Part shown: one piece after another, positions 1-64,000 of the stretch
How positions within the stretch are numbered: the stretch's first letter is position 1
Layout of the letters: each line of letters starts with the position of its first letter
Assembly (NCBI RefSeq): GCF_900142065.1
Contig: NZ_FSRJ01000001.1
Span: 248,001-312,000 of the forward strand
Reading direction: 5' to 3'
Length of the DNA: 64,000 nt
Origin: Agromyces cerinus subsp. cerinus
GTDB taxonomy: Bacteria > Actinomycetota > Actinomycetes > Actinomycetales > Microbacteriaceae
Notes under the pieces: generated by a model
Databases searched by the model: none
What the model saw: only the letters and a program-made list of their open reading frames with translations
What the model was told of the DNA's origin: nothing
Position numbers and translations under genes: made by a program

Positions 1-1
1 T

Positions 2-223
2 GCCCGCAAGCAGGACCCGGTGCAGCACGCCGCAGGAATCGACCTGCATGCCAAGCCCGGAGACGTCGTGCGCAAGGGCGAGCCGCTGTTCACCCTGCAC
101 GCCGACGAGCCCGCTCGCTTCGCCCGGGCCCTCGAGTCCGTCGAGGGCGCGTGGCGCATCGGCAACGCGGGTGATCCGATCGAGGACGGCGGTCCGCTGA
201 TCGCCGACCGCATCGGTCGCTGA
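2..223 (+). CDS. deoA: Thymidine phosphorylase, C-terminal end (partial)
   Basis: The frame is open from the left edge and ends at TGA 221-223, so only about the last 73 residues are visible. They match the C-terminal domain of pyrimidine-nucleoside phosphorylases: a KQDPVQHAAGIDLHAKPGD stretch followed by GEPLFTLHAD, the part that packs behind the active site. The enzyme splits thymidine and deoxyuridine with phosphate, giving the base and 2-deoxyribose-1-phosphate. The neighbouring adenosine deaminase, nucleoside phosphorylase and phospho-sugar mutase support a nucleoside-salvage role. The catalytic part lies outside the window. Confidence 0.85.
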   Translation, partial: ARKQDPVQHAAGIDLHAKPGDVVRKGEPLFTLHADEPARFARALESVEGAWRIGNAGDPIEDGGPLIADRIGR

Positions 224-355
224 CGGGCGCGACGACCCGGACCGCGCGCGGCGCGGTCGCGAACATCGCGTCTGCGCACCGGTGATTCCGTGACCGCATG
301 CGTCGCCCGCGAGGGTTGCTTCGAGATTGCCGAGACTTCGCGGGCGCCCTGTCGC

Positions 356-361
356 TATCGT
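356..361 (+). promoter_or_regulatory. Likely leaderless -10 element (TATCGT) for add
   Basis: TATCGT ends six bases before the GTG at 368, so transcription would begin on or beside the start codon. No ribosome-binding site precedes that GTG. This is the arrangement known for leaderless actinobacterial mRNAs. A good -35 box is not evident. Confidence 0.4.
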
Positions 362-367
362 TGACTC

Positions 368-1489
368 GTGAACACGATTCCGACGGAGTACCGCCTCGAA
401 GGCGACGGCACGAACATCCAGGCCCTGCCGAAGATCTCGCTGCACGACCACCTCGACGGCGGCCTGCGGCCGCAGACGCTCATCGAGCTCGCCGACGAGA
501 TCGGCCTCGAGGTGCCGGCGACCGATGCCGAGAGCCTCGGCCAGTGGTTCGCCGAGCAGTCGAACTCCGGTTCACTCGTCGAGTACCTGAAGACCTTCGA
601 CCTCACGACGGCCGTGATGCAGACCCGCGAGGGCCTCACGCGGGTCGCTCGTGAGTTCGTGCAGGACCTCGCGGCCGACGGCGTCATCTACGGCGAGATC
701 CGGTGGGCGCCAGAGCAGCACCTGACGCGGGGGCTCAGCCTCGACGAGACCGTCGAAGCCGTGCAGGCCGGCATCGAGCAGGGCATCGACGACGCGCGCG
801 CGCAGGGCCACGGCGTCCGTGCCGGTCAGCTCGTCACGGCGATGCGCCACGCCGATCGCGGCCTCGAGATCGCCGAACTCGCCGTGCGTCACCGCGATCG
901 CGGTGTCGTCGGATTCGACATCGCGGGCGCAGAGGCGGGCTTCCTGCCGAGTCGTCACCGCACCGCGTTCGACTACCTCGCGAGCCAGTACCTGCCGGTC
1001 ACCGTGCACGCCGGCGAGGCCGACGGCCTCGAGTCCATCCGCAGCGCCCTCTTCGACGGTCGTGCGCTGCGGCTCGGTCACGGTGTGCGCATCGCCGAAG
1101 ACCTCATCATCGATCGTCAGGACGATGAGAACACCTACGTCTCGCTGGGCCCGATCGCCCAGTGGGTGCGCGATCGCGAGATCGCCCTCGAGACGAGCCC
1201 GTCGTCGAACCTGCAGACCGGCGCGATCGCAGCCTGGGGTGACGAGCTCGTCGACCATCCCTTCGACCTGCTGTACCAGCTCGGCTTCCGGGTGACGGTC
1301 AACACCGACAACCGCCTGCAGTCGGGCACGACGCTCACCCGCGAACTCGCGTTGCTGAGCGACGCCTTCGGCTACGACCTCGACGACTTCGAGGCGTTCC
1401 AGCTCAATGCCGCCGCTGCGGCGTTCCTGCCGCTCGACGACCGCGAAGAGCTCGCAGAGCTGATCCAAGACGGCTTCGACGACGCCTGA
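368..1489 (+). CDS. add: Adenosine deaminase
   Basis: 373 residues with the full zinc-hydrolase pattern of adenosine deaminases: HDHLDGG near residue 26 supplies the first metal ligands, VHAGEAD near 214 the third histidine and catalytic glutamate, GHGVRI near 238 the catalytic histidine and ETSPSSN, then VNTDNR, the last metal-binding aspartate. It converts adenosine and deoxyadenosine to inosine and deoxyinosine, which the purine nucleoside phosphorylase at 4068-4895 can split. The GTG start is chosen because the protein then begins just ahead of the conserved barrel and a -10 hexamer lies six bases upstream. It is followed 56 bases later by the PTS pair. Confidence 0.93.
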   Translation: MNTIPTEYRLEGDGTNIQALPKISLHDHLDGGLRPQTLIELADEIGLEVPATDAESLGQWFAEQSNSGSLVEYLKTFDLTTAVMQTREGLTRVAREFVQDLAADGVIYGEIRWAPEQHLTRGLSLDETVEAVQAGIEQGIDDARAQGHGVRAGQLVTAMRHADRGLEIAELAVRHRDRGVVGFDIAGAEAGFLPSRHRTAFDYLASQYLPVTVHAGEADGLESIRSALFDGRALRLGHGVRIAEDLIIDRQDDENTYVSLGPIAQWVRDREIALETSPSSNLQTGAIAAWGDELVDHPFDLLYQLGFRVTVNTDNRLQSGTTLTRELALLSDAFGYDLDDFEAFQLNAAAAAFLPLDDREELAELIQDGFDDA

Positions 1490-1545
1490 CGCCTGGAAGC
1501 GATCGACGACTGCGCCTCAGCCTGCATCATCCTGAACGGAACCCG

Positions 1546-2004
1546 ATGACCCTCCCGCCGCTCCCCGACGAAGCGATCGTGATCAAGGCGCACGTCGACG
1601 ACTGGCGCGCCGCCGTGCGCGAAGCCGGCCGTGCGCTCGTGCGGTCGGGTTCGACCCGCTCGGAGTACGCGGATCGCATGATCGCGGTCATCGAGGAGTT
1701 CGGCGCGTACGTCGTGATCGCCCCGGGGCTCGCGCTCGCGCATGCCCGGCCGGGTCCCGACGTGCGCCACGAGGGGCTGGCCGTCGTCACCCTCGCCGAG
1801 CCGGTCCCGTTCGGGCATCCGCACAACGATCCCGTGCGGGTCGTGGTCGGCCTCGCGGTGTCCAACGCCGAAGAGCATGTGGCCTCCGTCGCACGCCTCG
1901 CGAACGCGTTCAACGACAGCGGCATCGTCGGTCGCATGGCGCGCGCCGAGACGGCCGACGAGCTGCGCGCGCTGCTCGGCTTCGAAGGAGGGGTGGGGGC
2001 GTGA
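1546..2004 (+). CDS. PTS sugar transporter subunit IIA (mannitol/ascorbate type)
   Basis: A 152-residue EIIA of the fructose/mannitol/ascorbate fold. The predicted phospho-histidine sits in LALAHARPG near residue 66, and PFGHPHNDPV near 87 is the second conserved block. It would pass phosphate from HPr to the IIB protein encoded next. The two genes overlap as GTGA, so they are probably translationally coupled. No membrane IIC component is visible nearby, which is odd for a transporter; the pair may serve a IIC outside the window or have a regulatory role. The substrate cannot be read from the sequence. Confidence 0.8.
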   Translation: MTLPPLPDEAIVIKAHVDDWRAAVREAGRALVRSGSTRSEYADRMIAVIEEFGAYVVIAPGLALAHARPGPDVRHEGLAVVTLAEPVPFGHPHNDPVRVVVGLAVSNAEEHVASVARLANAFNDSGIVGRMARAETADELRALLGFEGGVGA

Positions 2005-2285
2005 AGATCGTCGCCGTCTGCGGACTGGGCATCGGCACCTCGGCGATCCTGAAGGTCAACGCCGAGCGCGCCCTCGATCGGCTGGGGCTCACGGCCGACG
2101 TCGATGCCAGCGACCTCGCCGGCATCGCCACCGCGGCCGCCGATGCGCAGGTGATCCTGACCTCGAGCGAGCTCGCCGACGCCGTGCGTGCCGCCATCGG
2201 TCGCAGCTTCGCCGAGATCGTCGAGGTGTCGAACTACTTCGATGTCGAGGAGATCGGCGCGAAGCTCGAGACCTCGCTCGGCTGA
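2001..2285 (+). CDS. PTS sugar transporter subunit IIB (lactose/ascorbate type)
   Basis: A 94-residue EIIB. The N-terminal strand-loop MKIVAVCGLGIGTS carries the phospho-accepting cysteine (Cys7) in a P-loop-like CGLGIGTS, typical of the ascorbate/galactitol/lactose IIB group. It starts with GTG overlapping the IIA stop by four bases. It presumably accepts phosphate from IIA and gives it to a IIC-bound sugar, but no IIC gene is seen here. A hairpin 13 bases after the stop probably ends the transcript. Confidence 0.8.
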   Translation: MKIVAVCGLGIGTSAILKVNAERALDRLGLTADVDASDLAGIATAAADAQVILTSSELADAVRAAIGRSFAEIVEVSNYFDVEEIGAKLETSLG

Positions 2286-2297
2286 GGTCGCCGCGCG

Positions 2298-2317
2298 CGT
2301 CGCCCGAGCGGGCGACG
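2298..2317. terminator. Hairpin between convergent PTS and phospho-sugar mutase genes
   Basis: CGTCGCCC-GAGC-GGGCGACG forms a perfect 8-bp stem with a 4-base loop just after the IIB stop. There is no T-tract, as is usual in very GC-rich genomes. Confidence 0.5.
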
Positions 2318-2348
2318 AGCACGACGCGACGAGCACGACGCGACGAGC
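2314..2348. repeat. Short tandem repeat, 14-bp unit, 2.5 copies
   Basis: GACGAGCACGACGC occurs at 2314-2327 and 2328-2341 and continues for seven bases. It lies in the convergent intergenic region, beginning inside the right arm of the terminator hairpin. Confidence 0.7.
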
Positions 2349-2353
2349 GTTCG

Positions 2354-4057
2354 TTACGCGACGAGCTCCCGCATGCCGGCATCGAGCGCAGCCACTGCGG
2401 CGAATGCCGCGGCGCGACGCTCCTCCGCGGTGCCCGTCTCGGACACCGCGTCGATGTAGATCTTGAGCTTCGGCTCGGTGCCGCTCGGTCGCACCATCAC
2501 ACGGCCGCCGCCCTCGAGCACGATGCGGAGCACGTCGGAGGGCGGCAGCTCGCCGAACCCGTCGGCGAGGTCCTCGATGCGTTCGACCCGGATGCCGCCG
2601 ATCCACGCCGGCGGCTCAGCACGGAGCCGCGCCATGATCTCGCCGATGCGGGCGAGCTCGGTGACGCGGATCGAGATCTGGCCGGAGTCGTGGCATCCGA
2701 ACCGCTCGACGAACGCGTCGAGGTGATCGGCGACCGTGCGGCCCTCGGCCTTCAGCTGAGCGGCCAGCGACAGGAAGGCGAGACCGGCGGAGATGCCGTC
2801 CTTGTCGCGCACGGTGCCGGGGTTCACGAGGTAGCCGAGCGCCTCTTCGAAGCCGAAGACGAGGCCCGGCGCGCGCGAGATCCACTTGAACCCGGTGAGG
2901 GTCGCCTCGAAGTCGAGGCCGTACGCGCGGGCGATCGTCTCGAGTCCGGGGGAGGAGACGATCGAGCACGCGAGCGAGCCGTTCGGGCCGGAGTCGCCGC
3001 CGACCGCCGAGGCGCGCTCCGCCGCCTGCCAGCCGAGCACGAGTCCCACCTCGTTGCCGGTGAGGCGTCGGTATCCGATCTCCGACGAGGCGTCGGGGAT
3101 CGCGATCGCGAGGCGGTCGGCGTCGGGGTCGTTCGCGACGATGAGCTCGGCGTCGACCTCGCGCGCCCGGGCGAAGGAGAGATCCATCGCGCCGGGCTCT
3201 TCGGGGTTCGGGAACGACACGGTCGGAAACGCCGGGTCAGGCTCGATCTGCGCGTCGACGAGCGAGGGCGCGTCGAAGCCCGCCGCCGCCAGCACGCTCG
3301 CCATGGTCTGCCAGCCCACACCGTGCATCGCGGTGTACACGACGCGCGGCTGCACCGCCGGGGGAGCGGCGACCTGCGCGGTCAGGCGGATGTACTCGTC
3401 GACGACCGACTCGGCCGCCGTCTCGAACACGCCACGGGGCAGTTCGGGCACGAGCGCCGTATCGGCGACGCGCTGGATCTGCGCCGCGATCTCGGCATCG
3501 GTGGGAGCGACGATCTGCGAGCCGTGGTCGTCGCCGCCGAGGTAGACCTTGTAGCCGTTGTCGTTCGGCGGGTTGTGCGACGCGGTCACCATGACGCCGG
3601 CGGACACCGCGAGGTGGCGCACGGCGAACGCGAGCACGGGCGTCGGCAGCAGCCGCGGCAACAGGATGGCGCGGACGCCTGCGCCCGCCATGATCTCGGC
3701 GGTGTCGCGGGCGAACACGGCGGAGTTCTTGCGGCCGTCGTACCCGATCACGATCGACGGGGTCTGACCGAGCACGGCGTGCTCGACGAGGTGGGCCGCG
3801 AGGCCCGCCGCCGCCTGGGAGACGAGCACCCGGTTCATGCGGTTCGGTCCGGCCGCGATCTCACCGCGGAGGCCCGCGGTGCCGAAGGCGAGCCGCTGGT
3901 CGAAGCGATCGGCGAGGTCGGCGGATGCCGCGGGGTCGCCGCCGCGCACCGCGTCGATGATCGCCGAGAGCTCGGCGATCGTCTCGGGGTCGGGATCCTG
4001 GCTGATCCACGCCTCGGCGAGTGCGATGCGCTGCTGGTCGGCGTCGGTCTGCGACAT
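2354..4057 (-). CDS. pmmB: Phospho-sugar mutase (phosphopentomutase/phosphomannomutase family)
   Basis: 567 residues of the alpha-D-phosphohexomutase family. TASHNPP near residue 160 holds the phosphorylated serine, DPDADR near 311 binds magnesium, GFEEALGY near 410 is the sugar-binding loop and RPSGTEPKLKIY near the C-terminus binds phosphate. The length fits the PGM2/phosphopentomutase-like branch. Ten bases downstream of deoD on the same strand, it could convert (deoxy)ribose-1-phosphate from the phosphorylases to the 5-phosphate. A hexose-phosphate substrate is equally possible, and the exact specificity is an inference from context. Confidence 0.85.
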   Translation of the reverse strand: MSQTDADQQRIALAEAWISQDPDPETIAELSAIIDAVRGGDPAASADLADRFDQRLAFGTAGLRGEIAAGPNRMNRVLVSQAAAGLAAHLVEHAVLGQTPSIVIGYDGRKNSAVFARDTAEIMAGAGVRAILLPRLLPTPVLAFAVRHLAVSAGVMVTASHNPPNDNGYKVYLGGDDHGSQIVAPTDAEIAAQIQRVADTALVPELPRGVFETAAESVVDEYIRLTAQVAAPPAVQPRVVYTAMHGVGWQTMASVLAAAGFDAPSLVDAQIEPDPAFPTVSFPNPEEPGAMDLSFARAREVDAELIVANDPDADRLAIAIPDASSEIGYRRLTGNEVGLVLGWQAAERASAVGGDSGPNGSLACSIVSSPGLETIARAYGLDFEATLTGFKWISRAPGLVFGFEEALGYLVNPGTVRDKDGISAGLAFLSLAAQLKAEGRTVADHLDAFVERFGCHDSGQISIRVTELARIGEIMARLRAEPPAWIGGIRVERIEDLADGFGELPPSDVLRIVLEGGGRVMVRPSGTEPKLKIYIDAVSETGTAEERRAAAFAAVAALDAGMRELVA

Positions 4058-4067
4058 CCGCTGCCCC

Positions 4068-4895
4068 TTAGAGTTCGGCCACGATCTTGGCGAGCAGGCT
4101 CGAGATCACCGGCTCGGCCATGCGACCGGCCTCGATGACCTCTTCGTGGCTCAGCGGTGTCTGCTGGATGCCGGCGGCGAGGTTCGTGATGAGCGACATG
4201 CCGAGCACCTCCATGCCGGCCTGACGTGCCGCGATCGCCTCGAGCGCCGTCGACATGCCGACGATGTGGCCGCCGATGATCTTCGCCATCTGCACTTCGG
4301 CGGGCGTCTCGTAGTGCGGCCCGCGGAACTGGCAGTAGACGCCCTCGTCGAGCGTGGGGTCGATCGAGTGCGCGAGGTCGCGGAGACGCTTCGAGTAGAG
4401 GTCGGTGAGGTCGATGAAGGTCGCGCCCTCGAGCGGCGAGTCGGCCGTGAGGTTGATGTGGTCGCTGATGAGCACGGGGGTGCCGGGCGTCCAGTGCTCC
4501 TTGATGCCGCCGGCGCCGTTCGTCAGGATCATGGTCTTCGCGCCGGTGGCGGCCGCGGTGCGCACCGAGTGCACGACACGGCGCACGCCGTGGTCCTCGT
4601 AGTAGTGCGTGCGGGCGCCGATGACGAGGGCGCGCTTGCCGCTCGGCAGCAGCACCGAGCGCAGGGTGCCGACGTGGCCCTCGAGCGCGGGCTTGGAGAA
4701 CCCGGGCACCTCGGTCGCGGCGATCGTGTGCGTGGTCTCGCCGATGAGTTCGGCGGCGCGGCCCCAGCCGCTGCCGAGGGTCAGCGCGACGTCGTGGCGC
4801 TCCACCCCGGTGAGTTCTGCGATGCGCTCGGCCGCGAGGGCGGCGATCGCGAACGGGTCGGCAGTGGGGTCGTCGAGCGGATTCACAACGTGCAT
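4068..4895 (-). CDS. deoD: Purine-nucleoside phosphorylase (trimeric type)
   Basis: About 275 residues of the trimeric PNP family. Family landmarks are LGSGWG near 41 for phosphate, HYYEDHG near 98, TNGAGG near 125, FRGPHYETPAE near 202 with the purine-binding glutamate region, GMSTALE near 223 and SLITNLAAG near 246 with the base-recognising asparagine. It cleaves (deoxy)inosine and (deoxy)guanosine by phosphorolysis. Two ATGs are adjacent; the second (4893-4895) is preferred because TAGAGT lies exactly six bases upstream. The first, at 4898, is the alternative. It forms an operon with the mutase and is divergent from the Lpd-like gene. Confidence 0.92.
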   Translation of the reverse strand: MHVVNPLDDPTADPFAIAALAAERIAELTGVERHDVALTLGSGWGRAAELIGETTHTIAATEVPGFSKPALEGHVGTLRSVLLPSGKRALVIGARTHYYEDHGVRRVVHSVRTAAATGAKTMILTNGAGGIKEHWTPGTPVLISDHINLTADSPLEGATFIDLTDLYSKRLRDLAHSIDPTLDEGVYCQFRGPHYETPAEVQMAKIIGGHIVGMSTALEAIAARQAGMEVLGMSLITNLAAGIQQTPLSHEEVIEAGRMAEPVISSLLAKIVAEL

Positions 4896-4901
4896 CATCC
4901 C

Positions 4902-4907
4902 ACTCTA
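4902..4907 (-). promoter_or_regulatory. Leaderless-type -10 element (TAGAGT) for deoD
   Basis: On the minus strand TAGAGT is followed by six bases and the second ATG of deoD. No Shine-Dalgarno sequence is present, which fits a leaderless transcript. Confidence 0.4.
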
Positions 4908-4967
4908 ATGAGCCGCGGATGCCGGGGCGAGGGCGTGCTCGTTTGCTGGCCGGAGCGCGACAACTGG

Positions 4968-4973
4968 CAGAAT
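4968..4973 (+). promoter_or_regulatory. Leaderless-type -10 element (CAGAAT) for the lpdA-like gene
   Basis: CAGAAT ends six bases before the ATG at 4980, with a possible TTGCTG -35 at 4943-4948 (19-base spacer). It faces the deoD promoter about 60 bases away. Confidence 0.4.
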
Positions 4974-4979
4974 GTGAGC

Positions 4980-6410
4980 ATGGCCTATGAGTTCGAGCGC
5001 ACCCAACGTATTGCCGTACTCGGAGGAGGGCCTGGAGGCTATGAGGCCGCGCTCGCCGGCGCGCAGCTGGGGGCCGAGGTCACGCTCATCGAGCGTGCCG
5101 GCGTCGGCGGCGCCGCGGTGCTCACCGACGTGGTGCCGTCGAAGTCCCTCATCGCGACCGCAGAGGCCTCGAACGCCGTCAAGGAGGCCGCCGATCTCGG
5201 CGTGCAGTTCTTCGCGAAGGGCGACTCCGAGAAGGCCGTCAAGCCCAACGTCGCGATCAATCTCGCCGCGGTGAACAAGCGCCTCCTCGGCCTCGCCGCC
5301 CAGCAGTCCGAAGACATGCGTTCGAACCTGATCGAGGCCGGCGTGCACCTCGTGCAGGGCGAAGGGCGCCTCGACGGGCCGAACGCGGTCATCGTCTCCA
5401 CCGCCAAGGGCGGCACCGACTTCGACCGCATCGAGGCCGACACGCTCGTGATCTCGGTCGGCGCCTCGCCTCGCGTGCTCCCGACCGCGGTCCCCGACGG
5501 CGAGCGCATCCTCACGTGGACCCAGCTGTACCACCTGCAGGTCGTGCCCGAGCACCTCATCGTGGTCGGATCCGGCGTCACGGGCGCGGAGTTCGCCTCC
5601 GCGTATCGCGCGCTCGGCGCGAAGGTCACGCTCATCTCGAGCCGCGACCAGGTGCTTCCGGGTGAAGACGCCGACGCGGCATCCGTGATCGAGAAGGTCT
5701 TCAAGCGCAACGGCATGAAGGTCATGAACAAGTCGCGCGCCGAATCCGTCGTGCGCGACGGCGACAGCGTCGTCGCGACGCTGACCGACGGTCGCGAGGT
5801 GCGCGGCAGCCACTGCCTCATGGCGGTCGGCTCGGTGCCGAACACCCTCGACCTCGGACTCGAAGACGCCGGCGTGCAGCTCTCCGAGAGCGGTCACATC
5901 CGCGTGAACCGGGTCGCGCGCACCTCGATGCCGAACATCTACGCGGCCGGCGACTGCACCACGTTCCTGCCGCTCGCCTCGGTCGCGTCGATGCAGGGCC
6001 GCACCGCGGTGTTCCACGCGATGGGCGACGTGGTGAACCCGCCCGAGCTGCGCAACGTCACCTCGAACATCTTCACGCAGCCCGAGATCGCCACGGTCGG
6101 CTGGACCGAGAAGGAGATCGAGGAGGGCGTCGTGCCGGGCGTCGTCTACAAGCTGCCGCTGTCGTCGAACCCGCGCGCCAAGATGATGGGCATCCGCGAC
6201 GGCTTCGTCAAGCTCTTCGCGTCGAGCGGGTCGGGCGCGATCATCGGCGGCGTCATCGTGGCGCCGAAGGCGTCCGAGCTCATCTTCCCGCTCGCGCTCG
6301 CCATCGAGCACCGGCTCACGGTCGACCAGTTCGCCGAGGCGTTCCCGGTCTATCCTTCGCTCAGCGGTTCGCTGACGGATGCCGCGCGGGCCATGCACGT
6401 GGTACGCTGA
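4980..6410 (+). CDS. lpdA: NAD(P)H-quinone dehydrogenase, Lpd-like flavoprotein
   Basis: 476 residues of the two-dinucleotide-binding disulfide-reductase fold: FAD-binding GGGPGGYEAA at 15, NAD(P)-binding VVGSGVTGAEFAS near 200, a second FAD motif NIYAAGDCT near 320 and a C-terminal dimerisation domain. The redox-active CxxxxC pair of true dihydrolipoamide dehydrogenases is absent: the two positions are Ala46 and Val51 in GGAAVLTDVVPSK. That is the hallmark of the mycobacterial LpdA (Rv3303c) quinone-reductase group, so electron transfer from NAD(P)H to quinones is the likely role. The family also loses the C-terminal catalytic histidine, and here that region reads FPVYPSLSGS. Confidence 0.85.
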   Translation: MAYEFERTQRIAVLGGGPGGYEAALAGAQLGAEVTLIERAGVGGAAVLTDVVPSKSLIATAEASNAVKEAADLGVQFFAKGDSEKAVKPNVAINLAAVNKRLLGLAAQQSEDMRSNLIEAGVHLVQGEGRLDGPNAVIVSTAKGGTDFDRIEADTLVISVGASPRVLPTAVPDGERILTWTQLYHLQVVPEHLIVVGSGVTGAEFASAYRALGAKVTLISSRDQVLPGEDADAASVIEKVFKRNGMKVMNKSRAESVVRDGDSVVATLTDGREVRGSHCLMAVGSVPNTLDLGLEDAGVQLSESGHIRVNRVARTSMPNIYAAGDCTTFLPLASVASMQGRTAVFHAMGDVVNPPELRNVTSNIFTQPEIATVGWTEKEIEEGVVPGVVYKLPLSSNPRAKMMGIRDGFVKLFASSGSGAIIGGVIVAPKASELIFPLALAIEHRLTVDQFAEAFPVYPSLSGSLTDAARAMHVVR

Positions 6411-6455
6411 GGTTGCAGCGCCGCGGGGGCGGCGCGCCGTTCTCTGGGGGTAACG

Positions 6456-7976
6456 ATGAACCTGCGAGTGAAATCGGTCGAATCGTCGATCGCCGACTCC
6501 CACGACGAGGAGCGGAGCCTGAAACGCTCGCTCGGCACGTGGGACCTCGCCCTGATGGGCATCGCGGTCGCGGTCGGCGCCGGCATCTTCTCGGTCGGTG
6601 CGCAGGCCGCGGCGAACTTCGCCGGGCCGAGCGTCATCGTCTCCTTCGTGCTCGCCGCCGTCACGTGCGGGCTCGCGATCATGTGCTACGCGGAGTTCGC
6701 CTCGACCGTGCCGGTCGCCGGCAGCGCCTACACGTTCACCTACGCGACGATGGGGGAGCTCCTCGCCTGGATCATCGGGTGGGACCTCATCCTCGAGCTG
6801 TTCACCGCAGCAGCGGTGCTCGCGAAGTACTGGGGCGTCTACCTCGGCGAGGCGCTGCTCGCGTTCGGGCTGCCGTTCCCATCGACGTTCCAGCTGGGCG
6901 GCATCGAGGTGAGCTGGCCCGCGTTCCTCATCGTGGCGGTGTTCACGGTGCTGCTCGTCGCCGGCACGAAGCTCACGGCGCGCGTCGGTGCGGTGTTCAC
7001 GATCATCAAGGTCGCGATCGTGCTCTTCGTGATCGTGGTCGGGTTCTTCTTCGTCAAGGCGGCGAACTTCACGCCGTTCATCCCTGAGTCGGTGCCCACC
7101 GAGGGCGGTGCGACGGATGTCTGGACGCAGTCGCTGTTCGCTTGGATGACCGGAGCCGCACCCGCGCAGTACGGCGTCTTCGGCATGCTCTCGGCGGCCG
7201 CGCTCGTCTTCTTCGCCTTCATCGGCTTCGACGTCGTCGCCACGAGCGCCGAAGAGGTGCGCGATCCGCAGAAGCGGCTGCCCCGCGGCATCTTCATCGG
7301 ACTCGGCATCGTGACGCTGCTGTACGTGCTCGTGTCGATCGTCATGACGGGCATGGTCTCGTACACCGAGCTCGCGGCTGAAGAGACGCCGTCGCTCGCG
7401 ACCGCCTTCCGGCTCGTCGGGCAGGACTGGGCGTCGGCGGTGATCTCGCTCGGGGCGCTCGCGGGCCTTACGACCGTGATCATGATCATCCTCCTCGGCC
7501 TCTCGCGCATCGTCTTCGCGCTGAGCCGCGACGGGCTGCTGCCGCGGTGGCTGTCGAAGACGACCGAGCACACGAAGACGCCCGCGCGCATCCAGATCAT
7601 CGCCGGCACGGTCGTGGCGTTCGTCGCCGCGTTCACCGACGTCGGGCTCCTCGAGGAGATGATCAACATCGGCACGCTCTCGGCCTTCGTGCTCGTGAGC
7701 ATCGGCGTCGTGGTGCTTCGGCGCACCCGTCCAGATCTGCAGCGCGGCTTCCGCGTGCCGTGGTCGCCCGTGCTGCCGATCCTCTCGGCGGCGCTCTGCG
7801 TGTGGCTCATGTTCAACCTGACGACGCTCACCTGGGTGCGGTTCCTGGTCTGGCTCGTGATCGGCATCGTCATCTACCTGCTGTACGGGCGCCGTCGCTC
7901 GCGGCTCGGCCTCGAGCTGCGCGTGAGCGAGGTCGAGCTGCCCACCGCGCAGGGCTCGGAGCCGCCGAGTTCCTGA
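6456..7976 (+). CDS. Amino acid permease, APC superfamily (cationic amino acid transporter-like)
   Basis: 506 residues with about 12 to 13 hydrophobic helices. The first helix contains GIAVAVGAGIFSVGA, the unwound substrate-binding helix of APC transporters, followed by EFASTVPVAGSAYT at the end of helix 2. FIGFDVVATSAEEVRDPQKRLP after helix 6 is characteristic of the CAT/YfnA branch of proton-coupled uptake permeases. The start ATG follows a GGGGG ribosome-binding site (TGGGGGTAACG). It stands alone, upstream of a lipoprotein and two secreted amine oxidases, so import of amino acids or amines fits, though specificity is not readable. Confidence 0.88.
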   Translation: MNLRVKSVESSIADSHDEERSLKRSLGTWDLALMGIAVAVGAGIFSVGAQAAANFAGPSVIVSFVLAAVTCGLAIMCYAEFASTVPVAGSAYTFTYATMGELLAWIIGWDLILELFTAAAVLAKYWGVYLGEALLAFGLPFPSTFQLGGIEVSWPAFLIVAVFTVLLVAGTKLTARVGAVFTIIKVAIVLFVIVVGFFFVKAANFTPFIPESVPTEGGATDVWTQSLFAWMTGAAPAQYGVFGMLSAAALVFFAFIGFDVVATSAEEVRDPQKRLPRGIFIGLGIVTLLYVLVSIVMTGMVSYTELAAEETPSLATAFRLVGQDWASAVISLGALAGLTTVIMIILLGLSRIVFALSRDGLLPRWLSKTTEHTKTPARIQIIAGTVVAFVAAFTDVGLLEEMINIGTLSAFVLVSIGVVVLRRTRPDLQRGFRVPWSPVLPILSAALCVWLMFNLTTLTWVRFLVWLVIGIVIYLLYGRRRSRLGLELRVSEVELPTAQGSEPPSS

Positions 7977-8080
7977 CGACGCGGTGTCGATCGGTCAGTC
8001 GGGGCGATCGACTGCGGCCTGCTCCACCGGTGTGATCGAAACGTGATCCGGAGGATCGCGTCCGGATGGCTGCGGGTCAG

Positions 8081-8086
8081 TAGATT
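8081..8086 (+). promoter_or_regulatory. Possible -10 element (TAGATT) for the lipoprotein gene
   Basis: TAGATT lies 38 bases before the ATG. A GC hairpin (GCCGGG...) and a strong GGAGG ribosome-binding site sit between them. No good -35 was found. Confidence 0.3.
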
Positions 8087-8124
8087 CGTCCTGCCGGGCG
8101 GCTCCGGCAGAAGACGGAGGCGAC

Positions 8125-8892
8125 ATGGACCGGGTCTCGACGCGGCTCGCAGCGGTGCTCTTCGCGGCGGTGCTGGCCCTGACGGCATGCGTGCCATCGC
8201 CGGATCCCAGTCCCACCCGCACGCCCAACCCCACCCGCACGCCCAGCGCTGCTCCCACGCCGCACGCGTCGGCGGCACCGACCGAATCCGCACCGCCGAC
8301 GGAGCCCGGTGAGGTCGTGGATCCGGTCGTGACGCGCATCGTCGTCCGACCCGAGCAACTCGACCTCGTGAACCGCGCAGGAGTGGTCGTCGGGGAACTC
8401 TCATACGACGCGGAAGCGGTCGCCTTCGTCGACACGATCTCGAACGTGCTCGGTGGTCCACCCGACGTGGAAGAGCGGCCGGGCGGCCATGAGTGGTTTC
8501 CCTGGACGAAGTACACCTGGCCGGGTGCGGTCGTCATCGATGACCATGAGCCCGAGGGCATCTCATCCGACATGAACGTGGCGGTCGAGTTCACCCATCC
8601 GGTCGTCGGCGACGGGATCTCGGTCGCCACCGTGCAGGGATTCCGTCCCGGTGACGATGCGCAGGCGTTCGCCGCCGAGGTGGGCGTGACCTGGCATGGC
8701 AACGGATTCGACCAGTTCCCTGCGGAGACCGGCCCCGACATCGGTGAACGAGGCTACGACGAGTGGGCCGGCACGTACTGGGAGTACGCGAACGCGAACG
8801 CCGTCGCGGTGAGTCTGTGGAGCCGCAGCAGCGATCCGGCGGTGACGAGCGTGCTCCAGGCGCCCTGGAACTTCGGAATCGGGCACGTCTGA
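8125..8892 (+). CDS. Putative lipoprotein of unknown function
   Basis: 255 residues. A short positively charged N-terminus and hydrophobic helix end in a lipobox LTAC (Cys22), predicting lipid anchoring outside the membrane. Residues 23-65 are a Pro/Thr/Ser-rich spacer with PTRTPNPTRTPSAAPTP repeats, as in many actinobacterial lipoproteins. The remaining 190 residues form a globular domain rich in Val, Asp and Trp that I do not recognise. An ACGGAGG ribosome-binding site supports the ATG. It stands alone between the permease and the amine oxidases and could be a cell-wall-facing binding protein; no function is claimed. Confidence 0.75.
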   Translation: MDRVSTRLAAVLFAAVLALTACVPSPDPSPTRTPNPTRTPSAAPTPHASAAPTESAPPTEPGEVVDPVVTRIVVRPEQLDLVNRAGVVVGELSYDAEAVAFVDTISNVLGGPPDVEERPGGHEWFPWTKYTWPGAVVIDDHEPEGISSDMNVAVEFTHPVVGDGISVATVQGFRPGDDAQAFAAEVGVTWHGNGFDQFPAETGPDIGERGYDEWAGTYWEYANANAVAVSLWSRSSDPAVTSVLQAPWNFGIGHV

Positions 8893-8937
8893 ACGGTCGG
8901 TGTCAGTGTTTCCGCAATCAATTCCACAACAACCGTG

Positions 8938-8950
8938 TCAACGCTGTTGA
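8938..8950. promoter_or_regulatory. Small palindrome overlapping the -35 of the first amine oxidase
   Basis: TCAAC-GCT-GTTGA is a perfect 5-bp inverted repeat overlapping the TTGATT -35 box, in an AT-richer patch. It is placed where a repressor operator would be, but its short length means it may be chance. Confidence 0.3.
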
Positions 8951-8976
8951 TTTCCACCACCGTTCGTTGCTAGCGT
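8947..8976 (+). promoter_or_regulatory. Promoter for the first amine oxidase (TTGATT-18-TAGCGT)
   Basis: The -35 TTGATT (8947-8952) and -10 TAGCGT (8971-8976) are separated by 18 bases, a good sigma-A-type arrangement. This leaves a leader of about 80 bases before the ATG at 9065. Confidence 0.5.
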
Positions 8977-9064
8977 CCGAGTCAGCACCATGGCGTCCGC
9001 GGCGCCGGAGCGGTTCCCCTGCCCGCAGACACCACCCCTGACAGTGGAGTCCCGGGAGGCGGAC

Positions 9065-10492
9065 ATGAACGAACGCAGCGAGATCGACAGCACCGACCAC
9101 ACGCATGGGGTGACCCGGCGTACGATCCTCGGCGTCGGCGCCGCCGGCGCCGCCGGCGTGCTCCTCACCGCCGGGGCCCGCCCCGGCGCCGCCGTCCCGG
9201 CCTCGTACAACCGCATGTGGGACACGATCGTGATCGGCGCAGGCGCATCGGGCCTCGGCGCCGCTCGCGTGCTGGCCGATGCCGGCAAGCGGGTGCTCGT
9301 GCTCGAGGCCCGTGATCGCATCGGCGGGCGCATGTGGACGGACCGCACGTCGATGGGCATCCCGATCGAGCGCGGCGCCGAGCTCGTGCACGGCACCACC
9401 GTCTCGACCTGGGGGCTGATCAACCAGCTCGGCCTCGCCACGCACCGGCAGACCGAGATCCACTCCCGGCTGACGCCCACGACGCCGTGGACGAACGCGT
9501 TCGACTTCGAATCCCTGCACTTCCCGCTCGGCGCTCCCTCCTACCCGAACGGGCTGCCCGACCCGGTCGACGGCGAGACCGCCCTGGCCTGGCTCGAACG
9601 CGTCGGCATCCCGCCTGAGAACTACTCGACCGCACTCGCGGCGATCGAGGTCGACTCCGAGCAGTTCGACGTGCTCCCGGCGTGGTTCGTCGTCGACACC
9701 GTGGTCGCGGGGCTCGAGACGCAGGATCTCTCGGGGCCGATGCCGCCCGAGGAGTACGGCGACTACCGGGTGATCGGCGGCTACAACCAGGTGCTGCAGC
9801 CCCTCGTCGCCGGCCTTCCGCTGGTGCACGGCGCGCGGGTGCACACGGTCGAGCATCGGGCCGGCCGGGTCGACGTGCACTCGAGTGCCGGCTCGTTCAA
9901 GGCCAAGACGCTCGTGGTCGCGCTGCCGGGCGGGGTGCTGAAGCACGGCGACATCGCCTTCGACCCGCCACTGCCCGCCGACAAGCGCGACGGGTTCCAG
10001 GAGATCGAATACCTGCCGGTCTTCAAGGGCATCCTCGAGTTCGCTCATCCCGTGCTCCCCGAGGACCACCCGCTGCCGCGAGCGTGGGACATCATGACGA
10101 CGTTCTCCAAGAACCCGCCGAGCCTCTGGAACGGATCCGTCGGCACCCCCGGCTACGGCGGCGAGGTCATCGTCGCGTGGATGACGGGCGGGAAGGCGCA
10201 GGAGCTGCTCGACCTCCCCGAGGCCGAGCGGTTCCAGGCTGCGCTCGACAACATCCGCACCGCGGTCGGCGACCAGGGCCTGCAGTACGTCAACGCCTCG
10301 ACCTACGACTGGTCGAAGGACGAGTTCGCCAGAGGCGCCTACCCCGGTCCGTTCTCACGCCGCAACGGCCTGAACGCGCCGATCGACGGCACGATCTTCT
10401 GGGCGGGCATGGTGACCAGCACCATCCACTCCTCGCGCAACTCCGGCGTGGCTGCGGCGAACGCCACCCTCGCCGCGCTGGCGCTGCGCTGA
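9065..10492 (+). CDS. Tat-exported flavin monoamine oxidase family protein (copy 1)
   Basis: About 475 residues. Residues 15-45 form a twin-arginine signal (THGVTRRTILGVGAAG followed by Ala/Gly-rich sequence), predicting export after FAD insertion. The FAD-binding motif VIGAGASGLGAARVL is followed by VLEARDRIGGRMWTD, the classic amine-oxidase start. The C-terminal flavin-binding segment reads IFWAGMVTST where most amine oxidases have FAGE. The ATG at 9065 is chosen because GGGAGG precedes it and it places the RR pair correctly; an upstream ATG at 8990 would put 25 unrelated residues in front. Probable role is oxidation of amines or amino acids outside the membrane; substrate unknown. It is a tandem paralogue of the next gene. 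Confidence 0.87.
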   Translation: MNERSEIDSTDHTHGVTRRTILGVGAAGAAGVLLTAGARPGAAVPASYNRMWDTIVIGAGASGLGAARVLADAGKRVLVLEARDRIGGRMWTDRTSMGIPIERGAELVHGTTVSTWGLINQLGLATHRQTEIHSRLTPTTPWTNAFDFESLHFPLGAPSYPNGLPDPVDGETALAWLERVGIPPENYSTALAAIEVDSEQFDVLPAWFVVDTVVAGLETQDLSGPMPPEEYGDYRVIGGYNQVLQPLVAGLPLVHGARVHTVEHRAGRVDVHSSAGSFKAKTLVVALPGGVLKHGDIAFDPPLPADKRDGFQEIEYLPVFKGILEFAHPVLPEDHPLPRAWDIMTTFSKNPPSLWNGSVGTPGYGGEVIVAWMTGGKAQELLDLPEAERFQAALDNIRTAVGDQGLQYVNASTYDWSKDEFARGAYPGPFSRRNGLNAPIDGTIFWAGMVTSTIHSSRNSGVAAANATLAALALR

Positions 10493-10499
10493 ACCGACC

Positions 10500-10541
10500 C
10501 CGCCGTACCCGTGATCGACCGAGCCGTCGCGGGTACGGCGG
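10500..10541. terminator. Perfect 12-bp hairpin after amine oxidase copy 1
   Basis: CCGCCGTACCCG at 10500-10511 pairs perfectly with CGGGTACGGCGG at 10530-10541 across an 18-base loop. It begins seven bases after the stop codon. Confidence 0.6.
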
Positions 10542-10599
10542 ACCCTCTCAGACATCGGTGGGCGACGCGTCGCCCACCGACCGGCGCCGCCTCGTTGCG

Positions 10600-10636
10600 C
10601 CACCGACCGCTCCACCAGACCACCGACCGCTCCACC
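10600..10636. repeat. 17-bp direct repeat between the two amine oxidases
   Basis: CCACCGACCGCTCCACC occurs at 10600-10616 and 10620-10636 with a 20-base period. CCACCGACC also appears just before. It looks like slippage-generated sequence in the 212-base gap. Confidence 0.6.
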
Positions 10637-10704
10637 GACCGCACGATTGCACCGCTGCACCATTGACCGATCCGATGCACCACGACATTCAGGAGGCAGT
10701 ACCG

Positions 10705-12138
10705 ATGCGCGACCATGAAACGAACGGCCCCGCGAGTCCGGCTCGCGGCGGCATCCTGACCCGGCGAAGCCTGCTCGCGGCAGGTGCCGTCGGTGCGGCA
10801 GGGCTCCTGCTGACCGCCGGCGCGAAACCGCCCCAGGGCGACTGGCAGACTCGCACCTGGGATGCGATCGTGCTCGGTGCCGGCGCCGCCGGCCTCGGCG
10901 CGGCGCGGACCCTCGCGGACGCCGGCCGCAGCGTGCTCGTACTCGAGGCGCGGAATCGCATCGGCGGGCGCATGTGGACCGATCGCACCTCGATGTCGAT
11001 CCCGATCGAGCGCGGCGCCGAGCTCGTGCACGGCAGCACCGTCTCGACGTGGGGGCTGATCGACCAGCTCGGCCTGATGACGCACCGGCAGACGAAACTG
11101 TTGGGCAGGCTCCGGCCCGAGACGCCGTGGATCGACGGATTCCACTACGAATCCTGGCAGTTCCCGCTCGGTGCGCCCTCGTACCCGAACGGGCTCCCCG
11201 CCCCCACCAGCGGTGAGACCGCGCTGCACTGGCTGCAGCGGGTCGGCATCACGCCCGACAACTACCCGATCATGCTCGCAGCGATCGAGGTCGACACCGA
11301 GCAGTTCGACGTGCTGCCGGCCAAGGAAGCCGCCAAGACGATCGAGACCGCCCTCAAGTATCAGGGCCTCACCGGCCCGATGCCGCCCGAGGAGTACGGC
11401 GACTACCGGGTGATCGGCGGCTACGACCAGGTGCTCCAGCCGCTCGTGGCAGGCATCCCGCTCGTGCTGAACGCCCCCGTGCACACGGTCGACCACGCGC
11501 CGGGCCACGTCGAGGTGCACACGAACCGAGGCACCTACTCGGCGAAGTCCCTCGTGGTCGCGCTGCCGGGCGGTGTGCTGAAGCACGGTGACGTGGTGTT
11601 CAACCCGCCCCTGCCTCCCGAGAAGAGCAACGGCTTCCAGGCGATCAGCTACCTGCCCGTGTTCAAGGGCATCCTCGAGTTCGCACACCCCGTGCTCCCC
11701 GCCGGACACCCGGTGCCGCAGGGCTGGGACATCCTCACGACGTTCTCGAAGAACCCGCCGAGCAACTGGAACGCCTCGGTCGGCACGCCCGGTTTCACCG
11801 GCGAGGTGGTCGTATCGTGGATGACCGGCGGAAAGGCTCAGGAGCTGCTCGACCTGCCCGAGTCGCAGCGCTTCGCCGCCGCTCTCGACAACCTCCGAAC
11901 GGCGACCGGCGACCAGGGGCTGCAGTACACGAAGTCGTCGACCTACGACTGGTCGAAGGACCAGTTCGCACGGGGCGCGTACCCCGGCCCGTTCTCGCGC
12001 TGGAACGCCAACGGCCTCTACTCGCCGGTAGACGACACGATCTTCTGGGCCGGAATGGTCACCAGCACGGTCGCCTGGTCACGGGACACCGGCGTCGACG
12101 CCGCGAACTCGGTGCTCGCGGCGCTGGCAGGGCGCTGA
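10705..12138 (+). CDS. Tat-exported flavin monoamine oxidase family protein (copy 2)
   Basis: 477 residues, closely similar to copy 1 along the whole length, with shared blocks such as PMPPEEYGDYRVIGGY, LPVFKGILEFAHPVLP and WMTGGKAQELLDLP. A twin-arginine signal (LTRRSLLAAGAVGAAG, residues 19-34) and the FAD motif VLGAGAAGLGAARTLA are intact. The flavin-binding tail again has FWAGMVTST instead of the usual AGE. The ATG is supported by AGGAGG nine bases upstream. The gene is a tandem duplicate diverged mainly in the signal peptide, around residues 180-200 and at the C-terminus. Its own intergenic region suggests it is not simply co-transcribed with copy 1. Confidence 0.87.
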   Translation: MRDHETNGPASPARGGILTRRSLLAAGAVGAAGLLLTAGAKPPQGDWQTRTWDAIVLGAGAAGLGAARTLADAGRSVLVLEARNRIGGRMWTDRTSMSIPIERGAELVHGSTVSTWGLIDQLGLMTHRQTKLLGRLRPETPWIDGFHYESWQFPLGAPSYPNGLPAPTSGETALHWLQRVGITPDNYPIMLAAIEVDTEQFDVLPAKEAAKTIETALKYQGLTGPMPPEEYGDYRVIGGYDQVLQPLVAGIPLVLNAPVHTVDHAPGHVEVHTNRGTYSAKSLVVALPGGVLKHGDVVFNPPLPPEKSNGFQAISYLPVFKGILEFAHPVLPAGHPVPQGWDILTTFSKNPPSNWNASVGTPGFTGEVVVSWMTGGKAQELLDLPESQRFAAALDNLRTATGDQGLQYTKSSTYDWSKDQFARGAYPGPFSRWNANGLYSPVDDTIFWAGMVTSTVAWSRDTGVDAANSVLAALAGR

Positions 12139-12154
12139 CGCGAGAGCCGAACGA

Positions 12155-12198
12155 CGAACCGCCGCGCAGTGCCGGACCCGGCACCGCACGGCGGTTCG
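12155..12198. terminator. 20-bp imperfect hairpin between convergent genes
   Basis: The arms 12155-12174 and 12179-12198 pair over 20 positions with two mismatches and a GACC loop. It lies between amine oxidase copy 2 and the accA3-like gene, so it may end both transcripts. Confidence 0.65.
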
Positions 12199-12219
12199 CA
12201 GCGATCGAGGTGTTCGTGC

Positions 12220-13992
12220 CTACGCGTCGACGATCGCGAGCAGCAGGTGCCCGCTCGAGACGGTGGCGCCGGCCTCGGCGTTCACGGTGCCGATGACGCC
12301 GTCCTTGTGGGCGAGGATCGGCTGCTCCATCTTCATGGCCTCGAGCACGAGCACGAGGTCGCCCTTGACGACCTTGTCGCCCTCGGCGACGGCGACCTTC
12401 ACGATGGTCGCCTGCATGGGCGCCTTCACGGCATCGCCGGTGCCGGTGTCGACGGCATGCGATGCGGCGCGGCGGCGAGGTGCCGCACCCGCGGTGCTCG
12501 AGGCGGACGACCCGCCGCCGACGATGCGCTTCGGCAGCGTGACCTCGACTCGGCGGCCGGCGACCTCGACGACGACGCTCGTGCGTTCGGCGGGGCCCGC
12601 GTGCTCTGCGAGTTCGCCCGACCACGGTTCGAGCTGGTTGTCGTACTCGGTCTCGATCCAGCGCGTGTAGATCGAGAACGGCTCGTCGCCGGCGGGCGCG
12701 AATGCCGGGTTGTTCACGATGTCGCGGTGGAAGGGCAGCACGGTCGGCAGGCCCGCGACCTCGAACTCGTCGAGCGCCCGGCGAGCGCGCTCGAGTGCGT
12801 CCTTGCGGTCGCGGCCGGTCACGATGAGCTTGGCGAGGAGCGAGTCGAACGCCCCCGAGATCTCATCGCCCGAGGTGACGCCGGAGTCGATGCGGATGCC
12901 GGGGCCGCCAGGGAAGCGGAGCTGGTGCACCGGCCCGGGGGCCGGCAGGAAGCCGCGACCGGGGTCTTCGCCGTTGATGCGGAACTCGATCGAGTGCCCG
13001 GTCGTGACGGGGTCGGCGTAGTCGAGCACGCCGCCCTCCGCCAGGCGGAACTGCTCGCGCACGAGGTCGATGCCCGTGACCTCTTCGGAGACGGGGTGCT
13101 CGACCTGGAGGCGGGTGTTGACCTCGAGGAACGAGACCGTGCCGTCTTGACCGATGAGGAACTCGCAGGTGCCGGCGCCGACGTAGCCGACCTCGCGGAG
13201 GATCGCCTTCGAGGACTCGTAGAGCTGCACGGTCTGCTCGTCGGTGAGGAACGGCGCGGGGGCCTCCTCGACGAGCTTCTGGTGACGACGCTGCAGCGAG
13301 CAGTCGCGCGTCGAGACGACGACGACGTTGCCGTGCGCGTCGGCGAGGCACTGGGTCTCGACGTGTCGCGGCTTGTCGAGGTACTTCTCGACGAAGCACT
13401 CGCCGCGACCGAACGCGGCCACGGCCTCGCGGGTCGCCGAATCGAAGAGCTCGGGCACCTCTTCGCGGGTGCGGGCGACCTTGAGGCCCCGGCCGCCGCC
13501 GCCGAAGGCGGCCTTGATCGCGACGGGCAGCCCGTGCACGTCGACGAAGTCGAGCACTTCGGAGGCATCTGCGACGGGGTTGAGCGTGCCGGGAGCCAGC
13601 GGGGCGCCGACCTTCTCGGCGACGTGGCGCGCGGAGACCTTGTCGCCGAGCCGCTCGATCGCTTCGGGCGAGGGGCCGATCCAGACGAGGCCGGCGTCGA
13701 TCACGGCGCGGGCGAAGTCGGGGTTCTCGGCGAGGAAGCCGTAGCCCGGGTGCACGGCGTCGGCGCCCGAGCGGCGAGCGACCGAGAGGATCTTGTCGAT
13801 CACGAGGTACGTGTCGGCGCTCGTGGTGCCGTCGAGGGCGTACGCCTCGTCGGCGAGCTTCACGTGCCGCGCGTCGCGGTCCTGATCGGCGTAGACGGCG
13901 ACGGAACCGAGACCGGCGTCACGGGCGGCCCGGATGACGCGGACGGCGATCTCGCCACGGTTGGCGATGAGGACCTTGGAGATGCGCGGCAT
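12220..13992 (-). CDS. accA3: Acyl-CoA (acetyl/propionyl) carboxylase alpha subunit: biotin carboxylase plus biotin carrier
   Basis: 590 residues. Biotin carboxylase N-domain from residue 1 ([18 protein letters not shown]), ATP-grasp domain with the glycine-rich loop FGGGGRG near 165, the metal-binding [10 protein letters not shown]-type motif (here [15 protein letters not shown]) near 284 and a biotinyl domain at the C-terminus with EAMKMEQPI, where Lys554 is biotinylated. It carboxylates its own biotin with bicarbonate and ATP for transfer by the beta subunit at 19685-21283. The inner ATG at 13992 is preferred over an earlier in-frame ATG at 14076 because [14 protein letters not shown] is the family start. 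The beta and epsilon genes are 5.5 kb away. Confidence 0.93.
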
Positions 13993-14088
13993 AATGCTCA
14001 AGCCTATTGCGCGCGACGGTCGGCTCTTTGGGTGCCTTCCACAAAAAGAGCGGATGTCTCTTGCGGACACCGACAATCGACGGAACGG

Positions 14089-14739
14089 TCAGCCGGCTTC
14101 GGGACGACGATTCCAGAGGGACGGCCATGCCACGCCGAGCTCGCGCACGAGGTCGCGGAGGGTCGAGAGCGAGAGGCCGACCACCGTCGACGGGTCGCCC
14201 TCGACACGGCGGATGAAGGGCCCGCCGAGGCTGTCGATCGTGAACGCTCCGGCCACGAGCAGCGGTTCGCCGGTCGCGATGTACGCGTCGATCTCGGCAT
14301 CGTCGAGCGCCGCGAAGCGCACGGTCGCGACATCCGCTCGCCCGACCGCCCCGTTCACCCGGCCGCCGCGATGGTCGATCAGCCAGTGGCCCGACCAGAG
14401 TTCGCCGTGCCCGCCGTTCTGGGCGAGCCAGCGCTGCTTCGCGACGTCGGGCAGGTGCGGCTTGCCATGGATCGCGCCGCCCGTGAGGAACGCGGAGTCG
14501 CCGCCGAGGATGAGGCCGTCGATCGGCTCGCCGTCCGGCTCGGCCCCGATGAGCGCCTCGGCCTTCGCCTGCGCGAGGAGCTGCACCATCTCGCGCGCGG
14601 CGAGCGGACCGGATTCGGCCTCGCGGGCGGCGACCACCGCCTCCTCGTCGACGCCAGGCGGTGCCGCGATCGGCTCGATGCCGGCCGCGCGGAGGGTCTG
14701 CAATCGGGCGGGCGAGGTCGAGGCGAGATAGAGGCGCAT
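14089..14739 (-). CDS. maf: Maf-family nucleoside triphosphate pyrophosphatase
   Basis: 216 residues. The N-terminus MRLYLASTSPARLQTL matches the Maf start in which the SxSPxR loop binds the nucleotide, and LGGDSAFLTGGAIHGKP near 86-102 matches the usual D(S/T)xVxxxGxxxGKP block. Maf proteins hydrolyse non-canonical or modified nucleoside triphosphates, and some act in septum control. It sits 96 bases upstream of the accA3-like gene on the same strand, as in mycobacteria. CAGGAT is found six bases before the ATG, resembling the leaderless pattern of other genes here. Confidence 0.88.
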   Translation of the reverse strand: MRLYLASTSPARLQTLRAAGIEPIAAPPGVDEEAVVAAREAESGPLAAREMVQLLAQAKAEALIGAEPDGEPIDGLILGGDSAFLTGGAIHGKPHLPDVAKQRWLAQNGGHGELWSGHWLIDHRGGRVNGAVGRADVATVRFAALDDAEIDAYIATGEPLLVAGAFTIDSLGGPFIRRVEGDPSTVVGLSLSTLRDLVRELGVAWPSLWNRRPEAG

Positions 14740-14784
14740 GCGTCCATCCTGCCCGCCGGCTCGTCGCTGTGGAATGCTCGATGC

Positions 14785-16125
14785 ATGCCAGACAACCGAC
14801 GCCCACGTCGAAGCGGTGGGCGCAAGCCCTCGCGATCGCCCCGCCCCGCCCCGAAGCCGCCGGCCACCGATGGCCCCGTGATCGAGCTCGAGGTCGAGCG
14901 TGTCGCGCACGGCGGTGTGTTCGTCGCCCGGCACGAGGGGCGCGTCGTGTTCGTCGCCGACGCGATCCCGGGGGAGCGGGTCGCCGCTCGGGTCAGCGAT
15001 CAGGGCAAGGAGAAGTTCTGGCGCGCGGAGACCGTGGAGGTGCTCGAGGCGTCGTCCGACCGCCGCGCGCACGTGTGGGCCGAGGCATCCGTCGACCGTG
15101 CTCCCGAGCTGCGGCCCGGCGGTGCCGAATTCGGCCACATCGCCATGGCGCGCCAGCGCGGCCTGAAGGGTGAGGTGCTGCGCGAGGCGCTCTCCCGCAT
15201 GGCGGGCGTCGAGGTCGCCGTCGAGGTCGACCCGGTCGATCCCGGCCTCGCGCCGGGGGTCTCGAGCGACGACGGCACCGGTTGGCGCACGCGGATGCGC
15301 CTGCACGTCGGCCCGGATGGACGTGTCGGACCGTACGCGGCCCGGAGCCACACGATCGTGCCCGTGACCTCCGTTCCCCTCGCCGTACCCGAACTGGCCG
15401 CGCTCGCGCCGCTCGGGGACCGTTTCCCGGGTGCTGCCGCGATCGACCTGATCGCCCCGAGCGCCGGCGACCCCGCGATCGTCATGGTCGAGGGCGACCG
15501 TCCGGTGCGCGGCGCGCGCCCGACGATCGAGGAGCGTGTGGGCGAGCGCAGCTTCCGGCTCGACCGAGACGGCTTCTGGCAGGTGCATCGCGGCGCGGCC
15601 GCGACGCTCACCCGCGCGGTGCAGGAGCTCATCGACGGCGACCTCTTCGACCCCCGCGCCGCCAACCACGACCTCTACGGCGGTGTCGGGCTGCTCGCCG
15701 CCGCCGTCGGCGACCGCTTCGGCGAGACCGTGCGCATCACGACGGTCGAGTCCGACGTGCGCGCGACCGAGCACGCGGGGGCGAACCTGTCGGAATGGCT
15801 CGGCGCCCGTGCCGTGACCGCCCGCGTCGACCGGTACCTCGCCGAGCTCGCGGCCGACTCGGGCGCCTCCGAGCGTGCGCGTCTCCGTGACGCGACGGTC
15901 GTGCTCGATCCGCCGCGCGCCGGCGCCGGGCGCGAGGTGGTCGAACGGCTCGCCGAGCTGCGCCCGCGACAGCTCGTCTACGTCGCCTGCGACCCGGTCG
16001 CCTTCGCCCGCGACGTCGGTCTTTTCCGCGAACGCGGCTACGAGCTCGACGAGCTGCGCGCCTACGACCTCTTCCCGAACACCCACCACGTCGAGGCGGT
16101 CGCCCGCCTCCGCGCTATCGTGTGA
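14785..16125 (+). CDS. Class I SAM-dependent RNA methyltransferase, TrmA/RlmD (uracil-C5) family
   Basis: 446 residues. A basic, Pro-rich N-terminal tail (1-30) precedes a TRAM-like beta domain (VIELEVERVAHGGVFVARHEG). A Rossmann methyltransferase domain carries DLYGGVGLLAAA near 293-304, VVLDPPRAGAG near 370 and the catalytic-cysteine strand LVYVACDPVAFARD near 395. The Asp-Pro-Pro motif and YVACDP match uracil-C5 methyltransferases of tRNA or 23S rRNA. FxxN-type features and the exact RNA target are not resolved. Its stop overlaps the response-regulator start as GTGA, suggesting one operon with the two-component genes. Confidence 0.87.
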   Translation: MPDNRRPRRSGGRKPSRSPRPAPKPPATDGPVIELEVERVAHGGVFVARHEGRVVFVADAIPGERVAARVSDQGKEKFWRAETVEVLEASSDRRAHVWAEASVDRAPELRPGGAEFGHIAMARQRGLKGEVLREALSRMAGVEVAVEVDPVDPGLAPGVSSDDGTGWRTRMRLHVGPDGRVGPYAARSHTIVPVTSVPLAVPELAALAPLGDRFPGAAAIDLIAPSAGDPAIVMVEGDRPVRGARPTIEERVGERSFRLDRDGFWQVHRGAAATLTRAVQELIDGDLFDPRAANHDLYGGVGLLAAAVGDRFGETVRITTVESDVRATEHAGANLSEWLGARAVTARVDRYLAELAADSGASERARLRDATVVLDPPRAGAGREVVERLAELRPRQLVYVACDPVAFARDVGLFRERGYELDELRAYDLFPNTHHVEAVARLRAIV

Positions 16126-16835
16126 ACGTGGAAACGGGGGACGTCGGGGCTGCGGTGCCGACACGGGAATCGGATGCCGCTGCGACGGTCGCGATCGTCG
16201 ACGACCATGAAGCGGTGCGACTCGGCCTGCGCGCAGCGTGCCGCGACGCCGGGTACGACGTCGTGGTCGACGCGGCGAGCGTGCCGGAGCTGCTCGAGGG
16301 CCTCGCCGGTCGGTCGTGCGACGTCGTGGTGCTCGACCTCTCGCTCGGCGACGGATCCTCGGTGACCGAGAATGTGCGGGCCGTGCTCGCCACCGGCAGC
16401 GCGGTGCTCGTGCACAGCATCGCCGATCGTGTGGCGGCGGTGCGCGAGTCGCTCGCAGCCGGCGCCGCCGGGGTGATCCCGAAGGCCTCGCCGATGTCCG
16501 CCGTGATCAGCGCGATCGCCACGGTCGCCAGGGGCGAGGTGCTCAACAACGTCGAGTGGGCGAGCGCCATCGAGGCCGACCGCGACTTCGCGAAGGCGCA
16601 GCTCGGCCGCCGCGAGCACGACGTGCTGCACCTGTACGCCTCCGGGCTCCCGCTGAAGCTCGTCGCGGCTCAGCTCGGCATCGCGCACTCGACGGCCCGC
16701 GAATACCTCGATCGGGTTCGGGCGAAGTACATCGAGGTGGGTCGCCCGGCGCCGACGAAGGTCGACCTGCTGCGTCGCGCCGTCGAAGACGGGATCCTCC
16801 CCGGGCTCGACGATGGCGGAGATGCCCGCCGTTGA
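16122..16835 (+). CDS. Response regulator, LuxR/NarL-type
   Basis: 237 residues. The receiver domain (about 22-140) has the acidic pair in VAIVDDHE, phospho-acceptor Asp72 in VVVLDLSLGDG and the conserved lysine in VIPKASP near 125. A C-terminal helix-turn-helix follows (LGRREHDVLHLYASGLPLKLVAAQLGIAHSTAREYL). The last part is somewhat atypical of LuxR domains, with TAREYLDRVRAKY as the recognition region. It starts on a GTG overlapping the RNA methyltransferase stop and its 3' end overlaps the histidine kinase by 23 bases, so the two very probably form a pair. Confidence 0.86.
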   Translation: MNVETGDVGAAVPTRESDAAATVAIVDDHEAVRLGLRAACRDAGYDVVVDAASVPELLEGLAGRSCDVVVLDLSLGDGSSVTENVRAVLATGSAVLVHSIADRVAAVRESLAAGAAGVIPKASPMSAVISAIATVARGEVLNNVEWASAIEADRDFAKAQLGRREHDVLHLYASGLPLKLVAAQLGIAHSTAREYLDRVRAKYIEVGRPAPTKVDLLRRAVEDGILPGLDDGGDARR

Positions 16836-18051
16836 CTGGCGGGTGACGCGACTCTCGCGTCGCCGCTCCACGGTGACCCGGGCTCAGGTCGAGACCGTCG
16901 TCGGCCGTGCGCTCGGCGTGTTCGGTCTCGTGTTCGGCGCTCAGACCGTGCCGATGGCGCTCGCGCAGGCCGGAGCGCTCATGCCGGGTGCCGGTGCCGC
17001 ACTCATGGCGGTGCTCTACGGCGCGATCGTCGGTCTCGCGGTCGCGACCATCACGAAGGTCGCGGTTCGCACCGCGAGTCTCGCCTTCGCGCTGCTGTAC
17101 GCGCTCGCCCTCGTGGCCTGGCCGTTCCTCGTCGACGACCCGGCGGCGCTCGAGGGCGCCACGCCGTGGCTCTACTACCTGTGCACCGTCGCGACCACGG
17201 CCGCCGTCGTCGCGGTACCGCCGGCCTGGGCGGCCGTGTACACGCTCGTCGTGCCGGCGGTCTACGGGGTGATCCGGTTCATGCCCTCCGGTGGCGACGC
17301 CGGACCGTTGCTCGCGGTGCTCGACGCGATGTACGCGGTCGTGCTGGGCGTCGTCGTGCTCGTCATCGTGACGATGCTGCGCCAGGCCGCAGGAGCGGTC
17401 GACAGCGCACAGGAGGCGGCGCTGGAACGGTACGACCTGGCCGCGCGCCTGCATGCGAACGAGATCGAGCGGGTCAAGGTCGACGCGCTCGTGCACGACA
17501 GCGTGCTGACCACGCTGCTCTCCGCGGCGGCGGCGACGACGCCGGACCAGCAGCAGCTCGCGGCGCGGATGGCACGAGACGCCGTGCAGCGACTCGACGA
17601 AGCGGGCGCCACCGGCCCCCGCGCGCTCGATCGGGTCGGTCTTCCCGTCCTCGTGCGGCGGCTGCGCGCCGCGCTCACGACGTTCACCACGCCGTTCACG
17701 GTGCGGGTCGTCAACGCCGGCGGCGTCGAGCTGCCGGTCGAGGCCGTCGAGGCCCTGCACGCCGCGGCCGTGCAGGCGATGGTCAACAGCCTGCAGCACG
17801 CCGACGAGCCGGGTCTGTCCACGAGACGCGAGCTCCGCATCAGGGGAGTGCGCGCAGGCGGGTGCGTCATCGAGGTCGCCGACAGCGGCCGCGGGTTCGT
17901 GCTCGAGGAGGTGCCCGCCGAGCGCCTCGGCCTGCGCGTCTCGATCGAGGAGCGCATGGTCAACGCGGGCGGCGCCGCGCACATCGAGTCGCGCATCGGA
18001 CACGGGACGACGGTCACCCTGGCGTGGCCGCAGGGGGCGGGCGGCGCATGA
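16813..18051 (+). CDS. Sensor histidine kinase (HisKA_3-like, membrane)
   Basis: 412 residues. Four to five hydrophobic helices lie between about 28 and 190 with almost no extracellular sensing loop. A dimerisation helix with VDALVHDSVLTTLL follows, where His228 followed by Asp is the likely phospho-acceptor. A GHKL ATPase domain carries AMVNSLQHAD (N-box) near 322 and VADSGRGF (G1) near 356, ending in GHGTTVTLAWP. Its partner is the overlapping response regulator. The stimulus is unknown; intramembrane sensing is possible given the short loops. The following gene begins at 18049, overlapping by three bases. Confidence 0.86.
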   Translation: MAEMPAVDWRVTRLSRRRSTVTRAQVETVVGRALGVFGLVFGAQTVPMALAQAGALMPGAGAALMAVLYGAIVGLAVATITKVAVRTASLAFALLYALALVAWPFLVDDPAALEGATPWLYYLCTVATTAAVVAVPPAWAAVYTLVVPAVYGVIRFMPSGGDAGPLLAVLDAMYAVVLGVVVLVIVTMLRQAAGAVDSAQEAALERYDLAARLHANEIERVKVDALVHDSVLTTLLSAAAATTPDQQQLAARMARDAVQRLDEAGATGPRALDRVGLPVLVRRLRAALTTFTTPFTVRVVNAGGVELPVEAVEALHAAAVQAMVNSLQHADEPGLSTRRELRIRGVRAGGCVIEVADSGRGFVLEEVPAERLGLRVSIEERMVNAGGAAHIESRIGHGTTVTLAWPQGAGGA

Positions 18052-19054
18052 TCTCCATTCCCCGCTGGCTGCTTCTCGTGCTCGGCGCCCTGTTCTCGGC
18101 CTATCACGTCGTGCTCGGCATCTCTACTCGCTGGGCCAGGCGGCATCGCCGTGGCCCGCGGTCGTGGCGCTGCTGCTCTACTCGACGGCCACGACGATGA
18201 GCCTCTGGCCCGCGAAGCGCGTGCGCATGCCCGATTGGCTCGCGGCGTTCGACCTCGCCGTCTCCATCGTGATGCCGCTGCTGGTGACGAGCCAGCTCGA
18301 CCCGGACGCCGAGAACGGGTACGCCACGTGGTACGTCGCCGCGGTCGGCACGCTCATGACGATCACCGCGGCACGTCGCCAGCTGACGGCGGCATGGCTC
18401 GGGGTCATCGCTCTGGCCGTGCAGAGCATCGTCTGGGCGGGGCCGTTCTCGCTCGGCGGGCTCGGCGTGATCGGCAGCATCGTGTGGGTGGGCATCGCGC
18501 ACATGCTGACGAGCGCGCTGACCAGTGCCGCGCGCGAGACGCGACGCTACGCACAGGCCGAGCGGGAGGCCGCGGCATGGCAGGCCGCACAGGACGCGCA
18601 CCTGTTCGAGGGGCGCATGCGCCTCGCCCACACCAATCGGCTCGCGGCTCCGATGCTGCGACGCATCGCGGACCGGGGCGGGGCGCTCACCGCGGCGCAG
18701 CAGGCCGAGTGCCGCATGCTCGAGGCGGCCATCCGCGACGAGATCCGCGGCAGGATGCTGCTCACCGATGCGGTGCGGTTCGAGGTGCAGCGCGCCCGAG
18801 CCCGCGGCATCACGGTCACCCTCCTCGACGAGGGCGGAATCGACGATCTCGACGAGGCGACTCGGAACCGGGTGCTCTCGCGTCTCGCCGACGCGGTGGC
18901 GGGCTCTTCGGCCGATCGGATCATCGTCCGCACCGCGGCCGAGGCATCGCCCGTGGCGGTCACGGTCGTGGGGCTCCGGGAACAGGTCGGCGATGTTGCG
19001 GACACCGACGAGGCCGAGGTCGAACTGTGGTTGGAGATCCCCCGCGCGTTCTGA
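18049..19054 (+). pseudogene. Membrane protein with degenerate kinase-like C-terminus, apparent frameshift near 18120
   Basis: An ATG overlapping the kinase stop opens MISIPRWLLLVLGALFSAYH..VLGI, then runs into a short dead-end frame. The frame one base over continues without interruption as YSLGQAASPWPAVVALLLYS and onward to TGA 19052-19054, completing the first two membrane helices. The junction reads GGCATCTCTACTCG; removing one CT pair, or adding one base, restores a single protein of about 334 residues. The C-terminal third (from LLTDAVRFEVQRARARGITVTLL) looks like a GHKL domain without its ATP motifs. Without repair, translation could only start at GTG 18164 or ATG 18197, giving a truncated protein of up to 296 residues. 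This may be a real mutation, phase variation or a sequencing error. Confidence 0.6.
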
Positions 19055-19170
19055 ACCCGGCCCGACGTGAGGGTCTGAAGTCCTGAACCCGGCCGGACAT
19101 GAAGGTCTGAAGTCCTGAACCCGGCCGGACGTGAGGGTCTGAAGTCCTGAACCCGGCCGGACATGAAGGT
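19052..19170 (+). repeat. 32-bp tandem repeat, 3.7 copies, alternating as a 64-bp dimer
   Basis: Units start at 19052, 19084, 19116 and 19148 (last one partial, 23 bases). Each opens TGAACCCGGC and closes GGTCTGAAGTCC. Units 1 and 3 carry GACGTGAGG while units 2 and 4 carry GACATGAAGG, so the true period is 64 bases. The first three bases of unit 1 are the stop codon of the upstream membrane-protein gene. Confidence 0.9.
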
Positions 19171-19197
19171 GGGGGGCCGATCCGAGATCGACCCCCC
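19171..19197. terminator. 12-bp hairpin following the tandem repeat
   Basis: GGGGGGCCGATC (19171-19182) pairs with GATCGACCCCCC (19186-19197) through a CGA loop with one G-T pair. It probably ends the two-component operon. The 250 bases from here to accE hold a second hairpin (19347-19367) and a 12-base direct repeat but no gene. Confidence 0.55.
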
Positions 19198-19346
19198 ATC
19201 AAGCCCGAGTCACAGCGACAACCCGAATGTCACCCTGACTCGCCCCCAACTGTCAACGGTTACCCGACCGATGACGGTGGCGACTCCTGTGGAGCCTGCA
19301 CTGTCCATATTGGTGCACGATCTGAAATCCGCACAGTCATCATTTC

Positions 19347-19367
19347 GGGGGACAAGAAATGTCCCCC
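19347..19367. terminator. 8-bp hairpin downstream of accE
   Basis: GGGGGACA-AGAAA-TGTCCCCC is a perfect stem. Its left part, with the preceding TTTC (TTTCGGGGGACA, 19343-19354), recurs at 19429-19440 just after the accE stop. It lies in the convergent gap and would serve accE-accD transcripts from the minus strand. Confidence 0.4.
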
Positions 19368-19446
19368 ATCCTCCGAATCCTCGACGTTCCGGCCGCAGGG
19401 CTCGAAGCGGTGCCGCCGGATGCCCGGATTTCGGGGGACATCGCGG

Positions 19447-19674
19447 TCAGGCTCCGGCGCGCACCCAGCGGCCGGGGCCGACGTCGAGCGGTCGGCGCAT
19501 GGCGCCGCCGCTGCGGACCCAGGCACTGCGGCCCGGGTCGACGGATGCCTCGTCGGCCGACTGCTCGCCGAGGGCCGCGAGCAGCACCGCAGTGACCGCG
19601 GCGGCGTCTTCGGGCGTGACCACCCGGGTCTCGAAACGCAGCGCGTCAGCGCGTTCGTCGATGTCGTCGCTCAT
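19447..19674 (-). CDS. accE: Acyl-CoA carboxylase epsilon subunit
   Basis: 75 residues. It has the loose pattern of actinobacterial AccE proteins: an N-terminal strand (LRFETRVVTPEDAAAVTAVLLAALGEQ) with the E/D-AAAV-AVL helix, a variable linker and a C-terminal Trp-Arg motif (AWVRSGGAMRRPLDVGPGRWVRAG). The subunit stabilises the alpha-beta complex. It lies ten bases downstream of accD on the same strand, the usual order, which supports the call despite the low sequence conservation of this family. Confidence 0.8.
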   Translation of the reverse strand: MSDDIDERADALRFETRVVTPEDAAAVTAVLLAALGEQSADEASVDPGRSAWVRSGGAMRRPLDVGPGRWVRAGA

Positions 19675-19684
19675 GTCGGCCGCC

Positions 19685-21283
19685 CTACAGCGGGATGTTC
19701 CCGTGCTTCTTGGCCGGCAGGCTCGCGCGCTTCGTGCGCAGCGCCCGCAGCGCCTTCACGACGGCCACGCGGGTCGCCGCGGGCTCGATCACGCCGTCGA
19801 GCTCACCGCGCTCGGCGGCGAGGAACGGCGAGGCCACGTTGTACGTGTACTCGTTGGCGAGCTTCGTGCGCACGGCCGCGACGTCTTCGCCGGCCTCCTC
19901 TGCGCGTTTGATCTCACCTCGGTAGAGGATGTTCACGGCGCCCTGGCCGCCCATGACGGCGATCTCGGCGGTCGGCCAGGCGAGGTTGATGTCGGCGCCG
20001 AGCTGCTTGGAGCCCATGACGATGTACGCGCCGCCGTAGGCCTTGCGCGTGATGACCGTGACGAGCGGCACGGTCGCCTCGGCGTAGGCGTAGAGCAGCT
20101 TCGCGCCGCGTCGGATGACGCCGGTCCACTCCTGATCGGTGCCGGGAAGGTAGCCCGGCACGTCGACGAGGGTCAGGATCGGGATCGAGAACGCGTCGCA
20201 GAATCGCACGAAGCGCGAGGCCTTCTCGCCGGCTGCGATGTTCAGGGTGCCCGCCATCTGGCTCGGCTGGTTGGCGATGATGCCGACCGAGCGCCCCTCG
20301 ATGCGGGCGAAGCCCACGACGATGTTCGGGGCGAACAGGGGCTGCACCTCGAGGAAGTCCCCGTGATCGACGATGCCCTCGATGACCGTGTGCATGTCGT
20401 AGGGCTGGTTCGGCGAATCGGGGATGACGGTGTTGAGGCGCCGGTCGTCGTCGGTGATCTCGAGTTCGACCTCGGCGTCGTAGACCGGGGCATCCGTCAT
20501 GTTGTTGTCGGGGAGGAACGAGATGAGCGTGCGCGCGTAGTCGAGCGCGTCCGATTCGTCGCTCGCGAGGTAGTGGGCCACACCCGAGACGGTGTTGTGG
20601 GTGAGCGCGCCGCCGAGCTCCTCCATGCCGACGTCCTCGCCCGTGACGGTCTTGATGACGTCGGGTCCGGTGACGAACATCTGGCTCGTCTTGTCGACCA
20701 TGATCACGAAGTCGGTGAGGGCGGGGGAGTAGACCGCGCCGCCGGCCGCGGGGCCGCAGACGATCGAGATCTGCGGGATGACGCCCGAGGCCTGCGTGTT
20801 GCGGCGGAAGATCTCGCCGTACTTGCCGAGGGCGACGACGCCCTCCTGGATGCGGGCGCCGCCCGAGTCGAGGATGCCGATGATCGGCACGCCAGTCTTC
20901 AGCGCGAGCTCCATGACCTTGATGATCTTCTCGCCCGCGACCTCGCCGAGCGAGCCGCCGAAGATCGTGAAGTCCTGCGAGTACACGGCCACCTGACGGC
21001 CGTGGATGGTGCCCGTGCCCGTGACGACGGCGTCGCCGTAGGGGCGTTTGCCCTCCATGCCGAACGCGTGCGTGCGGTGCCGCACGAACTCGTCGAGCTC
21101 GACGAACGAGCCGGGGTCGAGCAGCTCGGCGATGCGCTCGCGCGCCGTCATCTTGCCTTTGGCATGCTGCTTCTCGATCGCCGCCTCGCCCGACGCCGTC
21201 ACGGCTTCGTGGTAGCGCAGCTTGAGGTCGGCGAGCTTGCCGGCGGTCGTGGAGAGGTCGGGGCCGTCAGTCGCTTCGGTCAC
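19685..21283 (-). CDS. accD5: Acyl-CoA carboxylase beta subunit (carboxyltransferase)
   Basis: 532 residues of the AccD5/PccB family with two crotonase-like halves. Conserved parts are [15 protein letters not shown] near 55, [18 protein letters not shown] with the oxyanion-hole glycines near 118, [11 protein letters not shown] near 145 and the second-half [10 protein letters not shown] near 425. It transfers carboxyl from biotin to acetyl-, propionyl- or related acyl-CoA. GTG at 21283 is preferred over GTG 21292 because TAGAGT stands seven bases upstream of it and overlaps the other. It is divergent from birA, whose product biotinylates the alpha subunit. Confidence 0.93.
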
Positions 21284-21290
21284 GCCGTTC

Positions 21291-21296
21291 ACTCTA
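21291..21296 (-). promoter_or_regulatory. Leaderless-type -10 element (TAGAGT) for accD
   Basis: On the minus strand TAGAGT is followed by seven bases and the GTG at 21283. It overlaps the alternative GTG at 21292, arguing against that start. Confidence 0.45.
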
Positions 21297-21395
21297 CCGC
21301 TGAGCAGTTGGCCGACTTCCTTGACGGATTCCTACAAAAACGACCGCGCCACTGGTGGCAATCGCCATGCGAGTGGGCGCGCGCGTACGGCTGGG

Positions 21396-21401
21396 TAGGG
21401 T
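21396..21401 (+). promoter_or_regulatory. Leaderless-type -10 element (TAGGGT) for birA
   Basis: TAGGGT is followed by six bases (GATCGC) and the birA ATG, with no ribosome-binding site. Confidence 0.5.
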
Positions 21402-21407
21402 GATCGC

Positions 21408-22340
21408 ATGGATTGGGAGCGATCGCGCGCGGCAGTGCCGCGGTTCGAGTTCCGCGACGAGGTCGGCTCGACGAACGACGAGCTGCGTGCCGCCGCGAGC
21501 GGGCCGGATGCCGCGGGGTGGGGCCATGGTGCCGTGCTGGTCACCGACAACCAGACGCACGGGCGAGGCCGCCTCGGCCGGGTCTGGCTGGCCCCGACGG
21601 GAAAGACCCTCGCGATCTCGGTGCTCCTGCGTCCCGAACTCGACGGCGGCGCACCCCTTCCGCCGGACGCCTACGGCTGGATCCCGCTCATCGCGGGGGC
21701 GGCGATGACCGAAGCGGTGCGGCGAGCCGTCGAGCTGCACGTGCCGGCGGGCACGGGTGCCGGCCAGCCGCCGTCGTCGCCGGAGCAGGATGCGCCCACG
21801 GCATCCGCTCGCCCGAGCCGACGTCGTCTGCGTGCCGAGGAGGCCGAGGAGCCCGACGGCAGCGGCGGGGTCGACGTCGAGCTCAAGTGGCCGAACGACG
21901 TGCTCGTCTCGGGGTACAAGATCTGCGGCATCCTCTCCGAACTGCTGCCCGACTCCGGGGCCGTCATCGTCGGGGCGGGGCTCAACCTCACCCTCGACGA
22001 ACACGACCTGCCCACGTTGACCTCCACCTCGCTGCTCCTCGTCACCGGCGTGCAGCCCGACGCCGATGCCGTGCTCGCCGACTACCTCGCCACCTTCCTC
22101 CGGATGTTCGGCGCATTCGTCGATTCGGGGGCGGATGCCGCGGCGAGCGGCGTCGCCGCCCGGGTCGCCGAGCTCTGCGGCACGATCGGCAGCGACGTGC
22201 GGGTCGAACTGCCGGGCGACCGCGAGCTCCTCGGGCATGCCGAGCGGCTCGATGCCGACGGCCGACTCGTGGTGATCGACCGTGAGAACGGTGAGCCGTG
22301 GTCTGTCGCCGCCGGAGACGTGACGCACCTGCGGTATTAA
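21408..22340 (+). CDS. birA: Biotin--[acetyl-CoA-carboxylase] ligase, catalytic type without DNA-binding domain
   Basis: 310 residues. Biotin ligase landmarks: VGSTNDELRAAA near 20, the biotin/ATP loop HGRGRLGRVWLAP near 50 and VELKWPNDVLVSGYKICGILSE near 160, with a C-terminal SH3-like domain. No helix-turn-helix precedes the catalytic domain, so it should not act as a repressor. Unusually, a Pro/Ser/Arg-rich segment of about 45 residues (roughly 110-155) interrupts the catalytic domain before KWPNDV. It joins biotin to Lys554 of the alpha subunit. It is divergent from accD and followed six bases later by the PH-domain gene. Confidence 0.9.
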   Translation: MDWERSRAAVPRFEFRDEVGSTNDELRAAASGPDAAGWGHGAVLVTDNQTHGRGRLGRVWLAPTGKTLAISVLLRPELDGGAPLPPDAYGWIPLIAGAAMTEAVRRAVELHVPAGTGAGQPPSSPEQDAPTASARPSRRRLRAEEAEEPDGSGGVDVELKWPNDVLVSGYKICGILSELLPDSGAVIVGAGLNLTLDEHDLPTLTSTSLLLVTGVQPDADAVLADYLATFLRMFGAFVDSGADAAASGVAARVAELCGTIGSDVRVELPGDRELLGHAERLDADGRLVVIDRENGEPWSVAAGDVTHLRY

Positions 22341-22346
22341 TGGCGT

Positions 22347-22910
22347 ATGAGGCCTGCCGAGACACCCGAGTCGGTCGTGCCGGCGGCGCAGCCGCCCGAG
22401 CGCGTCGTCGCGAGGGTGCGACGGCACGCCCGCGTGCTGATCCTCCCCGCGATCCTGCTCATCGCGGTCGCCGGGGCGGCCGCCTACGGTGCGGGCGTCG
22501 TCCGCGAGACCTGGCAGTTGCTCGCGGTCGTCGGCGGAGCGCTGCTCGTCGTGCTGCTCGGCTCGTTCCTGCCGTTCCTCGCCTGGCTCACGCGGCGCAC
22601 GACGATCACGACCCGGCGGGTCATCGGCCGCAGCGGCATCTGGGTCCGGGTGCGGCAGGAGATGCTGCTGAGTCGCGGGCGCGACGTGACCGTGCGCCGA
22701 ACCTGGGGCCAGAGCGCGTTCGGATCGGGAGACGTGCGCATCGACACAGGGCACGAGAAGCCGTTCGTGCTGAAGGACGTGCCGAAGCCCGAGCTCGTGC
22801 TGGGCGCGCTGCATGAACTCATGGGCGAGGAGCAATCGCGCGTCGCGGAGCGTCGTCGCGCCGAGCAGACCATGCTCGACGGCGACACCGTGGCATGGGG
22901 CGGACGCTGA
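22347..22910 (+). CDS. Membrane protein with bacterial PH domain
   Basis: 187 residues. Two adjacent hydrophobic helices (about 30-55 and 58-82) are followed by a domain starting LTRRTTITTRRVIGRSG, typical of bacterial PH (bPH2) domains in which the T-x-RR strand follows the membrane. The final 25 residues are charged. It is six bases after birA and probably co-transcribed. The arrangement birA, PH-domain membrane protein, GtrA, purK, purE resembles mycobacterial Rv3279c-Rv3275c. The function of this family is unknown. Confidence 0.75.
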   Translation: MRPAETPESVVPAAQPPERVVARVRRHARVLILPAILLIAVAGAAAYGAGVVRETWQLLAVVGGALLVVLLGSFLPFLAWLTRRTTITTRRVIGRSGIWVRVRQEMLLSRGRDVTVRRTWGQSAFGSGDVRIDTGHEKPFVLKDVPKPELVLGALHELMGEEQSRVAERRRAEQTMLDGDTVAWGGR

Positions 22911-22948
22911 ACCTGAGTGATCGTGCAGCGGGACGTCGAGAAAGGACG

Positions 22949-22954
22949 TAACGT
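22949..22954 (+). promoter_or_regulatory. Possible -10 element (TAACGT) for the DarT-like gene
   Basis: TAACGT lies 53 bases before the TTG start in the 97-base gap after the PH-domain gene. No clear -35. Confidence 0.25.
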
Positions 22955-23007
22955 GGACAGGTGGTCTCGCGTCGCCCGAGCGCGAGCCGCACGATGAAGG
23001 GTTTCTC

Positions 23008-23847
23008 TTGGCCGACGAATGCAAACACGGTTTCGATGACGGCCTCTGCGCCATCTGCTTCCCCCCGCCCGAACCGGAGGCGAAGCCTGCGCCCGCCCCG
23101 GTGGCGCGCTCGGCACGGTCGACGACGACCCGCAGCGGCCGGCCTCCGGCTCGAGTGCCCGGTGCCTCGCGGCCGACGATCGCGCCCGATGCCCCGCGCC
23201 TCGACCTGAAGGCGATGCGCATCTACCACGTGACGCACATCGACAACCTGCCGCCCATCCTCGACGCCGGCGCCCTCCTCGCCGACGCCGCCGGAGCGGT
23301 TCCGGTGGTCGACCTCGCCGCGCCGCACGCCCGCGAGTACCGCCGCGGTGCCGCGATCGACGGCACCGATGCCGTCGTCGCCGACTACGTGCCGTTCCTG
23401 CTCACGACCGATGCGCACGTCTGGAACGCGGTGCGCACCGCGACGCCCGACCCGCGTCTCGGCGAGGAGGCGATCACGCGCGCACCATCCGACTTCGTCA
23501 TCTTCGTCAGTTCCCTCACGAGCGCCCAGGCGGGCAAGGCCGAGGTGGCGGGCACCATCGTCGTCAGCGAGTCGGATGCCGCGGTCAGCGGCACCGCCGT
23601 CGCGACCGAGTGGGCCGACGTGCAGCGTCTGCTCCAGCGTCTGCACCGCGACGAAGCGGGTGCCGGCCTCGACGGGGCCGAGCTGCTCGTGCGCGAGTGC
23701 CTTCCGCTCGACGACGTCGCGCTCATCGCCGTCGCCAACGAGCCCGTGCGCGACCGGGTGCGGGCCGAGCTCGCAAGCGCCGGCGTGCGAGCCCGAGTCG
23801 CGGTGTACCCGCCCTGGTTCCAGCCGACCGTCGAGTCCGCGGAGTAG
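23008..23847 (+). CDS. DarT-like (DUF4433) ADP-ribosyltransferase family protein
   Basis: 279 residues from a TTG start with a GAAGGG site seven bases upstream. Residues 1-18 form a zinc-knuckle-like CxHx6CxxC (Cys5, His7, Cys14, Cys17), then a Pro/Ala/Arg-rich linker to about 68. The domain then begins IYHVTHIDNLPPILDAGAL, the NAD-binding start of DarT ssDNA thymidine ADP-ribosyltransferases. It continues with REYRRG near 109 (candidate NAD-contacting arginine), VADYVPFLL near 124 and GAELLVRECLP near 223, where Glu225 fits the catalytic glutamate. The region after VPF lacks the usual aromatic PxSPM pattern. No macrodomain DarG antitoxin gene is adjacent, so toxicity is uncertain. Activity is inferred only. 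Confidence 0.7.
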   Translation: MADECKHGFDDGLCAICFPPPEPEAKPAPAPVARSARSTTTRSGRPPARVPGASRPTIAPDAPRLDLKAMRIYHVTHIDNLPPILDAGALLADAAGAVPVVDLAAPHAREYRRGAAIDGTDAVVADYVPFLLTTDAHVWNAVRTATPDPRLGEEAITRAPSDFVIFVSSLTSAQAGKAEVAGTIVVSESDAAVSGTAVATEWADVQRLLQRLHRDEAGAGLDGAELLVRECLPLDDVALIAVANEPVRDRVRAELASAGVRARVAVYPPWFQPTVESAE

Positions 23848-23848
23848 G

Positions 23849-24409
23849 TCAGGCCGTGGGGGCGTTCGTCGGCGACGGCGCCCCCTCGGGCTCCTCGAAG
23901 ATGGCGCGCTGCGCCTCTTCGACGCGGGCGAGGTTCGAGAGGCCGTCGGCCCGGTGGTGCCCGAAGACCCAGTAGCGGTAGAGCACGAAGCGGAACGCGG
24001 TTCCGAGGCCGAGACCGACCACGTTCGTCGCGATGTTGTCGGCCACCAGGCTCGTATAGCCGAGCCAGTGGTGGCTGATCCAGAGGCATCCGAGCGCGAT
24101 CGCCATGCCTCCGAGCGAGACGATCGCGTATTCGGCGAACTCGCGCACGTAGTTGCGGCGGCGGTGGTTGCGGAACGTCCAGTAGCGGTTGCCCAGCCAG
24201 TTGAAGATGATGGCGACGCTCGTCGAGATCGTCTTCGCGCCGATCGCCGACTGCGCCCAGTGGTCTTCTCCGAAGACCCCGAGTCGCAGCAGATTGAAGA
24301 GCAACACGTCGATGACGAGGCCGATGAGGCCGACGACGCCGAACTTCACCGCGTAGGCGAGCAGGCCGTTCCAGAGACGTCGGAGGGCGCTCGCGAAGCG
24401 GGTGGACAC
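23849..24409 (-). CDS. GtrA family membrane protein
   Basis: About 186 residues with four transmembrane helices. The GtrA pattern is clear: KFGVVGLIGLVIDVLLFNLL in helix 1, ISTSVAIIFNWLGNRYWTF after helix 2 and FRFVLYRYWVFG after helix 4. GtrA proteins help move or modify polyprenyl-phosphate-linked sugars across the membrane in wall and antigen glycosylation. GTG 24409 is preferred because TAGGAT sits six bases upstream; GTG 24415 is the alternative. It is divergent from purK and close to the LCP and polysaccharide genes. A charged C-terminal tail of about 35 residues follows the last helix. Confidence 0.87.
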   Translation of the reverse strand: MSTRFASALRRLWNGLLAYAVKFGVVGLIGLVIDVLLFNLLRLGVFGEDHWAQSAIGAKTISTSVAIIFNWLGNRYWTFRNHRRRNYVREFAEYAIVSLGGMAIALGCLWISHHWLGYTSLVADNIATNVVGLGLGTAFRFVLYRYWVFGHHRADGLSNLARVEEAQRAIFEEPEGAPSPTNAPTA

Positions 24410-24415
24410 CGGCAC

Positions 24416-24421
24416 ATCCTA
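24416..24421 (-). promoter_or_regulatory. Leaderless-type -10 element (TAGGAT) for gtrA
   Basis: On the minus strand TAGGAT is followed by GTGCCG and then the GTG at 24409, giving a six-base spacing like other genes in this window. Confidence 0.45.
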
Positions 24422-24438
24422 TGCGCTCGGGCGCGGCC

Positions 24439-24444
24439 TAGACT
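24439..24444 (+). promoter_or_regulatory. -10 element (TAGACT) for purK
   Basis: TAGACT lies in the short divergent gap between gtrA and purK and would give a leader of about 45 bases before the purK GTG. Confidence 0.4.
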
Positions 24445-24496
24445 GAACTGGGCGCCCGTGCGGGCGTCGTCGACGGCGGTGAACGGAGTGCATGGC

Positions 24497-25627
24497 GTGC
24501 GGGTCGGAGTGATCGGTGGAGGGCAGCTCGCCCGGATGATGATCCCCGCGGCGATCGAACTCGGAGTCGACCTCCGAGTGCTCGCCGAGGCCGAGGGGAT
24601 GTCGGCCGCGATCGCGGCCGATCGCGTCGGCGACTACACCGACACGGCCACCGTGCTCGCGTTCGCGCGCGAGGTCGACGTCATCACCTTCGACCACGAG
24701 CACGTGCCGCAAGACGTGCTGCGGGCGCTCGTCGACGCCGGAGTGGCGGTGCACCCCGGCCCCGATGCACTGCGCATCGCGCAGGACAAGCTCGTCATGC
24801 GCGAGCGCCTCTCCGAACTCGGACTCCCGGTGCCCGACTGGGCCCGCGTCGAGAACGCGGCGGAACTCGACGACTTCATCGCCGACCACGGCGGCGTCGC
24901 GGTCGTGAAGACGCCCCGCGGCGGCTACGACGGCAAGGGCGTGCGCGTCGTGCGCAGCGCCGCGGAGGTCGCCGAGTGGTTCGTCACGCTCGTCGAAGAC
25001 GGCAGCGCCGGCGCCCTCCTCGTCGAGGAGCTCGTCGACTTCCGCCGCGAACTCGCCCAGCTCGTCGCTCGTCGCCCGTCGGGAGAGGTCGTCGCGTGGC
25101 CGCTCGTCGAGACGGTGCAGGTCGGGGGCGTCTGCAGCGAGGTCATCGCGCCGGCGCCCCGATCTGCGGGCCGGCTCGCGGATGTCGCGGCCGACGTCGC
25201 GATCACGATCGCCGAGGGGCTCGGGGTCACCGGCGTGCTCGCCGTCGAACTCTTCGAGACGAGCGACGAGCGGATCCTCGTCAACGAACTCGCGATGCGG
25301 CCGCACAACAGCGGCCACTGGTCGATGGACGGTTCGACCACCGGGCAGTTCGAGCAGCACCTTCGTGCCGTGCTCGACCTGCCGCTCGGCGCCACCGGCA
25401 GCCGCGACGACTGGTCGGTCATGGTCAACGTGCTCGGCGGGCCGGTCGAGGGCTCGCTCGCCGACCGTTACGCTGCCGCGCTCGCCGGCCACCCCACCGT
25501 GAAGGTGCACAACTACGGCAAGGCGCCCCGGCCCGGTCGCAAGATCGGTCACGTCACCGCGACGGGCGACGATCTCGATGCGGTCGTGTACGAGGCGCGG
25601 GCCACGGCGGCGTTCTTCCAGGACTGA
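24497..25627 (+). CDS. purK: 5-(carboxyamino)imidazole ribonucleotide synthase
   Basis: 376 residues. ATP-grasp enzyme with the PurK start VGVIGGGQLARMM, DVITFDHEHVP near 70, KTPRGGYDGKGV near 137 (the ATP-binding glycine loop), LLVEELVDFRRELA and the metal-site LVNELAMRPHNSGHWS near 265. It makes N5-CAIR from AIR, bicarbonate and ATP in purine synthesis, used by PurE 73 bases downstream. Three in-frame GTGs are close together (24479, 24488, 24497); the last is chosen because ACGGAG precedes it and the conserved strand then begins at residue 2. Confidence 0.93.
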   Translation: MRVGVIGGGQLARMMIPAAIELGVDLRVLAEAEGMSAAIAADRVGDYTDTATVLAFAREVDVITFDHEHVPQDVLRALVDAGVAVHPGPDALRIAQDKLVMRERLSELGLPVPDWARVENAAELDDFIADHGGVAVVKTPRGGYDGKGVRVVRSAAEVAEWFVTLVEDGSAGALLVEELVDFRRELAQLVARRPSGEVVAWPLVETVQVGGVCSEVIAPAPRSAGRLADVAADVAITIAEGLGVTGVLAVELFETSDERILVNELAMRPHNSGHWSMDGSTTGQFEQHLRAVLDLPLGATGSRDDWSVMVNVLGGPVEGSLADRYAAALAGHPTVKVHNYGKAPRPGRKIGHVTATGDDLDAVVYEARATAAFFQD

Positions 25628-25686
25628 TGCCGCGGAGTCGGCGGCATCGGCCGCGTGCCCTGCGGTCATCTCACAGCACGCGGCCC

Positions 25687-25692
25687 TACACT
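25687..25692 (+). promoter_or_regulatory. Leaderless-type -10 element (TACACT) for purE
   Basis: TACACT is followed by seven bases and the purE GTG. No ribosome-binding site is seen. Confidence 0.4.
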
Positions 25693-25699
25693 CGATCAA

Positions 25700-26206
25700 G
25701 TGATTGAGACGAACACCGCACCCCTCGTCGGCGTCGTGATGGGTTCCGACTCCGACTGGAACGTGATGCGCGAGGCATCCGCACTGCTCGACGAGTTCGG
25801 CGTCGCGCACGAGGTCGAGGTCGTCTCAGCGCATCGCACGCCCGAGAAGATGATCGCCTACGGCAAGGAGGCGGCTGGGCGCGGCCTCAAGGTCATCATC
25901 GCCGGCGCCGGCGGCGCCGCGCACCTGCCCGGCATGCTCGCCTCGGTCACGACGCTGCCCGTGGTCGGCGTGCCCGTTCCGCTGTCGCGACTCGACGGAC
26001 TCGACTCGCTGCTCTCGATCGTGCAGATGCCCGGCGGCATCCCGGTGGCGACCATGGCCATCGGCGGCGCCAAGAACGCCGGTCTCTTCGCGGTGCGTGT
26101 GCTCGCAGCATCCGACCCTTCCCTCGCCGACGCGCTCGGCACGTACGCGACCGACCTCGCCGCACTCGTCGAGGAGAAGAACGAACGGCTCAAGCAGAAC
26201 CGATGA
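25700..26206 (+). CDS. purE: 5-(carboxyamino)imidazole ribonucleotide mutase
   Basis: 168 residues of the class I PurE family: [14 protein letters not shown] near residue 9 binds the phosphate and carries the conserved [15 protein letters not shown] near 44 holds the catalytic histidine and [11 protein letters not shown] near 74 is the third conserved loop. It converts N5-CAIR to CAIR. The GTG start is chosen because it places the first strand at residue 9 and follows a -10 hexamer. Its stop overlaps the LCP gene as ATGA. Confidence 0.94.
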
Positions 26207-27573
26207 CGCTCGCCGCAAGCCCGATCCGCTATCCGGACGCCGCCTCGCGCACGGTCATGACCCGCCGCGCGTGGTGGCTCGTCGTGCTCAACTTCCTGAT
26301 CCCGGGTGCCCCGCAGGTGCTCGCAGGCAGTCGAAAGCTCGGGCGGTTCGGCTTGGGAGCGACGCTCGTGCTGTGGACCTTGGCGATCCTGGCCCTCGTG
26401 GTCTGGCTCCTCTGGCCTGCGACGCTCTACACGGTCTTCTCGATGTCGATCACGCTCTGGATCGTCGCGCTGGTGCTCGCCTTCTACGCGGTGCTCTGGG
26501 TGATCCTGACCCTCGACACGCTGCGGCTCGTGCGCCTCGTGAAGACGGCTCCCTCCGCCCGGGTGTGGGTCGCCGGCCTCACCACCCTCGTCATGGTCGG
26601 GGTCTCGGGTGCGGCGGCCTACGGCGCCTACTTCGCCACGACCACGAGCGGTTTCATCTCGTCGGTGTTCGCCGCCGGCCCGAGCCAGCCGCCGGTCGAC
26701 GGCCGCTACAACATCCTGCTGCTCGGCGGCGATTCCGGCCCCGACCGCGAGGGCATGCGGCCCGACAGCATGACCGTCGTCTCGATCGACGCCGAGACCG
26801 GGCAGGCGGTCACGATCGGCCTGCCGCGCGACCTCGAGTACGTGCCGTTCCCCGAGGACTCGCCGCTCGCGGCCGTCTACCCCGAGGGCTACGGCGCGAT
26901 CGACGGCTGCGAGGTCGACGTCTGCCAGCTCAACTCGATCTACACCGAGGTGGAGCTGAAGAGCCCCGAGATGTACCCGGACGCCGTCGCCGAAGGCAGT
27001 GAGCCCGGCATCGAGGGGGTCAGGGATGCCGCAGAGGGCATCACCGGCCTCGAGATCCAGTACTACGCGCTCATCGACATGCAGGGATTCCAGCAGCTCA
27101 TCGACGCGCTCGGCGGAGTCGACATCAACGTCGACACCCGCATCCCGATCGGCGGCGACGAGGACAACGAGGGCGTCGACGGATGGATCGAGCCCGGCCA
27201 GCAGCACCTCGACGGCTACCACGCGCTCTGGTACGGCCGCGCACGCTACGGCACGGCCGGCGGCGACTACGAGCGGATGGCACGCCAGCGCGTGCTGCAG
27301 GAGGCGGTGCTGCACCAGTTCACGCCGACGAACGTGCTCGCCAAGTTCCAGGAGGTCGCGTCGGCGGGAGCGGACACCGTGAAGACCGACATCCCGCAGT
27401 CGATGCTCGGCTACTTCGTGAACCTCTCCATGAAGACGAAGGAGCTGCCGATCACCTCGGTCGAGCTCGTGCCGGCGAACGGCGTCGACCCCACCGATCC
27501 CGACTGGGACTACATCCGGTCGCTCATCGACGGCGCCCTGGCGCCGGCGACCGAAGCGCCGACAGAGGAGTGA
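26203..27573 (+). CDS. LytR-CpsA-Psr (LCP) family glycopolymer ligase
   Basis: 456 residues. Three or four hydrophobic helices (about 24-145) lead to an extracellular LCP domain: [10 protein letters not shown] near 171, [27 protein letters not shown] near 185-212 with the Asp and Arg residues that bind the polyprenyl pyrophosphate, [22 protein letters not shown] near 287 and [22 protein letters not shown] near 345. LCP enzymes transfer glycopolymers from lipid carriers to peptidoglycan. It overlaps purE by four bases (ATGA), yet its role suits the polysaccharide locus downstream. An internal ATG at 26257 (MTRRAWW) is an alternative start. The multi-helix N-terminus is longer than the single anchor of classic LCP proteins. 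Confidence 0.9.
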
Positions 27574-27577
27574 ACCG

Positions 27578-27615
27578 GGCGATCGAGCGGATGCCGCGGC
27601 ATCCGCTCGATCGCC
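27578..27615. terminator. Perfect 38-bp palindrome between convergent genes
   Basis: GGCGATCGAGCGGATGCCG is followed directly by its exact reverse complement, two 19-base arms with no loop. It begins four bases after the LCP stop and lies before the stop of the opposing glycosyltransferase, so it can end both transcripts. Confidence 0.7.
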
Positions 27616-27663
27616 TGAGGCAGCGCACGAATCGGCTCGGCTCGATTCGGATCGCGCCTCGGC

Positions 27664-28812
27664 TCAGAGGTCGGCGTGCAGTTGCCAGACGCGCTCGGCG
27701 GAGTCCCGCCAGCTGAAGGCGTGCGCGCGATCGCTGGCCGTCACGGAGAGGCGCTCGGCGAGTGCCGGGGACTCGACCACGGTGCTGATCGCCGCCGCGA
27801 GTCGCTCGGTGTAGCCGCCGCCGATGCCGATCGGCACCATCAGGCCGCCCTCCGCCGCCACTTCGACGTAGGCGGGGGTGTCGGAGTGGATCACCGGCAA
27901 CCCGAACGAGAACGCCTCGATGAGCGAGGTGCCCGACCCCTCGTCGTGACTCGGCGCGACGAACGCCGAGGCGCCCGCGAGGATCACGGACAGGTCGGCG
28001 GCATCGGTGGTGTCGATGGCATGCACGCGACGCGGGTCGACGCCAGCCTCTTCTGCGACGGTCGCGAGATGCAACTCGCCCCACGTCGGCTGGCCGATGA
28101 CGACGAGGTCGATGTCGGGCATGCCGGGCCGGCCGAGGGCGCCGAGCAGGTCGAGCACCCCCTTGCGGGGCTCGAGCGTGCCCGTCGCCACGAGGTAGGC
28201 CGCCGGAAGCGCGAGCCGCGCCGCGCGGGCGGCGGAGTCGGCAGCATCGGTCGGAACGACCAGTCCCGGCCGGGGAGCCGTGCCGATGACGCGCACGCGG
28301 TCGCCGAGGTCGACCACCTGGGTGAGCCGCTCCGCGAGCGCGTGCGTCGGCACGACCACCGCGTCGGCGTGCTTGCGGGCTCGCTTCAGCATGCTCTTGT
28401 GCCACGCGACCGAGGTGGTCGTGAGCGACTCGGGATGGGTCCAGGCGAGGAGGTCGTGCACGGTGACGACGACCTGGTCGCCGGAGACGGTGCGGTCGTG
28501 CCGGCGGAGCGGGGCGAAGAGCCCGGGGGCGTGGATCATGCCGCCGCCGGGCGAGGTCGTCAAGCCGAGTTGCCATGCTGCGGCGAGCTCTCGGCGTGCG
28601 AGTGTGGTCTTGTAGAGCCCGGCGAGGCCGGGGAACTCCGACTCGAGGCGTTCGTAGTCGGCCGGAGCCGATGAGGAGACGATGCCCTCGACCTCGCAGC
28701 CGGGAGGCGCTGCCTGGATCAGGGCGCGGGTGAGGGCCTCGCTGTAGGCGCCGAGGGGGCCGGGGACCGGCGCGATGACCTGATCGACGATCATGCGGAG
28801 GGTCGTGGGCAT
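27664..28812 (-). CDS. Glycosyltransferase family 4 (GT-B)
   Basis: 382 residues of a two-domain GT-B enzyme. The N-domain starts MIVDQVIAPVPGPLGAYSEALTRAL-like, with VVVTVHDLLAWTHPES near 110. The C-domain has YLVATGTLEPRKGV near 206 and FVAPSHDEGSGTSLIEAFSFGLP near 287, the glutamate pair that binds the sugar nucleotide. It would act in the cytoplasm on a lipid-linked glycan; donor and acceptor are unknown. GAAGGAG six bases before the ATG supports the start. It is divergent from the two GT2 genes. Confidence 0.85.
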   Translation of the reverse strand: MPTTLRMIVDQVIAPVPGPLGAYSEALTRALIQAAPPGCEVEGIVSSSAPADYERLESEFPGLAGLYKTTLARRELAAAWQLGLTTSPGGGMIHAPGLFAPLRRHDRTVSGDQVVVTVHDLLAWTHPESLTTTSVAWHKSMLKRARKHADAVVVPTHALAERLTQVVDLGDRVRVIGTAPRPGLVVPTDAADSAARAARLALPAAYLVATGTLEPRKGVLDLLGALGRPGMPDIDLVVIGQPTWGELHLATVAEEAGVDPRRVHAIDTTDAADLSVILAGASAFVAPSHDEGSGTSLIEAFSFGLPVIHSDTPAYVEVAAEGGLMVPIGIGGGYTERLAAAISTVVESPALAERLSVTASDRAHAFSWRDSAERVWQLHADL

Positions 28813-28961
28813 GTGGCTCCTTCGTGCGTTCGGTGCGCGGGCACCTCGACCAATCTAGCGTCGCGTACCTTGGAATCAGCGGGAATCCAGCGCCTGTGGA
28901 GGGAACGGGCCGCGCGACAGGGCAAGATGGAGTGTTCCCCGTCCTCGAACCCGAAGAGTCA

Positions 28962-29912
28962 ATGAGTTCGTCAGCTGCCAGCCCTCGCGTGATCGCGGTC
29001 GTCGTCGCCTACAATCGGCGCGATCTTCTCGTCGAGGTGCTCGAGGCCCTCGCCGCCCAGCGGCATCCGCTCGCTCGCGTCGTCGTCGTCGACAACGCCT
29101 CGACGGATGACTCGGCCCAGGTCGCGCTCGCTGCCGGCAGCCTCGTCGACCTCGTTTCGCTGCCGCGCAACACGGGCGGCGCAGGCGGCTTCGCCGCCGG
29201 GATGGCCGTCGCACTCGACCGCCACGAGCCCGACTGGCTCTGGCTCATGGACGACGACACCGTGCCGACCCCCGATGCGCTCGCCGCCCTGCTCGCCGCG
29301 GTCGACGGCACCGATGTCGTCGCCGCAGGTTCCCGGGTGATCTGGACCGACGGCTCCGAACATCCGATGAACACGCCGAGGGCCAAGCCGTTCGTCTCGA
29401 AGGCCGAACGCGTCGCGGCCGCCCGTCGCGGCGCCGTCGCCATCCGGAGCACCTCGTTCGTCTCGATGCTCGTTCGCGCCGATGTCGTGCGCGAGGTCGG
29501 ACTGCCGATCGCCGACTACTTCATCTGGAACGACGACTTCGAGTACTCGACGCGGGTGCTGCGCGGTCGCCGGGGCCTGCACGTGCCGGCATCCGTCGTC
29601 GTGCACAAGACGAAGGTGCTCGGCTCGACCGACGCCGACCCGGGGCCGCGCTTCTACTACGAGGTGCGCAACAAGCTGTGGATGTTCCGGCGGTCGCAGA
29701 GCCTGTCGGCGTTCGAGAAGGCGCTCTACGGGGCGTCCAGCGTGCGACGGTGGATCAGGACGTTCGTCCGCTCGTCCGATCGTGCGGTGCTCCGAGACGG
29801 CTGGCGGCGCGGTTACCGCGACGGCACGCGCACCCGGCCGCGGCCGAACGCGTCGTCGCTTGCCGGCCTCGGACCGGCCTCCGCCTCGGTCGAGGCGGTG
29901 GAGCAGGCGTGA
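28962..29912 (+). CDS. Glycosyltransferase family 2, GlfT1/rhamnosyltransferase-like
   Basis: 316 residues. GT-A fold: VIAVVVAYNRRDLLVEVL at the start, VVVVDNASTDDS near 40, RNTGGAGGFAAGM near 69, LWLMDDDTVPTPDAL near 92 with the metal-binding aspartates and IWNDDFEYSTRV near 183 with the catalytic region. The NTGGAGGFAAGM block and overall order resemble mycobacterial GlfT1 and WbbL, suggesting the first galactofuranose or rhamnose additions on a lipid-linked primer. The inner ATG at 28962 is preferred because the 46 residues upstream are not family-like. It overlaps the next GT gene as GTGA. Confidence 0.83.
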   Translation: MSSSAASPRVIAVVVAYNRRDLLVEVLEALAAQRHPLARVVVVDNASTDDSAQVALAAGSLVDLVSLPRNTGGAGGFAAGMAVALDRHEPDWLWLMDDDTVPTPDALAALLAAVDGTDVVAAGSRVIWTDGSEHPMNTPRAKPFVSKAERVAAARRGAVAIRSTSFVSMLVRADVVREVGLPIADYFIWNDDFEYSTRVLRGRRGLHVPASVVVHKTKVLGSTDADPGPRFYYEVRNKLWMFRRSQSLSAFEKALYGASSVRRWIRTFVRSSDRAVLRDGWRRGYRDGTRTRPRPNASSLAGLGPASASVEAVEQA

Positions 29913-30730
29913 ACGGTGCCTTCTCGCTGCTGATCCCCGTCTATCGCGGCGACGACCCCGCTCATTTCGCGAAGGCGTTCTCGTCGAGCGTCGGCGAACA
30001 GACTGTGAAGCCTGCGCAAGTGGTGCTCGTGCAGGACGGACCGGTCGGCGACGTGCTCGCCGCAGCGATCGACCACGCGGTGGAGTCCAGCCCGGTGCCG
30101 GTGACCCGGCATCGGATCGAGGACAACGTCGGACTTGCCCGCGCGCTCGACGTCGGCCTGACCCTGTGCGAGCACGAGATCGTCGCCCGCATGGATGCCG
30201 ACGACATCTCGTTGCCCGAGCGGTTCGCGCGTCAGCTGCCGGTCGTCGAAGGCGGTGTCGACCTCGTCGGCACCGGCATGTTCGAGTTCCTCGATGACGG
30301 GGGCGCCATCGTCGCCCGTCGTGTTCCGCGCACCGGGCACGACGAGATCTCGCGGTACGCGAGGTTCCACGACCCGTTCAGCCACCCGACCGTGATGTAC
30401 CGGCGGAGCGCCGTGCAGCGCGCGGGCGGCTACCAGCCGCTCGGCCTCATGGAGGACTACTGGCTGTTCGCGCGGATGATCGATGCTGGTGCATCCGTCG
30501 AGAACATCCCCGACCCGCTCGTGATGTACCGAGTCGGCGCCGGCGCCTACGCGCGCCGTGGCGGCCAGGCCCAGTGGCGCAGCGAGCTGGAGCTGCAGCG
30601 CGCGCTGCGGCGCATCCGCTTCACGAGCCGCTGGGAGTACGTGCGCAACGTGAGCGTTCGCGGCGTGTACCGATTCGTTCCCGAAGGCGTGCGCAAGATC
30701 GCCTACCGGCGACTCATCGCGAAGGGCTGA
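29909..30730 (+). CDS. Glycosyltransferase family 2
   Basis: 273 residues, GTG start overlapping the previous stop. GT-A motifs: FSLLIPVYRGDDPAHF, QVVLVQDGPVGD, DNVGLARALDVGL near 70, EIVARMDADDISLPERF near 88 with the DxD metal site and a DPFSHPTVMYRRSA to LMEDYWLFARMID stretch near 150-180 with the catalytic acid. It looks like a WaaE/LgtA-type inverting transferase from the surface-glycan pathway. It is translationally coupled to the GlfT1-like gene. Sugar specificity is unknown. Confidence 0.83.
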   Translation: MNGAFSLLIPVYRGDDPAHFAKAFSSSVGEQTVKPAQVVLVQDGPVGDVLAAAIDHAVESSPVPVTRHRIEDNVGLARALDVGLTLCEHEIVARMDADDISLPERFARQLPVVEGGVDLVGTGMFEFLDDGGAIVARRVPRTGHDEISRYARFHDPFSHPTVMYRRSAVQRAGGYQPLGLMEDYWLFARMIDAGASVENIPDPLVMYRVGAGAYARRGGQAQWRSELELQRALRRIRFTSRWEYVRNVSVRGVYRFVPEGVRKIAYRRLIAKG

Positions 30731-30783
30731 TCCGGCGATCGGTCGTGTGCGACGCGCACGACCCGGTCGTCGGGAGGCCGCCC

Positions 30784-30819
30784 GATGCTGTTCCGCGCGG
30801 ACACGCCCGGAACAGCATC
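30784..30819. terminator. 11-bp hairpin between convergent genes
   Basis: GATGCTGTTCC (30784-30794) pairs with GGAACAGCATC (30809-30819) across a 14-base loop. It lies between the plus-strand GT2 and the end of the rml operon. Confidence 0.6.
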
Positions 30820-30826
30820 AGGGGAG

Positions 30827-32824
30827 TCACTCGGCGTCGTCGAACTCGTAGACGTGCACGGGGGTGTCCTTCCACTGGATCACGTCGCGCTCGACGAGAC
30901 AGCCCTGGGGCAGTTCGTCGCGCGACATCACCGTCGTCAGCTCGGGGTAGGACTCGCGCAGGCTGCACGGGTTCGCGGTGATCGTGATGACGTTGTAGTT
31001 CGTCGCCTCGACCTCGACGCCCGGCTCCTCGGTCCAGACGATCCGGATCCGGCTGCCACCGCGATTCCAGGCCTCCTCTGCCGCGCCGGAGGGATCGAGC
31101 CGCTCCCATTGCTCCGCTCGCGGACCTGACGGCTGCGGCCCCGAGAGCGAGGGCAATCCGTTGGCGAGCATGATCGCGTCCATGGCCCGGAAGTCGCTGG
31201 CCCAGACCTCGCCCGCCGCACGGACGTCGTCGGCCGCAGCGGCGAAATAGCGCGCCGGATCCGAATCCCGGTATCCGCCGAGCCCGACCGTGATCGGATT
31301 CACGGTTGCGGTCGACCCGGCGGCGAGGAGTGCGACGATCGCGATCGCCCAGACCTTGTCGCCCCATCGGACCATGAGGAAGGCGGCCGCACCCGACAGG
31401 ATGCCGGCGATCCAGACCGCGGCCGTCGACATGTCGGGAATGATGAACCGTTGCAGGAGGGAACCCGCGTACAGACCGATCGCGGCCACCACCACCGCGA
31501 TGCCGGCCGCGCGCGCCGTGCTCGTGCGTATGCGGGAGAGCATCAGGCACAGCACCAGCACGCCGATGATGCCGACGACCTGCGCGGCACGCTGCGACGG
31601 CATCTGGCTGAAGATCGGAAGCCGGGCGCTCGCGTCACCGAATGCCAGCGAGGCCCATGCGAGCCACACCAGGCCCCAGCCGAGGAGGACGCCGACCGGC
31701 AGCCAGAGCCGCCATTCGCGCTTCACGAGGCGCACCAATGCTCCGGTGACGAGCAGCGCGACCATGACGAACGCGACCGTCCACGATGCGGCGAGTTCGC
31801 TCTTGTTGGTCATCCCGCCGAACGAGGTCAGTTCACCGCGATCGACCGCGAGCGCCGACGGAGCCCCGAACAGCATCTCGAAGATGGTCGGGGCCGAGGG
31901 GAGCCGGCGGTCACCCGGGTAGAGCGTGTTGCCCATCGCGACGAGGCCATCGCGGACATCGGCCAGCATGCCGATCATCAGGACGACGGTGAGCAGACCG
32001 ACTCCGACGAGATAGCCCCATCGGATCCTCGGCCGGGCCTCGCGGTCGAGGAGGATGCGCAGGGCGCTCACGATGAGGAGCGGGACACCGAGCAGGAGCG
32101 ACCAGAGCAGGTAGGCCGAAGGGATTCCCGCGAGCAGGATGGCCGCGACGATGCCGAACGGCAGGGCGCGCCAGATCCGTCCGGCAGCGATTCGCCGGTA
32201 CCCGGCCAGGAGGGCGACGCACCCCGCGAGCGTGAATCCCATGACGTTGACGGGCTGCAGCGACCACCACGCGACCGCGGGCGAGGCCGCGATGAGGAGG
32301 CCGGCGAGCCACCCGAGTCTGCTGTTGAATCCGAGCTGCCGGAACCAGATCGGCATGCACGCCAGGAACAGGATCGTCGGCAGCCACCAGTGGAGGCTGA
32401 ACAGGATCGCGTCGGGGATGATCCCCGCGAGACGGAGGATCGTCCCATCGAAGAAGACGAGGGCGCCGACGGGGCCGCCCTCGCTGTAGCGCATGGCGAG
32501 CCCGGCCTGCTCCGCGAGGGGCGGGAACGACGGCAACCCATTGGTCGACATGATCGACAGGAACGTCGGCGTGCCGCCGAGGTACTCGTCCCAGCGGATC
32601 TCCTGAGCGTTGCCGGCCAGGATTCCGTCGCGACCGCCCGTTGTCTGCTGCAGGTAGTCCTGAGTGAGGTTGGACGTGGTCGTGCCGGTGAGGACGAGCG
32701 CCGCGAAGACCGCGAACAGCAGGACGTGCGCCCAACGATCGTTCACGCTCAGCCACACCACCGCGCGCGTCGACCACTTCCGGAACGTGCTGCGAGTGGC
32801 GCCGGTCCGCGACGATTCAGTCAT
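30827..32824 (-). CDS. Large multi-pass membrane protein of the rml operon, function unknown
   Basis: 665 residues. About 13 hydrophobic helices extend from residue 30 to 510, followed by a soluble extracytoplasmic C-terminal domain of about 150 residues containing ARYFAAAADD, FRAMDAIMLANGLPSLSG and a cysteine pair (NPCSLRESYP, QGCLVERD). After helix 1 there is a long loop with GNAQEIRWDEYLGGTP. The layout resembles GT-C glycosyltransferases or other membrane proteins that handle lipid-linked sugars, but no catalytic signature was recognised with certainty. It lies three bases after rmlCD and is the last gene of the rmlA-rmlB-rmlCD operon, so use of rhamnosyl lipids is a reasonable guess. Confidence 0.7.
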   Translation of the reverse strand: MTESSRTGATRSTFRKWSTRAVVWLSVNDRWAHVLLFAVFAALVLTGTTTSNLTQDYLQQTTGGRDGILAGNAQEIRWDEYLGGTPTFLSIMSTNGLPSFPPLAEQAGLAMRYSEGGPVGALVFFDGTILRLAGIIPDAILFSLHWWLPTILFLACMPIWFRQLGFNSRLGWLAGLLIAASPAVAWWSLQPVNVMGFTLAGCVALLAGYRRIAAGRIWRALPFGIVAAILLAGIPSAYLLWSLLLGVPLLIVSALRILLDREARPRIRWGYLVGVGLLTVVLMIGMLADVRDGLVAMGNTLYPGDRRLPSAPTIFEMLFGAPSALAVDRGELTSFGGMTNKSELAASWTVAFVMVALLVTGALVRLVKREWRLWLPVGVLLGWGLVWLAWASLAFGDASARLPIFSQMPSQRAAQVVGIIGVLVLCLMLSRIRTSTARAAGIAVVVAAIGLYAGSLLQRFIIPDMSTAAVWIAGILSGAAAFLMVRWGDKVWAIAIVALLAAGSTATVNPITVGLGGYRDSDPARYFAAAADDVRAAGEVWASDFRAMDAIMLANGLPSLSGPQPSGPRAEQWERLDPSGAAEEAWNRGGSRIRIVWTEEPGVEVEATNYNVITITANPCSLRESYPELTTVMSRDELPQGCLVERDVIQWKDTPVHVYEFDDAE

Positions 32825-32827
32825 CCG

Positions 32828-34242
32828 CTACTGCTCCGCGGTCAGATAGTTCGTCAGTGAGTCCACCATCGGCGTGGTCGTGAAACCCGTGTCCTCGAGC
32901 TTCGCGAGCTCGAGGACGCTGTTTCGAGGTCTCGGAGCGACCAGAGCCGTCGTGTCGCGGAAGTAGTCGTCGGTCGACACCGACGAGACGCGCGCAGGAT
33001 CGTGGCCCGTGAGCGAGAAGACTCGTCGGGCGATATCCGCCCACGACATCGGTTCGCCGGAACCCGAGAGGTTGTACACGCCGTACGCGGGCCGGGTCTC
33101 GAGGAGATGGCGGATGCCTCGGGCGAGGTCGTCGGTGAACGTGAGCCGGCCGATCTGATCGGAGACGACCTTCGGGTCGATGCCGCGGTCGGCGAGCGAT
33201 GCCATCGTCGAGACGAAGTTCTTGCCCTCGCCGATGACCCACGACGTGCGGACGACGTAGTGGCCCGGCACTGTCGAGACGATCGCGTCGCCGGCGGCCT
33301 TCGTCTGCCCGTAGACGCCGAGCGGGGAGAACGGGTCGCTCTCGCGATAGGGGCGCTCGAGTGTGCCGTCGAACACGTAGTCGCTCGAGACGTGCACGAG
33401 CGTGATTCGGTGAGCGGTTGCGACACGCGCAAGCGCCGCGACGCCCGCCACGTTGGCGGCCCATGCGTCGCGTCGCCCTTCGGGGGTCTCTGCGAGGTCG
33501 ACGGCGGTGTAGGCGGCAGCGTTGACGATGGCGGCGTAGTCGCCCCACCGGCGTGCGCCGTCGAGTTCCGGCGACGTGAGATCGAGCTCGGCTCGTCCGG
33601 CGAACTCGACGCGGTCGGACCCGCCGAACTCGGCGCGCAACGCCGTGCCGAGCTGGCCACCTGCGCCGACGACGAGGATCTTCTTCGGCGGCACCGGCGT
33701 CACCTCCGCCAGACGGGGGTGTGCGAGATCCTTCTCCGACACCTCCGCGTCCGAGAGCGCGATGGGCCAGGGCACGTCGGCGGTCTCGTCGGCGAGATTG
33801 AGGAAGGTGTACTGCGCGTCGGGCGACCAGTGGTCGTTGACGAGGTAGGTGTACGCGGTGTCGGGTTCGAGCGTCTGGTAGGCGTTGCCGACGCCCCGCG
33901 GAACGAAGATCGCGCGAGACGGATCGAGCTCGGTCGTGAAGACGGCACCGAACGTCGGCCCCTCGCGCAGGTCGACCCACGCGCCGAAGATGCGTCCGGT
34001 GGCGATCGAGACCCACTTGTCCCACGGCTCGGCGTGGATGCCGCGAGTCGTGCCGACGGCGTCGTTGAACGAGATGTTGTTCTGCACCGGGCCGAAGTCC
34101 TCGAGCCCGAGTGCGGTCATCTTCGCGCGCTGCCAGTTCTCTTTGAACCAACCGCGGTTGTCCCCGTGCACCGGGAGTTCCCAGACGACGAGACCGGGAA
34201 TCGGCGTCTCGATGGTGCGGAGCTGCTTGCCGAACTCTGCCA

Positions 34243-34243
<1 letters not shown>
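32828..34243 (-). CDS. rmlCD: Fused dTDP-4-dehydrorhamnose 3,5-epimerase / dTDP-4-dehydrorhamnose reductase
   Basis: 471 residues. Residues 1-195 are an RmlC cupin-type epimerase (GWFKENWQ, NNISFNDAVGTTRGIHAEPWDKW, FVPRGVGNAYQTLEPDTAYTY). Residues 200-471 are an RmlD reductase with ILVVGAGGQLGTAL, SSDYVFDG, PLGVYGQTKAAGD (YxxxK) and VVRTSWVIGEGKNFV. Together they turn dTDP-4-keto-6-deoxyglucose into dTDP-L-rhamnose. The GTG start overlaps the rmlB stop by one base (TAGTG). The RmlC/RmlD fusion is known in actinobacteria related to Microbacteriaceae and Micrococcales. The RmlC histidine of the usual RGxHxQ is kept, though the neighbourhood reads GIHAEP. Confidence 0.92.
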
Positions 34244-36110
<1,867 letters not shown>

Positions 36111-36194
36111 AATCGTCTATCCTGCCATGTAGCCAAACGTTGCCCCTGCCCATGCTGTCTCTCCGCAGATCCGCGGAGCTTGGAGGATTCGGAG

Positions 36195-38048
36195 TTGTCC
36201 TCATACGCAACGGCGCCGTCGAGGCGGACTCTCGCGGTGGCGGTGGTCGTCGCGGTCCTCGTCCTCACTGCGCTCGCGGTGTCGCTCGGGGCCCCGTTCT
36301 GGCTCGCAATCGTGGTCTGCACAGCCGCCTGGGTGTTCGCCCTCGCACCGAACAGCGGACTTCCCGTGGCGGCAGCGGCAGGAGCGCTTGCGAGTCTCGG
36401 CGCCGTGCTCGCCGCCTTGGTGGTGAGCTGGCTGCTTCCCGTGGTTCCCGCCCTCGTCACCTTGGTGATCGCCCAGGCGCTGGCAGGCGCCCTCCCGCTC
36501 CTCTCTCGACGTACCCCGCGCGCTGGATTCGCGTGGAAGCGGGAACTCTCGGGCATGGCGGTGGCGGCGACCGGCGCGTTCGTCTGGCTCGCCGTTCTCC
36601 TGGTCGCGAACCTCACCGGTGGCAGCGGGATGTCGTGGGCGCTGGCGGGCGACGCCGCGAACGTCACATTGTTCGCTCGCGCGCTCATCGACGCCAACGG
36701 CGTGGCGCTGAGCGTCGGGAGCGACCCGGTGCCGCTGACCGCGGCGCTCGTCTCATCGTTCATCCTCCCGGGACGGACCCTCGCCGCACCCACGGCGGCA
36801 GGCGACATCTCGGGCCTGGTCCAGATGTGGTCGTTCACCATCGCGGCGTGCGCCGTCGCGAGCGGCCTGCTCGTGCGCCAGTTGCAGCGGGCGGACACCC
36901 CGCTCGGTCGCGTCGGGGCGGCTCTGGTGTCTTTGCTGCCGTTGTCGTGGTTCGCTCTCGCGCCGTCGGTCGAGCGGGGCTTCATCAATGTGCATCTCAT
37001 CCTGCTCCTGCTGTTGTGTTGCGCGATTCTCGTGCTCGGTTCGGGCAGGAATCCGGTGCTCTCCGCGATCGGTCTCGCGCTCGGGGCGACGCTCGTGCTC
37101 GCCACCTGGAGCCCGCTCGTCCTGATCCCCGGCCTGATGCTGCTTCTGGTGCTCGTTCGAGAGCGCAGAATCCTGCTCGGCTCGGGCCGGCTGCGTGTCG
37201 TCGCGGTCTGCGGCTCGCTCGCGGTCATGCTGGGATTCGCCATTGTTCTCCCGTTGCGCAGTCTGCTTTCCTTCGGCTCGGTCCTCGCCGACGCGTCGGG
37301 CGGGTCGTTCACGTTCGAGCACTGGCTGTTCATCGCCATCGCAGTGTGCTGGAGCGCAGCCGCCGTGGCTCACGGGGTGCTCGCGGGTTGGCGCGCCGTG
37401 TGGTCGCTCGCTCCAGTGCCGATCGGCGGTGCGATCGGTCTGGCCGCCCTCATGTGGCTCCGGCGGGACGCCGAGACGTTCTGGGGCTATTACACGTTGA
37501 AGATCCTGTGGTTGGTCGCCGTCATCCTCCTGATCACGGCGATCGCGCTGGCCCTGACAGCTTCGGTACGGCTGCTCCCGTTCCTCCTCGTGGCGTCCGG
37601 GGCGGTCGCGGTCACGGTCCTCAGTAGGGCTGCGTGGGTTCCAGGGGCCGACGTCTATTCGGAACAGGCGGATTCGCCGCTGGTGCGCATCGCCACCGGA
37701 ACGTATTCAGGCGCCGGAGGCGACGAGCTGGCACAGCACATCATGAAGTACGCGGACGCCGACCCGCTCGTGCTTCCGTGGAAGACCGGCCACCCCGACG
37801 AAGCCCGCACGATCTTCTGGGCGATCCAGCTCGCATCGCCGGGGGCGACCGACTACGACCTTCGGATCTTCGCGTACCAGCGCGACCTCGATTCCGTCGA
37901 CGATCTCTGCCGTATCCGGGAACTCATGCACCCCCCGGTCACGGTGGTCACCGCCGATGAGGCGATCCGGGATGCCGCCGTCGCGACGTGCCCCGATGCG
38001 GGCGAGGTCGTGCTCGAGGGGCCCGGCGGCTCGGGCGCCGGGCGATAG
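36195..38048 (+). CDS. Large multi-pass membrane protein, GT-C-like candidate
   Basis: 617 residues with about 13 hydrophobic helices up to residue 495 and a soluble C-terminal domain of about 120 residues (ARTIFWAIQLASPGATDYDL, DDLCRIRELMHPP). A first loop after helix 4 contains LAGDAANVTLFARALIDANG, reminiscent of the acidic first loop of GT-C glycosyltransferases. TTG 36195 is chosen because GGAGG lies eight bases upstream; TTG 36180 has its GGAG only one base away. The layout is like the membrane protein at 30827, and both may be glycan-processing enzymes. No family assignment is certain. Confidence 0.68.
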   Translation: MSSYATAPSRRTLAVAVVVAVLVLTALAVSLGAPFWLAIVVCTAAWVFALAPNSGLPVAAAAGALASLGAVLAALVVSWLLPVVPALVTLVIAQALAGALPLLSRRTPRAGFAWKRELSGMAVAATGAFVWLAVLLVANLTGGSGMSWALAGDAANVTLFARALIDANGVALSVGSDPVPLTAALVSSFILPGRTLAAPTAAGDISGLVQMWSFTIAACAVASGLLVRQLQRADTPLGRVGAALVSLLPLSWFALAPSVERGFINVHLILLLLLCCAILVLGSGRNPVLSAIGLALGATLVLATWSPLVLIPGLMLLLVLVRERRILLGSGRLRVVAVCGSLAVMLGFAIVLPLRSLLSFGSVLADASGGSFTFEHWLFIAIAVCWSAAAVAHGVLAGWRAVWSLAPVPIGGAIGLAALMWLRRDAETFWGYYTLKILWLVAVILLITAIALALTASVRLLPFLLVASGAVAVTVLSRAAWVPGADVYSEQADSPLVRIATGTYSGAGGDELAQHIMKYADADPLVLPWKTGHPDEARTIFWAIQLASPGATDYDLRIFAYQRDLDSVDDLCRIRELMHPPVTVVTADEAIRDAAVATCPDAGEVVLEGPGGSGAGR

Positions 38049-38156
38049 GCTTGCCGAACTGCGGGCGGTGCCCCGGGCGGGAGGATCCCCGCCTGCATCG
38101 CGCACGACCCGCGCATCAGTCATCCGAACCGTTCGAGGGGTCCACAGTGCATCACG

Positions 38157-39398
38157 ATGACGTCTCCGACTGAGGGGCGCTCGCGCGGGCTCGTCTACAT
38201 CCTGGCGGCCACCGCGATCGCGGGCGGGTTCGGCTACCTCATCCAACTCGCGGCGCCGGCGTTCCTCGGCGACGCCGAGACGTACCTCGCGTTCACGGTG
38301 TTCTGGTCGACGCTCTATCTCTTCATCGCGGCGGTCGGAGGTGTGCAGCAGGAGGTGACTCGTGCGACGCAGCCCACCGACGTGCCGCCGCAGAGTACGA
38401 CGCTCCGTGACTTCACCCTCCTCGCCTCGGCTGCCCTGGTCGTGGTCGCGATCGTCGTCGGGCTGCTCCTGAGCCAAGTGGCCTTCGCCGCCGCGCCCGT
38501 TGCGATGACGGTCTCCTTCGCCATCGGGCTGATCGGATACCTCCTCACCGCGTCACTGGCCGGAGTCTTCTACGGGCTGTCTCTGTGGCGTCCCATCGCC
38601 ATCCTCACCGTCGTCGACGCGACGTTGCGCGGGGTGGCCGTCGGGCTGGGGTTGCTGTTCGGGGCTGAGCCGGGCCTGCTCGCCTTCCTCGTCGCAGCGC
38701 CCTTCGGCCTCGCCTTCGCCATCGTCTGGATCGGCTATCGCGCGGCAGTGGTCGGCCGGTTCCGCCTCGACGTGCCGGCCCGTCGCCTGAGCCTGAACAC
38801 CCTCGGAACGGTCACCGCCGCCGCTGCGACCGGAATCATGGTGACCGGACTGCCGCTGCTCCTGCGCTCGCTGATCCCGACGTTCCCCGCCGAGACGCTC
38901 GCGGGACTCGTGCTGGTGATCACGGTCACCCGAGCGCCGCTGATCATCCCGCTCATGGCGCTGCAGAGCTTCCTCATCGTCGACTTCCGTGATGCAGGGC
39001 GACGAGTGTGGCCTCGGTTGGTCCGATACGGCGCTCTCACCGCGCTGGTCACCGCCGTGCTCGCCGTCGGCGCCTGGCTGTGGGGGCCGTGGGTCGTCGA
39101 CATCCTCTCCGGGGGGCGGTACGACGTCGATCCGGGCGTCGCTGCTGCCGTGATGGCGAGCGCCGGCCTCGTGGCGCTCCTCTGCCTGACCGGCCCTGCG
39201 CTCCTGAGCGAGGGGCGACACGTGCCGTATCTGGCCGGATGGGTCGCAGCGGCATCCGTCACGGTCGGTGCGTTGCTCGTGCCGATCGACCCGGTGGCCC
39301 GGACGATCATCGCCCTGATCGCCGCGCCGATCGTCGGTCTCGTGATCCATTCGCTCGGCGTCAGGCCGCGTGAAGTCGTCTCGCATCCAGTCAGCTAG
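38157..39398 (+). CDS. Wzx-like polysaccharide flippase / MOP-superfamily membrane protein
   Basis: 413 residues with about 12 hydrophobic helices and short loops. The start ([41 protein letters not shown]) looks like the beginning of MOP/Wzx transporters, and [22 protein letters not shown] resembles the middle of that fold. The likely role is moving lipid-linked glycan units across the membrane. It precedes gmd, with a 55-base gap. Sequence identity in this superfamily is low, so the assignment rests on topology and context. Confidence 0.7.
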
Positions 39399-39401
39399 AC
39401 T
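39396..39401 (+). promoter_or_regulatory. Possible -10 element (TAGACT) for the gmd operon
   Basis: TAGACT overlaps the flippase stop codon and would give a leader of about 45 bases to gmd. A weak TGAAGT box lies 19 bases upstream. Confidence 0.3.
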
Positions 39402-39453
39402 CAGACGATGCCCGCGGGCACCTCGCTTTGCTCTACGTCCAGGAGACTTTCAC

Positions 39454-40482
39454 ATGACCACTCCCGCCCCGATCAAGCGCGCGCTCATCACCGGTATCAC
39501 CGGTCAGGACGGCAGCTACCTCGCTGAACTCCTCCTCTCGAAGGGGTACGAGGTCCACGGACTCATCCGTCGCTCGTCGTCGTTCAACACCGCGCGGATC
39601 GATCACATCTACCAGCCTGCGCAGGCCGACGACCACCGTCTGTTCCTGCACTTCGCAGACCTCTCCGACGGCTCGCGCCTCGTGACCCTCCTCAACGAGA
39701 TCCAGCCGCACGAGGTCTACAACCTCGCTGCGCAGTCGCACGTGCGCGTCTCGTTCGACGAGCCGGAGTACACCGGAGACGTCACGGGCCTCGGCACCAT
39801 CCGCCTCCTCGAGGCCATCCGCGCAGCGCACATCGACTGCCGCTTCTACCAGGCGTCGAGTTCCGAGATGTTCGGTGCCACGCCGCCGCCGCAGAACGAG
39901 GAGACCCCGTTCTACCCGCGCTCGCCCTACGGCGTCGCGAAGGTGTACTCCTACTGGATCACGCGCAACTACCGCGAGGCATACGGACTGTTCGCGGTGA
40001 ACGGCATCCTCTTCAACCACGAGTCGCCGCGCCGTGGTGGCACGTTCGTGACGCGGAAGATCACGCGCGCCGTCGCCCGTATCAAGGCCGGTCTCCAGTC
40101 CGAGCTCTACCTCGGAAACCTCGACGCCGTTCGCGACTGGGGCTACGCGCCGGAGTACGTCGAGGGCATGTGGCGGATGCTGCAGCACGACGAGCCCACC
40201 GACTACGTCCTGGCGACGAACACCGCCTACACGGTGCGCGACTTCCTGCAGTTCTCGTTCGAGCACGCGGGCCTCGACTGGGAGAAGTACGTCCGATTCG
40301 ACGACCGTTACCTGCGCCCGACCGAGGTCGACGCGCTCGTCGGCGACTTCGGCCGCGCCCAGAGCCTGCTCGGCTGGGAGCCGAAGGTGCTCACCCCTCG
40401 TCTCGCTCAGATCATGGTCGACGCCGATGTGGCGGCACTCGACGTCGAGGGTCGCCACTACGTCGACCAGGTGCAGAGCTGA
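39454..40482 (+). CDS. gmd: GDP-mannose 4,6-dehydratase
   Basis: 342 residues. NADP-binding [15 protein letters not shown] near residue 12, [18 protein letters not shown] near 36, the characteristic [14 protein letters not shown] near 96, [16 protein letters not shown] near 133 with the catalytic residues, [12 protein letters not shown] near 154 (YxxxK) and [19 protein letters not shown] near 186. It makes GDP-4-keto-6-deoxy-D-mannose, the shared precursor for GDP-fucose, GDP-rhamnose and GDP-3,6-dideoxyhexoses. An AGGAGA site precedes the ATG. It leads an operon with the Fcl/ColC-like and ColD-like genes. Confidence 0.95.
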
Positions 40483-40488
40483 CGCCGC

Positions 40489-41427
40489 GTGCGCGTTCTG
40501 CTCACGGGCGGGGGAGGGATGCTCGCGACGAGCATCGCCGACGCGTGGTCGACGCAGCGTCCCGATGACGAGTTGGTCGTCGTGTCCCGCCGAGACGTCG
40601 ATCTCACGGACGCGGCGGCAACCCGGCGCGTGATCGGCGACGCTCGCCCCGAGCTCGTCATCCACACCGCGGCATCCGTCGGTGGGATCGCCGACAAGAC
40701 TGCCCGCCCGCTGCCGTACCTGCTGAACAACGTCATCATCGACGCCTCGGTGATCGAGGCGGTCGTCGCGGCCGACGTCCCCCGCTACCTGTACACGGCG
40801 AGTGCCGCAGCGTATCCGGCGGACGCCGTCAACCCGATCTCCGAGTCGGCGCTGTTCGGGGGTCCGCTGGAGCAGGCGAACGAAGGCTACGGTCTCGCGA
40901 AGCTCACCGGGATCACCGCCGTCCGGTACGCCGCGCGGCAGACCGGGCGCGCCTATCGCTCGATCCTTCCGTCGAACCTGTACGGGCCGGGCGATTCGTT
41001 CGACCCCACGCGCTCGCACCTGATCGCGTCGACGCTGCTCAAGACGCATGCGGCCCGTGAAGCGGGCAGCGATCACGTCGAGGTGTGGGGCGACGGCACG
41101 GCCCGACGCGAGTTCACCTTCGCTCCCGACATCGCACGCTGGATCGCGGCGAGCATCGACTCCATCGCGGAGTGGCCCGACATCATGAACGTCGGCGCCG
41201 GCACCGATCACAGCATCCGCGAGTACTACGAGCTCGCCGCTGACGTCGTCGGGTTCGGGGGCGAGCTGAAGTTCGACCCCGAGAAGCCGAGCGGGGTGCC
41301 GCGACGACTCATCGACTCGAGCCGCGCGCGCGCCCACGGATGGGCCCCCCAGACCGCGATCCGCGACGGAATGGCCGAGTGCTACCGCGCCTTCCTCACC
41401 CGTTCCCCGATTGGAGATCCTCGATGA
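40489..41427 (+). CDS. GDP-L-fucose synthase / GDP-L-colitose synthase-like epimerase-reductase
   Basis: 312 residues of the Fcl/WcaG family: LLTGGGGMLATSIADAW at the start, HTAASVGGIADK near 59, TASAAAYP near 103 (Ser105), EGYGLAKLTG near 132 (Tyr134, Lys138), SNLYGPGDSFDPTRSHLI near 164 and GDGTARREFTFAPDIA near 202. Fcl enzymes epimerise C3 and C5 and reduce C4 of GDP-4-keto-6-deoxymannose. ColC proteins belong to the same family but work on the 3-deoxy intermediate. Because a ColD-type gene follows with an ATGA overlap, a ColC role, or a reductase making another 3,6-dideoxyhexose, is as likely as fucose synthesis. Confidence 0.85.
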   Translation: MRVLLTGGGGMLATSIADAWSTQRPDDELVVVSRRDVDLTDAAATRRVIGDARPELVIHTAASVGGIADKTARPLPYLLNNVIIDASVIEAVVAADVPRYLYTASAAAYPADAVNPISESALFGGPLEQANEGYGLAKLTGITAVRYAARQTGRAYRSILPSNLYGPGDSFDPTRSHLIASTLLKTHAAREAGSDHVEVWGDGTARREFTFAPDIARWIAASIDSIAEWPDIMNVGAGTDHSIREYYELAADVVGFGGELKFDPEKPSGVPRRLIDSSRARAHGWAPQTAIRDGMAECYRAFLTRSPIGDPR

Positions 41428-42608
41428 CCCCGACGCCCGCCTACCCGCTTGCGACGACGACCTGGGACGACGGGGAGTACGCCGCGCTCCAGCGCGTCAT
41501 CGAGAGCGGTCGATTCACGATGGGCCCGCTGGTCAAGCAGTTCGAGGCCGAGTTCGCCGCCCACTTCGGTGCGAAGTTCGGCGTCATGGTCAACTCCGGG
41601 AGCTCGGCCAACCTCATCGCGATCGCAGCCGCGGTGCTCGACCCGAGGATCGACCTGCAGCGTGGTGACGAGGTGCTCGTCCCCGCGGTGTCCTGGCCCA
41701 CGACCTACTATCCGCTGTCCCAGTACGGGCTCCGTCCGAAGTTCGTCGACATCGACCTCGACACGCTGAACATCGACCTCGACCTCCTCGAAGCGTCCAT
41801 CGGCCCGCGCACCAAGGGCATCTTCGCCGTCAACCTGCTCGGCAACCCGAACGACTTCACTCGCCTGCGGAGCATCGCCGACACGCATGGACTCGTCCTC
41901 CTCGAGGACAACTGCGAGTCGCTCGGCGCCGTGTCCGACGGCATCAACGCGGGCACCGCGGGCCTCGCAGGCACGTTCAGCTCCTTCTTCTCGCACCACA
42001 TCTCGACGATGGAGGGCGGCGTCATCGTGACCGACGACGAGCAGCTCTACCAGGAGATGATCTCGTTGCGTTCGCACGGCTGGACTCGCGACCTTCCGGT
42101 CGAGAACCACGTGCACGACAAGACGGGCAATGCGTGGGACGACCTGTTCCGCTTCGTACTGCCCGGCTACAACGTGCGCCCGCTCGAGATGTCGGGCGCG
42201 CTGGGCCTCGAGCAGTTGAAGAAGGTTCCGGCACTCGTCGAGGGGCGTCGTGAGAACGCGGCGTACTTCGCCGAACGGTTCGCGGGCATCGAAGAGGTGC
42301 GCACGCAGCGCGAGACCGGGCAGAGCAGCTGGTTCGGCTTCTCGATGGTGCTCGAGGGCGGGCTGGCCGGTCGCCGGGCCGAGGTCGTCCGGGCATTCGA
42401 GCAGGCCGGAATCGAATCACGTCCGATCGTCGCGGGCAACTTCGCACGGAACCCCGTGGTCGCCCACCTCGACGCGGTGATCCCCGACGCTCTGCCGGCC
42501 GCCGACAAGGTCGACGTCGATGGGCTGTTCGTGGGCAACCACCACTACCCTGTTCGCGAAGGCATCGACCTCGTGGCCGAGACGATCGAGCGCGTCGCGG
42601 TCAGCTGA
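41424..42608 (+). CDS. PLP-dependent GDP-4-keto-6-deoxymannose 3-dehydratase, ColD-like
   Basis: 394 residues of the DegT/DnrJ/EryC1/StrS fold. NSGSSANLIA near 57 binds the cofactor phosphate, LEDNCESLGA near 160 has the pyridine-nitrogen aspartate and SFFSHHISTMEGG near 187-199 is the key region. Where sugar aminotransferases have the Schiff-base lysine, this protein has His191. A histidine at that position (His188 in E. coli ColD) is known to turn the fold into a 3-dehydratase that uses glutamate and removes the C3 hydroxyl. With gmd and an Fcl/ColC-like gene directly upstream, the expected product is GDP-4-keto-3,6-dideoxymannose. RfbH-type enzymes acting on CDP-sugars also carry histidine, but no CDP-glucose genes are present here. 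Confidence 0.85.
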   Translation: MTPTPAYPLATTTWDDGEYAALQRVIESGRFTMGPLVKQFEAEFAAHFGAKFGVMVNSGSSANLIAIAAAVLDPRIDLQRGDEVLVPAVSWPTTYYPLSQYGLRPKFVDIDLDTLNIDLDLLEASIGPRTKGIFAVNLLGNPNDFTRLRSIADTHGLVLLEDNCESLGAVSDGINAGTAGLAGTFSSFFSHHISTMEGGVIVTDDEQLYQEMISLRSHGWTRDLPVENHVHDKTGNAWDDLFRFVLPGYNVRPLEMSGALGLEQLKKVPALVEGRRENAAYFAERFAGIEEVRTQRETGQSSWFGFSMVLEGGLAGRRAEVVRAFEQAGIESRPIVAGNFARNPVVAHLDAVIPDALPAADKVDVDGLFVGNHHYPVREGIDLVAETIERVAVS

Positions 42609-42619
42609 GTCATCGAGTA

Positions 42620-42662
42620 CGGAAACGGCCATCTCACGAGGACTGAGATGGCCGTTTCCGTT
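42620..42662. terminator. Perfect 18-bp terminator hairpin after colD-like gene
   Basis: ACGGAAACGGCCATCTCA pairs exactly with TGAGATGGCCGTTTCCGT across a seven-base loop, followed by TTCGT. It is the strongest terminator in the window and lies between convergent genes. Confidence 0.85.
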
Positions 42663-42691
42663 TCGTCACGTGGTGGCGTTCGCCACCCGGG

Positions 42692-43798
42692 TCAACGCCG
42701 TTGGCCGGCCGCCAGCGCCTTCTCGAAGCTCTCGAGCGTGCCGCGAGCGGTGCGCTCCCAGGAGAACATCCGCGCGCGCTCTCGACCGCGTTCGGAAAGC
42801 CCTGCGAGCAGGTCTGGGCGAGTGGCCGCGGTGCGCATCGCCGCGGCGATGGAGTCGAGGTCGGTCGGATCGATGAAGAGCGCGGCATCGCCCACGACTT
42901 CACGATAGACGGGGATGTCGCTGATCATGACGGGCAGCCCCGCCATCATGGCTTCGAGCGCAGGCAGCGAGAATCCGTCCGCGAAGGAGGGCATCGCGAG
43001 GATGGTGGCCCGGGAGTAGAGGTCCCGCATCTCGTCGTCGTCGACCCATGACTTGAGTTCCACCCAGTCCTGCATGCCGGTCTCGTCGACGACCGCCTTC
43101 AGCGGATCGTCGCCGTGGCTGCCGGTGACGACGAGATGCGGGCGCTCCTCGACCGGAATCAGCGGCAATGCGCGGATCAGCGACGGCCAGTTCTTGTGCG
43201 GGCGGCGGTTGCCCGTCGCGAGCACCATCGGATGAGGCTGCGAGGCGAGACTGCGGTCGGCACCGGGTACCTTGGTGCCCGCGAGGGGGACGAGGTCGAC
43301 TCGATCTTCGGGGACACCCAGATACCGGAAGATCGCCTGGCGCGACTCCTCGCTGATCGTGAGGATGCGAGCCGCGTTCCGCGACGCGACCTTCTCCATC
43401 CATTTGACCGGTTCGGTGTACAGCGGCGTCGACATGTACTCGGGGTGGCTCCAGTAGAGCATGTCGTGCATCGTCATGACCGTCGGCACCGTCGTCTTCA
43501 TCGGCCCGAGCGTGGCCGGGCAGTGCACGAGGTCGACCTGATGGGCGCGCGCGGCCCGCGACACCTCGAACAGCTCACCACGGGCCCACGCGAAGCGATT
43601 TTCGCCGCTGATACCCGAGTCCACCGTCTCGCCGGGGAACCAGGACCGATCGAGCTGATAGCCCTCGCGGCTCATGAAGCCGATGAACTCCCACTCCGGC
43701 GCGATCAGGGGGAGCTGACGGTACAGCTCCCGGGCATAGATCTCCATGCCCCCTTTGGTGCCTGTGTAGGACAGAAGATCGACGAGGACGCGAGGCAT
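42692..43798 (-). CDS. Glycosyltransferase family 4 (mannosyltransferase-like)
   Basis: 368 residues, GT-B fold. It opens VLVDLLSYTGTKGGMEIYARELYRQLP, then VDLVHCPATLGP near 90, TVMTMHDMLYWSHPEYM near 108, LATGNRRPHKNWPSLIRALP near 193 and MPSFADGFSLPALEAMMAGLPVMISDIPVYREV near 271 with the Glu-rich sugar-nucleotide site. The PHKN and F-SLPALEAM blocks resemble WbdA/MtfB-type mannosyltransferases that use GDP-sugars, which would suit the nearby GDP-sugar genes. The ATG at 43798 is chosen because the family start MPRVLVDLLSY follows; the open frame continues upstream without similarity. Confidence 0.86.
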   Translation of the reverse strand: MPRVLVDLLSYTGTKGGMEIYARELYRQLPLIAPEWEFIGFMSREGYQLDRSWFPGETVDSGISGENRFAWARGELFEVSRAARAHQVDLVHCPATLGPMKTTVPTVMTMHDMLYWSHPEYMSTPLYTEPVKWMEKVASRNAARILTISEESRQAIFRYLGVPEDRVDLVPLAGTKVPGADRSLASQPHPMVLATGNRRPHKNWPSLIRALPLIPVEERPHLVVTGSHGDDPLKAVVDETGMQDWVELKSWVDDDEMRDLYSRATILAMPSFADGFSLPALEAMMAGLPVMISDIPVYREVVGDAALFIDPTDLDSIAAAMRTAATRPDLLAGLSERGRERARMFSWERTARGTLESFEKALAAGQRR

Positions 43799-43948
43799 AG
43801 TGAGCCAACCTATCACGCGGCTCGTCTGTCGAGGATCGTGCGCGACCACTCCGGCGGAGGGGTGGGCCGGCCATCCGGAGAATCGGGTGCAGGTCGTCGT
43901 CGCACAGCCGCTGTGCCGTGCTTGCCGGGGGTCGATCGGACCTCCGGC

Positions 43949-43954
43949 TAGAAT
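43949..43954 (+). promoter_or_regulatory. -10 element (TAGAAT) upstream of the rhamnose 4-epimerase gene
   Basis: TAGAAT is close to consensus and gives a leader of about 90 bases to the ATG at 44049. A TTGCCG lies 21 bases upstream, longer than ideal. The rest of the 250-base divergent gap shows no gene. Confidence 0.4.
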
Positions 43955-44048
43955 GTCGGGAGTCCATCCCACTTCCTCGTGCCGCAGTGTCGAGCGCGTG
44001 GACGGATGGTCCGTCCACCCGATCCCGAGTCTCCGGAGCACCGACAGC

Positions 44049-45188
44049 ATGCAAGGCAACGTTCTGATCACCGGCGGCGCCGGATTCATCGGCAGTCGCC
44101 TCGGTCGGCGGTTCGCCGACGAGGGGTATCGCGTCACGGTGCTCGACAGCCTGATCCCGCAGGTGCACGGCGAAGACCCGGAGACGACGTCGCCCCTGCT
44201 GGCGACGGTCCGCGAGTTCGCGACCGTCATCAAGGGAACCGTGACCTCCGCCGCTGACATCGCGGCTGCCGTGGAGGGTCAGAACATCATCGTCCACCTC
44301 GCCGCCGAGACCGGCACCGGGCAGTCGATGTACGAGATCGATCGATATGTCGAGGCGAACGTCGGAGGCACGGCGAAGCTGCTCGATGCGCTTGCGAACG
44401 GCGAGCACCAGGTGGAACGCATCGTCGTGGCGTCGTCACGATCGATCTACGGCGAAGGCGCGTACCGCACTCCGGCGGGCGACCTCGTCTACCCGCCGCA
44501 TCGTGATGACGCAGCGATGGCCGCCGGTGATTTCGCGGTGCATCAGCCCGGCGTCGAGGGGCCGCTCGAGTTGGTGGCGACCAGCGAGACCGCGACGATC
44601 CATCCGTCATCCGTGTACGGGATCACCAAGCACGTACAGGAGTCGCTGGTGATGACCGTCGCTCCGACGATCGGCGTCGAACCGGTGGCGTTGCGCTACC
44701 AGAACGTCTATGGACCGGGCCAGTCGTTGAAGAACCCGTATACGGGCATCCTCTCGATCTTCTCGACGCTCATTCGGCAGGGCAAGCCGATCAACATCTT
44801 CGAAGACGGTCTCGAGAGCCGCGACTTCGTGTACATCGACGATGTCGTGAACGCCACCTACCTGGCCGCCACCGTGCCCGGTGCCGCATCCCAGATCATC
44901 AACGTCGGCAGCGGCGTGGCGACGACGGTCTCCGACGTGGTTGCCGCGCTCTTCAGCGCATTCGGCCGCGAGGTCCCGACCACGGTGTCGGGCAACTACC
45001 GCCTCGGCGACATCCGGCACAACTTCGCCGACACGAGCCGTGCGGCCGAGATGCTCGGCGTCTCGGCGACCGTCGACTTCGACGAGGGCGTGCGGCGGTT
45101 CGTGGACTGGGTGCTCACGGAGCCGGTCGAGGGCGACAACTATCAGAAGTCGCTCGACGAGATGGCCTCGAGGAACCTGCTGAAGTGA
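44049..45188 (+). CDS. NAD-dependent epimerase, dTDP-L-rhamnose 4-epimerase-like
   Basis: 379 residues, extended [22 protein letters not shown] at the start, LIPQVHGEDPE near 36, HLAAETGTGQSMYEIDRYVEANVGGT near 83, VVASSRSIYGEGAYR near 125 with the catalytic Ser-Ser, PSSVYGITKHVQE near 183 (YxxxK) and LRYQNVYGPGQSLKNPYTGILSIF near 214. The PQVHG and GTGQSMYEI blocks and the long insert after the catalytic serine are typical of dTDP-L-rhamnose 4-epimerases, which give dTDP-6-deoxy-L-talose. dTDP-rhamnose is available from the rml operon. The substrate is inferred from family resemblance and context. Confidence 0.8.
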   Translation: MQGNVLITGGAGFIGSRLGRRFADEGYRVTVLDSLIPQVHGEDPETTSPLLATVREFATVIKGTVTSAADIAAAVEGQNIIVHLAAETGTGQSMYEIDRYVEANVGGTAKLLDALANGEHQVERIVVASSRSIYGEGAYRTPAGDLVYPPHRDDAAMAAGDFAVHQPGVEGPLELVATSETATIHPSSVYGITKHVQESLVMTVAPTIGVEPVALRYQNVYGPGQSLKNPYTGILSIFSTLIRQGKPINIFEDGLESRDFVYIDDVVNATYLAATVPGAASQIINVGSGVATTVSDVVAALFSAFGREVPTTVSGNYRLGDIRHNFADTSRAAEMLGVSATVDFDEGVRRFVDWVLTEPVEGDNYQKSLDEMASRNLLK

Positions 45189-46273
45189 CCATTCCCCAGC
45201 TCCTCACCGGGGGTCCATTCCCGGCGCGAGCGAACAGCCTCAACCTGTTCCGGTTGCTTCTGGCTGGTCTCGTGCTCTTCGCGCACGCGTGGTACACGGC
45301 CGGCGAGGGCGTCGGTCCCACGATTCAGGGAGAGAACCTCGGTGGTTGGGCGGTCGCCGGCTTCTTCGTCATCAGTGGTTTCCTGATCACGACCAGCCGC
45401 TTCACGAACTCCGCCGGCGACTTCCTCGTGCACCGCATCGCGCGAATCTTTCCGGCCTTCATCGTGTGCCTCGTGGTGATGGCGTTCGTGTTCGCGCCGA
45501 TCGCCGCGATCGTCGAACGCGGCACGCTCGCCGGCTTCCTCACGACGCCGACCACGCCGTTGGAGTTCATCTGGGGCAACTCGGGTCTGAAGATGCGTCA
45601 CTACGACATCTCGGGCACACTCACGACCGTTCCGTACCCGTCCGCCTGGAACGGTTCGCTCTGGACGCTCTACTACGAGTTCCTCTGCTACCTGATCATC
45701 TGGCTGCTGGGCTCGCTCGCGATCGTGCGGCGATCGCCCGTGGTCGTGGCGGCCGTCTTCGTGCTGAGCGTCATCATCCACGCGAACATCGACTTCGCCC
45801 GCCGTCTCGGCCTCAATGAGGACTTCGTGCTGTTGATGCGACTGCTCCCGTACTTCATGGGCGGGGCGCTCGTCTACTACGTCATCGCCCGATTCGGGCT
45901 CAGTCCGTTCGTCGGCATCGCCTCGCTCGTCGTCGCCGCCGGTCTCATCGCGACGATCCCCGGCTGGGGCGGTCAACTGTCGGCCCCGTTCATGGCCTAC
46001 GGACTCCTCTACCTGTCCACGGTCGTTCCGCAGCCGCGGTTCATCGCCAAGAACGACGTGTCCTACGGTTTCTACATCTATGCCTGGCCGATGCAGCAGC
46101 TCCTGATGCTTCCGGTCCTCTCCCAGTACGGCATGGCCGTGTACATCGGGGTCACGGCGGTGCTCACCGCAGTCCTCGCCTATCTCAGCTGGATCCTCAT
46201 CGAGCGTCCGGTGATGCGACTGGCGAAGGGCAAGCCCCGGCCGGTGCGGTCGAAGGCCGTCGCGTCGGTCTGA
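45185..46273 (+). CDS. Acyltransferase family 3 (OafA/YrhL-like) membrane O-acyltransferase
   Basis: 362 residues with about 10 membrane helices. It opens ANSLNLFRLLLAGLVLFAHAW, where the histidine of RxxxAxxVxxxH-type motifs is kept, then VAGFFVISGFLITTSRF near 56, the helix-2 family motif, NGSLWTLYYEFLCYL near 155 with the conserved Trp-Thr-Leu-x-x-Glu, and SYGFYIYAWPMQQLL near 297. Such enzymes put acetyl or succinyl groups on surface glycans. The GTG start overlaps the epimerase stop as GTGA, so the two are probably one operon, decorating the same polymer. Confidence 0.88.
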   Translation: MTIPQLLTGGPFPARANSLNLFRLLLAGLVLFAHAWYTAGEGVGPTIQGENLGGWAVAGFFVISGFLITTSRFTNSAGDFLVHRIARIFPAFIVCLVVMAFVFAPIAAIVERGTLAGFLTTPTTPLEFIWGNSGLKMRHYDISGTLTTVPYPSAWNGSLWTLYYEFLCYLIIWLLGSLAIVRRSPVVVAAVFVLSVIIHANIDFARRLGLNEDFVLLMRLLPYFMGGALVYYVIARFGLSPFVGIASLVVAAGLIATIPGWGGQLSAPFMAYGLLYLSTVVPQPRFIAKNDVSYGFYIYAWPMQQLLMLPVLSQYGMAVYIGVTAVLTAVLAYLSWILIERPVMRLAKGKPRPVRSKAVASV

Positions 46274-46284
46274 GCGCCTTGGCG

Positions 46285-46321
46285 TGAGCGGCGGCACGCC
46301 GGACGCCACCGGAGCCGCTCA
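46285..46321. terminator. Hairpin after the acyltransferase gene
   Basis: TGAGCGGC (46285-46292) pairs with GCCGCTCA (46314-46321), 12 bases after the stop, with a long GC-rich loop. It is weaker than the other hairpins. Confidence 0.35.
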
Positions 46322-46340
46322 GGCGCCCTCTGCGGTTGAC

Positions 46341-46394
46341 GCGGGCGCGCGAGTGCTGTTCGGCGCGGGCGCGCGAGGTGCTGTTCGGCGCGGG
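46341..46394. repeat. 24/25-bp tandem repeat, two copies
   Basis: GCGGGCGCGCGAGTGCTGTTCGGC at 46341-46364 is repeated with one extra G at 46365-46389 and followed by GCGGG. It lies in the 231-base convergent gap, which otherwise holds only the hairpin just described. Confidence 0.75.
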
Positions 46395-46504
46395 TCGCCG
46401 GGATGTTTGGCGTGGCATCGCCCGGGATTGTCGTCCGACGATGCTGATCTCCATGCGGCCCCACCGCGAGGGCGGCCGCATGGCGCGGTCGACTGCCGGA
46501 GCGG

Positions 46505-46906
46505 TTACGCCGCTGGGTTCGCAGGCGTTTCGGGCTCTTCTGGCGTCGGCATGCTCAACTGGTCGATCCTGCGGGACAACCGCTCGAGTTCGGCGTTCAA
46601 GATCGCGGACTCCTCGGCGACCCGCCGGATCTCATCCTCGGCCTGGGAGATCTCCCACGACAGGTGAAGGCTCACCCCGAGCAGGAGCAGAATCGCGAGC
46701 GAGAACAGCAGATTCGACGGCACCTGCACGCCGAGGGCTACGGTGAACCACTCGAGCAATTGCGGGAAGATGCCGAGCACGAGTACCACCAGCCCGATGA
46801 CGATCCACAGGATGGCGTACTTCTCACGCAGCTTCCGGCTGAGGAGCATGTAGACGACGATGCTCACGAGGATCAGCGCAAGGGCGATGCCGAAGGCGAT
46901 GATCAT
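46505..46906 (-). CDS. DUF2304 family small membrane protein
   Basis: 133 residues with three hydrophobic helices (about 1-19, 31-50 and 64-84), the pattern of DUF2304: SRKLREKYAILWIVIGLVVLVLGIFP after helix 1 is the recognisable block. A coiled-coil-like tail (AEDEIRRVAEESAILNAELERL) and a Pro-rich end follow. Genes of this family usually stand beside dolichol-phosphate-mannose-synthase-like GT2 genes, as here with an ATGA overlap, and probably support formation or flipping of a polyprenyl-phosphate sugar. Confidence 0.85.
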   Translation of the reverse strand: MIIAFGIALALILVSIVVYMLLSRKLREKYAILWIVIGLVVLVLGIFPQLLEWFTVALGVQVPSNLLFSLAILLLLGVSLHLSWEISQAEDEIRRVAEESAILNAELERLSRRIDQLSMPTPEEPETPANPAA

Positions 46907-47634
46907 GCTGCGCTTCCTCCTGTTGCCTTACGGGGCCGCATGAGGGCGAGCCCGAGGGCGAAAACGGACCTGAGCAGATAGATGGTCGCTCCGATCGGAT
47001 GTTGGCTCGGCGTGCCGTGCGCTCTCGGTCGCATCGCAACGGGGATCTGGGTCACCGTGAGCCCGGCATGCACGGCCGCCACGAGCGAATCGAGGGTGTC
47101 ACCCAGGTATTCGGCAGGGTAATACCGCACGTACTGGTCGATGGCACGCCGATTGCCCGCGCGGAATCCCGAGGTGACATCCGTGAGACGGGTGTGGGCG
47201 ACATTCGTCATGACGCCGGCGAGGAACAGCATCGCCCATTTTCTCGGGCCCTTGACCTCGTAGTCGCCCTTGTCGGCGAATCGCGCGCCGATCGAGATGT
47301 CGGCGCTCGAGAGTCCGTCGAGCACACGGACGATCTCGGCGGGGTCGTGCTGGCCGTCGGCGTCGACCTGGATGGCGGCGTCGTAGTCGTGGCGCTGTGC
47401 GTAGGTGAACCCGGCGCGCATCGCGCCACCGACCCCGAGGTTGATGGGCAGGGGGATGACCGTGGCGCCGGCGTCACGGGCGACCCGGGCCGTCTTGTCG
47501 GTCGAGCCGTCGTCCACGACGACGATGTCGTACTGCGGCGCGCGGCTGCGGATCTCCCGAACCGTATTGCCGACATTCGCCTCTTCGTTCCAAGCCGGGA
47601 CGATCACCAATACGCGCCCCAGTGATTCATTCAT
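46903..47634 (-). CDS. Glycosyltransferase family 2, polyprenyl-phosphate sugar synthase-like
   Basis: 243 residues. GT-A motifs in DPM1 order: VLVIVPAWNEEANVGNTVREI, DIVVVDDGSTDKTARVARDAG near 35, LPINLGVGGAMRAGFTYA near 61, AAIQVDADGQHDPAEI near 85 with the DxD site, and SGFRAGNRRAIDQY near 155. It likely makes a polyprenyl-phosphate-linked monosaccharide. ATG 47634 is chosen since VLVIVPAWNEE then starts at residue 7; ATG 47649 is an in-frame alternative. It is coupled to the DUF2304 gene. Confidence 0.87.
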   Translation of the reverse strand: MNESLGRVLVIVPAWNEEANVGNTVREIRSRAPQYDIVVVDDGSTDKTARVARDAGATVIPLPINLGVGGAMRAGFTYAQRHDYDAAIQVDADGQHDPAEIVRVLDGLSSADISIGARFADKGDYEVKGPRKWAMLFLAGVMTNVAHTRLTDVTSGFRAGNRRAIDQYVRYYPAEYLGDTLDSLVAAVHAGLTVTQIPVAMRPRAHGTPSQHPIGATIYLLRSVFALGLALMRPRKATGGSAA

Positions 47635-47752
47635 GATGAGTTCGAGCATACCAACCGTGGTCGGCCGGAGAGCGCAGTCCGGCCTGCGTCAGTCTCCCGG
47701 CAGGCTCGTCGGCGGGTGCGGAGCATCTCGGCCGTCATGGGACGATGGAACC

Positions 47753-48649
47753 ATGACCCTCGACATCATGATGCCGTTCTATGGTCGAATCGACCACTTC
47801 AAGCTCGCGGTCGAGAGTGTGCTCGCCCAGACCGACGACGACTGGCGTCTGACGATCGTGGACGACGTCTACCCCGACCTCAGCGCGGGCGAATGGGCGA
47901 AGTCGATCGATGACCCGCGTGTGACCTACATCCGCAACGAGGTCAACCTGCGGCCGAGCCGGAACTACCGCAAGTGCGTCACGCTCATGCAGCATCCGTT
48001 CGCGGTGATCATGGGATGCGACGACCTGATGCTGCCCGGGTATGTCGCGCGGGTGCAGGAGCTCACGACGCGCTTCCCCGATGCCGCAGTCATCCAGCCC
48101 GGGGTCGAGGTCGTCGATTCCGACGGCGGGGTGCATCGTCCGCTCGCCGATCGCGTGAAGGCGCTGTACGCGCCGCGGGGCACCGGCGTTCGCACGCTCG
48201 CCGGTGAAGAGATGGCGCGGAGCCTGCTCCGTGCCAACTGGACCTACTTCCCCTCGCTCGCTTGGAACGTGGCTCGACTGCGTCGTCACGAGTTCCGCCT
48301 CGACCTCGACGTGGTGCAGGATCTCGCCATGCTCCTCGAACTCGCGAAGGATGACGGCACCCTGGTCGTCGACGACGAGGTCGTGTTCCGGTATCGTCGC
48401 CACGCCGAGAGCGTGTCTGCCGTCACCGCCCCCGACGGCTCCAAGTTCGCCCAGGAACGGGTCGTCTTCGGTGAGGCCGCGCGGGACATGGAGGCACTCG
48501 GTTGGCAGCAGGCTGCACGTGCGGCCAAGCTCCACCTGACGTCGCGGCTGCACTCGGCCGCAGACCTCCCGAAGGCCGTGGTGGCGCGCGATGCCGCCGG
48601 GTTCCGGAGCCTCGCGCGTCACACCTTCGGTGGTCTCGGCGTCAGCTGA
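47753..48649 (+). CDS. Glycosyltransferase family 2
   Basis: 298 residues. It opens LDIMMPFYGRIDHFKLAVESVLAQTDDDW, then TIVDDVYPDLSAGEW near 35, a NEVNLRPSRNYRKCV stretch near 61 and AVIMGCDDLMLPGYV near 84 with the metal-binding aspartates. The catalytic segment LDLDVVQDLAML lies near 182. It is a soluble cytoplasmic transferase of unknown sugar. It stands alone on the plus strand and ends three bases from the stop of the convergent GlfT2-like gene. Confidence 0.83.
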   Translation: MTLDIMMPFYGRIDHFKLAVESVLAQTDDDWRLTIVDDVYPDLSAGEWAKSIDDPRVTYIRNEVNLRPSRNYRKCVTLMQHPFAVIMGCDDLMLPGYVARVQELTTRFPDAAVIQPGVEVVDSDGGVHRPLADRVKALYAPRGTGVRTLAGEEMARSLLRANWTYFPSLAWNVARLRRHEFRLDLDVVQDLAMLLELAKDDGTLVVDDEVVFRYRRHAESVSAVTAPDGSKFAQERVVFGEAARDMEALGWQQAARAAKLHLTSRLHSAADLPKAVVARDAAGFRSLARHTFGGLGVS

Positions 48650-48652
48650 GTC

Positions 48653-50554
48653 TCAGCGCTCGTCGAGGCCGAGCGACCGCGACCAGGTCTCGGCCGAGGT
48701 GATCGAGCCGAGACCGGCTCGATACTGCGTTGCGAGCGTGTGCCACTGTCTGCGCGATCGAAGGTTCAGTCGCAGCGAATCCCGGAGGTACCGCCGGAAC
48801 AGCTTGGGATCGCGGACGTGCCACGTGACTCCCGAACCCTCGGCGTTGCTGATGAGCACGCTGTCGTGGTTCGGCACCTCGAACCACCGCGCGTCCTGAT
48901 ACGGCAGGTGCGCGGCAGGGCGCACTCCCGCGTCCGCTGCGGGTCGGCTGAAGGCATGGCGCCACGCCGTTCGCAGCGACCAGGTGAGGAGCCGGGGACC
49001 GCGGGGTCGGGGGTCGGCGCGTCCGGGTGTCGCCTCGACGGCGCGAGCAGGCAGGAGCGGCAGTCGGCTGGTGTCGCGGATGAGCGTGGATTCGCGGAAG
49101 TCCGCCCCGAGCGCGCGCACCCGCGGCAACCGGTCGACCATGTCGGTGTGCAGCTGGGCCGGCCCCTCGAACACGTTGCGCATCGCGGCATGGCGCATCG
49201 CGACGGTGTAGTAGTCCATGGTGAAGAGGTTCTTCACATCGAGGGCGAAGTTCTCACGCCACAGCTTCCCGCCGTTGCGCGCCGGCGAGTGGAGCAGCGC
49301 CGCGACGAGGCGGTTGCGCGCATGGAAGAAGGCCTGCCAGTCATGGGAGTCGTCCTTGTCGACCCATGAGACGTGCCACACGGCGGCACCGGGAAGGCTC
49401 ACGGTCGCGTACCCGTGCTCCCTGGCGCGCAGGGAGTACTCCGCGTCATCCCACTTGATGAAGACCGGGATCGACAACCCGATCTCCTTGATGATCGACA
49501 CGGGGATCAGTGACATCCACCAGCCGTTGTAGTCGACGTCGAAGCGGCGGTGCAGCCACGGCGTCTGACGCAGGTTCGACTCCGCGAGGTCGTGGCGGGA
49601 GGGCGTGAGCGAGCCCCAGTCGAACGTCTGGGGCTCGACGCCCTCGGCGAAGGCGTGGAGCTTCGACTTGTCGTACATGTCGAACATGTGCCCGCCGACG
49701 ATGGTCGGCGATGTGCAGTGATTGGCGAAGACGATGGCGCGTCGCAGGCTCTCCGGTTCGATCTCGACATCGTCGTCGAGCAGGATCACGTAGTCGGAGT
49801 CGCCGGCCTCGACGGTCTCGAGCATGCCGCGCGAGAACCCGCCGGAGCCGCCGAGGTTCGCCTGCTCGATGACGCGGAGGCGATCGCCGAGCCGTTCGAC
49901 GGCGAGCCCGTAGCCGGGGTTCTCGACGATCCGCTCGCTGCCCTGGTCGACGACCTGCACCCGGTCGATGAAGGCCATGGCGTCGTCGTCACCGCCGATC
50001 TCGGCGAGGAGCTTCGTGCAGTAGTCGCCGCGGTTGAGCGTCGTGATCGAGACCGTCGCCGTTCCGTCGGCATCCACCGATTCGCCGTCGAGGGCGAGCC
50101 AGTCGGCCTGCACGACCGACAACGGGCGATCAGCGGCGATGAGGTCGAACCAGAGCCATCCGCCGTCGAGGTACGAGTTGAAGGGAAGTTCGAACTCCGT
50201 CGTCGCCGTTCCGTCGACCTCGACGCCGTCGAGGCGCTGGATCACGCCTCGTGCGTTCGAGCGGAAGACGATGATCCGCCCGGCGCCCTCGGTCTCGATG
50301 CGCAGCCGCGTACCCGTGAGCGTCGTCCAACGGGCCCAGTAGCTGGCCGGGAACGCATTGAAGTACGCGGCGAGCGACACCGACTCGAATGCCGGGAGCT
50401 CGACGCCGCGTCGCCCCCGGAGCCACGCGAGCCCGCTGTGCGAGGACTTCCTGGTCCCGGTGCCCGACGCGGTGTCGAGGTAGAGAGGAAGGGCCTGCGG
50501 GTCTCCGTGCTCGGGGAAGATCACGCGCTGCAGCACGACGGGGTGCGGAGTCAT
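48653..50554 (-). CDS. Galactofuranosyltransferase GlfT2-like (GT2)
   Basis: 633 residues, as long as mycobacterial GlfT2. An N-terminal beta-sandwich (about 1-150, with LYLDTASGTGT and FNAFPASYWARWT) precedes the GT-A domain: TVSITTLNRGDYCTKLL near 165, VQVVDQGSERI near 200, QANLGGSGGFSRGMLE near 233, YVILLDDDVEIEPESL near 257 with the DDD site and VFIKWDDAEYSLRAREHG near 365 with the catalytic Asp-Asp-Ala-Glu. A helical C-terminal domain follows. GlfT2 polymerises UDP-galactofuranose on a lipid-linked acceptor. The glf gene is directly upstream on the same strand, which supplies the donor. The inner ATG at 50554 is preferred over 50602. Confidence 0.88.
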   Translation of the reverse strand: MTPHPVVLQRVIFPEHGDPQALPLYLDTASGTGTRKSSHSGLAWLRGRRGVELPAFESVSLAAYFNAFPASYWARWTTLTGTRLRIETEGAGRIIVFRSNARGVIQRLDGVEVDGTATTEFELPFNSYLDGGWLWFDLIAADRPLSVVQADWLALDGESVDADGTATVSITTLNRGDYCTKLLAEIGGDDDAMAFIDRVQVVDQGSERIVENPGYGLAVERLGDRLRVIEQANLGGSGGFSRGMLETVEAGDSDYVILLDDDVEIEPESLRRAIVFANHCTSPTIVGGHMFDMYDKSKLHAFAEGVEPQTFDWGSLTPSRHDLAESNLRQTPWLHRRFDVDYNGWWMSLIPVSIIKEIGLSIPVFIKWDDAEYSLRAREHGYATVSLPGAAVWHVSWVDKDDSHDWQAFFHARNRLVAALLHSPARNGGKLWRENFALDVKNLFTMDYYTVAMRHAAMRNVFEGPAQLHTDMVDRLPRVRALGADFRESTLIRDTSRLPLLPARAVEATPGRADPRPRGPRLLTWSLRTAWRHAFSRPAADAGVRPAAHLPYQDARWFEVPNHDSVLISNAEGSGVTWHVRDPKLFRRYLRDSLRLNLRSRRQWHTLATQYRAGLGSITSAETWSRSLGLDER

Positions 50555-50605
50555 GGAATCCTTAGTGCTCTCGGTGGGCGGGCTCGCCGAGCGACGAGCC
50601 ATGGG

Positions 50606-54758
<4,153 letters not shown>

Positions 54759-54786
54759 CGCACGACGGTCGCGCAGCATTCTCGGC

Positions 54787-54792
54787 TAGTAT
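54787..54792 (+). promoter_or_regulatory. Possible -10 element (TAGTAT) for the ABC exporter operon
   Basis: TAGTAT stands 51 bases before the permease ATG. A TTGACG lies 26 bases upstream, too far for a normal pair, so only the -10 is suggested. Confidence 0.35.
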
Positions 54793-54843
54793 GCCGTGGG
54801 GCTTCGGACTGACGGGAGCCCTTTTGATTTGGAGACAACCCAC

Positions 54844-55713
54844 ATGACATCTGGCGACCTGACGGGGTTCGTCACCCCCGGGCGCGGTCGTGGCATCCTC
54901 GACGTTCTGGGCCACGGCTATCTGCTCCGGCTCCTGATCCGCAAGGGAACCGCGACGCGCTATCGCAACTCCGTCCTCGGCTGGACGTGGTCGTACGTGA
55001 AGCCCGCCGCGCAGTTCTTCATCTACTACTTCGTGATGGGCGTGGTGCTGCAGTTCCACCGCGACGTCGAGAACTTCGCGGTCTACCTCTTCGCGGGCGT
55101 CGTCGCCATCAACCTGTTCAACGAGGCGTTCGGCAATGCGACGAGTTCCATCGTCGACAACCGTGCCCTGGTGCGCAAGATCTATCTGCCGCGGGAGCTG
55201 TTCCCGATCGCGTCGATCATCATCGCGTTCATCCACTTCCTGCCCCAGGTCGCGATCCTCCTGCTCGCCTGCATCCTGCTCGGTTGGACTCCAACCCTCC
55301 TCACCGTCGGCGCGTTCCTGTTGGGCCTCCTCATCGTGCTGATGATGAGCCTCGGCCTCGGACTGTTCTTCGGAGCGTTGAACGTCCGGTATCGCGATGC
55401 GCAGAACTTCGTGGAGATCATCCGGATGCTGTCGACCTGGGCGTCCCCGGTGCTCTACACGATCGCGATGGTGCAGGCGTCGCTCCCCGAGTGGGCGTTC
55501 CGCCTGTACATGCTGAATCCGCTGACGACGTCCGTGGAACTGTTCCACTTCGCGTTCTGGGCGCCGACCACCAGCGCGGCGGACTACGCCGACACGCTCG
55601 CGCCGAGCATCGGCACCGACATCCTCACCTCGGTCGGGATCGGCGTGGTCCTCATCGTCATCGGACAGCTCGTCTTCCGCCGGTTCGAACGGAGCTTCGC
55701 ACAAGACCTATGA
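54844..55713 (+). CDS. wzm: ABC-2 type polysaccharide/teichoic acid export permease (Wzm/TagG-like)
   Basis: 289 residues with six membrane helices. TRYRNSVLGWTWSYVKPAAQFFIYYFVMG near 40-68 is the signature of Wzm/TagG permeases (R-x-S-x-L-G-x-x-W), RKIYLPRELFPI near 112 is the coupling helix and GLGLFFGALNVRYRDAQNFVEI near 173 is the second family block. With the ATPase encoded next it would export a lipid-linked glycan across the membrane. GGAGA ten bases before the ATG supports the start. It overlaps the ATPase gene as ATGA. Confidence 0.92.
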   Translation: MTSGDLTGFVTPGRGRGILDVLGHGYLLRLLIRKGTATRYRNSVLGWTWSYVKPAAQFFIYYFVMGVVLQFHRDVENFAVYLFAGVVAINLFNEAFGNATSSIVDNRALVRKIYLPRELFPIASIIIAFIHFLPQVAILLLACILLGWTPTLLTVGAFLLGLLIVLMMSLGLGLFFGALNVRYRDAQNFVEIIRMLSTWASPVLYTIAMVQASLPEWAFRLYMLNPLTTSVELFHFAFWAPTTSAADYADTLAPSIGTDILTSVGIGVVLIVIGQLVFRRFERSFAQDL

Positions 55714-56456
55714 GCGAGATCATCACGCAGCATCGTCCCAGCATCATCGTCCAGGACGTGCGCAAGACATTCCAGATCAGGCACACGCACTCCCTGAAGG
55801 AGGCGTTCGTCTCCTGGGTCAAGCGCAAGAAGGTCGGATCGACGCCGTTCCACGCACTCGACGAGGTGAGCTTCACCGTCGCCGAGGGCGAGAGCGTGGC
55901 GCTTCTCGGGTACAACGGCTCCGGCAAGTCGACGCTCCTCAAGCTCGTCTCGGGTGTGCTCGAACCGGACTCCGGCCGAGTCCTCACCCGCGGCAGGGTG
56001 GCCGGCCTCATCGAGGTCGGTGCGGGCTTCCACCCCGACCTCTCCGGTCGCGAGAACGTCTATCTCAACGCGGCGATCCTCGGCATGAACAAGTCCGAGA
56101 TCGATGAACGCTTCGACGACATCGTCGCGTTCTCCGAGATCGGCGAGTTCATCGATCAGGAGGTGAAGCACTACTCGTCGGGTATGTTCCTCCGCCTGGC
56201 GTTCTCGGTCGCGATCCACGTCGAACTCGATGTGCTGCTCGTCGACGAGATCCTGTCGGTCGGCGATGCGCCGTTCCGCCAGAAGTGCACCGAGAAGATC
56301 CACGAGCTCGCTCAGGCGGGCAAGACGATGCTGATCGTCAGCCACAACATGGGCATGGTCCAGGAGCTGTGCGAGCGGGGTGTGGTGATCCGCAAGGGGC
56401 GGAAGGTCTTCGATGGCCCGATCGCCGAAGCCGTCGAAGCCATGAACGCCAAATGA
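55710..56456 (+). CDS. wzt: ABC-type polysaccharide/teichoic acid export ATPase (Wzt/TagH-like)
   Basis: 248 residues. Walker A GYNGSGKST near 70, Q-loop region VAGLIEVGAGFHPDLSGRENVYLNAAILG near 102 (typical of this export class), signature YSSGMFLRLAFS near 155, Walker B LDVLLVDEIL near 173 and switch histidine VSHNMG near 211. It ends without the C-terminal glycan-binding domain of long Wzt proteins, like mycobacterial RfbE (Rv3781) and TagH-type short ATPases, so export is probably not gated by a terminal sugar tag through this protein. It is coupled by ATGA overlaps to genes on both sides. Confidence 0.93.
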   Translation: MSEIITQHRPSIIVQDVRKTFQIRHTHSLKEAFVSWVKRKKVGSTPFHALDEVSFTVAEGESVALLGYNGSGKSTLLKLVSGVLEPDSGRVLTRGRVAGLIEVGAGFHPDLSGRENVYLNAAILGMNKSEIDERFDDIVAFSEIGEFIDQEVKHYSSGMFLRLAFSVAIHVELDVLLVDEILSVGDAPFRQKCTEKIHELAQAGKTMLIVSHNMGMVQELCERGVVIRKGRKVFDGPIAEAVEAMNAK

Positions 56457-57997
56457 GCTCGTCCAAGCGGGTGTTCCGCATCGATCCCGCGCTCCTCGAC
56501 GGGATCGGTACGGTCGACGTTCTCTTCGACGGGCGCCGGGTATGGTCGGTCGGCGTCGACGAGATCGCCGACGGTCGATTGGTGTGGCCGAAGTCGCTGC
56601 GCCCCTATTTCGACGGTCGAACCGAGGTGAGCATCCGGAACTCGGCGAACAGCGAGGAACTCGTCACCGACGAGTTGCGGTTCGGGCGATCCGAACGTCG
56701 CATCGACTTGCGCGATGCGGCCGGCAGGCCGCTCGCGATGAACAAATGGCAGCGACTCGGTCCGGTCTTCGAGGGCGGTAACGTCCGGTTGCGGGAGCGA
56801 CTCCTCGAGAATGCACAGTCGCTCGTCGCACTGCTCGAGCGCGACGGGTTCAACGTCTACATCGTCGGCGGCAGCCTCCTCGGCTACATGCGCACCGGCG
56901 GCCTGCTGCCCCACGACGACGACATCGACCTCGCCTTCCTGAGTGAGCATTCCCACCCGGCGGACATCGCCCTCGACAGCTATCGCATGGAGAACGCGCT
57001 CGTTCGTGCCGGAATGACGGTCGTCCGCCACAGCCTCGCTCACCTCGAAATCGACTTCTTCGATGATCAGGGCCACGTCGAGCACTACGTCGACATCTTC
57101 ACCGGGTACTTCCGCGATGGACTGTACTGCCAGCCGTTCGCGCTTCGCGGCCCCGAGGTCACCCCCGACGACCTGCTGCCGGTGCAACGGGTCGAGGTGG
57201 ACGGAGTCGCTCTTCCGGCCCCGAAGCGACCGGAAGCATGGCTCGAGTACGCGTACGGCCCGAACTGGCTTGTGCCGGATCCCTCATTCGTCTTCGACAC
57301 CTCGCAATGGACTCGTCGTCGCTTCGAGAACAATTTCGGCGTCTACAACCGTGCTCGCGTCTACTGGGAGAAGCGATACCTTTCGCTCGACGGCGTTCAG
57401 CCGAAGGCCGCCGACCCGGACAGCGTCATCGCATGGGCCGAAGGGCTGCCGGCTGATGCCGCGGTGCTCGACCTCGGATGCGGCACCGGCGAGTCGACCA
57501 ACCTGATCGCCTCGACCGGACGCCGGGTGCTCGGGATCGATTTCAGTCACGAGGCGCTCTCGATCGCCTCGGCGAATGCCGAGCCAGGCGCGTCGTTCGC
57601 CTACACGAACTTCAACGACGGCCATGGCCTGTTCGCGCTGGGTGCCAGCCTGCTCGCGACCGGCGATGTCTGGCACGTGCGGATCGCCGACACCATACAC
57701 GGGATCACCCTCGCGAATCGTCATGCGATCTTCTCGTTCCTCGAACTCGTGCTGCGGGGCGGCGCTGTCGCGTGGGGGACCACGTATACCGACCTGCCCG
57801 GCTGGTTCGAACGCAGCGACCCCACAAGCTGGCACTATCCGCCCGAGTGGCTCGAGGCCGAGATCTCGGATCACGCGTTGAGCGTCGAGTTCGTGTCCAC
57901 GGCTCGCCGGGAGACACCGCAGGGGCGGCGGGAACAGCTGGAGTTCGTGATCCGGTCCACGAGAACGCGACCGACGACCGACAATGGAGACGACTGA
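56453..57997 (+). CDS. Fusion of LicD-family nucleotidyl/phosphotransferase and SAM methyltransferase
   Basis: 514 residues. Residues 1-110 are a beta-rich N-terminal segment. Residues 115-300 are LicD-like: VYIVGGSLLGYMRTGG near 135 and HDDDIDLAFL near 154 give the nucleotidyltransferase-fold GS and DDD metal site. From about 325 a class I methyltransferase follows, with AVLDLGCGTGES at 337-348 and DFSHEALSIA. LicD proteins attach phosphocholine or other phospho-groups to wall glycans, and a fused methyltransferase could methylate the same terminus. It overlaps wzt by four bases (ATGA), so modification is tightly tied to export. I do not know a characterised example of this fusion. Confidence 0.82.
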   Translation: MSSSKRVFRIDPALLDGIGTVDVLFDGRRVWSVGVDEIADGRLVWPKSLRPYFDGRTEVSIRNSANSEELVTDELRFGRSERRIDLRDAAGRPLAMNKWQRLGPVFEGGNVRLRERLLENAQSLVALLERDGFNVYIVGGSLLGYMRTGGLLPHDDDIDLAFLSEHSHPADIALDSYRMENALVRAGMTVVRHSLAHLEIDFFDDQGHVEHYVDIFTGYFRDGLYCQPFALRGPEVTPDDLLPVQRVEVDGVALPAPKRPEAWLEYAYGPNWLVPDPSFVFDTSQWTRRRFENNFGVYNRARVYWEKRYLSLDGVQPKAADPDSVIAWAEGLPADAAVLDLGCGTGESTNLIASTGRRVLGIDFSHEALSIASANAEPGASFAYTNFNDGHGLFALGASLLATGDVWHVRIADTIHGITLANRHAIFSFLELVLRGGAVAWGTTYTDLPGWFERSDPTSWHYPPEWLEAEISDHALSVEFVSTARRETPQGRREQLEFVIRSTRTRPTTDNGDD

Positions 57998-58269
57998 TGA
58001 AGAACTACATCGAACGCATCGCCGCCCGGACGATGCCGAGCGCCTATCGCAACCTTCGGATGCTTGCACGGGTCAACGCAAGCGACGAGACGATGCTCGC
58101 TCGGGTCATCGCCTATGAGAGCGAAGTGCGCGAGCTGCGCGCGGAACTCAACGAGGTCCGACGTGACAACCGGCGTGTCGTCGAACTCTACGACCTCGTC
58201 TTCGATCGTCTTCGCGAGGACATGCCGTTGCGTGCGCAGCCGGTGCCGACGAGCACCCGGAACGACTGA
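57997..58269 (+). CDS. Small coiled-coil protein of the export operon
   Basis: 90 residues. Basic start MKNYIERIAARTMPSAYRNLRML, then a heptad-like helix (YESEVRELRAELNEVRRDNRRVVELYDLVFDRL) predicted to coil, and a disordered tail. No catalytic motif. It overlaps the LicD fusion gene by one base (TGATG), so it is a genuine operon member. It may scaffold the GT or exporter complex. It resembles short DUF-type proteins seen in actinobacterial glycan loci (possibly DUF6752), but I cannot confirm the family. Confidence 0.7.
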   Translation: MKNYIERIAARTMPSAYRNLRMLARVNASDETMLARVIAYESEVRELRAELNEVRRDNRRVVELYDLVFDRLREDMPLRAQPVPTSTRND

Positions 58270-58280
58270 CGCCCGCCCTC

Positions 58281-58303
58281 GTCGGCTGAACCGTCGGCTG
58301 AAC
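58281..58303. repeat. 11-bp direct repeat in the convergent gap
   Basis: GTCGGCTGAAC at 58281-58291 is repeated at 58293-58303 with a single C between. The 41-base gap holds nothing else. Confidence 0.5.
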
Positions 58304-58310
58304 AGCCTGC

Positions 58311-59843
58311 TCAGCGGATCTGGAGGCTCAGGTTTCCATGGATGTTCGCGTACACGCGGAGGTCGCGGGCTCCCTCTGATCGCCCGCCGTGGCGGACTGC
58401 TCGAACTGCACGATGGTTGATCACGCCGAAGAGCTCGTTCCGCGCATTGAAGTCCCAGTAGCCGTCGGCCATCGGGAGCCCGTGACGCAGCGTCTCCGGG
58501 TCGACGAAGGCCACCGACCTCGCCGTCACCGAGGGGTAGTACGGGTCGTCGCTCACCTGCATCGTGGTCTCCGTCGGCACCAGCCACGTCATTGCCGTGT
58601 CGCGGGAGCGCAGGCCGATCCGACTCGATGCCGAGGCGATGTCGTCGTCGATCATGAGGAGCTCGGGGCCGAGCTCGCGTTCGAGTTCCGGCGTCAGCGC
58701 ACGGCGGACCTTCCCGCCGTCGATCCGTACATCGAGGAATCCGCCGTGGTGCGCCATCCAGGTGGTCGACGTCTCGAGTCTGACCCCGTCATTCCCGACT
58801 TCGACCGACGAGGCGAAGCTGATTCCGAGGATCCCGTCATCGAATGCTGCGAGCGACTCGACCAGGTCGGGCCGCCCGATCCGGAGCAGATGGGCCCGTG
58901 CCTGCAGGTGCTTCGGCAGGGAGCGCACGATCTCGGGGTCGGCGTAGTCCGAGACGAGCCGAGTCGCGTGCGCGAGCACCAGTGCCCGGTCGGCCGGTGA
59001 ACGTTGCAGGAGCGCCGGTCCGACTGCGGGCAGTACCCGCTCGCGGAACTGGAGTCCGAGGAGGAGTCCGCGCTGGCGTCGGGCGGTATCGCGATCGAGG
59101 CCGGCGGCGATGTGTTCGATGACGAGGCCGAGCGCCGTCCACCATTCCTCGACGTTCTCGCCGAAGCTCGTCGACGTCGTGCGCCCGTCGCGAACCCAGT
59201 GGTAGAACGGTTCATCGGAGCGGATCGCCACATGTGAGGTGTGGCGCGCGACATCGACATTGAAGTGCACGTCCTCCCACAGCTGTCGGCCGCCTTCCGG
59301 AAAGCGGACGGCATGTTCGCGCAGGAGCGCGACACGGTAGAGCTTGTGCGGGTTCGTCGGCACGAGCGGATGCGCGTCTTCGCGAAGACCGGCGTCGTCG
59401 TAGTTGCCGTCGAAGACGTCGAGGCCCCATTTCGCCTGGTCGGTCCGTGCTTCCTTACCCGCGAACACGTCGGCACCGGTGCGATCGAGTGTTTCGAGCG
59501 CATTCTCCAATGACGTCGGATAGAGCTCGTCGTCGTGGTCGGCGAACAGGACGAACTCGCCGGCGGCGAGATCGATTCCCACGTTGCGCGGGCGACTCGG
59601 CCATCCGGAGTGGTCGATGCGATGGAAGCGGGCGTTCGGCTGGCGCGCCGTGAGGTCGGCGATCCGTGCCGCGTCTTCCTCCGGCGATCCGTCGTCGACG
59701 ATGATGATCTCGAACTCGTCGGAGCGCAGAGTCTGGGCACGCAGCGAGCCGAACAGCCGCTCGAGCCCCTGGCCCGAACGGTAGGTGGGCACGACGATGC
59801 TGACCCGAGGGGCGACGGCCGGCTGGGCCTGCTGCTCAGGCAC
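58311..59843 (-). CDS. Glycosyltransferase family 2 with C-terminal domain, TarS-like (copy 2)
   Basis: 510 residues. GT-A part: VSIVVPTYRSGQGLERLFGSL, IIIVDDGSPEEDAARI near 46, SGWPSRPRNVGIDLAAGEFVLFADHDDELYP near 79-109 with the DHDD metal site, GKEARTD near 126, LVPTNPHKLYRVALLREH near 155 and a WEDVHFNV catalytic segment near 185. The PRNVG and (N/S)P-K-YR-ALL blocks match TarS/TarP enzymes that glycosylate wall teichoic acid. Residues 330-510 form a beta-rich C-terminal domain. It starts with GTG eight bases inside the end of the next gene upstream (59836-61737), to which it is paralogous. Confidence 0.82.
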   Translation of the reverse strand: MPEQQAQPAVAPRVSIVVPTYRSGQGLERLFGSLRAQTLRSDEFEIIIVDDGSPEEDAARIADLTARQPNARFHRIDHSGWPSRPRNVGIDLAAGEFVLFADHDDELYPTSLENALETLDRTGADVFAGKEARTDQAKWGLDVFDGNYDDAGLREDAHPLVPTNPHKLYRVALLREHAVRFPEGGRQLWEDVHFNVDVARHTSHVAIRSDEPFYHWVRDGRTTSTSFGENVEEWWTALGLVIEHIAAGLDRDTARRQRGLLLGLQFRERVLPAVGPALLQRSPADRALVLAHATRLVSDYADPEIVRSLPKHLQARAHLLRIGRPDLVESLAAFDDGILGISFASSVEVGNDGVRLETSTTWMAHHGGFLDVRIDGGKVRRALTPELERELGPELLMIDDDIASASSRIGLRSRDTAMTWLVPTETTMQVSDDPYYPSVTARSVAFVDPETLRHGLPMADGYWDFNARNELFGVINHRAVRAVRHGGRSEGARDLRVYANIHGNLSLQIR

Positions 59844-61737
59844 GGTCGACCGTCAGGTTCGCCGCGCCGTTCGCGACGCTCAGCGCCCAGGATGGGAGAC
59901 CGGGCGATCTCTCCGAGGGCCGCCACTGGTATCGTCCGGATTCGGAAGGGAGTTCGATGGTGGCGCGCGCGCCGTCCTCCGTCACCGCGTACCGGACCGG
60001 GAAGCGTGTCGCCGGGTGTTCCCGACGAAGGAGGCGCCGTGCCGTTCCGACGAGCTGTGAGCGGATTCCATCCCGGCGATACGTGAGCTCGACCTGGCCG
60101 TCGCCGGTTCCATCGCCGCTCACCGGGACGCCCGGGAGATCGACGGTGACGCTGGTCAGGCCGTCGTGCTGCACGACCGACATCGCCTTCGTCGGGGTCG
60201 ACCCATCGAACAACGAGGTCACCGTGCCGCCGAGGTCGATGCTGAGGAAGCCGTCGCGGTTCGTGTAGGCGACCGCAGGTCGGCCGTCGATCAGCGTCGG
60301 CAGCGCGGGGGTGCTCGCACGCAGGCGGGGCTGTTGCACGCGGCCGGCGCGGTGCATGCGCAGGAACACGTCCCACACCTGCGCGTCGAGCGCGACGCCG
60401 GCCGCGGCAGCGCGCACGTCGATCTGTCCGGCGACGCTCATCGAGAAGCGTGCCTCGTGACCGTCGTCGGTGCGTGAGACCTCGCGGGCCGTCGTTTCGC
60501 CGCCGGTGAGCCATGCGATGCGCGACGAGCGTCCGCGCACTGCGAACGCGCCCGAACTGGCGTCGAGTTCGTCGGTGACGTCGAAGTCGTCCGGGGTGCC
60601 GATGCGTCCGATCACCTCGGCAGGGACCGCCAGCACGCGTTCGTCGTCGATACGGAAGGTGCCGCCGCCGGGAAGCCGTCGCACGGTCGATGACGTGGCG
60701 GCGATGACCAGGCGACCCTGCTCCCACCGAACGGAGGTGAGCGTGGCCGGCTCGAATCGGTCGGTGCCAGCCGATTTGGCGACGTGTGCGAGCACCGCGG
60801 CATCACCGAGACGGAGCGCCCGTGCGACCGCGAGCGCACCGACATCCAACGCGGCATCGTCGGTGGGGTCCATGAACCGCGCCTGCAGTGCGCGCGCGCG
60901 TTCCTCGATGAGCTGGCGTTCCGACGCAGGGCGTCGTTCATGGGCCGGCACGAATGAGCTGAGCACCCGGCTCCGGTACTGGTGTCGTCGCAGTTGGTGG
61001 GACTGCAGCGAGTCGCGGCCGAGGTGCCGATCAGCTGACTCGAGCACCCGGTCGAGGTACTCCCACCATGCAGGGTCGGATCGCTTGAACGTCGTGGATC
61101 CGCTGCCGTCGGTCTGCACCCAGTGGTAGAACGGCACCGAGGTCAGGGTCGAGATGGTCGTCGCGTGGGCGGCGACCTCGATGTTGAAGAACGCGTCCTC
61201 CCAGAAGACCCGGCGCCCTTCGGGGAATCGTATGCCGTGTTGGCGGAGGAAGGCCGCTCGGTAGAGCTTGTGCGGGTTCATCGGGATCAACGGGTGCGCG
61301 TCTTCGCGACCGAGGTCCTGCTCACGGTCGCCGCGATAGGTGTCGAGGGCCCAACCCGGGTCGTGGGTGCGGGCCTCCTTGCCGTTCAAGACATCGGCAC
61401 CCGCGCGTCGGGCGAACTCGCTGGCCGCGCGGAGCGCGTCGGGATAGAGCTCGTCGTCGTGATCCATGAACAGGATGTACTCGCCGACGGCGAGGTCGGT
61501 GCCGACGTTCCTCGGACGTGAGGCCCACCCCGAGTTCTCGATCCGCTCGACTCGGACGTTCGGCCGGGTGGCTGCGATCCGCTGCAGTCGCGCCACGGTG
61601 TCATCGGGCGATCCGTCATCGACGAAGATGACCTCGAACTCCTCGGCGGGCATCGTCTGCGCATCGAGGGAGGCCACCAGCTTGTCGAGGCCGGGACCGG
61701 AGGAGTACGTCGCAACGACGACGCTGACCTTGAGCAT
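59836..61737 (-). CDS. Glycosyltransferase family 2 with C-terminal domain, TarS-like (copy 1)
   Basis: 633 residues. GT-A part VSVVVATYSSGPGLDKLVASL, VIFVDDGSPDDTVARL near 37, SGWASRPRNVGTDLAVGEYILFMDHDDELYP near 69-99, LNGKEARTHDPGW near 115, LIPMNPHKLYRAAFLRQHGIRFPEG near 148 and FWEDAFFNIEV near 175. It is longer than its neighbour, with two beta-rich segments (about 320-470 and 470-630) that look like tandem C-terminal sandwich domains, which in TarS help trimerisation and polymer binding. It likely glycosylates a phosphodiester polymer. It lies 54 bases downstream of the cytidylyltransferase gene. Confidence 0.82.
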   Translation of the reverse strand: MLKVSVVVATYSSGPGLDKLVASLDAQTMPAEEFEVIFVDDGSPDDTVARLQRIAATRPNVRVERIENSGWASRPRNVGTDLAVGEYILFMDHDDELYPDALRAASEFARRAGADVLNGKEARTHDPGWALDTYRGDREQDLGREDAHPLIPMNPHKLYRAAFLRQHGIRFPEGRRVFWEDAFFNIEVAAHATTISTLTSVPFYHWVQTDGSGSTTFKRSDPAWWEYLDRVLESADRHLGRDSLQSHQLRRHQYRSRVLSSFVPAHERRPASERQLIEERARALQARFMDPTDDAALDVGALAVARALRLGDAAVLAHVAKSAGTDRFEPATLTSVRWEQGRLVIAATSSTVRRLPGGGTFRIDDERVLAVPAEVIGRIGTPDDFDVTDELDASSGAFAVRGRSSRIAWLTGGETTAREVSRTDDGHEARFSMSVAGQIDVRAAAAGVALDAQVWDVFLRMHRAGRVQQPRLRASTPALPTLIDGRPAVAYTNRDGFLSIDLGGTVTSLFDGSTPTKAMSVVQHDGLTSVTVDLPGVPVSGDGTGDGQVELTYRRDGIRSQLVGTARRLLRREHPATRFPVRYAVTEDGARATIELPSESGRYQWRPSERSPGLPSWALSVANGAANLTVDRA

Positions 61738-61791
61738 GTGGCGGGTCTTTCTGTGACGGTCAGCAGTGCTGAGTGAGGGGGAGAAGCGCTG

Positions 61792-62487
61792 CTACTCGTC
61801 TTCGACGAGGTGCTCGACGATGAGCCGAGCCGTGCCGAGGTCTTGCGGGGTCGTGATCTTGATGTTGTTCACATGCCCCTCGACGATGCGCACCGAGGTT
61901 CCTGCGAACTCGGCGACGAGGTCGGCGTCGTCGCTCACGCGAGAGTACTCGGTCTCGACGGCCTGTCGATAGGCGTGATCGAGGAGCTCGCGCTTGAAGC
62001 CCTGCGGCGTCTGGCCGAGCCAGGAGTGCGATCGGTCGAGCGAACCCTCGATGAATCCGTCGTCGCTGACGAGCTTGACCTGCACCGTGCTGGGCATGCC
62101 GAGCATCGCGGCTCCGTGCTCGACCGTCGCCGAGACGACGCGCTCGATGAGCTCCGCCGTGGCGAACGGCCTGACGCCGTCGTGCGTGATCACGATGTCG
62201 CCCGTGGTCGCTTCGAGGCCGTTCATCGCGGAGAGGTGGCGCTCGGCGCCGCCGTGCACGAACGTCACCTCGAGTCCGCCCTCTTCGACGAGGATCCGCC
62301 GGTACTCGGCCTCGTGCTCGGGGCTCACGGTCACGACGACCTCGTCGATGATCGGCACCATCATCGACCGAACGGTGCGCTCGATGATGGTCATCCCGTC
62401 GAGTTCGACGAGCAGCTTGTTCGAGCCGAAACGCGTGCCCTTGCCGGCGCACGTGACGATCGCCGAAACCTTGTGTCCCTCGTACAT
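61792..62487 (-). CDS. IspD/TarI-family cytidylyltransferase
   Basis: 231 residues. VSAIVTCAGKGTRFGSNKLLVELDG at the N-terminus is the CTP-binding loop. HDGVRPFATAELIERVV near 93 is the classic IspD/TarI block, TPQGFKRELL near 142 binds substrate and SDDADLVAEFAGTSVRIVEGHVNNIKITTPQDL near 178-210 completes the family. In IspD it activates methylerythritol phosphate; in TarI, ribitol-5-phosphate. Within a glycan locus beside TarS-like transferases and a LicD fusion, a CDP-alditol role is more likely than isoprenoid synthesis. The usual PK(Q)F motif after the loop is altered to SNKLL. It overlaps the SDR gene by one base. Confidence 0.82.
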   Translation of the reverse strand: MYEGHKVSAIVTCAGKGTRFGSNKLLVELDGMTIIERTVRSMMVPIIDEVVVTVSPEHEAEYRRILVEEGGLEVTFVHGGAERHLSAMNGLEATTGDIVITHDGVRPFATAELIERVVSATVEHGAAMLGMPSTVQVKLVSDDGFIEGSLDRSHSWLGQTPQGFKRELLDHAYRQAVETEYSRVSDDADLVAEFAGTSVRIVEGHVNNIKITTPQDLGTARLIVEHLVEDE

Positions 62488-63272
62488 CAGACCACCTCTC
62501 GGATCGATCGGGCGAACTCGCGGATGCCGTCGAGTTCGGCGGCCTCGTCGAGCAGGTAGCCGCCGGAGGCTCCGAACAGACCGGCGTGCTCCGTGCGCAT
62601 GTCGCGACTGTACATCGCGGCGAACGGGTCGGCCGGTCCGGGGTCGTTCTGCGAGACGTCGATGCCGAATCCCTCGCGTGCGACGGTGTCGGCGCGGAGT
62701 GGCGGAGTGGCCAGGTTCAACGAATCGATGCCCGCCTCGAGCGCGACGCCGATGTCGTTCCAGAGGCGTCGGGCATCGTAGTACTGGAACTCGGCGTCGG
62801 GCCGGATGTGCTCCACGCGGTAGTCGTTCGCGAGATCGTAGATGATGCCCTTCTTCAGGCCGTCGCCGTACAGCTGAGGGAGCCGAATCACGAGGGTGTC
62901 GTGCGCGGCGGAGAGGCGCTGCTCCTGGTGGAGACGGTTGGCACCGTAGGGAGTGAGGTCCTCGGGGCTCAGCGGGGTCGACTCGGTCGGCGTCGAGCCG
63001 CCGGCGTACACGCAGACGGTCGACACGAGCACGAGCTTGCCGATGCGCACCGAGTCGAGGCGATCGGCGAGCGCGTCGATCTCGGCGAGATCCTCCGGTC
63101 CGTTGCGGTTGATCCGGTGGGAGTCTGCACGGTTGCCGGCGCTCACCACCAGATCGAACGACTCGTTCGCGATCTCGGCGATGTTCCGGGTGTTGTAGAC
63201 GGCATCGAACTCGTGGCGGGAAGCGAGGTTGGATCCGACGAAGCCGGTGTAACCGATGAGGGCGGTTCGCAC
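62487..63272 (-). CDS. SDR-family nucleotide-sugar or alditol dehydrogenase-like protein
   Basis: 261 residues from GTG 63272, preceded by AGGAAAGG. NAD-binding GYTGFVGSNLA near 7, FDLVVSAGNRADSHRINRNGP near 39, LVSTVCVYAGG near 82 and TPYGANRLHQE near 107. The last site has Tyr109 but Arg113 where extended SDRs have the catalytic lysine, so the reaction may differ or be lost. It is coupled to the IspD/TarI-type gene (one-base overlap), which suggests it makes or changes that enzyme's substrate. Its exact function is unknown. Confidence 0.72.
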   Translation of the reverse strand: MRTALIGYTGFVGSNLASRHEFDAVYNTRNIAEIANESFDLVVSAGNRADSHRINRNGPEDLAEIDALADRLDSVRIGKLVLVSTVCVYAGGSTPTESTPLSPEDLTPYGANRLHQEQRLSAAHDTLVIRLPQLYGDGLKKGIIYDLANDYRVEHIRPDAEFQYYDARRLWNDIGVALEAGIDSLNLATPPLRADTVAREGFGIDVSQNDPGPADPFAAMYSRDMRTEHAGLFGASGGYLLDEAAELDGIREFARSIREVV

Positions 63273-63330
63273 ATCTGCCTTTCCTAGTGGGGCGCTGACA
63301 GCTTTCCTCGAGAGGGGTGCTGACAGAAGG

Positions 63331-63336
63331 AGTGTA
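63331..63336 (-). promoter_or_regulatory. -10 element (TACACT) for the SDR-cytidylyltransferase operon
   Basis: On the minus strand TACACT lies 58 bases upstream of the GTG at 63272, in the 116-base gap after the ligase-like gene. Two similar 12-base copies (GGGGYGCTGACAG) at 63290-63301 and 63315-63327 lie between promoter and gene. Confidence 0.35.
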
Positions 63337-63388
63337 GTGGACACGGCTTCAGGGGCCGCTCGGATTCAGGGCGACGGAACGTCGGGAT

Positions 63389-64000
63389 TCACTCCCGCCG
63401 CAGGGCGTCGCGCCAGCTCATGTCGCGCGCGGCCTTGACCGCGCACACGACGAGCAGCATCCACCCGCCCTCGAAGAGGGCGAAGCTCTCGGCGAACGAG
63501 GTCACCGTGATCGCGACGAGCATGAGGGCGGGCCACACGTACACGACGCTGCGCCGCGTCGACGCGAGCAACCACGCGCGAACGAGGGCGACCCCGAGCA
63601 GCGCGATGAAGAGCAGCGCTCCGATCACGCCGACCTGGAAGTACACGTCGATGTAGGCGTTGAGCGCCGTGCCGTGAGCCCGGCCCGTGGCGAGCTCGAT
63701 CCACGTGTACGGCGGGGCATCCGGCCAGGGCCCGACCCAGCCCCAGCCCTGCAGCGGGTTGAGGTTCAGATACCGGGACAGCTCCCGCCAGACGTCGAGG
63801 CGCACGTCGAACTCGCTGCGTGCGTCGAGGAGCTCGATGATGCGGATGCGGAAGATCCACGCCGCGACGATCGTCACGACGCCGGTGACGAGCAGGGCGA
63901 TCTGCCAGCGCCAGCGCGTCGGCGCGGAGGCCTTCCGCAGGCCGTAGAGTGCCGCGAGCGCCAGCAGCGCGGCGCCGAGCGCGAACCAGGTCGTCGGCGA
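63389..64000 (-). CDS. O-antigen ligase/polymerase family membrane protein (C-terminal part)
   Basis: The frame is open to the right edge, so the N-terminal portion lies outside. The visible 203 residues contain a helix (ALLVTGVVTIVAAWIF), a periplasmic stretch with LDARSEFDVRLDVWRELSRYL and PLQGWGWVGPWP, a HGTALNAYIDVYFQVGVIGALLF block and two further helices. R-x-x-x-W followed by G-x-G-x-G-x-x and H-x-x-x-x-N-x-x-L is the Wzy_C/WaaL pattern. It would join or polymerise lipid-linked glycan units outside the membrane. Together with the Wzx-like protein it hints at a Wzx/Wzy-type route beside the ABC exporter. Confidence 0.82.
   Translation of the reverse strand, partial: SPTTWFALGAALLALAALYGLRKASAPTRWRWQIALLVTGVVTIVAAWIFRIRIIELLDARSEFDVRLDVWRELSRYLNLNPLQGWGWVGPWPDAPPYTWIELATGRAHGTALNAYIDVYFQVGVIGALLFIALLGVALVRAWLLASTRRSVVYVWPALMLVAITVTSFAESFALFEGGWMLLVVCAVKAARDMSWRDALRRE

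Follow-up and report, generated by a model that had tools for sequence, protein, structure and literature searches.

A tight three-gene operon on the plus strand of Agromyces cerinus subsp. cerinus encodes a GDP-mannose 4,6-dehydratase (Gmd), a reductase of the Fcl/ColC family and a ColD-type 3-dehydratase, and is proposed here to supply a wall polysaccharide with GDP-D-tyvelose (GDP-3,6-dideoxy-D-arabino-hexose), with a probability of about 0.6. Very probably the three genes convert a mannose-type precursor into a rare sugar of the wall, its presumed destination. The novelty sits in the reductase, in which Cys109 of GDP-L-fucose synthase (Fcl) is replaced while the Ser/Tyr/Lys triad and His179 are retained. 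The window, meaning the whole stretch of DNA analysed, is 64,000 nucleotides long, and fold assignments were made by sequence identity.

The operon and its 3-dehydratase

The open reading frames of the operon and the first codon of interest are as follows.

39454..40482, plus strand: gmd, GDP-mannose 4,6-dehydratase, 342 aa
40489..41427, plus strand: C4-reductase of the Fcl/ColC family that lacks the cysteine for epimerisation and is predicted to be a GDP-tyvelose synthase, 312 aa
41424..42608, plus strand: ColD-type GDP-4-keto-6-deoxymannose 3-dehydratase, 394 aa
41994..41996, plus strand: codon of His191, which alignment with ColD and its mutants places in the column of ColD His188, where aminotransferases have the PLP lysine

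The reductase frame opens with GTG 6 nt 3′ of gmd and shares 4 nt (ATGA) with the ColD-like frame, so that the operon stands as the first-pass annotation had drawn it. Gmd scored 502 bits in a profile search with TIGR01472, above the cut-off of 415, and 456 bits with PF16363, and 1n7g was its top PDB match. The same gene set was found together again in many other genomes. Colitose, to which ColD leads, had been described as known mainly from Gram-negative O-antigens; ColD-type operons do occur in Gram-negatives with O-antigen, but the description is too narrow, as they were also found in Actinomycetota, archaea, one cyanobacterium and Bdellovibrionota.

The motif SFFSHHISTMEGG was confirmed in the ColD-like protein, with His191 as the first histidine of the pair. 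In the PDB alignments the crystallised E. coli ColD mutants H188N (u41217) and H188K (u35396) depart from the wild type, with Asn or Lys, exactly at the His191 column, so that His191 is the catalytic histidine of the pair. The earlier placement of His191 at the PLP-lysine position is thereby borne out. Against PDB sequences the protein scored 450 bits with E. coli ColD (2gms), well beyond chance, 179 with the CDP-sugar 3-dehydrase E1 and 136 with perosamine synthetase, a three-way comparison that had been suggested earlier, and 264 bits with the family profile PF01041. The motif SHHI(S/A)TMEGG was found in 94 of the 94 rows of the ColD tree. The bit scores and the histidine in place of lysine support grouping the 394-residue enzyme with ColD rather than among aminotransferases, in agreement with the first-pass annotation. 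An aminotransferase with a shifted lysine was rejected, the nearest lysines being 131 and 233, with none within 40 residues of His191, and ColD being the best match by far. There is a single cysteine in the whole protein, at 164, so the four-cysteine Fe-S motif of E1 and SpnQ is absent and an Fe-S enzyme of the E1 type was likewise rejected. The gene identities, the operon and the exchange of lysine for histidine are established at the level of sequence.

The reductase and its relatives

GDP-fucose synthases were the top PDB matches of the reductase (208 bits), and NF047922 (GDP-L-fucose synthase) reached 267 bits, under its curated cut-off of 500. It is the one Fcl homologue above 28% identity in the Agromyces genome.

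40807..40809, plus strand: codon of Ala107, at the position of Fcl Cys109, from the gap-free alignment of SAAAYP with SSCIYP

Fold family, triad (S105, Y134 and K138, equivalent to Fcl S107, Y136 and K140) and His179 are shared with Fcl, in which Cys109 as base and His179 as acid form the epimerisation pair (PMC7949155). In contrast, this C5-epimerisation dyad is incomplete in the Agromyces enzyme, where the positions of Cys109, T132 and His179, all three present in E. coli O55 ColC, hold Ala, Ala and His, and the only cysteine of the protein lies at 298. Since Cys109 and T132 are both replaced by alanine, inversion at C5 is not expected. The first-pass annotation had taken the partner for a ColC-like epimerase-reductase with GDP-colitose as the first-named product, a reading that finds no support, its epimerase cysteine being Ala. 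In other respects the operon resembles the GDP-L-colitose pathway known from E. coli O55, Yersinia and elsewhere: gmd is present, the ColD enzyme carries the His pair, and a member of the Fcl family is encoded next to it. An overlap of 4 nt with colD is likewise seen for ColC of E. coli O55.

The Cys109 column was followed through 92 distinct full-length reductase partners of ColD. It holds Cys in 56 (E. coli O55 ColC included), Ala or Val in 27, every one of them from Actinomycetota, and Thr in 9, which form a mainly archaeal clade. Residue 132 co-varies with it, being T or S in 56/56 Cys partners and A or P in the other 36/36. On a reductase tree built without the motif columns two changes account for all states of the column, with SH-aLRT values of 99 for the Ala/Val clade and 100 for the Thr clade. 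As a control, the cysteine was kept in 46 of 48 ColD-less Fcl homologues examined from the same family, and the remaining two have Ala and were placed within the Ala clade. Values of dN/dS of 0.065-0.223 over 7 pairs, in some of which dS is saturated, indicate purifying selection on the reductase. Loss of Cys109 is shown by these alignments to be a conserved trait of the clade. On the ColD tree the Ala/Val label takes two changes and does not fall on one branch, a single change still being possible; this split would mean that reductase and dehydratase were not always inherited together.

Predicted product and competing readings

Gmd would convert GDP-D-mannose to GDP-4-keto-6-deoxy-D-mannose, from which the C3 hydroxyl would be removed by the ColD-type enzyme, with pyridoxamine phosphate and His191, yielding GDP-4-keto-3,6-dideoxy-D-mannose. 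Direct reduction of C4 with NADPH is then expected from the Fcl-family enzyme, which has lost its cysteine base but retains the triad and His179, and C5 would stay uninverted. With the C4 hydroxyl presumably to the right in the Fischer projection, as in Fcl/ColC, C2 to the left and C5 still to the right, the sugar would be D-arabino, i.e. tyvelose. Tyvelose is judged likelier than colitose since the reductase lacks the residue needed for colitose, and GDP-tyvelose, previously the second option, becomes the favoured product.

Campylobacter offers related systems. DdahC (Thr/His) and MlghC (Tyr/Arg) are described as Fcl relatives without epimerase activity, and the DdahC pathway leads to D-altro, the C4 outcome of Fcl (PMC7949155). 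The GDP-3,6-dideoxy-heptose enzymes of C. jejuni are also a PLP 3-dehydratase followed by an Fcl-family C4-reductase, and the HS:53 reductase gives D-arabino, the heptose analogue of GDP-tyvelose, from the unepimerised 3,6-dideoxy-4-keto heptose, in vitro and with enzymes of different serotypes mixed (PMC10440746). These systems differ in that the substrates are heptoses and that the natural HS:5 and HS:11 pathways have a separate cupin C5-epimerase (PMC10440746). Human GDP-L-fucose synthase (GFS) with C116A had undetectable activity in a fucose synthase assay (PMC12362431), which suggests that the change from Cys to Ala alone is not enough for a good reductase.

The C4 configuration varies among Fcl-family reductases, and a pure C4-reductase acting on the opposite face would yield GDP-3,6-dideoxy-D-lyxo-hexose, as the Campylobacter HS:3 reductase gives D-lyxo heptose from a like substrate (PMC10440746). 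We regard this as unlikely, since His179 is kept and DdahC, with His there, serves D-altro, whereas MlghC, with Arg, serves L-gluco, which has the opposite C4 (PMC7949155); by analogy, the residue at 179 may be tied to the face of C4.

GDP-L-colitose could still be formed if, before reduction, C5 were epimerised either through another base within the reductase itself or by a further enzyme, for instance an RmlC domain. The gene content of the operon is that of colitose, in Campylobacter HS:5 the ColD-like and Fcl-like enzymes are accompanied by a separate cupin that epimerises C5 (PMC10440746), and about 5 kb upstream of the operon lies an RmlC domain, encoded among these genes.

32828..34372, minus strand: RmlC-RmlD fusion in one open reading frame (PF00908 and PF04321), assigned to dTDP-L-rhamnose
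34243..35454, minus strand: rmlB, dTDP-glucose 4,6-dehydratase (TIGR01181, 463 bits, cut-off 365)
35238..36110, minus strand: rmlA, glucose-1-phosphate thymidylyltransferase (TIGR01207, 466 bits, cut-off 361)

The fusion is the sole PF00908 match in the genome and the only cupin epimerase of the RmlC type identified there, with the NCBIfam rmlC and rmlD models under cut-off. Because this RmlC domain is fused to RmlD and adjoins rmlA and rmlB, it is better explained by rhamnose, and since a homologue of the fusion was found in just 3 of 25 Ala/Val loci, no RmlCD-type epimerase appears to travel with the operon. Cys109 and residue 132 are moreover both replaced throughout the Ala/Val clade, and colitose is considered quite improbable.

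GDP-D-rhamnose would result, additionally or instead, if the reductase took the Gmd product before or without the action of ColD. Two Ala-clade reductases do adjoin gmd without ColD, near ABC transporter genes (contigs L196 and L197), but both genomes are incomplete (82 and 88%), and in Agromyces the ColD frame overlaps the reductase and encodes an intact active site, making this very unlikely. An amino sugar such as GDP-perosamine, from a StrS-fold aminotransferase, is hardly credible given the histidine for lysine and the 450 bits for ColD against 136 for perosamine synthetase, even though most PF01041 members are aminotransferases.

Other routes to tyvelose and neighbouring genes

Tyvelose may be listed as a wall sugar in some Agromyces descriptions, which form background here and not evidence. 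The literature searched yielded no confirmation of tyvelose in walls of this kind, and GDP-tyvelose was not mentioned under four spellings, which does not prove its absence from print. As to the occurrence of tyvelose in cell walls of some Microbacteriaceae given in the first-pass annotation, tyvelose, cell wall and Microbacteriaceae gave no joint match in a search that most taxonomic papers lie outside; with actinobacteria in place of the family the matches, by their titles, concern other matters. Tyvelose with genus names had no mention among the matches listed, and the term dideoxyhexose was not found in the main text of the matching literature.

The CDP-tyvelose pathway of Salmonella and Yersinia, described in part in PMC8987622, comprises CDP-glucose 4,6-dehydratase, E1/E3, CDP-paratose synthase and CDP-tyvelose 2-epimerase. 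The predicted sugar is the same, but the Agromyces operon would use GDP instead of CDP and a ColD-type dehydratase without Fe-S, and no C2 epimerase would be needed as the route starts from mannose. Across the whole genome the best scores were 76 bits for CDP-glucose 4,6-dehydratase (TIGR02622, cut-off 278) and 42 bits for glucose-1-phosphate cytidylyltransferase (TIGR02623, cut-off 300). The earlier statement that the window holds no CDP-glucose route agrees with this, and a CDP route elsewhere in the genome was rejected on those two models.

There is in our estimate an even chance that loss of the epimerase cysteine from an actinobacterial colitose synthase gave rise to a CDP-independent GDP route to tyvelose, that a separate replacement of Cys by Thr, in a clade made up mainly of archaea, leads to the same or a sister sugar, and that one residue reveals from the genome the D- or L-dideoxyhexose made by a strain, also among Agromyces species. 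If so, tyvelose would be reached by two biosynthetic routes unrelated to each other, one through CDP and one through GDP, and Gram-positive bacteria of soil and plants would carry in their wall polysaccharides a sugar best known from Salmonella O-antigens. One active-site column would then divide makers of L-colitose from makers of D-tyvelose, with a natural test set in close relatives, even of one genus, that differ in the version they carry: Plantibacter flavus, Microbacterium oxydans and Pseudolysinimonas have the Ala type, Agromyces mediolanus and Cryobacterium the Cys type. The passage from bifunctional epimerase-reductase to plain reductase would illustrate enzyme evolution cleanly, and a counterpart of it is known from Campylobacter. 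Annotation pipelines would then, as a caution, give such operons colitose or fucose pathway names.

Three further genes near the operon were followed through other genomes.

38157..39398, plus strand: membrane protein of 413 aa, exporter-like by eye only, followed by homologue counts in loci
42692..43798, minus strand: GT4 glycosyltransferase (PF00534/PF13692), best candidate dideoxyhexosyl transferase
47753..48649, plus strand: GT2 glycosyltransferase (PF00535), second and less specific candidate

The dideoxyhexose would probably be transferred by the GT4 enzyme, whose homologue was found in 17/17 Ala/Val, 2/4 Cys, 1/1 undetermined-type and 10/277 ColD-less genomes; its presence in two of the four Cys genomes counts against the proposal. 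The corresponding counts for GT2 were 17/17, 1/4, 0/1 and 48/277. The membrane protein had no match in Pfam or NCBIfam, and among actinobacterial loci a homologue of it was found at 20/25 of the Ala/Val type and 3/14 of the Cys type. The 25 Ala/Val loci leave out a Plantibacter locus (L077) that was grouped with the non-actinobacterial loci, where it is the sole member with matches to GT4 and GT2, at 66 and 67%.

The ColD-type operon and the key residue of its reductase

The operon, in a genome of 4.19 Mb, consists of three genes:
39454-40482, forward strand, gmd
40489-41427, forward strand, Fcl/ColC-type reductase
41424-42608, forward strand, ColD-type 3-dehydratase

The first-pass annotation had described these genes as overlapping or nearly touching in one operon, and they are indeed co-directional, with a 6-nt gap at the first junction and a 4-nt overlap at the second. 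Compared with characterised enzymes, the ColD-like protein scored best with E. coli ColD at 450 bits versus 179 for the CDP-sugar 3-dehydrase E1 and 136 for perosamine synthetase. His191, which the first-pass annotation had placed where aminotransferases keep the PLP lysine, lies in the ColD catalytic column, exactly where Asn or Lys stands in the ColD mutants that have been crystallised. The motif SHHI(S/A)TMEGG is common to all 94 ColD sequences in the tree, and by every sequence test the window dehydratase is of the ColD kind. It contains one cysteine.

The description of the partner as a ColC-like epimerase-reductase is not supported. In Fcl, epimerisation employs Cys109 as base and His179 as acid, and reduction employs Ser107, Tyr136 and Lys140 (available text of PMC7949155). 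Since SSCIYP of Fcl and SAAAYP of the window reductase align without gaps, Cys109 is replaced by Ala107, leaving the epimerase dyad incomplete; the sole cysteine is at position 298. Judged from its sequence, the reductase belongs to the Fcl/ColC fold, yet it lacks the complete dyad that defines a colitose synthase, and the pathway is therefore not classed as a colitose pathway. An earlier genome survey assigned L-colitose widely, and no mention of the Cys109-column residue was found in the available part of it (PMC7725333).

The favoured product is GDP-D-tyvelose: the C2 configuration would be inherited from mannose, C5 would be left unaltered by the reductase, and C4 reduction as in Fcl and ColC would give D-arabino. 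The D-arabino 3,6-dideoxyhexose is tyvelose. By analogy, the retained His179, as in DdahC, favours the Fcl/ColC face at C4, which is our own inference. GDP-tyvelose was not found named in the literature searched. One Campylobacter reductase converts an unepimerised 3,6-dideoxy-4-keto heptose to D-arabino in vitro and a second converts it to D-lyxo (available text of PMC10440746). Fcl with Ser at the Cys position yields mainly the product epimerised at C3 and not at C5, and the human enzyme with Ala there was inactive in the same assay (available text of PMC12362431).

Distribution of the Cys109 replacement

ColD was found at 1e-60 or better in 22 of 299 Microbacteriaceae genomes, with 16 Ala, one Val and four Cys partners and one cut by a contig end; several family members are sequence-identical to named Plantibacter, Cryobacterium and Pseudolysinimonas loci. 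Across 396 genomes of the phylum, just two besides the window reached 1e-80, at 50 and 45% identity. The named-genome scan took the best 80 of 585 loci, a sample of close relatives and no census, and with these a partner above 250 bits was present in 103 of the 104 loci examined, L043 scoring 159. Removal of two truncated and ten duplicate partners left 91, and E. coli O55 ColC made 92. In this set, again with named loci as the best 80 of 585, the 42 actinobacterial partners carry Ala (26), Val (1) or Cys (15) and the 50 others Cys (41) or Thr (9), and residue 132 covaries, being T/S in 56/56 Cys partners and A/P in 36/36 others.

On a reductase tree of 93 rows (the 92 partners and E. coli Fcl; motif columns excluded; a quick build with SH-aLRT support only), two changes suffice, giving an Ala/Val clade (n=27, SH-aLRT 99) and a Thr clade (n=9, 100). 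Four Microbacterium sequences form the sister group of the window reductase (99). The ColD partner of L102, a Litoreibacter MAG, stands apart from every other partner and clusters with true Fcl.

The Thr-type loci (L079, L080, L082, L083, L084, L087, L095, L096 and L105) all keep His179, and their mainly archaeal partners thus have the Thr/His pair of Campylobacter DdahC. They are labelled Poseidoniales/Poseidoniaceae (3), Euryarchaeota/euryarchaeote (5) and Rhodobiaceae MAG (1); in a further Poseidoniales locus, L094, Cys is retained. None of the nine loci yielded a gmd scoring 150 bits or above. For a GDP-dideoxyhexose made without epimerisation, this clade is a second, independent candidate. 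The partner in L105, the contig labelled Rhodobiaceae, falls in the archaeal clade, perhaps through a binning error.

Lineage specificity, selection and possible gene exchange

An Fcl homologue at 1e-40 occurs in 88 of the 299 family genomes, and as a control 48 of the 69 matches from ColD-less genomes were examined. Cys is present in 46; the two with Ala, L147 and L148, nest within the Ala clade (29 rows, SH-aLRT 99), and the loss of Cys is therefore lineage-specific and not random decay. The L147 and L148 genes adjoin gmd and ABC transporter genes, one contig also having a Cys-type Fcl. No ColD was found for either, both genomes being incomplete; we interpret them as reductases whose ColD was lost and which may make GDP-D-rhamnose. 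Each predicted GDP-D-rhamnose module pairs gmd with the Ala-type Fcl relative, lacks ColD and has an ABC transporter ATPase gene as neighbour:
L196:2956-5030, reverse strand
L197:958-2906, reverse strand

Seven Ala-clade pairs gave dN/dS of 0.065 to 0.223 (dS above 1 in three pairs), hence purifying selection on the reductase.

Among 60 Agromyces genomes four have ColD, the window being Ala-type and the other three Cys-type, so that two products are predicted in one genus. One Agromyces genome, G720, matches Agromyces mediolanus, L200 lying inside L070 (400-base stretch tested). The window operon is nearer to that of Microbacterium than to those of other Agromyces, which suggests transfer between genera. 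In L055, Arthrobacter sp. Bz4, ColD is 71% identical to the window's and the partner is Cys-type; a swap of partner genes is possible and fits the ColD tree, on which the Ala label changes twice.

Surrounding locus and candidate transferases

Around the operon lie:
upstream of the operon, reverse strand, rmlA, rmlB and an RmlC-RmlD fusion
26203-27573, LytR-CpsA-Psr ligase
42692-43798, reverse strand, GT4 glycosyltransferase
47753-48649, forward strand, GT2 glycosyltransferase
48653-50602, reverse strand, GlfT2-type galactofuranosyltransferase
50606-52117, reverse strand, UDP-galactopyranose mutase

With further glycosyltransferase genes around the rml genes, this gene set looks like a wall polysaccharide locus, and the galactofuranosyltransferase and mutase pair (48653-52117, reverse strand) suggests a galactofuranose-containing polymer from the same locus. 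Amid the glycosyltransferases, the gene at 30827-32824 (reverse strand) encodes a protein of 665 aa in which DUF7657 and DUF7654 were recognised and which had no homologue in any other locus compared.

The GT4 adjoining the operon was found in 17/17 Ala/Val, 2/4 Cys and 10/277 ColD-less genomes and in the one with a cut partner (Fisher p about 5e-21, relatedness ignored), and the GT2 in 17/17, 1/4, 48/277 and 0/1, respectively. Within loci, which differ in length and, from group to group, in distance from the window, GT4 was present in 22/25 Ala/Val versus 4/14 actinobacterial Cys loci and GT2 in 22/25 versus 0/14. GT4 is duplicated in both G224 and G266, one copy of each pair lying about 2-3 kb from the reductase.
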